A program made the position numbers and the translations under genes. The notes under the pieces were generated by a model. The model had not been told where the DNA came from. It searched no databases and saw only the letters and a program-made list of their open reading frames with translations. From a virus, in the IMG/VR virus record IMGVR_UViG_3300006332_000008, positions 1 through 25,668 of that record: 25,668 nucleotides of DNA; one strand, given 5' to 3'. This document shows positions 1-25,668 of the stretch, piece after piece (the stretch's first letter is position 1; every line of letters starts with the position of its first letter).

Positions 1-164
1 TCTACACCCCACTCATACTTTTCTACACTCTCTCTACAACATAAACAAACTAATGCTGACCAACTAAAGTGATATACTTTGTTAGTTTGAGAACAATGTG
101 GACACTTAATCCACTTACCATCAGCCCTTGATCGGGTGCGTGGTGTAATAGGTTTGAAATTCAT
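1..164 (-). CDS. Small zinc-ribbon-like protein, cut by the window edge
   Basis: The reading frame opens with ATG at 162-164 and stays open to the left edge, so 54 residues are visible and the C-terminus is missing. Residues 21-24 are CPHC and residues 40-43 are CLCC, a CxxC-x15-CxCC arrangement typical of a small treble-clef or zinc-ribbon fold. The N-terminus is basic (PRTRSRADGKW). The start lies 1 base after the stop of the preceding 28-residue gene (TAAAATG), so it is probably translated from the same message. A nucleic-acid or protein binding role is only an inference from the Cys pairs; no specific function is recognised. Confidence 0.65.
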   Translation of the reverse strand, partial: MNFKPITPRTRSRADGKWIKCPHCSQTNKVYHFSWSALVCLCCRESVEKYEWGV

Positions 165-165
165 T

Positions 166-252
166 TTAATGGTGATGTGGATTGTAAACCGTTAAAACTA
201 TCATAGCAGATACAATAGCACAGATAGCGAATAGTGCGATAAGATGTAACAT
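166..252 (-). CDS. 28-residue single-pass membrane miniprotein
   Basis: ATG at 250-252 directly follows the stop codon of the upstream gene (253-255) with no spacer, and its own stop is followed after one base by the next ATG. The product is hydrophobic from about residue 2 to 22 (Leu/Ile/Ala/Val) and ends in YNPHHH, so it would be one transmembrane helix with a short polar, His-rich tail. The tight packing on both sides is the main support that this is a gene. Such tiny membrane peptides are frequent in marine T4-like phages; no function can be assigned. Confidence 0.5.
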   Translation of the reverse strand: MLHLIALFAICAIVSAMIVLTVYNPHHH

Positions 253-408
253 TTAATCCTCCTTACAGGTACAAACTTTATAAAGGTTATCAATCTTGGT
301 TGAAATTTCTTTCATTTCATCAAGATGATAATTATCTGTCTCCATTTGATATTCGTTAAGTGCAATCGAAAGGAGACAGAGTTCTTCTTTGGATAGATTT
401 ACAAGCAT
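253..408 (-). CDS. 51-residue hypothetical protein
   Basis: I chose the ATG at 406-408 rather than the further upstream in-frame ATG because GAGGT sits 7 bases in front of it, and the longer form would overlap the upstream gene. The protein is acidic and mostly helical in appearance: hydrophobic N-terminus (MLVNLSKEELCLLSIAL), a charged middle and a Cys pair near the end (VCTCKED). Its stop codon touches the ATG of the 28-residue membrane gene, so the two form one translational unit. No family is recognised. Confidence 0.6.
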   Translation of the reverse strand: MLVNLSKEELCLLSIALNEYQMETDNYHLDEMKEISTKIDNLYKVCTCKED

Positions 409-413
409 AGTGA

Positions 414-902
414 TTACCTCATATAAAGATAACCACCTGCCCATCCGCAGTTGCGTGGATCAAGCACATACTCACGATCTCTAATAACTCTTAGATCATA
501 TCTAACGTGCTTTGCTGGAGATTTCCATGATGCTGGTTTGTAGATCTCACCAGTTTTCTTATTCACAAATGCGTGAACACCACCACTATTCCACTCTTTT
601 CTACGCTCATCCCAGTCATTTGATATGATCTTATAATACTTTCTACCTTCCTCTATGGTAAATCTCATTCCTTTGAATGTACCCTCATTTAACTCATTTA
701 ATTGCTGTTGTGCATAGCGTGATAGATCTGCTCTACTACCATCAGCATTAAACCTTGCAGCATTAGATTCAATCATTCTTCTATGATACTGCTTGTAGTT
801 CTCAGCAAGTGAGATACATAACTGATTTGTCCATCTAAGGATTCTGTTTTCAAGATCCGCAACCACTTGCTCTCTCTCTTCTCTTGTAAGAACTGTTGGC
901 AT
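414..902 (-). CDS. 162-residue conserved phage-type hypothetical protein
   Basis: The ATG at 900-902 is preceded by AAAGGAG at 7 bases spacing, a strong ribosome binding site; an in-frame ATG further upstream lies inside the hairpin at 937-962 and is rejected. The first half is helical and charged (TREEREQVVADLENRILRW). The second half has a compact Trp/Lys-rich segment with FVNKKTGEIYKPASW and a C-terminal DPRNCGWAGGYLY. This looks like a phage protein of unknown function seen in marine myoviruses, but that is an impression, not a match. It is probably transcribed from the promoter at 931-975. The last codons carry the Shine-Dalgarno of the next gene. Confidence 0.7.
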   Translation of the reverse strand: MPTVLTREEREQVVADLENRILRWTNQLCISLAENYKQYHRRMIESNAARFNADGSRADLSRYAQQQLNELNEGTFKGMRFTIEEGRKYYKIISNDWDERRKEWNSGGVHAFVNKKTGEIYKPASWKSPAKHVRYDLRVIRDREYVLDPRNCGWAGGYLYMR

Positions 903-930
903 TTGAATCTCCTTTGTTGTGTATGTAATT

Positions 931-975
931 ATTATAATGCCCCCAACAGGAGATGGGGGCATGTTTGTGCCAGTT
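931..975 (-). promoter_or_regulatory. Promoter with upstream AACTGGCA box
   Basis: On the minus strand AACTGGCA (968-975) overlaps the stop codon of the 42-residue gene and is followed after 31 bases by TATAAT (931-936). Three other promoters here (1344, 9722, 10871) have the same box at 30 bases from the -10. No good -35 is visible because the 9-bp hairpin at 937-962 occupies that place. The start of transcription would be near 924, about 22 bases before the ATG at 902. Confidence 0.5.
937..962 (-). terminator. Strong GC hairpin, possible terminator overlapping a promoter
   Basis: A 9-bp perfect stem (ATGCCCCCA / TGGGGGCAT) with an 8-base loop lies 12 bases after the stop of the 42-residue gene. 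On the minus strand it is followed by TATAATAATTA rather than a clean U run, so it is a weaker terminator candidate than the hairpins at 3780 and 5182. It sits where the -35 region of the following promoter should be. Confidence 0.4.
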
Positions 976-1103
976 TATAAAGCGGTCTCTTGCACCTCCG
1001 CAACATCATCAAGAACTGCTAATACATCTGCTGCTGTATCTGCGTTCTCAAGTAGGAACTCCGCAAAGTTGTAAGAAACTGCGTTAGATGAATCAAGTGA
1101 CAT
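975..1103 (-). CDS. 42-residue acidic miniprotein
   Basis: The frame starts at ATG 1101-1103 and ends with TAA at 975-977. The product begins MSLDSSNAVSYNFAEFLLEN and continues as an acidic, Ala/Val/Leu-rich helix ending in ETAL. Composition and codon use look like the neighbouring genes. There is no Shine-Dalgarno; the leader is T-rich (ACTTTTTATT), as in several other genes here. The gene lies downstream of the R1 hairpin and of the small RNA at 1213-1337, so its expression may depend on read-through of that RNA's terminator. Function unknown. Confidence 0.55.
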   Translation of the reverse strand: MSLDSSNAVSYNFAEFLLENADTAADVLAVLDDVAEVQETAL

Positions 1104-1132
1104 AATAAAAAGTAGTGTCGTTTACAAAGGGG

Positions 1133-1210
1133 TGTGGTATGCTCAAGAGGTGCTTCACCTGATCCTAACCCATTTACTGAGTCTAATTACAGGTACTAAG
1201 TCATACCACA
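1133..1210 (-). ncRNA. R1 structured RNA domain, copy a
   Basis: A 64-base block (1140-1203) is identical to 2344-2407. Here it is closed by a 9-bp perfect helix, 1133-1141 with 1202-1210 (TGTGGTATG/CATACCACA). In the other copy the helix has a different sequence but still pairs. Inside are the hairpin AGGTG-AAG-CACCT and a competing ACCTG/CAGGT pairing, which could allow two alternative folds. It lies 29 bases upstream of the 42-residue gene. Sequence repetition plus compensatory change is the evidence for RNA; the family is not recognised. Confidence 0.6.
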
Positions 1211-1212
1211 AG

Positions 1213-1337
1213 AAAAAATTGAGAGAGTGGGGCAATGATCTGGGTTTCACCCATGCTGCCCAAATTTACCCATAGGGAATCGCTTACACCTGAACCCCCA
1301 AACTTAATCGGGGCTATGGAACCACATATCTCTCAAC
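1213..1337 (-). ncRNA. R2 small RNA with its own promoter and terminator
   Basis: Predicted transcript of about 125 nt on the minus strand. It begins (about 1337, 7 bases after a -10 hexamer) with TTGAGAGA and ends with TCTCTCAA followed by TTTTTT, so the 5' and 3' ends form an 8-bp terminal helix (1329-1336 with 1219-1226) that doubles as an intrinsic terminator. Inside, helix P2 pairs CCATAG (1314-1319) with CTATGG (1270-1275) and encloses a CCCC/GGGG hairpin. P4 is GGGCA/TGCCC, capped by TGGGT-GAA-ACCCA. The single-stranded linker GTTCAGGTGTAAGCGATTCC is conserved in the copy at 2136-2255. There is no coding potential. It could be a stand-alone regulatory RNA or a cis-element controlling the 42-residue gene. 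Confidence 0.65.
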
Positions 1338-1343
1338 AAATGT

Positions 1344-1387
1344 ATTGTAGCAGTTTTACATCATAATACAAGTCGGATGTGCCAGTT
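1344..1387 (-). promoter_or_regulatory. Early-type promoter with AACTGGCA box
   Basis: On the minus strand AACTGGCA (1380-1387) is followed by -35-like TTGTAT (1366-1371), a 16-base spacer and TACAAT (1344-1349), with TGC just before the -10 (extended -10). Transcription would begin at about 1337, exactly where the terminal helix of the R2 small RNA starts. The box lies 30 bases upstream of the -10, as at 9722 and 10871. Confidence 0.65.
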
Positions 1388-1401
1388 ATTGAAGTGGCAT
1401 A

Positions 1402-1845
1402 CTAAAATGCCATTCTTGCTGGAAACTCTGCTGGAATATCAAGGATTCTACCTCTAACTCCATGATACTGACCTATATCATAGCAAGTCCACTCACCATT
1501 GTCAAATAGGTAAGCATACTCACCATCTGTTTTCTCTGTTTGGTCAAGATACTCTGTAATTGACTCAGAGATCTTTGGTGGGCAGTCCTCACCTCTATCT
1601 GCATAGTATGTGGGAGCAGATACTTCTCTCTTAACTTCTTCACGATTAATATAATTGTAATCCCATCCATACTCAGAATCACAAGAGGACATATCTCCTC
1701 CATCAATCAACTCTTCAACCTTCTCTCTTGTGTTAAACTTCTTATTAAGTGTAACTCCTAACCACTCAGGATAACCATCCCAGTGATGATATACTGAAAT
1801 GATCTGTCCCTCAAGTTGTAGTCCTATGCGTGAGCGAGTTCCCAT
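1402..1845 (-). CDS. 147-residue conserved phage hypothetical protein
   Basis: The protein begins MGTRSRIGLQLEGQIISVYH and contains HWDGYPEWLG near residues 21-30, a pattern I know from unassigned proteins in diverse phages. It is rich in Tyr/Asp/Glu and has a second aromatic cluster (YAYLFDNGEWTCYD) near the end. The ATG at 1843-1845 has no Shine-Dalgarno. It lies 13 bases after the 67-base leader at 1859-1925, the same arrangement as for the MutH-like gene at 8872-9477. That leader, rather than a normal ribosome site, may therefore set its translation. Length and composition are normal for a phage gene; function unknown. Confidence 0.75.
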   Translation of the reverse strand: MGTRSRIGLQLEGQIISVYHHWDGYPEWLGVTLNKKFNTREKVEELIDGGDMSSCDSEYGWDYNYINREEVKREVSAPTYYADRGEDCPPKISESITEYLDQTEKTDGEYAYLFDNGEWTCYDIGQYHGVRGRILDIPAEFPARMAF

Positions 1846-1858
1846 TTGTAATAAAAGT

Positions 1859-1925
1859 AAAATAGCTAGCGGATGTTAGTTCTTTCTTCGGTTGCGAACC
1901 GAGAGGCACATCCATCTCCTCGTAA
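1859..1925 (-). promoter_or_regulatory. 67-base conserved 5' leader element (L), copy a
   Basis: It is identical at 66 of 67 positions to 9487-9553 (only 1893/9521 differs). On the minus strand it reads from GAGGAG through a GGATGT/ACATCC helix (1871-1876 with 1908-1913) with an inner TCGGTT-CGC-AACCGA hairpin, ending just before an AT-rich stretch and the start codon. It also contains ATGGATGTG in frame for a peptide MDVPLGSQPKKELTSASYF, which here runs out of frame into the 147-residue gene. It could be a cis-regulatory RNA or a leader peptide. Confidence 0.6.
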
Positions 1926-2135
1926 TAGTGTGTGGGACTTACAACTTCAAAACTGTCTTTTCAGATGTCCTAGAACATCAGCAGTACAAGAGGTTCGACT
2001 TAAAGAGTTTTCCACAGTGTGCCATCTAAGAGACTCCTGAATTGTTGCTCACCCCTGCCTTGCGTTTGCCCACAATGTAGTTTCCTATCGCCTCCTAGTC
2101 TGAAACCACCAAAGGGACTAGCAGCAGTTGAGAGA

Positions 2136-2255
2136 GTGGGGCATCTACGAGGGTTTCACCCATCATGCCCAAATTTACCCTATGGGAATCGCTTACACCT
2201 GAACCCCCACCACTTGCAAGTAATCATATAAGGAATCTTAGTAGGATAACCCCAC
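2136..2255 (-). ncRNA. R2 structured RNA domain, copy b
   Basis: The 82-base segment 2128-2209 aligns without gaps to 1219-1300; differences are confined to three short blocks. Pairings are kept by different bases. The closing helix is GTGGGG/CCCCAC (2250-2255 with 2136-2141). P2 is TTATCCTA/TAGGGTAA (2242-2249 with 2175-2182), with one G-U pair that only works in the minus-strand RNA. P4 is GGGCAT/ATGCCC with a GGGT-GAA-ACCC cap. The outer TTGAGAGA helix and U tail of the other copy are absent. Confidence 0.6.
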
Positions 2256-2340
2256 AATCCAAAATGATTAAACCCTTGCTCAACCATCAGTCATCTGTGT
2301 GCTGTGATAGGTTTCTTCCAACATCATGTCTCTGCTTCTT

Positions 2341-2410
2341 ACTTGCTCAAGAGGTGCTTCACCTGATCCTAACCCATTTACTGAGTCTAATTACAGGTAC
2401 TAAGTCAAGT
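2341..2410 (-). ncRNA. R1 structured RNA domain, copy b
   Basis: It contains the 64-base block 2344-2407, identical to 1140-1203. The closing helix is ACTTG/CAAGT (2341-2345 with 2406-2410). Three pairs outside the identical block are replaced by other Watson-Crick pairs relative to copy a, which supports a helix under selection rather than a plain DNA duplication. Confidence 0.6.
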
Positions 2411-2468
2411 GTGTCAGAGTAGTCAGAAACTTAGTGATCCGTTGACTGTCTTACACTATAGGAACACT

Positions 2469-2849
2469 TTAGGCGACCCCCCCTTGTTGAAACTCAGCAT
2501 ATAACACATCTTCTAACAATAATGCCTCAGATTCCCTTCTTTCATCATCAAATAGTCCTCTAATTGTCTGGACAATGTGAACAAACTCATGTAATATGGT
2601 TTTAGTGTATTCTTTTTCCGACAAGCTATGGTGAATATGTACTAAGAACTCTTGCTTACCTTCATCATTACAATCTTCTGCAATTTGACAGAATCCATAA
2701 CAATTACTCTCAGTAAGATTACACTGATGAACTTCTACATCTACTTGAGTAAATTCATTATATTGTGTATAAAACCAATCATAAATCTCTCTCACTAAAT
2801 GTAAACTATGGTCACATACTTGCATATCACCTGATGTATATAAAGTCAT
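2469..2849 (-). CDS. Small HExxH zincin-like protein
   Basis: Residues 87-91 are HEFVH within ILHEFVHIVQ, the HExxH zinc-binding helix of metallopeptidases, followed by Glu107 and Glu109, which could supply the third ligand as in gluzincin or SprT-like folds. At 126 residues it is a minimal domain without signal peptide. The upstream Cys/His-rich part (VHQCNLTESNCYGFCQ) may help structure or bind metal. Its ATG overlaps the stop of the ligase-like gene (ATGA), so the two are translationally coupled and may act together. Peptidase activity is an inference from the motif. The gene ends in a shared trailer sequence also found after the methyltransferase at 4236. Confidence 0.65.
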   Translation of the reverse strand: MTLYTSGDMQVCDHSLHLVREIYDWFYTQYNEFTQVDVEVHQCNLTESNCYGFCQIAEDCNDEGKQEFLVHIHHSLSEKEYTKTILHEFVHIVQTIRGLFDDERRESEALLLEDVLYAEFQQGGVA

Positions 2850-3757
2850 GCTGATTGCACTCCTAAGTGAAAGTTTGCTTTAGAGAATCCTTCCCTATTA
2901 ACTATCTTATATGAACCATAATCGTTAGATAAAACATAACCTTCATGGTCACATCTCTCTTCTTCAATGTAACATTCCATGCTATCATCAGCCTCTATGT
3001 GATAACATAGTAGATCAATCTTAATTGATTGTATTAACTTCCATAGTCTTAATACGTTTACATCACAATCATTATCATGGGCAATCGCCTCTAATGTTAT
3101 ATCATCTATCTCAATATCATTCTTAATACAAGCATTAAAGTGCTTCTTTATCCTTGCTATTTGTCTAGTATTAGTAGGAAATTCGCATAAAGTTGCAACT
3201 TGTCTTGCAAAATTGCATCTCTGAGTAATATCTTCCCTATTACTATTGATATAAACATCTGGTTTAACAAATAGCACATTGTTATTACTTTCCAAGTTAA
3301 ATTCAAGAGGGAAAGCTTCAGCATCCCTGAGATCTGACTCTGCTATGTAATAAGTATGAGGTGCAATTATGATTTCTTCGGTAACTTTATCTTGGAAGAA
3401 ATATCTGATGGTGTTAGGATTGTAATTATCGCACCCACCAAAACCGATAAAATCACCTTGGTAGATAGTAACTGAACGAGGAAGATTATCAAAGCAGTGA
3501 TGCAAAATAGTTGCCACTTCTCCTTGATGATTGTTATCAATGTCTGCATGACTGCTGTTGATTTTGATGAGTTTTTTGTTGAAGACACTTTTAGTACCTA
3601 CAAAGAATAAATTAGTGGCAGGATTTGTTCCCCAAACTATTGCTGGGGCCCCATCAATCTTTGCCGATATGTTACCATTAGCAGTGAACCAGTTTAATAC
3701 ATTTAAGTCACCACTAATTACACAATCTTCGGGGTGTTCTAAATGTTTGTTTTGCAT
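2846..3757 (-). CDS. KxDG nucleotidyltransferase, DNA/RNA ligase-like
   Basis: The 303-residue protein shows the ordered motifs of covalent nucleotidyltransferases. Motif I is SAKIDGAPAIVWG, with Lys33 the expected adenylated residue in K-I-D-G; then YQGDFIG at 99-105 (motif III-like), HEGYVL around 271-276 (motif IV, EGxV) and YKIVNREGFSK at 283-293 (motif V, two Lys). This suits an ATP-dependent polynucleotide ligase or RNA-ligase-like enzyme with a helical insertion of unknown function. T4-like phages carry such enzymes to repair nicked nucleic acid; the substrate here is not known. The gene overlaps the HExxH gene by 4 bases. A terminator-promoter overlay (3770-3803) lies just upstream, giving a leader of only about 6 bases, which fits the lack of a Shine-Dalgarno. 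Confidence 0.7.
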   Translation of the reverse strand: MQNKHLEHPEDCVISGDLNVLNWFTANGNISAKIDGAPAIVWGTNPATNLFFVGTKSVFNKKLIKINSSHADIDNNHQGEVATILHHCFDNLPRSVTIYQGDFIGFGGCDNYNPNTIRYFFQDKVTEEIIIAPHTYYIAESDLRDAEAFPLEFNLESNNNVLFVKPDVYINSNREDITQRCNFARQVATLCEFPTNTRQIARIKKHFNACIKNDIEIDDITLEAIAHDNDCDVNVLRLWKLIQSIKIDLLCYHIEADDSMECYIEEERCDHEGYVLSNDYGSYKIVNREGFSKANFHLGVQSA

Positions 3758-3769
3758 AATAATAAAGTA

Positions 3770-3798
3770 ATTTTAACATAAAAAAGGGGATTTTACAA
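3770..3798 (-). promoter_or_regulatory. Promoter overlapping a terminator
   Basis: On the minus strand TTGTAA (3793-3798), a 17-base spacer and TAAAAT (3770-3775). The -35 lies in the loop and stem of the terminator hairpin and the spacer contains its U run. Transcription would start about 6 bases before the ligase-like ATG at 3757. The same layout occurs at 5172-5210. Confidence 0.5.
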
Positions 3799-3803
3799 TC
3801 CCC
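3780..3803 (-). terminator. Intrinsic terminator after the basic-tail gene
   Basis: Minus-strand hairpin GGGGATT-GTAA-AATCCCC (7 bp, 3786-3792 with 3797-3803) followed directly by six T (3785-3780), 14 bases after the stop of the 101-residue gene. A canonical rho-independent terminator. Confidence 0.85.
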
Positions 3804-3816
3804 AGTGTAATATAAT

Positions 3817-4122
3817 TTAAGAAATTACACCTGCTAACTTTAAACCTTCTTTGGTTAATGCTTCCAATAATAGTAAAGGAAGAAGAGCAAGTGCGAAACC
3901 ATCACGAGGGTAATCCTTGAGTAGTTTCTCTAAGTTAAGGGTATCTTTTACGGGAGTTGGTGTTACTTCTGTCACTTTAATTACCTCTTTCGGTGTAACT
4001 TTATTTACACGTTTAGGGGCAGTTGTTGTAACTTTCTTAACAGTTGCCCTTGATTCCTTAACAATGGGTGTAGCAGATTTAGCAGTTTTGCGTGATGCTG
4101 ATGTGCGTCTGCGTGTTGCCAT
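3817..4122 (-). CDS. Basic Lys/Thr/Ala-tailed small protein with hydrophobic C-terminus
   Basis: The 101-residue protein has two parts. Residues 1-58 are low-complexity and very basic (MATRRRTSASRKTAKS, then repeated K-V-T and T-P elements), resembling histone-H1-like tails. Residues 61-101 form an amphipathic to hydrophobic segment (ALALLPLLLLEALT at about 77-90) that could bind a membrane or a protein partner. Such proteins in phages may be DNA-binding or packaged in the virion; neither is shown here. It stands alone: a structured 110-base gap precedes it and a strong terminator follows it. The ATG has no Shine-Dalgarno and is preceded by TTTTTTGACTAC. Confidence 0.6.
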   Translation of the reverse strand: MATRRRTSASRKTAKSATPIVKESRATVKKVTTTAPKRVNKVTPKEVIKVTEVTPTPVKDTLNLEKLLKDYPRDGFALALLPLLLLEALTKEGLKLAGVIS

Positions 4123-4145
4123 GTAGTCAAAAAATAAACAATAGG

Positions 4146-4206
4146 GTGAGAGAAGGTCAGGTTAGACTAGATCGTATAGAATGTCAGGTTTGACTCGATC
4201 TCTCAC
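4146..4206 (-). repeat. Hairpin enclosing an 18-base tandem direct repeat
   Basis: An 8-bp helix GTGAGAGA/TCTCTCAC (4146-4153 with 4199-4206) encloses two copies of GTCAGGTTnGACTnGATC (4156-4173 and 4183-4200, 16/18 identical, period 27). It lies between the methyltransferase stop and the 101-residue gene. A T-rich stretch follows on the minus strand, but not immediately, so this is not a standard terminator. It may be a structured leader or a protein-binding site. Confidence 0.5.
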
Positions 4207-4235
4207 TATAAGGACACTTTCATCAAGACCCCTTG

Positions 4236-5165
4236 TTATAAGAAGTTTTCTAATGTTCCTTTTCTATTATTAACTCGTTCTTGTATTAATTTACCATAAT
4301 CCTCGTGCAATTCGCACCCTATGTAATACCTTCCCAACTCTTTTGCTACCATTGCAGTTGTACCACTACCCATAAATGGGTCAAGAATTATATCATTTTT
4401 CTCTGAACCTGCTTTGATACATGGTATTATTAAATCGGGTGGAAATACTGCAAAATGAGCACCTCTATATGGTTTATTTGTTATACTCCAAACAGATCTT
4501 TTATTCTTCTTTGGATATGATTTAGTGAGTCCAGAATGGGGTTGTAATCCTGTACCTTTATTGTGATATTTTCCTTTAGTTCTATCACGAGTACCCCAAT
4601 CTTTCGCTGGTTCTTTAATACTTTCATTGTCATAATAGTATTTCTTGTTCTTACTTAGTAGGAAGATATACTCATGTGATTTAGTACATCTATCTCGTAC
4701 AGATTCAGGCATTGGATTAGGTTTATGCCATATAATATCTTGTCTTAAATACCATCCATCTGCTCTTAATGCAAACGCAAGCATCCAAGGTATTCCAATC
4801 AAATCTTTATCTTTATATCCATTTAGTTTGTTAGATCTACGAGGTGTAGTCTTTGGTAAATCTTGTCTATTAGCAGCGAATGTTTGTTTAGGGATACATC
4901 CATCTTTCCTGTAATTATAATAACTATCACCAATATTCAACCACAATGTACCATCTTCAGTCAATACATTTCTAACTTCTCTGAACACATTCACCATTTC
5001 GTTAACATATTCTTCTGGTGATTGTTCTTGTCCTATCTGTTCATCTTCTCCTCCATAATCACGCAGTCCGTAATATGGTGGTGATGTTACACACATCCTC
5101 GCACTATTTGGTAAGAACGCTGATAACGTCTTACGACAATCTCCAAATAAAATTGTGTCTTTCAT
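4236..5165 (-). CDS. SPPY-type DNA methyltransferase (N4-cytosine or N6-adenine)
   Basis: A complete amino-methyltransferase of 309 residues. The catalytic motif IV, TSPPYYGLRDY, is near the N-terminus (27-32 for TSPPYY). The AdoMet-binding motif DPFMGSGTT is near the C-terminus (262-270), followed by YYIGCEL. This motif order marks the beta-type permutation; SPPY is commonest in N4-cytosine enzymes, but N6-adenine activity cannot be excluded. Other family landmarks are WHKPNPMPESVRDR and SHEYIFLLSK. No cognate nuclease is adjacent, so self-protection of phage DNA is more likely than a restriction system. I chose the ATG at 5163-5165: the promoter at 5172-5200 would start transcription at about this base, making the message leaderless. 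Two ATGs up to 5180 are alternatives. Confidence 0.85.
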   Translation of the reverse strand: MKDTILFGDCRKTLSAFLPNSARMCVTSPPYYGLRDYGGEDEQIGQEQSPEEYVNEMVNVFREVRNVLTEDGTLWLNIGDSYYNYRKDGCIPKQTFAANRQDLPKTTPRRSNKLNGYKDKDLIGIPWMLAFALRADGWYLRQDIIWHKPNPMPESVRDRCTKSHEYIFLLSKNKKYYYDNESIKEPAKDWGTRDRTKGKYHNKGTGLQPHSGLTKSYPKKNKRSVWSITNKPYRGAHFAVFPPDLIIPCIKAGSEKNDIILDPFMGSGTTAMVAKELGRYYIGCELHEDYGKLIQERVNNRKGTLENFL

Positions 5166-5171
5166 GTGCAT

Positions 5172-5200
5172 ATTATACATTAAAAAAGAGGGTTTGTAAA
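5172..5200 (-). promoter_or_regulatory. Promoter overlapping a terminator, likely leaderless message
   Basis: On the minus strand TTTACA (5195-5200), 17-base spacer, TATAAT (5172-5177). The -35 is in the centre of the terminator palindrome. The predicted start, about 7 bases downstream, falls on the ATG at 5165. There is no Shine-Dalgarno in front of any candidate start of the methyltransferase. Confidence 0.55.
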
Positions 5201-5210
5201 CCCTCTTTTT
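5182..5210 (-). terminator. Bidirectional-looking intrinsic terminator
   Basis: A near-perfect palindrome: AAAAAGAGGGTTT on one side and AAACCCTCTTTTT on the other, around a 2-base centre at 5196-5197. On the minus strand the stem is followed by T6, ending the transcript of the 53-residue gene; the plus strand has an equally good T run. Confidence 0.9.
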
Positions 5211-5232
5211 ATTTAATTGTGGTAATTGTCCG

Positions 5233-5394
5233 TTAAACTAATAATTCTGAACATACCCTCCTACAACTATTGTGGTCATCTTCGCAATCAATTAAGCACT
5301 CAAAGTATTCGTCTATTTTATCATCTTGTGATGATTGATTGACACCATGTTTCCAGTGTGCCATTTGATTGAATGTTATTAAACTGTTGGACAA
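5233..5394 (-). CDS. 53-residue twin-CX3C miniprotein with TTG start
   Basis: The start is taken as TTG at 5392-5394 because AAGGAGGT (5399-5406) lies 5 bases from it, while the in-frame ATG at 5362-5364 has no ribosome site; the ATG form would have 43 residues. Cys33-x3-Cys37 and Cys44-x3-Cys48, separated by 6 residues within DEYFECLIDCEDDHNSCRRVC, suggest a helical hairpin held by disulfides or metal. The protein is acidic. It is followed by the strong terminator at 5182-5210 and may be a single-gene transcript from the late promoter at 5484. Similar small Cys-paired proteins are familiar from marine myoviruses; function unknown. Confidence 0.65.
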   Translation of the reverse strand: MSNSLITFNQMAHWKHGVNQSSQDDKIDEYFECLIDCEDDHNSCRRVCSELLV

Positions 5395-5519
5395 TTAGAC
5401 CTCCTTGTAAACTATTGACTCATAATATATGAGGTTTCAGTTCATCTTGTTATCTCCTAATTGTACCTTTCGGTGACTACCATTATTTATACATTTGTTA
5501 TGATATTAACACGTATCAG
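5395..5519 (-). promoter_or_regulatory. Gene-free leader with T4-type late promoter
   Basis: No convincing frame. TATAAATA (5484-5491, minus strand), the exact T4 late promoter, stands about 90 bases before the TTG start of the 53-residue gene. Behind it are AGGAG sites followed only by very short frames (for example ATG GTA GTC ending after 8 codons), and AAGGAGGT at 5399-5406, which serves the TTG. Confidence 0.6.
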
Positions 5520-6158
5520 TTAATACAAATTAACCCAATTTCTATCTTCAAAGTAATCCTCATATGAGTAAGTTCTATGATGTGCTAATGGGAAACTTAC
5601 AGATAATCTAACTGTATTAGATGTTGCTCTATGAGGATAATTCTTTGGTATCCATATTGTATCTCCTGGTTTCATATTAACATCTATAATTGGGTCATCT
5701 TTAATATCCATTAAGTATCTTTGTTGTCTAGTATCTGTTACTTCATCCCACACTTTCCAATTAGTTTCACCTTCACATTGAACTATAACATTATCATTAT
5801 AGTCAAAATGTGTACCAAAATGATGTTTAATAGATGTATTCATACAGATATAAATGTGTGCATCTGCCTGAAATCCATACTCCTTCTCTAACATTTTAGC
5901 GAAGTCATTTATGTTCTTAGTAGATCTCGACATGTCTGAAATAAAGACAATATAGTTATCTAACACCTCCCTAAGTAATGAAGGTGGTAAACAACTATAG
6001 TCTTTAGTCCATTCAGTATTTTGCCATTTAAGACCAGGTTCGTCACCCAATATATTAACTCTACTGGCAGACATTAATGGTCTTATGTTAATTAAATACT
6101 CTAATTCTTTCCAACTAAAAAGACTATCCCAATACGATTGTTCATAATACGGTTTCAT
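5520..6158 (-). CDS. JmjC/cupin-like Fe(II)/2-oxoglutarate oxygenase
   Basis: The 212-residue protein contains HHFGTHFDYNDNVIVQCEG, giving an HxD pair at His117 and Asp119, and later MKPGDTIWIPKNYPHRA with a distal His176. This is the two-His-one-carboxylate facial triad on a double-stranded beta-helix. WKVW (134-137) and the LSVSFPL strand also fit cupin/JmjC hydroxylases. Enzymes of this fold hydroxylate amino acids in proteins, nucleobases or small molecules; which applies here is unknown. It is the last gene of the overlapping ParB-like/Dam operon and overlaps the two-TM gene by 17 bases, so a DNA- or protein-modification role with those neighbours is possible. No signal peptide. Confidence 0.7.
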   Translation of the reverse strand: MKPYYEQSYWDSLFSWKELEYLINIRPLMSASRVNILGDEPGLKWQNTEWTKDYSCLPPSLLREVLDNYIVFISDMSRSTKNINDFAKMLEKEYGFQADAHIYICMNTSIKHHFGTHFDYNDNVIVQCEGETNWKVWDEVTDTRQQRYLMDIKDDPIIDVNMKPGDTIWIPKNYPHRATSNTVRLSVSFPLAHHRTYSYEDYFEDRNWVNLY

Positions 6159-6567
6159 CTTTCTTCTTATCTTTTGAAGGATAAACTGATTTAACTATAC
6201 CATAACTAACACCACCACCAAGAGTAAGTATTAATAATGGTATCCAATATTCAGCAATTAATATTACTCCTATGCCAATAGGTAGTAATGCTAATACACC
6301 TAATCCACTACCTCCATTACCATTAAATGCCCACTCAAATGCAGTTGGTCCAGTGTATCTGGTTCTTTCTGCATGACGTTCAAATTGATTGTAATCTCTT
6401 GGTTGTGAATTATTCATTGGACCTTTATATAATACTCGGAGTACCTCTTGACCGTACATATTCTCAGCAACAGATTGTGCTTCTGATTCATACATACAAT
6501 CTTCAATAATAACGGTACGATTGTGACCGTTATCCCTTGCTAATAATACTTCCCATTTGTTAGTCAT
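6142..6567 (-). CDS. Two-transmembrane-segment hypothetical protein
   Basis: 141 residues. The N-terminal 85 are soluble (MTNKWEVLLARDNGHNRTV, then a charged helix). Residues about 88-105 (GLGVLALLPIGIGVILIA) and 107-127 form two hydrophobic helices split by EYW, and the tail PSKDKKKDETVL is strongly basic. It would be a membrane-anchored protein with both ends on the same side. Its ATG overlaps the stop of the 45-residue gene (ATGA) and its end overlaps the oxygenase gene by 17 bases. Function unknown. Confidence 0.65.
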   Translation of the reverse strand: MTNKWEVLLARDNGHNRTVIIEDCMYESEAQSVAENMYGQEVLRVLYKGPMNNSQPRDYNQFERHAERTRYTGPTAFEWAFNGNGGSGLGVLALLPIGIGVILIAEYWIPLLILTLGGGVSYGIVKSVYPSKDKKKDETVL

Positions 6568-6701
6568 AGGTTTGATAATACATCATAAACAGCATCTGAT
6601 TCGGTTCCTATTACTGAAGAAACCCAATCATCTTCTTGCTCTTGACAGTTGTCATAATTCTCATCATATTCAACTGTTGGAACAAATAGTCTCTTAGTCA
6701 T
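6564..6701 (-). CDS. 45-residue acidic miniprotein
   Basis: The start ATG (6699-6701) lies inside the last codons of the preceding 57-residue gene, and the stop overlaps the next ATG (ATGA), so this is a coupled gene in the ParB/Dam operon. A longer form from ATG 6747-6749 exists, but it would overlap the 57-residue gene over most of its extension; GAGG about 9 bases upstream favours the short form. The product is acidic, with a DENYDNCQEQEDDW stretch near residues 13-26. No family recognised. Confidence 0.6.
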   Translation of the reverse strand: MTKRLFVPTVEYDENYDNCQEQEDDWVSSVIGTESDAVYDVLSNL

Positions 6702-6867
6702 AACCAAAACCTCGGTTGATAATTTGTCTTGTTTTTTCCTTCTCATCATATAATTTTTGAAGAGAAGTTTTTAGTTTGATAAGTTCCTCATCATTATATA
6801 AATGGGGATTCTTAAGTGCCTTTCGGATGTACTTAATTTGTAACTTATCGGAGAAGAATTTCCTCAT
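6694..6867 (-). CDS. 57-residue basic helical miniprotein
   Basis: It opens at ATG 6865-6867, overlapping the stop of the Dam gene (ATGA), and ends at TAA 6694-6696 inside the start of the 45-residue gene. Its product, starting MRKFFSDKLQIKYIRKALKN, is Lys-rich and probably two helices (second: DEELIKLKTSLQKLYDEKEK). Overlaps at both ends identify it as a true member of the operon. A nucleic-acid binding or adaptor role would fit the charge but is not demonstrated. Confidence 0.65.
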   Translation of the reverse strand: MRKFFSDKLQIKYIRKALKNPHLYNDEELIKLKTSLQKLYDEKEKTRQIINRGFGYD

Positions 6868-7421
6868 GCTTGTAGTATAAGAGATTGAATAGGACTTGTG
6901 GTGAGATCTTGTGACACTTTATCGAATGGCACATATAATGTACCATACTTACCAAATACTTCATTGAAGTGAGTAAGATTGTCACCAAGATATATTATAG
7001 CAGATTGAAATGGTGATGCACTCTTAGCATCACCAAATCTCATGCGTTTGTTAATAGCAATCCAAGGATAATTGCAACATGATTTCCACCATTTAGTAGA
7101 TACATCTAGTTTAATTAATAACACTAACTCTTTAGCATTTCCCTGTTCATATTGTGATACAGCGTATGGAATCCATTCCTTACTATTACTATAAGGATGA
7201 TTCATAAACACTTTACCATGCCATTTATGTGATAAACCATCATCACTTTCATCATAATAGTTATTAGCAGGTACATTAGGATTGTCCTTACTATTACAAC
7301 ATGGGTCGAGGTCAATCGTACCAAAGAACTTAACAACATCTCCTACAAAATCAGTAGGAGTGTTCCATTTATCAGTACGATTACCAGTCGTTTGTGTTAA
7401 TGCTTGAAGAGCAGTTGTCAT
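6864..7421 (-). CDS. dam: Phage Dam-type DNA N6-adenine methyltransferase
   Basis: 185 residues with the layout of the phage N-6-adenine methyltransferase family (PF05869 type). It has WNTPTDF near residues 19-25, the AdoMet-site strand IDLDPCCNS at 36-44, a catalytic motif IV at 74-77 in VFMNHPYSNSKEW, and a C-terminal strand YGTLYVPF. Members of this family act as Dam enzymes, usually on GATC. The catalytic tetrapeptide is NHPY instead of the usual NPPY, a substitution that may affect activity. It overlaps the ParB-like gene by 4 bases and the 57-residue gene by 4 bases. Likely role: protection of phage DNA or marking for another enzyme; the MutH/Sau3AI-like nuclease encoded at 8872-9477 belongs to a GATC-cutting family. 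Confidence 0.85.
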   Translation of the reverse strand: MTTALQALTQTTGNRTDKWNTPTDFVGDVVKFFGTIDLDPCCNSKDNPNVPANNYYDESDDGLSHKWHGKVFMNHPYSNSKEWIPYAVSQYEQGNAKELVLLIKLDVSTKWWKSCCNYPWIAINKRMRFGDAKSASPFQSAIIYLGDNLTHFNEVFGKYGTLYVPFDKVSQDLTTSPIQSLILQA

Positions 7422-8440
7422 TTGTTAGAAGGTTTATCAGCATCAATAACTAAATTGTATCTTTTAAGTAAATCATCACCTATAGATGTAGAATTAGGGT
7501 CATCATTGTGTTCTTTAATGATACGCAATGCACCAACAATTCCTGTTGTAGAACCAGAGATACCTTCATACCATGTTACTCTCTTTTTCTCAACTAACTT
7601 GTTATCAATGAAATCATTAATGGATACTAACTTCTCTTTAGCACCACCACCTATCTTAGCATCTTTAATGAATTTGTAAAGTGTTGATAGAATAATAACC
7701 ATATCACTACGAATAGAAGTTATTATTTTCTTTTGATTCTTTGGTTGTCTCCAATTCTTATTTTGTTGTAGTTCAATCAACTTGGAACATGCCTTAGATA
7801 CAATGGGTACACCAAATTTGTTAATTGCTTGCCTCCATTGATACTCTCCAGTCATGGGGCATCCTTCTTCATCACCAAGATAATCATATCCATCAATGTA
7901 AACACCACATTCAACTAGATTATCATTATATTTAACAGCATCAGGCAGTCCAAATGCCAAACCTGCTTTCATTTTATCTACATGAGTTGGGTCTTTACGA
8001 TTGTTATTTAAAGCATAGAATACTGCTGCTTCTATTTCTAAACAATCTTGAAGAGATCTATCTTCAGGATGTTCAATATAAAGACATGGGAGAAGTTCAG
8101 GGTCACCTCCTTCTGTTGCTGCTAGGTCTAATATTGCTGTATGTTGTCCATCAACATCAACAAGTTTACCATTAGGTCTAATTGCAACAATTAGAGGTCT
8201 TGCAAAGTGTCTTTGAAACTTTCCATAAGTGTTGAGTTGTAGAGTTGAAATTAATCGTTGTACTCTACGAGATACATATAATCTTTGAGGGTCTACTTGA
8301 CCTGGTTTTAACCAATGACCAAAAATTCCTTTTTCAATTTTTAGTTTTGATTTTATCTCATTAAAAATCGAGGTCAACGACACTAAGTCATCATCCTCGT
8401 CATCAAATTCTGGACCTTCTAGGTACGGTATAGTTGTCAT
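7418..8440 (-). CDS. ParB/Srx-like nuclease-domain protein
   Basis: 340 residues. The segment RPLIVAIRPNGKLVDVDGQHTA (81-102, DGQHT at 97-101) matches the DGxHR-type core of ParB/sulfiredoxin-like domains, which use a nucleotide-binding fold and in phages are often fused or linked to DNA modification enzymes. The remaining C-terminal two thirds is helical and unassigned. In T4-like relatives the function of such proteins is unclear: CTPase, nuclease or DNA binding are options. It is the first gene of an operon with Dam, driven by the consensus promoter at 8515-8543, with a 70-base leader that contains a 4-codon frame (ATG TCT CTA AAC TAA) preceded by AAAGGA. Its stop overlaps the Dam start (ATGA). 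Confidence 0.7.
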   Translation of the reverse strand: MTTIPYLEGPEFDDEDDDLVSLTSIFNEIKSKLKIEKGIFGHWLKPGQVDPQRLYVSRRVQRLISTLQLNTYGKFQRHFARPLIVAIRPNGKLVDVDGQHTAILDLAATEGGDPELLPCLYIEHPEDRSLQDCLEIEAAVFYALNNNRKDPTHVDKMKAGLAFGLPDAVKYNDNLVECGVYIDGYDYLGDEEGCPMTGEYQWRQAINKFGVPIVSKACSKLIELQQNKNWRQPKNQKKIITSIRSDMVIILSTLYKFIKDAKIGGGAKEKLVSINDFIDNKLVEKKRVTWYEGISGSTTGIVGALRIIKEHNDDPNSTSIGDDLLKRYNLVIDADKPSNK

Positions 8441-8514
8441 ATTCTTGACTATGTAAATGGTTAGGTCATTAGTTTAGAGACATGGAACAATTTCCTTTGC
8501 GGTCTGTGATAGTA

Positions 8515-8543
8515 ATTATATAAGATAAATCAAAAAATGTCAA
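8515..8543 (-). promoter_or_regulatory. Consensus sigma70 promoter of the ParB/Dam operon
   Basis: On the minus strand TTGACA (8538-8543), exactly 17 bases, TATAAT (8515-8520): a perfect host-type promoter. Start of transcription about 8508. The leader contains GGAAATTGTTCC (8488-8499), a short inverted repeat that could be an operator. The AACTGGCA box of the other early promoters is absent here. Confidence 0.9.
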
Positions 8544-8572
8544 TAATATTATGAATCTTAAACATTTCTTAA

Positions 8573-8872
8573 TTAAATGTTAGGACTATAATCTTTTTCC
8601 CAAACCATATATTCAGGATTATTGACTTCATTATTCTTCCATATACCATAGAAGTGCATCTTAATTACATCAAATCCAAATTCTTCATTGATGTTTTTAC
8701 CTGCTACTTTTGCAAGTTTACAAAAAGCAGGGGCATGTCCATAAGTTAGATATCTCCACTCTGGACACTCTCTAGCATATTTGTACCAACTACGAAGAAT
8801 AGTGGTATCAGAACTTGGTTTTGCAATCTGATTGCGAATAAACTCTTCAAGGATTTCAACAGAATAATACAT
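8573..8872 (-). CDS. 99-residue partner of the MutH-like gene, unknown
   Basis: The ATG (8870-8872) shares a base with the stop codon of the MutH-like gene (TAATG), so translation is coupled. The protein is aromatic-rich (RSWYKYARECPEWRYLTYGH, later KMHFYGIWKNNE) and probably alpha-helical with no membrane segment. Constant pairing with a nuclease would suggest a specificity, inhibitor or accessory role, but only this one locus is visible. No family recognised. It is followed by a gap holding the next operon's promoter. Confidence 0.65.
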   Translation of the reverse strand: MYYSVEILEEFIRNQIAKPSSDTTILRSWYKYARECPEWRYLTYGHAPAFCKLAKVAGKNINEEFGFDVIKMHFYGIWKNNEVNNPEYMVWEKDYSPNI

Positions 8873-9477
8873 TAAATGTTAAAAAGTAGATTTTCAAATT
8901 TACGAGTAAGATAAAATGCCATATACTTATTCTTTAGTTGTTGACCATTATATACTAATGGAGTGTACTTACCTTCCTTATTCTTAGATGCTTTAGTTCT
9001 AATTTGTAGTAGTTTGTTAACTCCATTCTTATCTCTAGGTCCATTGAATGTTTTTAATTGTTCACCATTGTTATATGATGAACGAACACACTCACTAACA
9101 TAATCCCAATCTTCAGATAGTTTATCAAATATCAAAGGAGATGTATATCTATTGAAAATAAGATCTGTATCAAACTTACCTTCTTTAGTGAATCTAATAA
9201 ACCAGCAATTACTTAACTTTGCAAATACTTTACTCTGTTTAAATGATACTCCATTAATCAGTTCATCTAAAACATGTTTTAATTGAGTAACAGCAATAGT
9301 TTGTCCTGTTTTGAATGATTTACCTTCACCATCATCAAAATCAAGTAGACCAGAACACAACTCTTTACCTAATAGTTTCTCAATTATTTGTCCTCTCTTG
9401 CCTTTGTTTCTACCATAGTTAGGTATCAAACTTTTATCAAGAGAGTCAAACTTAGATTTTGCTTCTCGAAGTAACAT
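8872..9477 (-). CDS. MutH/Sau3AI-like restriction-type endonuclease
   Basis: 201 residues from the ATG at 9475-9477. NKGKRGQIIEKLLG (about 24-37) matches the KGxxGxxxExxLG helix of MutH/Sau3AI nucleases, with Glu33 as the first catalytic acid. LDFDDGEGKSFKT (45-57) resembles the D(F)...ExK active-site strand, with Asp46, Glu51 and Lys53; the Asp-Glu spacing is two residues shorter than in MutH. Known members cut at GATC. A frame extension to ATG 9543 exists (MDVPLGSLPKKELTSASYF...), but it is made entirely by the conserved leader element, so I treat it as non-native; the GTG in that leader has AGGAG at 6 bases and is an alternative start. A structured 240-base leader precedes the gene. Likely function: cleaving host or competing phage DNA, or phage DNA processing. 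Confidence 0.65.
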   Translation of the reverse strand: MLLREAKSKFDSLDKSLIPNYGRNKGKRGQIIEKLLGKELCSGLLDFDDGEGKSFKTGQTIAVTQLKHVLDELINGVSFKQSKVFAKLSNCWFIRFTKEGKFDTDLIFNRYTSPLIFDKLSEDWDYVSECVRSSYNNGEQLKTFNGPRDKNGVNKLLQIRTKASKNKEGKYTPLVYNGQQLKNKYMAFYLTRKFENLLFNI

Positions 9478-9486
9478 GACAATAAT

Positions 9487-9553
9487 AAAATAGCTAGCGG
9501 ATGTTAGTTCTTTCTTCGGTAGCGAACCGAGAGGCACATCCATCTCCTCGTAA
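9487..9553 (-). promoter_or_regulatory. 67-base conserved 5' leader element (L), copy b
   Basis: 66/67 identical to 1859-1925. It ends 9 bases before the ATG of the MutH-like gene. The hairpin is TCGGT-TCGCT-ACCGA, where the single base change (9521) opens one pair relative to copy a. It carries GAGGAG at its 5' end, far from the ATG, and in-frame ATGGATGTG codons that would extend the nuclease by 22 residues if used. Confidence 0.6.
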
Positions 9554-9563
9554 GTGATAGGGT

Positions 9564-9717
9564 GAGCGAAAACAAAACTGAGGGTCTATTGTGCATTACC
9601 CCAACGGTCATGTGACTGCTTCTATTAGACTTACAGGACGTAATTTCTCTGCTGAACAGAGACAACCATAGATCCTTGCATTTGTCAGTCTAGTCGGGAA
9701 CTCGTTTGTTTTCGCTC
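9564..9717 (-). ncRNA. Structured 5' leader closed by a 13-bp helix
   Basis: A perfect 13-bp helix GAGCGAAAACAAA/TTTGTTTTCGCTC joins 9705-9717 with 9564-9576. The consensus promoter at 9722 starts transcription at about 9715, so the helix brings the very 5' end of the message to base about 150. Inside are a TCTCTG/CAGAGA hairpin (9646-9662), a GTCA/TGAC hairpin and a TCTAT/ATAGA pairing. No U run follows, so the RNA continues into leader L and the MutH-like gene. No family recognised; a riboswitch-like or 5'-end protecting structure is possible. Confidence 0.6.
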
Positions 9718-9721
9718 CTCT

Positions 9722-9765
9722 ATTATAATAGATCTCGTTGCCTTGTGTCAACTCAGTAGACAGTT
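9722..9765 (-). promoter_or_regulatory. Consensus promoter of the MutH-like gene with AACTG box
   Basis: On the minus strand AACTGTCT (9758-9765) is 3 bases after the stop codon of the 65-residue gene. It is followed by TTGACA (9746-9751), an 18-base spacer and TATAAT (9722-9727). Box to -10 distance is 30 bases, as in the promoters at 1344 and 10871, although two of the eight box bases differ. Confidence 0.8.
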
Positions 9766-9767
9766 AT

Positions 9768-9965
9768 TCAACCGCCATAACCTAAGTGTAATTTCTGTAT
9801 CATATTCTCAAGTTGATACCTCACCTCCTGATATGCTTCAGCAGTTAATAGTTTCTCTTTCTTTGCTTTAACTTCTAACTCTTTCATATATGATAAGAAC
9901 GCATCCTTTAATAGTTGCTTTTCTCTATCATCTAATAAGATGCACTCAGGCAATTCAATGTCCAT
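9768..9965 (-). CDS. 65-residue coiled-coil-like hypothetical protein
   Basis: A short protein of alternating charged and hydrophobic residues (DDREKQLLKDAFLSYMKELEVKAKKEK... ending in HLGYGG), predicted fully helical and possibly coiled coil. Its start follows the stop of the 100-residue gene by 2 bases, with GAGGGAG upstream as the ribosome site. It is the last gene of the small-gene operon that starts at 10848. No function recognised. Confidence 0.6.
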   Translation of the reverse strand: MDIELPECILLDDREKQLLKDAFLSYMKELEVKAKKEKLLTAEAYQEVRYQLENMIQKLHLGYGG

Positions 9966-9967
9966 TG

Positions 9968-10270
9968 TTAATACTCCCTCTTCTCTGACATATAATAATC
10001 ACCTAAAGTTCCACTCATTAGAGTTTCACTAATATCACCATTAGGTGTACTAATGGTTGGTTCAATATGATTATTCTTCTTACCAAATGGTAATGGTGGT
10101 GCGTGAGGATTAGGTATATTTTGAACCAAAGTTATAACCTCATCTCTTATTTTCATTAATTCATCATAACATTTCTGATTATGTGAACATGACCTAAGAT
10201 GATTGTCTGGTTTATACAAGGACTCCAACATTAGAGTCCTTGCTCTGTCCCACTTTTCGTTGTCTTCCAT
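9968..10270 (-). CDS. 100-residue hypothetical protein
   Basis: ATG at 10268-10270 shares a base with the stop of the preceding 47-residue gene (TAATG). The N-terminal half is helical with Cys/His spacing SCSHNQKCYDE at about residues 27-37. The C-terminal half is Pro/Asn-rich and probably disordered (NIPNPHAPPLPFGKKNN). No family recognised; it belongs to the operon of small early genes. Confidence 0.65.
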   Translation of the reverse strand: MEDNEKWDRARTLMLESLYKPDNHLRSCSHNQKCYDELMKIRDEVITLVQNIPNPHAPPLPFGKKNNHIEPTISTPNGDISETLMSGTLGDYYMSEKREY

Positions 10271-10413
10271 TAACTTTGCGTTGTGTATTCTATTTCAACT
10301 CCATCAAATGAAGCATCATCATATTCGAGGTCATCATCAAATGATTCAGGTATTAAACCAGGAGATTGGTCTGAGACATCAACTCCTGGTATTTTATTCT
10401 TTTCTAAGTCCAT
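10270..10413 (-). CDS. 47-residue acidic miniprotein
   Basis: ATG 10411-10413 lies inside the end of the preceding basic gene and is preceded by GAGGAA; the stop TAA (10270-10272) overlaps the next ATG. The product, MDLEKNKIPGVDVSDQSPGL then FDDDLEYDDASFDG, is strongly acidic and probably unstructured. The preceding 56-residue product is strongly basic, so the two could bind each other, which is only a charge-based inference. Confidence 0.6.
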   Translation of the reverse strand: MDLEKNKIPGVDVSDQSPGLIPESFDDDLEYDDASFDGVEIEYTTQS

Positions 10414-10574
10414 CGTTCTTCCTCATAATGAGATTTGGTTTTAGTTTTTGATTTGGAGTTATCCTCCCCTCTATATTCAGATCTGTTTGTACCTCGTTGT
10501 CTCTTATCCCTTAGTGATTTACCTGGTGAAGAGTATCCTCTTTCAGAACCACCTCGTCTATAAGTTTTACCCAT
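10404..10574 (-). CDS. 56-residue basic, disordered miniprotein
   Basis: It starts at ATG 10572-10574 and stops at TAG 10404-10406, overlapping the next gene by 10 bases. The sequence is Arg/Lys/Gly/Ser-rich (MGKTYRRGGSERGYSSPGKS, KSKTKTKSHYEEERW) with hardly any hydrophobic residues, typical of an unstructured nucleic-acid or protein binding tail. No ribosome site is evident. Function unknown. Confidence 0.55.
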   Translation of the reverse strand: MGKTYRRGGSERGYSSPGKSLRDKRQRGTNRSEYRGEDNSKSKTKTKSHYEEERWT

Positions 10575-10617
10575 GTGTCTGAAAATTCACAGTTAATGAA
10601 CTACATTTGTATATATG

Positions 10618-10848
10618 TTAATTTCGGTTCTCATTTGCCTTTGCTTCTAATTCAGCAAGTACCCTTGGATTATTAAAATCTAATGGGTCATCAAATGCTT
10701 TAACAAGTTTTAATTCATCAAAACAAAATCCCGAACCTCTAAGGAAATCGTCAACATAATCAACTACTTCATCAAGATAGTTTGAATCAAATGATTTAGT
10801 AGTCGTTCCTCCATTTTCATCAATGGATTGCAAATAAAATGAGGGCAT
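10618..10848 (-). CDS. 76-residue hypothetical protein, first gene of a small-gene operon
   Basis: I use the ATG at 10846-10848; an in-frame TTG at 10858-10860 would add 4 residues (MSRK) but lacks a better ribosome site. The protein opens with a strand-like MPSFYLQSIDENGGTTTKSF, then an acidic helix (DEVVDYVDDFL) and an Ala/Glu-rich C-terminus. The promoter at 10871-10914 starts transcription about 16 bases before the ATG. It is the first gene after the late virion block and probably early expressed. Function unknown. Confidence 0.65.
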   Translation of the reverse strand: MPSFYLQSIDENGGTTTKSFDSNYLDEVVDYVDDFLRGSGFCFDELKLVKAFDDPLDFNNPRVLAELEAKANENRN

Positions 10849-10870
10849 CTTTCTGCTCAAATACTTCGCC

Positions 10871-10914
10871 AGTATAGCAGATTTTTGCCCTCTTTGTCTA
10901 CCCCTATGCCAGTT
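10871..10914 (-). promoter_or_regulatory. Early-type promoter with AACTGGCA box at the virion-block border
   Basis: On the minus strand AACTGGCA (10907-10914) overlaps the TAA of the last glycine-rich gene. It is followed by TAGACA (10895-10900), an 18-base spacer and TATACT (10871-10876) with a TGC extended -10. Box to -10 is 30 bases. It separates late from early-type genes. Confidence 0.7.
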
Positions 10915-12251
10915 TAAACTTTGGTTATCTTAATATATCCGTTACCTGTATATTGTCCACCATCTTGACCAGTGTTACCACCTTGAGTATCTTGCTTATT
11001 AGTTCCAGTATTGTAAGAACCTCCACCACCTCCACAGTGACCATAACTACTCCATGAACCACCAGTGCATCCACCAGTCCATCCACCAGCAGCACCTGGT
11101 GAAGTTAGGTTTCCACCTCCACCTCCACCAAATCCACCTCTATTACCTTGACCTGAACCTGTATAGCAATGGTCACCTCTTCCTCCTATCATTCCATTTT
11201 GCCAACTTCTACCTCCTTGAACACCACCACAATGCCCAGAACCATCTTGACCATTAGTATTATATCCACCACCAGCACCACCTACATGAGGACCACATCT
11301 ACTACCACCATTTCCTGGTGATGGTTGACTTGGTTGGCAATAGCAACTCAAACGACCACCATATTCACCAGATCTACCATAAGAATGACCTGTTGGTCTT
11401 CCACAACCCCAACCATATGAACCACCCATTGAACCACCACCACCTCCAGCAGCAATGAGTAATTGGTTAGAGGTCTTATTCTTAACAAATGAACCACCTC
11501 CACCACCTGCTTCATTTCTATGAGGTGAATAGTATTGATTACCACCAACACCTACAACTAATTCTAATTCTGTTTCTTTTGTTAGTGCAAACGTTCCTTT
11601 AATCTTAGCACCCCAGAAGTCATACTGACCACCACCTAAATCTCTACCACCTCTTGCTCCACCCAATTCCATTTCATAATTACCATCTTCAGGAACAGTC
11701 CATTGTTGATACCCTCTTGCACTTCCTTGCCTCATGTAAGTACCATCATTCCAAGGTTCACCAGAATATGCGTTCTGTATTTGAGACTCCGTTGGTCCTT
11801 CATAATCACCTCTACTTACAATAGATTTGAATACATATGAACTGAAATCAAATAATTTACCACCTTCACCAGCACCAAATGGTGTTATCCAACCCGCCTC
11901 AGTTTCTTCTTCATTATCACCAGGTTCTCCAGGATCCCAATATATTTCTATTACATTTCCATCAGTATTAAATCCTATCCTACCATCAACTAAACCTGTA
12001 GTTGGTCTTGTGTTATCATCCCATGTCGGTAATACATCTAATGCCCTACCAACTGGTAACCAGGAAGAACCATTCCAAACTACCAGTTGTTCTAATGTTG
12101 AATCGTATATACAACAACCAGCATCACCTCCAGTCATTGTCGGTCTTGTAGCAGTAGTAAATACAGGGAATCCTATACCAGCATCACCTGTAACCAAATT
12201 AGATACAGTGATGTTAGTTGAACTTACTCTAGCAGCACTAAATTGAGACAT
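10914..12251 (-). CDS. Glycine-rich fibre/adhesin protein, paralogue A
   Basis: 445 residues. Two copies of a short fibre-attachment module (ATRPTM...IYDSTLEQLVVWNGSSW at about 34-64 and NTRPTT...GFNTDGNVIEIYW at about 80-105) precede a linker. A Gly-rich domain follows from about residue 195 to 440, with GGAGGG and GGGGG runs that would pack as polyglycine-type helices, as in glycine-rich phage adhesins and the ALK/LTK glycine-rich domain. Residues 272-350 are identical to residues 257-335 of the 14257-15552 protein and contain unusual Cys/His clusters (GWGCGRP, LSCYCQP, RCGPH, GHCGG). Likely a distal tail-fibre receptor-binding or capsid-decorating protein. Expressed from the late promoter at 12275. 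Confidence 0.75.
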   Translation of the reverse strand: MSQFSAARVSSTNITVSNLVTGDAGIGFPVFTTATRPTMTGGDAGCCIYDSTLEQLVVWNGSSWLPVGRALDVLPTWDDNTRPTTGLVDGRIGFNTDGNVIEIYWDPGEPGDNEEETEAGWITPFGAGEGGKLFDFSSYVFKSIVSRGDYEGPTESQIQNAYSGEPWNDGTYMRQGSARGYQQWTVPEDGNYEMELGGARGGRDLGGGQYDFWGAKIKGTFALTKETELELVVGVGGNQYYSPHRNEAGGGGGSFVKNKTSNQLLIAAGGGGGSMGGSYGWGCGRPTGHSYGRSGEYGGRLSCYCQPSQPSPGNGGSRCGPHVGGAGGGYNTNGQDGSGHCGGVQGGRSWQNGMIGGRGDHCYTGSGQGNRGGFGGGGGGNLTSPGAAGGWTGGCTGGSWSSYGHCGGGGGSYNTGTNKQDTQGGNTGQDGGQYTGNGYIKITKV

Positions 12252-12274
12252 GAGAAATTATTCCTTCTTATATG

Positions 12275-12282
12275 TATTTATT
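12275..12282 (-). promoter_or_regulatory. T4-type late promoter, AATAAATA
   Basis: One mismatch to TATAAATA, overlapping the TAA stop of the 383-residue gene and 23 bases before the ATG of paralogue A. Read by phage sigma (gp55-type) in T4 relatives. Confidence 0.5.
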
Positions 12283-13429
12283 GATCTGAAGTGAGTGTAT
12301 TTGGAAATGCTCTACCTGGACCCCATATAATACGAACACCACCTACACCACCATATGATCCATATGAGTCATTAGAACCAGCACCACCACCGTAGTCACC
12401 ACCTGGAACATCTGGGTCATTACCTGTGTTTCCTCCACCATTACCACCACCTGATCCACCACGACCATATCCACCACCACTTGAACTATGTTGACCAGAA
12501 GAACCTTCACCGTTGAGACCTACGCCTCCACCTCCTCCTCCATAGGATTCGGAAGAACCTGCATAACCACCTGATCCACCACCACCTTGTCCAGAACTAC
12601 CAGTACCCCAACCTGAAGTATAGTGACCACCTTGACCACCATTTCCTGAGTATCCAGCAGCACCACCTCCACCACAAGATGATCCAGTATCATTTAGACC
12701 GCTTCTATTACCATCTCCTCCATTACCACCAAATCCTCCACCTTGTTGAGTTCCTCCAGTTCCACCAAATCCTCCACCTTGACCACCGTAACCTGGTCTA
12801 CTAGCAGAACCATTTCTATCTCTACCAGTTCCACCTCCTCCACCACCATACACAGTGGCAGTGTCTATAAAATATGAAGTACCACCATTACCAGCATAGT
12901 TTCCTGAAGATGCTGGAGTTCCTTTTGCTCCAACAATTACTTGATAACTCTGACCTGGTTCAACTGGGATACCATTTGCCCATCCAAGACCACCACCTCC
13001 ACCTGCACCTTGTTCATCTCTAGTTGAACCACCGCCACCACCAACACATACTACTGAAACATCATAAACATTTGCAGGACATGTCCAAGTTGAATTACCA
13101 GCAGAAGTAAATGCCTGTTGACCTACATCAGTTGTTTCACCAGTACCAGCACCACCAGCACCTCCTACTGGGGGTTGAACTATCAACTTCCATTCACTAC
13201 CATCATATACTTCTACACCTAACTTAGTCTCATTAATTCTTATCATCCCCTTTTGTGGAGATGAAGGTCTATCGTCAGTCGTGCCTGAAGGAATACATAT
13301 TTGTCCTCCAAAATCCATCTCAATTTTACCTTGTATATTAAGATGCGAAGTAGAATCCATCTGGATCTTCATAAGACCCTGTTCTGGATATTCAGCACCT
13401 AATAGTTTTTCAGCACGAACTGTACTCAT
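12278..13429 (-). CDS. Glycine-rich fibre/adhesin protein with RII-WGPG tail
   Basis: 383 residues. An attachment module IPSGTTDDRPSSPQKGMIRI...VEVYDGSEW lies at about 47-80. A bridging strand pattern (FTSAGNSTWTCPANVYDVSVV) follows at about 107-127. The Gly-rich domain occupies about 129-355, with GGGGG cores, and the end is GGVRIIWGPGRAFPNTLTSD, a conserved terminus of phage glycine-rich proteins also seen in the 675-residue neighbour. It differs from the two paralogues in lacking the Cys clusters. The ATG overlaps the stop of the 166-residue gene (TAATG). Probably a tail-fibre tip or adhesin. Confidence 0.75.
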   Translation of the reverse strand: MSTVRAEKLLGAEYPEQGLMKIQMDSTSHLNIQGKIEMDFGGQICIPSGTTDDRPSSPQKGMIRINETKLGVEVYDGSEWKLIVQPPVGGAGGAGTGETTDVGQQAFTSAGNSTWTCPANVYDVSVVCVGGGGGSTRDEQGAGGGGGLGWANGIPVEPGQSYQVIVGAKGTPASSGNYAGNGGTSYFIDTATVYGGGGGGTGRDRNGSASRPGYGGQGGGFGGTGGTQQGGGFGGNGGDGNRSGLNDTGSSCGGGGAAGYSGNGGQGGHYTSGWGTGSSGQGGGGSGGYAGSSESYGGGGGGVGLNGEGSSGQHSSSGGGYGRGGSGGGNGGGNTGNDPDVPGGDYGGGAGSNDSYGSYGGVGGVRIIWGPGRAFPNTLTSDQ

Positions 13430-13929
13430 TATTCCACACCCTCTGGTTTACCAGTCTCTTCATTATTAAGTCCAACGGCATCATCAATATTAGGTACTTC
13501 TTCATCAGTATGGTCAGTAAGAGTCTTTGCTCTCGCCTCTGCCACTTTTTCTGCTTCTGCTGCTGCCACCGCCATAATCTTTTCATTATTTACCGCTTCA
13601 ATGGTCGCCATATCTCTTTCTACGATTAGATTACCATCCTCATCTAACTCTGAACTACCTAAACTTTCTTCTTTAGTTGTTTTATGTACTAAACCATGCC
13701 CAGTATATCCAATTAATTGATGTGAATTAACATCAGCAGCAGTAGGTTCTATAATAACATCAGAATAAGGATCATCAGGTACTACTGTTGTCTCTCCAAT
13801 AACTTCAGTAAATTGTTGAAGAAGATTTAACTTATATTCAACTGCTTTATCTCTTTGTGCATCAATTTCATTAATCTTCTTATTTGCATCAGCAATAAGA
13901 GTCTTCATTTGTTCTATTGATCTGCCCAT
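13429..13929 (-). CDS. 166-residue coiled-coil virion-region protein
   Basis: The first 45 residues (MGRSIEQMKTLIADANKKIN, then DAQRDKAVEYKLNLLQQF) and residues about 108-135 (Ala/Glu-rich) look like coiled coils, joined by an acidic Pro/Val linker. The C-terminus is acidic. It lies between glycine-rich fibre genes and has its own late promoter (13959). A fibre-assembly chaperone or structural linker is plausible; nothing in the sequence proves it. Downstream start of the 383-residue gene is coupled (TAATG). Confidence 0.65.
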   Translation of the reverse strand: MGRSIEQMKTLIADANKKINEIDAQRDKAVEYKLNLLQQFTEVIGETTVVPDDPYSDVIIEPTAADVNSHQLIGYTGHGLVHKTTKEESLGSSELDEDGNLIVERDMATIEAVNNEKIMAVAAAEAEKVAEARAKTLTDHTDEEVPNIDDAVGLNNEETGKPEGVE

Positions 13930-13958
13930 TGTCTAATCCAATAAAGTTATCCTCAAGT

Positions 13959-13966
13959 TATTTATA
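13959..13966 (-). promoter_or_regulatory. T4-type late promoter, TATAAATA
   Basis: An exact match in the gap between the Cys-rich 96-residue gene and the 166-residue gene, 29 bases before the latter's ATG. Confidence 0.75.
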
Positions 13967-14257
13967 TCACCACTTCTTAATGGGACAAGTTGCATCAGGC
14001 ATTTTACTTTTAGTTTTCATTATACAAAAACATTTCTCACACATATCATTAGCAATATCATAAGCATCACACTTATTACATATTGATAATCTTTCTGCTT
14101 GATGCTCAGGTCTCACAAACATGATGGGTTTACCAATTTCAGATAGAGTCCCATCTGCCCACTCTAATACTTTATCTGAGTACCATGTGGGCATAAAAAT
14201 TGGTGGGTCTGGAGTGGGTGGTGGTAACTTAGAAAGATCTATACCATCAAAATTCAT
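13967..14257 (-). CDS. Cys-rich zinc-binding protein among fibre genes (96 residues)
   Basis: The C-terminal half has Cys60-x2-Cys63, Cys73-x2-Cys76-x-Cys78 and Cys91, ending CPIKKW. The last four Cys have exactly the spacing of the 60-residue protein at 17647-17829 (C-x2-C-x-C-x12-CP-x2-KW), so the two are paralogous domains. The N-terminus is Pro-rich (DLSKLPPPTPDPPIF). The ATG shares a base with the stop of the glycine-rich paralogue B (TAATG), implying coupled translation with that fibre protein. A metal-dependent assembly factor or fibre cap is an inference from position. Confidence 0.75.
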   Translation of the reverse strand: MNFDGIDLSKLPPPTPDPPIFMPTWYSDKVLEWADGTLSEIGKPIMFVRPEHQAERLSICNKCDAYDIANDMCEKCFCIMKTKSKMPDATCPIKKW

Positions 14258-15552
14258 TATTTCTTAGTAATCTTAATGTATCCGTTACCTTGATATTGTC
14301 CACCAGTTGTTCCTGAATTACCGCCTTCTTGATTGTCTGCGTTCTGTCCTGAATTATAGGAACCTCCACCACCTCCACAGTGACCGTAACTACTCCATGA
14401 ACCACCTGTACATCCACCAGTCCATCCTCCAGCAGCACCAGGACTTGTGAGGTTTCCACCTCCTCCTCCACCGAATCCACCAGAGTTACCTTGACCATTA
14501 TTAGGAGAATAACAATGATCTCCTCTACCACCTATCATTCCATTATTCCAACTTCTACCTCCTTGAACACCTCCGCAATGTCCAGAACCATCTTGTCCGT
14601 TAGTGTTATAACCTCCTCCAGCACCACCAACGTGGGGACCACATCTACTACCACCATTTCCTGGTGATGGTTGTGATGGTTGACAATAACAACTTAAACG
14701 ACCACCGTACTCTCCAGATCTACCATAAGAGTGTCCTGTTGGTCTTCCGCAACCCCAACCATACGAACCACCCATAGATCCACCAGCACCTCCAGCAATA
14801 ATCAAATGTTGGTTTGTAGTAGCGTTCTTAACAAATGTACCTCCACCTCCACCACATGAATTTCTATGAGGTGAATAGTATTGGTTACCACCAACACCAA
14901 CAACCATTTCTAATTCTGTTTCTTTGGTTAATGCGAAGGTTCCTTTAATAACAGCACCCCAGAAGTCATATGAACCTCCACCTAAATCTCTACCACCTCT
15001 AGCACCACCACACTCTATCTCATAATTACCATCTTCAGGAACAGTCCACTTTTGAAAACCTTGAGAAGCACCTTGCTTAAAATATGTACCATCATTCCAA
15101 GGTTCACTTCCATACTCACTTTGCATCTGTGAATATGATGGTCCTGAATATGACCCTCTACCTACAATAGACTTAAAGGTAAAACTATTGAAATCAAATA
15201 GAGCAGCAGAAGCACCTTCAGCAGATGAACCAAATAATAACCAATCTGAACCGTTGAATATTTCTGCCTGTGATGTAGTAGTATTAAAACCAAACTGTGC
15301 AACCGAAGGAGATGATGGACGTGTCTCTGTTGTCCACGTTCTCATATTACCAGCACCCAGACTTAACCAAGAACTTCCTTTCCAAACTTCAACATCAGTT
15401 CCAGTTGTGTTGTATATAACTGTTCCTGGGTCAGCACTAGAAGGTTTACCAGAATCGGCATAATTAGGTGCTTTTAATGCACTACCAGCAGAAACAATTC
15501 CTGTTGCGTGTAAATCCTGCCCATTAATAGTGTCTACGTTTAAGGTACTCAT
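14257..15552 (-). CDS. Glycine-rich fibre/adhesin protein, paralogue B
   Basis: 431 residues with the same plan as the 10914-12251 protein: two attachment modules (GKPSSADPGTVIYNTTGTD and ETRPSSPSVAQFGFN regions, about 35-108) and a Gly-rich domain from about 180. A 79-residue block (257-335) is identical in the two proteins, although their DNA differs at many silent sites. The duplication is therefore not recent and the block is under strong purifying selection. Extra Cys residues at about 181 and 233 are missing from the paralogue. Expressed from the late promoter at 15578; an AAAGGAG site precedes the ATG region. Confidence 0.8.
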   Translation of the reverse strand: MSTLNVDTINGQDLHATGIVSAGSALKAPNYADSGKPSSADPGTVIYNTTGTDVEVWKGSSWLSLGAGNMRTWTTETRPSSPSVAQFGFNTTTSQAEIFNGSDWLLFGSSAEGASAALFDFNSFTFKSIVGRGSYSGPSYSQMQSEYGSEPWNDGTYFKQGASQGFQKWTVPEDGNYEIECGGARGGRDLGGGSYDFWGAVIKGTFALTKETELEMVVGVGGNQYYSPHRNSCGGGGGTFVKNATTNQHLIIAGGAGGSMGGSYGWGCGRPTGHSYGRSGEYGGRLSCYCQPSQPSPGNGGSRCGPHVGGAGGGYNTNGQDGSGHCGGVQGGRSWNNGMIGGRGDHCYSPNNGQGNSGGFGGGGGGNLTSPGAAGGWTGGCTGGSWSSYGHCGGGGGSYNSGQNADNQEGGNSGTTGGQYQGNGYIKITKK

Positions 15553-15577
15553 TCTTCAGTTTGCTCCTTTATATTGT

Positions 15578-15585
15578 TATTTATA
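15578..15585 (-). promoter_or_regulatory. T4-type late promoter, TATAAATA
   Basis: An exact match 25 bases before the ATG of glycine-rich paralogue B, in the gap after the 675-residue gene. Confidence 0.75.
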
Positions 15586-15587
15586 CT

Positions 15588-17615
15588 TTAGTACATCTTC
15601 TGTGTACCATTTTCTTCTACTGTATAATTGGAATCATATTCAGTAGAAAGGTCTACACCAGTTGAAGGAAATGTTCTTTCATTACCATCTATTTTACCAT
15701 AGATAATCCTCACAACTCCATGTCCACCCATACCATAGGCATGACCAGAGTTTCCACCTCCACCTCCTCCACCAGGAAATCCTCCATCGGGACAAGTGTA
15801 ACTACTATATGAATTATATGATGGATGATATCTATTATATCCTGAACCTGTACCTGAGAAGGTACTGTTACTAGAGTTAACAGCATATCCTCTAAATCCA
15901 GTATTGTGTGCTGTAGAACCTCCCTTACCACAGAAATCAGTGGAGTTATTGGGATATGAGTTTCCTCCAGGTCCACCTCTTTGACCATTAGAACCTTGTC
16001 CATATATACCAGTTCCACCTCCACCATTGGAATAGTAATTAGATGAACCATTACAGGAAGCACCTCCTCCACCGCCACCTGCTTGACCATCTTGTGAAGT
16101 ACAACCACTATATTGACGATTTCCTACTCTACCTGAATTATTTCCTCCTCCACCACTATATCCTCCACATCCTCCACCTGCTTGACGACATCCACCATAA
16201 TGTGATGAGTTTCCTCCATTACCTCCACCAGTTGCACTTGAAAATGATCCACCAGGAATATTATGACATCCACTACTGTAATTACCTTTACCACCTGTTC
16301 CACCACCAGCATACGCATGGTTTGAACCAGAAACTTGAATATAACTATTACCACCATTAGGTCCATAAGAACCCCAACCTTGTGCCATTCCACCACCACC
16401 AACATAAACGCTGATACTATCACCAGCAGTTACATCAATATCATTTTTATATGCTAATGCACCACCTCCACCACCAGCACCATCATGGTTTGCTTCACCT
16501 CCTCCTCCACCTCCAACAGAGATTACAGAGATCTTACTAACACCCATAGGAACTTCCCATGAATAAGTTTTAGTTGAGTTTGGTCCATCAGCATGGAATA
16601 TTGCTTCACCAACACCACCAGCACCTCCAGCAGCAAAAGGATTATCTTCTGAAGCAGCAGCATTACCATAAATGACAATTTGTCCAGGAGTTCTTACAGC
16701 AGTTGATGGTGTAACAGCATTAAGACTTAACATCAAAAGTTCAACAGTTGCAGTTGTAGCACCTTGACTGGTTGTTGTTAGTGCAGATATTGGTGTTGGT
16801 AATGGAGTAGGTTGTAGAGAAGCATTTGTTATACGAAGGTTGGAGATATAACCCTGAAATTCAGCACTACCATTTTTATTAGCACCAACTGTTAATCTAT
16901 CCCCTTTAACCGCTTGATGAACACCATTAAAAGTATGTGTTGCTACTGTACTACCATTAAGGTGCATTTTCCAGTAAGTAGTGCCACCAGTAGTCCTAGA
17001 GTCAATTACAATATAATGCCAAGCACCATCATTAATAGCGTTCCAACCACCAGAGTGACTTAAATATGCTGTTGTACCCTCTTCAAAAATATAACTAGAA
17101 CCATTTCTTCTAAGTTTATATTTACTAACAGATCCACTATTTTGATAGAATTCTAATAGAGTAGCATCATTTGGTGTACTACCAAGATCTTTCATCCATA
17201 ATTCTATTGTCCAATCTTCGGATGATTGAAAGTTCCATCCATTACTAGGACTGGGAACCAATAAGTAATCACCACTACCATCAAAAGCACCACTATATGA
17301 TACTGCTGCTGAACTTGTTGTACCTGCTCTCTCAGTAAATTGACCATACTGATACCATTGATAACCATCAAAATACTCCACACCTATCTCATTTCCTTCT
17401 GCATCATTATCAGTATTCCACCTCAAATAACCTGCTTTAGGATTATTAGGTCTTTGTCCAGTATTACCAACTGGCAACTGAAAAGCACCATGATTCTTAC
17501 TTAAATCTACTACTCCACCAACTTCTAAAGTATGACCAGCACTAACACTAACTTGACCAAGTGTTGTGCCTATACCCGATAGACTTTGTACTGTCAATCT
17601 TGCTGCTTCAGTCAT
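15588..17615 (-). CDS. LamG-like plus glycine-rich fibre protein
   Basis: 675 residues. An attachment module FQLPVGNTGQRPNNPKAGYL...VEYFDGYQWYQYG lies at 46-91. A laminin-G/ConA-like domain follows at about 108-268 (FDGSGDYLLVP, WTIELWMKD, GAWHYIVIDSR, KMHLNGSTVATHTFNG, FQGYISNLRITNASL), which in phages often binds carbohydrate. After a Thr/Ala linker, the Gly-rich domain covers about 365-640 with several Cys and Tyr/Ser-rich loops, and VVRIIYG plus RTFPSTG end the protein. The combination suggests a receptor-recognising tail fibre. Late promoter at 17639. Confidence 0.8.
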   Translation of the reverse strand: MTEAARLTVQSLSGIGTTLGQVSVSAGHTLEVGGVVDLSKNHGAFQLPVGNTGQRPNNPKAGYLRWNTDNDAEGNEIGVEYFDGYQWYQYGQFTERAGTTSSAAVSYSGAFDGSGDYLLVPSPSNGWNFQSSEDWTIELWMKDLGSTPNDATLLEFYQNSGSVSKYKLRRNGSSYIFEEGTTAYLSHSGGWNAINDGAWHYIVIDSRTTGGTTYWKMHLNGSTVATHTFNGVHQAVKGDRLTVGANKNGSAEFQGYISNLRITNASLQPTPLPTPISALTTTSQGATTATVELLMLSLNAVTPSTAVRTPGQIVIYGNAAASEDNPFAAGGAGGVGEAIFHADGPNSTKTYSWEVPMGVSKISVISVGGGGGGEANHDGAGGGGGALAYKNDIDVTAGDSISVYVGGGGMAQGWGSYGPNGGNSYIQVSGSNHAYAGGGTGGKGNYSSGCHNIPGGSFSSATGGGNGGNSSHYGGCRQAGGGCGGYSGGGGNNSGRVGNRQYSGCTSQDGQAGGGGGGASCNGSSNYYSNGGGGTGIYGQGSNGQRGGPGGNSYPNNSTDFCGKGGSTAHNTGFRGYAVNSSNSTFSGTGSGYNRYHPSYNSYSSYTCPDGGFPGGGGGGGNSGHAYGMGGHGVVRIIYGKIDGNERTFPSTGVDLSTEYDSNYTVEENGTQKMY

Positions 17616-17638
17616 TTGATATTAAATGGTATCCTATG

Positions 17639-17646
17639 TATTTATG
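17639..17646 (-). promoter_or_regulatory. T4-type late promoter, CATAAATA
   Basis: One base from TATAAATA, immediately after the stop of the 60-residue Cys-rich gene and 23 bases before the ATG of the LamG fibre gene. Confidence 0.6.
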
Positions 17647-17829
17647 TCACCACTTATCAAGTGGACATTTCATTCCAGGTATTCTTGCCTTAACCTCCAT
17701 CAAACATCCGCACTGTGTACATTGATGTGTATTTTTAAGGTATTTGTGAACAATCGGAAAATCTATTAAATGCTCACAATCATAACATGTCTCTAGACGA
17801 TGTTTGATCTTATCTTGAAATTTTCCCAT
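17647..17829 (-). CDS. Cys-rich zinc-binding protein among fibre genes (60 residues)
   Basis: Cys15-x2-Cys18, Cys37-x2-Cys40-x-Cys42 and Cys55, ending CPLDKW. It shares with the 96-residue protein (13967-14257) the C-terminal pattern C-x2-C-x-C-x12-CP-x2-KW, and both contain a basic K-x-R/K-x-P stretch before the last Cys. It is basic at the N-terminus (MGKFQDKIKHRLE). It sits between two fibre genes, as the other copy does. Likely zinc-stabilised and tied to fibre production; exact role unknown. Confidence 0.75.
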   Translation of the reverse strand: MGKFQDKIKHRLETCYDCEHLIDFPIVHKYLKNTHQCTQCGCLMEVKARIPGMKCPLDKW

Positions 17830-17838
17830 AATTTAAAA

Positions 17839-18690
17839 TCATGAATATAAGTATCCTGAAGGTGAGTGTGTATAAAAACCTTGACCACCATTCACACTAC
17901 CGTCAGTTGAATAGCGTAAGATTAAATTGGAACTAGCAGTCTGACTACTAGAAAAACTATTTAGTTGTATCTCATAAGGATTATGTGCTGAATTACTTTG
18001 AGCACTACCTCTAATGTCTGCCCAATTACTTGTGTATGTACTACCAAACATACTTTCATATCTATATGGGTCACAACATGACTCACTTTGACCTAAAACA
18101 CCATCTATTGCTAATCGTTGACCTGAAAATAAATAACCAAATTTTTGAAAGTTCTCTACAAATGTTGTATTTAATGTTCTATTCCATGTTTGGTTACTAT
18201 TATTACCAGGAAAATTAGTCCCACTAATACTTCCCATCTGTCCAAGAGGAAGAACAGTTTTACTACCTTGTTGAGTTTGCTGTGTTTGTGGAGTAACCAT
18301 CTCTTGTCCTCCAAGTGCTGTTTGCACAAGATGGGGAACACCTGCTTGTGCCATACTATTCCACTCAGCAAGACTAGTAATAATTGGTTGTGGTGCTGCT
18401 TCTGCTCCAGATTCAGTATTAGCACCAGCAGAACCTGGATTTATATATTGCCACCCACCTTTTCCTGGTCCTTTCCAATATTCTAATTGTCCTGTCCATG
18501 TATTCATCCATAAAGATCCATAAAGAGGATTTGATGGTTTCTCATTATCAGGACCACCTGGAATAGGTGCATATGATTGATTATTTAATCTTAAGTCGCC
18601 ATGTATCTCTAAAAGAGTATCACTCTCTAAATGAACTTTAAAGTTAGGGGATTTACCTTGTATGTCAGCAACATTAAGACGTCCTGGCAT
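17839..18690 (-). CDS. Fibre/baseplate-type virion protein, 283 residues
   Basis: The N-terminal third has a leading strand motif (MPGRLNVADIQGKSPNFKVH) and one attachment module (NEKPSNPLYGSLWMNTWTGQLEYWKG..GW at about 49-80), as in the neighbouring fibre proteins. The middle is Gln/Thr/Pro-rich, and the C-terminal 120 residues (NLILRYSTDGSVNGGQGFYT) look like a beta-rich head domain with a Cys-Cys pair (SCCDPYRYE). The gene is closely packed with the next ones: it starts 1 base after the stop of the 140-residue gene. Probably a short fibre or fibre tip subunit. Confidence 0.65.
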   Translation of the reverse strand: MPGRLNVADIQGKSPNFKVHLESDTLLEIHGDLRLNNQSYAPIPGGPDNEKPSNPLYGSLWMNTWTGQLEYWKGPGKGGWQYINPGSAGANTESGAEAAPQPIITSLAEWNSMAQAGVPHLVQTALGGQEMVTPQTQQTQQGSKTVLPLGQMGSISGTNFPGNNSNQTWNRTLNTTFVENFQKFGYLFSGQRLAIDGVLGQSESCCDPYRYESMFGSTYTSNWADIRGSAQSNSAHNPYEIQLNSFSSSQTASSNLILRYSTDGSVNGGQGFYTHSPSGYLYS

Positions 18691-18691
18691 T

Positions 18692-19114
18692 TTATATCAC
18701 ACTCCATGCTGCATTACTTTCAATAGTTACTGTGTAACCACTTTGAATAGTTATTGGTCCAGCAGTAAATCCATTAGTGTACTTAGCATCATTATTTGCA
18801 ACTGGTCCTACTGTTAAATTCTCTGCTATTGTTGATGGATTACATCTAATAACACTATCTTCACCTATAGAAGGACCACCACCTGCAACTGGAGCCCATC
18901 CAGCAGTACCATCACCAATGTCATTAACATATATTTCTGCGTTATCTATCTCACTATTATACCTTAAAGTACCAGCAGTAACACCAACAGGTCTCTGTGC
19001 TGTAGTACCAACAGGTAATTTGAATACACTATTAGTATTCATAAATGATAATGTTGTTAGAATTGCTTCTGTTGTAGTGGAGATCTGATTTCCACTAATT
19101 CTTGAAATTGCCAT
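18692..19114 (-). CDS. Small fibre/virion protein with one attachment module
   Basis: 140 residues. After MAISRISGNQISTTTEAILT comes FKLPVGTTAQRPVGVTAGTLRYNSE..AEIYV..GWAPVA (about 31-76), the same module that the larger fibre proteins carry near their N-termini. The C-terminal beta-type segment (ITIQSGYTVTIESNAAWSVI) resembles the end of short phage fibre or collar proteins. An AGGTAAGGGGG tract precedes the ATG. Probably trimeric and virion-associated; role inferred from neighbours. Confidence 0.7.
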   Translation of the reverse strand: MAISRISGNQISTTTEAILTTLSFMNTNSVFKLPVGTTAQRPVGVTAGTLRYNSEIDNAEIYVNDIGDGTAGWAPVAGGGPSIGEDSVIRCNPSTIAENLTVGPVANNDAKYTNGFTAGPITIQSGYTVTIESNAAWSVI

Positions 19115-19139
19115 AAGTTCCCCCTTACCTTATTATTAT

Positions 19140-22100
19140 TTAGATAGGTAATTCTAGAATATGTATAGTATCTGTTGATAATGGTGCATCACCAGCATTG
19201 AATACTATGTTAGCACCGTTAGCATCAACACTATAGTTAGTACCTGCTATTTGAGCAACACCATTTAAGGTTACTAATACAGAACTTGCCATGTGTTTAA
19301 TACCACCAGCATATGTAGTAAGTGCAAACGTTAGAGTTGTACCATCACCAGTATAAGACCTAGTAATATACTTATCAGCAGCAACACCACCTCGACCAGT
19401 TACAACTAAGTCACCATCAATTCTTACAGAACCAGTACATCTAACTCTGTAATCTTGTTGAGGGGTTTCACCAATACCAATATGTTTAACACCACCAAAG
19501 TCTCGAAGTTCAATTTGACCTGTATCTGTTAAACCAAATTCCTTCCATGCTTGACTATAATATATCCATCCAAGTGATTTACCTGGAGTCCAGTTAATAT
19601 TATAAACTAAGTCACCATCAGAAGGTGTGTCATAGTCAGTAATATTGGAGAAATCTGGTAATCCATTAGACCCTTCTGGTGCTAATAGAGTCTGTTTAAT
19701 AACTGTACCATCTTGGTTGAAGTAAGATAACTTCTTAGATTGTAAGTTCTTAGTAGATGTAACTAGACCTTGGAATGTAACAGGACCAGCAAATATAGAT
19801 TCTAACTGGTTAGATGCTCCACCAATAACAGTTATCTTATCAGTAAGAACCAACTCAGAGAATGTCTCAATAGTTGTGTTCTCTTCACCAATAACATTCA
19901 ACTGTGCAATATCTTCATTTGTTATCTGACCTGTAACTGGGTTAATAACCTGGTTACCAATGAATAGGTCACCATTAGAGTTAAGACCAGAGTAGAAAGC
20001 AACACCCGCTTCTTCTTTAATAGACTGAGAGAACTTAACTTGGTTTGCAGATAGTGTCTCAACCTGAGTTTGAGGGAACGCAGTTGAGTAGTTACCTGGA
20101 CCAAATCCAAGATACTCAAACGTATGGTTACCTGATCTTAGAATTGAGTGTCGTCTAAACTCAACAGGAATAGGAGCAACAGTACCATCATTATTCTCTC
20201 TAATATTAATCTTTCTTTCTTCCTCATCACCAGCACGAGCAGTTAATTCAACATCAGAAAGTTCATCGTTAACAGAATCCCATGCAGGAGTTGTACCTGG
20301 TTGTGTCCAACCTGTATCTGCTAGTAAGAACTCAACTGCTTCCTTAGTAATAGATCTTTGAGGATCTAATGCTGGTGTAGGTGTAGCACCATCAGTTGCA
20401 TTTACAAGACCGATAGTTTGGTTGTCAGCAACGGATACCGCAGCAACAGGGTCAGCAACAGGGTTGTCTCTGTCAAACGTAGGATAGACTTCGTTGACGT
20501 TTTGACTGAATTTTCTGTCGTTAAAATTAGAAGTTGAAGGTGTAATAGATGCACAAAGCAAGGTAATATAGTAGAGTCCATCAGAAACACCTCTCTCAAA
20601 TTCTTGAACTACTTCAATGTCATAGATGTAATAGCATTTAGATAATGAATAATTGGTTGTATCACTATTCAATGGTTGCATTACATAACCAGACAACGGA
20701 TCACGAGGAAGCGGATTAGTTTTATCCTTATCGATCTTCATACGAACACGGAATGTTCTATCCTGAAGGTCTCTACCATCAGCAATCCTTCTGAGGAATG
20801 TAGTAGGAGTAAAGTTTACGTTATCATATTGACTGTTTGCTGTAATATCTGTGTAAATTCCATTAGCAGTTGAATCTACAGAAAGATACCAACCACCAAC
20901 AACATTTGGAGTACCACCAACAGTATATGTGTTTGCATCATACTGTAAAGGTGAACCAACGACACCTGCCTTTAGACCAGAAACAGAAGGTCCATAAGGA
21001 GAAATACTTGCAGTCTTTACAGTTGCTTCAGATTGTCCACTAGAAACTAACAGACAGTTTAATTTATCAGGAATTGCACTTGCACCTGTACCATCTTGTC
21101 TAGCACCAACTGTATAACCCTGTACTCTTGTTGTTGGTGGTGATGCCTCTACAGTATAACCATAGAGATACAATCTAGTTCCTGGTGTTTGACCTTGACC
21201 AGCAAGTGCAGCATTTACAACTCTAGTTCTTTGAATGTCAATGTTGACCCAGTTAACACCTGTCTCCTCACCAAATATAACATTACCACTAACAGTATCA
21301 GTATTATTAACAGATAAAGTTATAACTCTAGTATTTGTATTAAAAGAAACAACAGTTGCATCGTCACCAATACCAGTACCAGAAACAGTTAAACCTTCAA
21401 TAATACCATTAACAGATCCATCATCAGCAAGAGTGATAAGGTTTGTTGCATTAGTACCTGTTGCAGTTGTTGAAATTACATTAAGTGCTTTAGGTGGAAT
21501 AACGTGAGTTAATTCTCCCGCTTTATCTTTCGAGAATGCTTTTGCTTTAAATCCAGCAGATCTTAGTGCAGTATTACCAAAGTTACTGTTACTGTTAGTA
21601 ATTGACATATCAGCACCATCTTCAGCAGTGAAGTGTGCAGAATATCCAACAGCGAACACAGAAACTGCCTGAATAAATGCGTCATTAGTTGCAACAATGT
21701 GCCTATGACCCCATCCTTTACGATACTCAGCAAATCCATCTAAGTGAGCACCATCTCCAGAAACTGCTGTATCATAGTTACCAGTTGAATTATTATATCT
21801 TACAAATGCTCTATCATCTTTCTGTAGTGACAGTCCAGTAAACTGTGCCACAACCATTGATTTGAAACCAGTCGCCTTAGAACCGTTTGCGTTCATTCCA
21901 TTCATACCCCATACACTTCTTAGTGATAGGTTGAAAGCATAAGGTGATGCAGAGTCGACTGTATCAATCTCAGTCTTAACAGTTATGTTTGAACCAACGG
22001 CATTACCTGAAGGTTCTGCTGTCATCTGATATGTAAATACGTTATTAGATGCAGATGTAACTGTGAAAGAACCATTATAAAGTCCTGTGTCTGCTTCAGA

Positions 22101-23099
22101 TGAAGGACCAGTAGATCCACTAACACCAGATATATTAATGTTTACACCAACAGAGAATCCATGATCTCTTGGGTTATCAAATTCATCAACAGTAACTGCT
22201 GTTGCAGTATTACCATTACGAGTTATCTGTAGTACCCTATATTCATCACTAATTGGACCAACAATTCTGTTTTCCTCAACCCTTGCCTGAATTTGGTCAG
22301 CAGTAGGATCACCAGATGTATCAGGAATTGTTGCAAATGCTTTAGATATTTTCTGATAATATATCTCTAGGTCAGTTCTTTCTTGAATGTTTGCAACTGC
22401 TGTGTAATCTTCATTAGGAACAGTTCCTTGTGAAATAAGAGTTGATAGTGGATTTAAACCATCAGCAAACTCAAAACATGTTAGTCTATGATGAGAGAAC
22501 TTAGGAGCAAGAGTGTTAGTACTACCAGGTCTATAATATACACCCTCTTCTGCACCATCAAAGAAAGAGAACTGCCAGAAGTATGTACCACCAGTTACTT
22601 TAAATATTGCACAACGTCCAGGAACATCAGATTCACTTAGAATCTCATTACCAAGAGTTGTTGGATAAGGAACATACTTAGGAATAATTTTTGTACGTCT
22701 TAGATCAGTACCAACGAGGGAACAACCTCTGGGAACGATGATACCACCTTCAACAGAATTATACTTATACAAAACATTATTTGATGATGTAATGTCTAAG
22801 TTTGAGTTTGAATCAATAGGGGGAACATTAGTATATAAAACTTCACCAGGTCTATTATCTACAACATACTCAGCAGGATAGAGCATGATACTGAAAGCAT
22901 CAAACTCGTCATTACTTAATCCAACTCTATATGAAAATCTTGCTACTTCTAGAAATGCTCTTTGAATAGTCTTAAAAGGTCGCAGTGCTGAGTTTCCTCT
23001 ATTGTCAATAGCATCAGAAGCATCGAAGTCATCTGGGTTGACATATATGATACGTCCAGTTCTGGACGTAATAATATTCTTTAACCTGGTGAGTGCCAT
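19140..23099 (-). CDS. Large VrlC-like virion structural protein
   Basis: 1319 residues. The N-terminus IIYVNPDDFDASDAIDNRGN then SALRPFKTIQRAFLEVARF is the start of a right-handed beta-helix-type domain, and the whole resembles the large VrlC-like structural proteins of cyanophages (recognised by pattern, not by search). The central region is a series of beta-rich repeats with Ser/Thr/Val/Asn. The last 90 residues (SYTGDGTTLTFALTTY..SVLVTLNGVAQIAGTNY..ILELPI) match a C-terminal module of phage tail fibres. Likely a baseplate or side-fibre component. Late promoter at 23120. Confidence 0.8.
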   Translation of the reverse strand: MALTRLKNIITSRTGRIIYVNPDDFDASDAIDNRGNSALRPFKTIQRAFLEVARFSYRVGLSNDEFDAFSIMLYPAEYVVDNRPGEVLYTNVPPIDSNSNLDITSSNNVLYKYNSVEGGIIVPRGCSLVGTDLRRTKIIPKYVPYPTTLGNEILSESDVPGRCAIFKVTGGTYFWQFSFFDGAEEGVYYRPGSTNTLAPKFSHHRLTCFEFADGLNPLSTLISQGTVPNEDYTAVANIQERTDLEIYYQKISKAFATIPDTSGDPTADQIQARVEENRIVGPISDEYRVLQITRNGNTATAVTVDEFDNPRDHGFSVGVNINISGVSGSTGPSSEADTGLYNGSFTVTSASNNVFTYQMTAEPSGNAVGSNITVKTEIDTVDSASPYAFNLSLRSVWGMNGMNANGSKATGFKSMVVAQFTGLSLQKDDRAFVRYNNSTGNYDTAVSGDGAHLDGFAEYRKGWGHRHIVATNDAFIQAVSVFAVGYSAHFTAEDGADMSITNSNSNFGNTALRSAGFKAKAFSKDKAGELTHVIPPKALNVISTTATGTNATNLITLADDGSVNGIIEGLTVSGTGIGDDATVVSFNTNTRVITLSVNNTDTVSGNVIFGEETGVNWVNIDIQRTRVVNAALAGQGQTPGTRLYLYGYTVEASPPTTRVQGYTVGARQDGTGASAIPDKLNCLLVSSGQSEATVKTASISPYGPSVSGLKAGVVGSPLQYDANTYTVGGTPNVVGGWYLSVDSTANGIYTDITANSQYDNVNFTPTTFLRRIADGRDLQDRTFRVRMKIDKDKTNPLPRDPLSGYVMQPLNSDTTNYSLSKCYYIYDIEVVQEFERGVSDGLYYITLLCASITPSTSNFNDRKFSQNVNEVYPTFDRDNPVADPVAAVSVADNQTIGLVNATDGATPTPALDPQRSITKEAVEFLLADTGWTQPGTTPAWDSVNDELSDVELTARAGDEEERKINIRENNDGTVAPIPVEFRRHSILRSGNHTFEYLGFGPGNYSTAFPQTQVETLSANQVKFSQSIKEEAGVAFYSGLNSNGDLFIGNQVINPVTGQITNEDIAQLNVIGEENTTIETFSELVLTDKITVIGGASNQLESIFAGPVTFQGLVTSTKNLQSKKLSYFNQDGTVIKQTLLAPEGSNGLPDFSNITDYDTPSDGDLVYNINWTPGKSLGWIYYSQAWKEFGLTDTGQIELRDFGGVKHIGIGETPQQDYRVRCTGSVRIDGDLVVTGRGGVAADKYITRSYTGDGTTLTFALTTYAGGIKHMASSVLVTLNGVAQIAGTNYSVDANGANIVFNAGDAPLSTDTIHILELPI

Positions 23100-23119
23100 T
23101 ACTTATACTGCCTTTTGAT

Positions 23120-23127
23120 TATTTATG
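23120..23127 (-). promoter_or_regulatory. T4-type late promoter, CATAAATA
   Basis: One base from TATAAATA, overlapping the TAA of the 483-residue gene and 20 bases before the ATG of the VrlC-like gene. Confidence 0.6.
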
Positions 23128-24574
23128 ATTGACCAAATATTCTAGTCGTAATTGAATTTGAAGCATCTTCATATCCAACTAAACTGAATATATTATTTGC
23201 TGTTGTTGATTTTACAACAAGTGTTTCACCAGGTCCAACAACTAATGAAGTAACTTTATCTACTTCATTGTTACCAGTAGCATCACCATCAACAAGATAC
23301 TGAGAAACTTCAACTGCTGCTTCATCAGTAGTTACAGTATTAATAGTTGCTACTGTTCTGAGTGCTGTATTCAACTTAGGGACATCCCTAAATGTATCCG
23401 AACCAGAAAAACCAGCAGAATTAAGTCCTTTTACAAACTTCAATACTGAACCAGTATAGTCCTTAACATATCCATAAGCACCAGCAGTTTGTCCTGTGAT
23501 TGTATAAGTTACACCATCAACTAAGAAACCATCTGTACTGTTTACAAGAGTTCCAACTTTATCATAGATATACATTCCAGTATATGTGTACTCATCTGCC
23601 ATTTCAATAGAACGATCAGAACCACCATAACCAGAATTTGTTGCTGTACCAGTTCCACCATCATAGAAGTATAGAGGGTCTGGAGTTACGGAAGTACCAA
23701 ACTCATATTGAACATATGCACCACCAGAACCTGCTGTACCACTCGTAGTTTTACCAGTAGTATATTCTGTACCATTATCAGCAGTCTGAGTAAAATCACC
23801 GTCAGGACCAAATTCACCGTTGATAGTTGTAGATAATTTAAAATCTCTACCACTCATCGATGCATCAGAAACATCAAATTTATATGTACGATCATCTTGT
23901 AATTCAAGTTGATCTGTACCAACGTGCATATTATATGTGCCACCAGAAGTATCAGAGAAACAGAATTCTTCTTGAGCAGTAGTAATAGCAGGAGAAGCAG
24001 ATATAGTTCCAGCACCGCCGCCTGTTCCAGTTACACTATCACCAGCAGCAAATTCAGCACCAGTTCCAGCAAGAGTTGTAGGTCCAACATAGATTGTATC
24101 TATATTAATTCCATAGACTGTTGCTGTAGCAGTGTTTGGAGCAGTTCCTTTAGTCATGGTATCTCCCACAACCCATGTTCCAGTTACAGATTCTAATGGA
24201 ATCTCTCTAATAGCAAATGCCTTCACATACTTTGTAGTGAGAGGGGGAATATAAAATGATTCAAACTTAAAAGTCTTTTCTGCATCTGTAGTGGTAATTG
24301 CATCACCAACTTCAATATTAGTATTGTTAGTAAGGTTCGTATTCAATGTAATGAAATACGTGGAAATGAGATCTCCTTTGTGTAGTTTGTATGTTGCTGC
24401 ATCGAGAGTTAATTTTTGATCGCAATCTTTAAGTGCAACATCATAAGCGGAACCTGTTCCGTCGTTTGCAATAGTCAAAACCGTACTAGCACTCTTATCA
24501 ATAGGTGCTCTGTACAACACAGTATCAGTGTTAGCAGATGGTTTGAGTTGTGCTAGAAGTCCTTGATTTGCCAT
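23123..24574 (-). CDS. 483-residue virion structural protein
   Basis: It starts MANQGLLAQLKPSANTDTVL then YRAPIDKSASTVLTIAND, a jelly-roll-type opening seen in phage tail and baseplate proteins. The middle is Gly/Thr-rich beta sequence (GTGAEFAAGDSVTGTGGG), followed by a Tyr/Asp-rich part. The C-terminal half (VSQYLVDGDATGNNEVDKVT, VVGPGETLVVKSTTANNIF) mirrors the ending of cyanophage fibre-associated proteins. No enzyme motif. It is packed between the fibre gene (9-base gap) and the VrlC-like gene. A structural role is firm from context; the precise part of the virion is not. Confidence 0.75.
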   Translation of the reverse strand: MANQGLLAQLKPSANTDTVLYRAPIDKSASTVLTIANDGTGSAYDVALKDCDQKLTLDAATYKLHKGDLISTYFITLNTNLTNNTNIEVGDAITTTDAEKTFKFESFYIPPLTTKYVKAFAIREIPLESVTGTWVVGDTMTKGTAPNTATATVYGINIDTIYVGPTTLAGTGAEFAAGDSVTGTGGGAGTISASPAITTAQEEFCFSDTSGGTYNMHVGTDQLELQDDRTYKFDVSDASMSGRDFKLSTTINGEFGPDGDFTQTADNGTEYTTGKTTSGTAGSGGAYVQYEFGTSVTPDPLYFYDGGTGTATNSGYGGSDRSIEMADEYTYTGMYIYDKVGTLVNSTDGFLVDGVTYTITGQTAGAYGYVKDYTGSVLKFVKGLNSAGFSGSDTFRDVPKLNTALRTVATINTVTTDEAAVEVSQYLVDGDATGNNEVDKVTSLVVGPGETLVVKSTTANNIFSLVGYEDASNSITTRIFGQS

Positions 24575-24583
24575 TGTTATAAA

Positions 24584-25668
24584 TTAGAATCCTGCGTAGA
24601 AAAACTGTTGTTGTCTGGTTCTGCCAATTAGAGTTGCAGCACCGATACCAGAACCAAATGTAATGTCATCAACATTTACGTTTGTCGTAGAAAGTAGAGT
24701 TGCATCAGCGTCTGGAAATCTGATAGTTCTATTCGCAGTAATGTTATCTGCGTTAATATTAATACTATTAGTACTCTCAAGAGTATTCTTAATAGAAGGG
24801 TTAACTAAAGTTTTACCCAATAAAGTTTGAGTTGCTGCTTCAGATACGAAAACATTATTGCTTCCACCATTATTTAGATTGTCAGTCTGAGGGAACTCAA
24901 AGGTTTGGTTTGATGATGCGTTTTGATTGGTAATAGAAAAAGTAATCTTTTTACTATTATCTCCTCCGTCCTGAAGAATCAGGACTTCCATAGTTTTGTT
25001 TTGAAGAATTTGAGTTGCATCTGTACCAACTAACGTGATGTTAGTGTTAGGTACACTAATTATTCTATTTGCTGTAAGTGAATCTGTATTAAAGGTAGCA
25101 GTATTAGTACCAAGTTCAGAGTCAGCAACAAGTGATAGATCTACAAAAGTTTTGTTAAGGACAGTTTGCTCTGCCTTTGTATCAAGTAAAGTCGATGACG
25201 TTGCAGTTGGTTCAAGAGTTGTTGTTACTGTACCTGCATCGGGTAAGAAGTAAGACCTCCTAGTACCAGAGGTTTCTGCCCAGTTAATCTGGAATACTGC
25301 CTCTTCAGCACCATCAGTAATAACAAGAGAATCCTCATCAATAAGAAGAGTCTTGTTCCTTAGTGTTTGTTGTGTGTCATCACCAACTAAAGTTGTACCA
25401 TTACCAGAAGTAATAGCAGGTAATGTCATAATTCTGGTATTAGTACCAGTACCAACATTACTCACTTCAAACCTTGCTTTCGGTCCTTGAGCATCCTCAA
25501 GAGTAAAAGTTTGGTCAGAAATAACAAAGTTACCTGTAACCTTTACAGCACCAGTTCCTTTAGGTGATAATACAATATCAGCATTTGATGCAACATCATC
25601 AACAGCAGTCATATACAATGATACACTACTATTACCATTATCCAACCTAGTCATATAAAGACCACCAT
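24584..25668 (-). CDS. C-terminal part of a long fibre with NKT repeats
   Basis: The frame stays open to the right edge (GGLY precedes the first visible ATG at 25652-25654), so the gene is probably longer and starts outside. From that ATG, 356 residues are seen. Four repeats carry TLRNKTL, TVLNKTF, ILQNKTM and TLLGKTL at about residues 97, 164, 216 and 277, a known hallmark of T4-like marine phage fibres. NRTIRFPDADATLLST and similar strands (ANRIISVPNTNITLVGT) alternate with them. The end, GRTRQQQFFYAGF, is aromatic. It is probably a trimeric beta-helical tail fibre. Confidence 0.75.
   Translation of the reverse strand, partial: GGLYMTRLDNGNSSVSLYMTAVDDVASNADIVLSPKGTGAVKVTGNFVISDQTFTLEDAQGPKARFEVSNVGTGTNTRIMTLPAITSGNGTTLVGDDTQQTLRNKTLLIDEDSLVITDGAEEAVFQINWAETSGTRRSYFLPDAGTVTTTLEPTATSSTLLDTKAEQTVLNKTFVDLSLVADSELGTNTATFNTDSLTANRIISVPNTNITLVGTDATQILQNKTMEVLILQDGGDNSKKITFSITNQNASSNQTFEFPQTDNLNNGGSNNVFVSEAATQTLLGKTLVNPSIKNTLESTNSININADNITANRTIRFPDADATLLSTTNVNVDDITFGSGIGAATLIGRTRQQQFFYAGF

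Follow-up and report, generated by a model that had tools for sequence, protein, structure and literature searches.

R2, a modular structured RNA domain in predicted untranslated regions of P-SSM2-like cyanophages

On comparative sequence grounds, R2 is a new structured RNA family of marine viruses with a nested, exchangeable architecture. It is clearly a real folded RNA that is under selection as RNA, and more than 130 marine viral contigs carry copies of it. R2 forms a self-contained domain, located in what we predict to be the untranslated parts of transcripts of P-SSM2-like cyanophages. The window (the whole stretch of viral DNA analysed, 25,668 nucleotides) contains one intact copy, and the segment 1141–1336 is identical in the Prochlorococcus myoviruses P-SSM2 and P-SSM5. 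The preliminary description had suggested an undescribed family of structured phage RNA, and covariation, the lack of an Rfam match and the spread over marine contigs bear this out. The covariance model of relatives that it had proposed was built and run with cmsearch; the intact copy scores 140.9 bits, being itself among the 20 copies in the model. The features of the locus are as follows.

1219–1336, minus strand: R2 RNA domain, intact copy, 118 nt, supported by cmsearch and by covariation in relatives
1329–1336, minus strand: P1 5′ arm, TTGAGAGA, pairs with 1219–1226
1219–1226, minus strand: P1 3′ arm, TCTCTCAA, pairs with 1329–1336
1323–1325 with 1227–1229, minus strand: P1b, inner part of P1
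1314–1319, minus strand: P2 5′ arm, CCAUAG, pairs with 1270–1275
1270–1275, minus strand: P2 3′ arm, CUAUGG, pairs with 1314–1319
1296–1313, minus strand: P3 hairpin, the plug-in site, occupied by other modules in relatives
1275–1297, minus strand: R2 core, 23 nt, GGGUUCAGGUGUAAGCGAUUCCC, 17 of 23 positions invariant in 137 copies
1230–1261, minus strand: P4 (1257–1261 with 1230–1234) and the P5 hairpin (1250–1253 with 1241–1244)
1344–1349, minus strand: −10-like box, TACAAT, 7 bases upstream of P1; a TG precedes the box by one base
1213–1218, minus strand: U6 linker, a U-run not conserved as a terminator
1133–1210, minus strand: module M11, closed by UGUGGUAUG/CAUACCACA, second copy at 2344–2407; a repeat (D11) that recurs after R2 in relatives
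975–1103, minus strand: 42-aa ORF, PSSM2_071 homologue, behind the R2 and M11 leader
1853–2470, minus strand: second, longer mosaic leader with M11, insert pieces, the R2 3′ half, further modules and D10 (repeats D9–D11), before a 147-aa ORF (1402–1845)
2128–2209, minus strand: R2 copy 2, 3′ half only, the 5′ half replaced by other modules, 61.5 bits
1871–1921, minus strand: D10 hairpin module GGAUGU...ACAUCC, repeated at about 9499–9549

The consensus fold P1–P5 was derived from 20 compact copies. P1 closes the domain, with P2–P3 and P4–P5 branching off it. Among these copies, 99.0% of the cells of the named structure are paired (87.4% after shuffling) and the covariation score is 0.37 (0.15 shuffled). 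Double-changed cells number 75, as compared to 22.8 in the shuffled controls, although the copies share ancestry and the counts do not represent independent events. None of 500 shuffles matches the pairing fraction, the double-change count or the covariation score; the number of further pair types in the 20 copies is not above that of the shuffles. When the partner columns are slid by 1–3 positions, pairing falls to 28–62%. P1, P2, P4 and P5 stay paired via compensatory changes, beyond the shuffled controls. With long-insert copies included, 128 of 130 have the full 6-bp P2; shuffling the partners leaves a mean of 41 and a maximum of 56. There are 11 sequence variants of the paired arms, one of which is a five-pair form, and the arms lie 21–238 nt apart. 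The sequence of P1 varies more than that of P2 (TTGAGAGA/TCTCTCAA, AAGCAACGAT/ATCGTTGCTT and ATGAAAGGGA/TCCCTTTCAT); its pairing rate is biased by a search that demanded pairing. The diversity of the P1 and P2 sequences and the variable distance between the arms make structure-free explanations very unlikely. The paired ends (1336–1329 with 1226–1219) and the helices P2–P5, first read from the window, are confirmed, the comparative evidence being decisive. Single-sequence folding (z −1.9) is weak evidence and was discarded as proof of the structure.

The wobble cells in the 20 copies comprise 16 G-U and 1 A-C, which identifies the minus strand as the folding strand, in agreement with the strand preference first proposed. 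R2 is also co-oriented with the promoter-like box and with the next gene. A DNA-level element (a replication origin or a recombination site), folding either in single-stranded form or as a primer in an R-loop, would be consistent with one copy per genome in shifting places, but the wobble ratio and the co-orientation with boxes and genes point to RNA, and the P2 arms around the core stay matched. We regard a DNA element as scarcely plausible.

The conserved strand of about 20 nt, together with the joining segments, would be the likely functional core of R2. In 137 copies, including those from a scan anchored on P4/P5 that ignored the core, 17 of the 23 core positions are invariant. At position 5, T, A and G occur, and at position 12, T and C. 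Four copies have T instead of C at position 23, and P2 is compensated in each (CCTATA/TATAGG in three, CCCGTA/TACGGG in one). An absolutely invariant core was rejected as circular, as it came from core-seeded scans and the P4/P5-anchored scan exposed the variants. A role of the core as a recombination hot spot is ruled out by the P2 arms, which stay matched on both sides. The core segment AGCGAUUCC (1276–1284, minus strand) is complementary to GGAAUCGCU, which we take to be a conserved stretch of 16S rRNA; by a rough estimate, such complementarity would arise by chance about one time in five. P3 serves as a socket, filled by a short hairpin in some copies and by other RNA modules in others. 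It is a small hairpin in the short forms, and the P2 arms can be as far as 238 nt apart because P3 holds inserted modules. Many P3 inserts are framed, as read by eye, by CCC-GAA-helix-AGUA-GGG, presumably akin to the bulged-G (sarcin-ricin) internal loop. The inserted pieces reappear elsewhere, in series.

In the window, the −10-like box (1349–1344) is followed by R2 (1336–1219), U6, M11 (1210–1133) and the 42-aa ORF (1103–975), with no terminator between them. The promoter box first noted is indeed present, and transcription is predicted to start at or adjoining the base of P1; a strict sigma-70 scan did not list the box. It had also been proposed that R2 is a complete stand-alone unit, about 125 nt long and closed by a U-tailed terminator. 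A small RNA that ends at P1 and U6 would fit the promoter-like box, the paired ends and the U6 of the window locus, but a U-run of at least five follows P1 in only 14 of 89 relatives, a terminator scan over 900–2600 found none, and M11 and the ORF come after R2 and recur together with it. This makes a stand-alone RNA very improbable. At two other loci (L040 and L075), R2 is located about 30 nt before a homologue of the same 42-aa ORF. R2 and M11 are shared with P-SSM2, and the ORF is nearly identical there, but the promoter region differs and an S-like module lies upstream in P-SSM2. The window and P-SSM2 diverge close to the 5′ end of P1, which is direct evidence for exchange at module borders.

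The recurrence at 2128–2209 holds, with 87% identity, but its reading as a compensated homologue does not. Neither the P1 nor the P2 5′ arm was found within 400 nt of copy 2. Of the 114 copies for which 400 nt upstream could be read, it alone is missing the 5′ half. It is a chimera in which only the 3′ half is intact, a broken copy. The pairing TTATCCTA/TAGGGTAA proposed for it is a coincidence, as TTATCCTA is a segment of the P3 insert in locus L034, where it lies next to a canonical P2. Elsewhere in the window, the minus strand at 4142–4216 has a P1-like hairpin (GTGAGAG...CTCTCAC) and a near-tandem AGTC(A/T)AACCTGAC before a 101-aa ORF (3817–4122); its match to the R2 model is weak (9.3–9.8 bits). 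The region 10914–15552 encodes two glycine-rich, fibre-like proteins that have in common stretches with about 86% DNA identity (11163–11462 and 14509–14808), likely a duplication.

P-SSM2, P-SSM5 and 13 large contigs each contain exactly one R2, with different genes behind it. Nearly all copies have a same-strand gene 17–300 nt downstream, and P1 ends about 17–33 nt before the start codon where no further module follows. This is the placement of an mRNA leader, with the exception of locus L058, in which a well-paired R2 has no ORF directly behind it and only the apparent 3′ end of a lost ORF remains. Upstream of the 114 copies, 59 have a similar −10-like box right before P1, at the same spacing, 25 an intercistronic motif (AAAGUGUCC..UAUAGUGUGAG), 16 the S module and 5 another motif; 8 are unclassified, and 1 (copy 2 of the window) lacks the 5′ half. 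R2 is, as judged from these positions, a domain within longer predicted transcripts; it would form the 5′ end, behind a promoter-like box, in about half of the copies, and most of the others are intercistronic or behind another RNA module. The intercistronic motif (GGGGGACGCxTAAAGTGTCCTTATAGTGTGAG; for example, at L090 and L019) has no clear −10 box. It is also found in the window at 2447–2490 and 4200–4235 and may be a processing site or an unusual promoter. The genes directly behind R2 include homologues of PSSM2_071 (26), the UvsW-type helicase 039 (10), 070 (8), a gene near 62.6 kb (8), 072 (4), a gene at 66.7 kb (4) and others; 34 have no P-SSM2 homologue. The downstream proteins fall into at least 21 clusters, mostly without assigned function. 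The position of R2 shifts between genes across 42–67 kb of the P-SSM2 map.

The reading we rank first, tentatively and from sequence, is that R2 may act in cis, as a structured leader on which the fate of its mRNA depends. P1 would bury the 5′ end of the RNA and shield the message from the RNase E pathway, and/or a factor bound at the core would control translation. With P1 starting just behind the −10-like box in 59 of 114 copies, the start of the RNA would fall at P1 or right beside it. The 21 or more downstream gene clusters fit an effect, stability for example, that does not depend on the gene. The 5′-terminal stem-loops that stabilise mRNA, such as that of the Escherichia coli ompA leader, have a paired 5′ end and a gene-independent effect. 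R2 resembles them in the paired 5′ end near the transcription start; it adds a conserved core and a plug-in site, about half of its copies appear to lie away from the 5′ end, and its effect on stability is putative. RNase E rises in Prochlorococcus under infection by a podophage, and this phage's own transcripts are, for the most part, shielded by antisense RNA (PMC9692554). Given this rise, phage mRNAs would gain from protection. Protection of the 5′ end would not be the whole story, as about half of the R2 copies are not directly behind a promoter-like box.

If R2 were a metabolite-sensing riboswitch or attenuator for the gene behind it, a conserved core in a multi-branched RNA before genes would likewise be expected. 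The genes behind R2, however, share no pathway over the 21 clusters, and the distance from P1 to the start codon, often 17–33 nt, leaves little room for a terminator switch and has neither a terminator nor a conserved sequestering stem. We consider sensing of a metabolite improbable.

Against a cis-acting leader, it is odd that a single R2 per genome precedes differing genes, and L058 (no ORF directly behind R2) and the UvsW-type helicase gene, which appears to have its own promoter, also speak against it. In the reading ranked second, somewhat unlikely in our judgement, R2 and its plug-in would form a trans-acting phage non-coding RNA, cut or accumulated from the leader, for example as a protein decoy or scaffold, and the gene would be a passenger. 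One R2 per genome with changing genes behind it, the 17 core positions invariant in 137 copies, the self-closed ends and the well-paired R2 of L058 agree with this, and the large phage RNAs GOLLD and ROOL are precedents (PMC12286853). On the other hand, R2 lies 17–33 nt before start codons in many genomes and has no conserved terminator, and direct repeats are expected to be lost via recombination in T4-like phages, which would explain the single copies.

R2 is one of several nestable RNA modules (R2, RA, S, D10 and M11) that form one island per phage genome and are shuffled before different genes. The helices of RA, S and the other companions were read by eye. The S module consists of UUGGCA, a helix and UGUAAGUCC; it recurs in series and within other modules. 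It is located near R2 at many loci (for example, L003, L005, L049 and L076), and UGUAAG is common to the S module and the R2 core. The RA core consists of GUCUGAC, an insert and AGAAGCAGAC. RA is found as a leader in its own right too, which GGGAAACAAA.../...UUUUGUUUC closes and whose hairpin likewise carries inserts, and at L179 the RA core lies inside an R2-like P1. RA appears as a second structured RNA class, in which TATAATAAGCACATG is followed by GGGAAACAAA...TTTTGTTTC with exchanged inner stems and hairpin inserts, at L003 (P-SSM2, minus strand, about 5120–5270, upstream of PSSM2_070), L064 and L163–L186. Several RA loci were scanned and gave no Rfam match. The D10 stem is read as CGGUU/AACCG, GUGGG/CCCAC or UGGG/CCCA. 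D10 reads as the start of an ORF (MDVPLGSQPKKELTSAS...), likely a mis-called N-terminus of ORF 8872–9543. It was rejected as coding sequence, as the stem changes in sequence but, by eye, stays paired, and as the PHROG match of the ORF behind the second copy starts downstream, at residue 29. An assignment of ORF 8872–9543 as an endonuclease was dropped with no Pfam or PDB match. Three companion patterns show 0 or 1 occurrence in most records, usually a few kb from R2; the extra distant matches in two records carry 3 mismatches. By blast, the modules of P-SSM2 sit in no leaders other than those of PSSM2_070 and PSSM2_071. A generic leader of all early genes was rejected, as the other intergenic matches in P-SSM2 are shared terminator-promoter cassettes.

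R2 and its companions might instead be a selfish or hitch-hiking module spread by phage recombination, perhaps aided by neighbouring homing endonucleases, with folding serving mainly to keep the transcripts they enter from harm. The shifting position of R2 across the P-SSM2 map, the coincidence of module borders with exchange points (for example, the one directly upstream of R2 where the window departs from P-SSM2) and an HNH-like ORF directly behind R2 in L082 and L068 would agree with this. The purifying selection on the core and on pairing, seen over many sequence variants, exceeds the needs of harmlessness, and no transposase or target-site signature was found; we think selfish spread quite doubtful. 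The ORF in L082 and L068 (139 aa, about 19 nt behind R2) shows an HNH-like Cys/His pattern by eye and has no Pfam match; it may be a homing endonuclease. It is also conceivable, but unlikely, that P-SSM2-like phages each build one combinatorial RNA locus from shared modules, which would yield a trans-acting RNA with a fixed scaffold core and a varying plug-in.

The Rfam check that had been suggested gave no family match: with Rfam 15 at the gathering threshold, neither the window nor any of 20 related contigs had a match, and relaxed thresholds gave no credible match to R2, only chance snoRNA scores. R2 does not belong to manA, wcaG, PhotoRC-II, glnA, GOLLD, ROOL, the group I introns or another Rfam family. 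ARAGORN gave no tRNA or tmRNA match. The exact 23-nt core is found in at least 119 viral contigs and is absent from 84,980 bacterial and archaeal species genomes. In the open-access literature, no paper describing R2, the P-SSM2 locus tags or modular cyanophage leaders was found. The put antitermination RNA of phage HK022 is structured and located at the start of early phage transcripts. R2, likened to it by description only, would also be a structured RNA of early transcripts and could act on RNA polymerase; unlike put, it is also found far inside transcripts. The structured manA and wcaG motifs (RF01745 and RF01761) occur in marine metagenomes and T4-like cyanophages, where they lie in what may be the 5′ UTRs of genes of several types (PMC2864571). 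R2 shares this setting, but neither R2 nor its leaders match the two models; R2 has no association with metabolic genes, and it has nested, exchangeable inserts. In cyanobacteria and cyanophages, the glnA and Downstream-peptide RNAs (the glutamine riboswitch class) are likewise leaders that precede a short ORF (PMC2864571; PMC9964418); R2 has no such Rfam match, and the ORFs behind it are many and unrelated. GOLLD and ROOL are large, ornate, phage-encoded RNAs of unknown function, and GOLLD, like R2, has a conserved and a variable part (PMC12286853). R2 differs in its size (118 nt without inserts) and its location in mRNA leaders. It matches neither of them by sequence or by model, and the modules that make up its variable part are also found elsewhere.

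The phages that carry R2 infect Prochlorococcus, an ocean cyanobacterium that ranks among Earth's most abundant photosynthetic cells, and as P-SSM2 and P-SSM5 are cultured isolates, R2 is directly testable. The intergenic DNA of well-studied cyanophages can hide RNA families that are missed by Rfam-based annotation, and some of this DNA had been read as the N-termini of ORFs. A leader made of interchangeable, nestable RNA domains differs from the fixed architectures of riboswitches or of GOLLD and ROOL and would show that RNA domains are shuffled like protein domains. A combinatorial trans-acting RNA locus, if true, would be a new route for viruses to diversify functional RNA.
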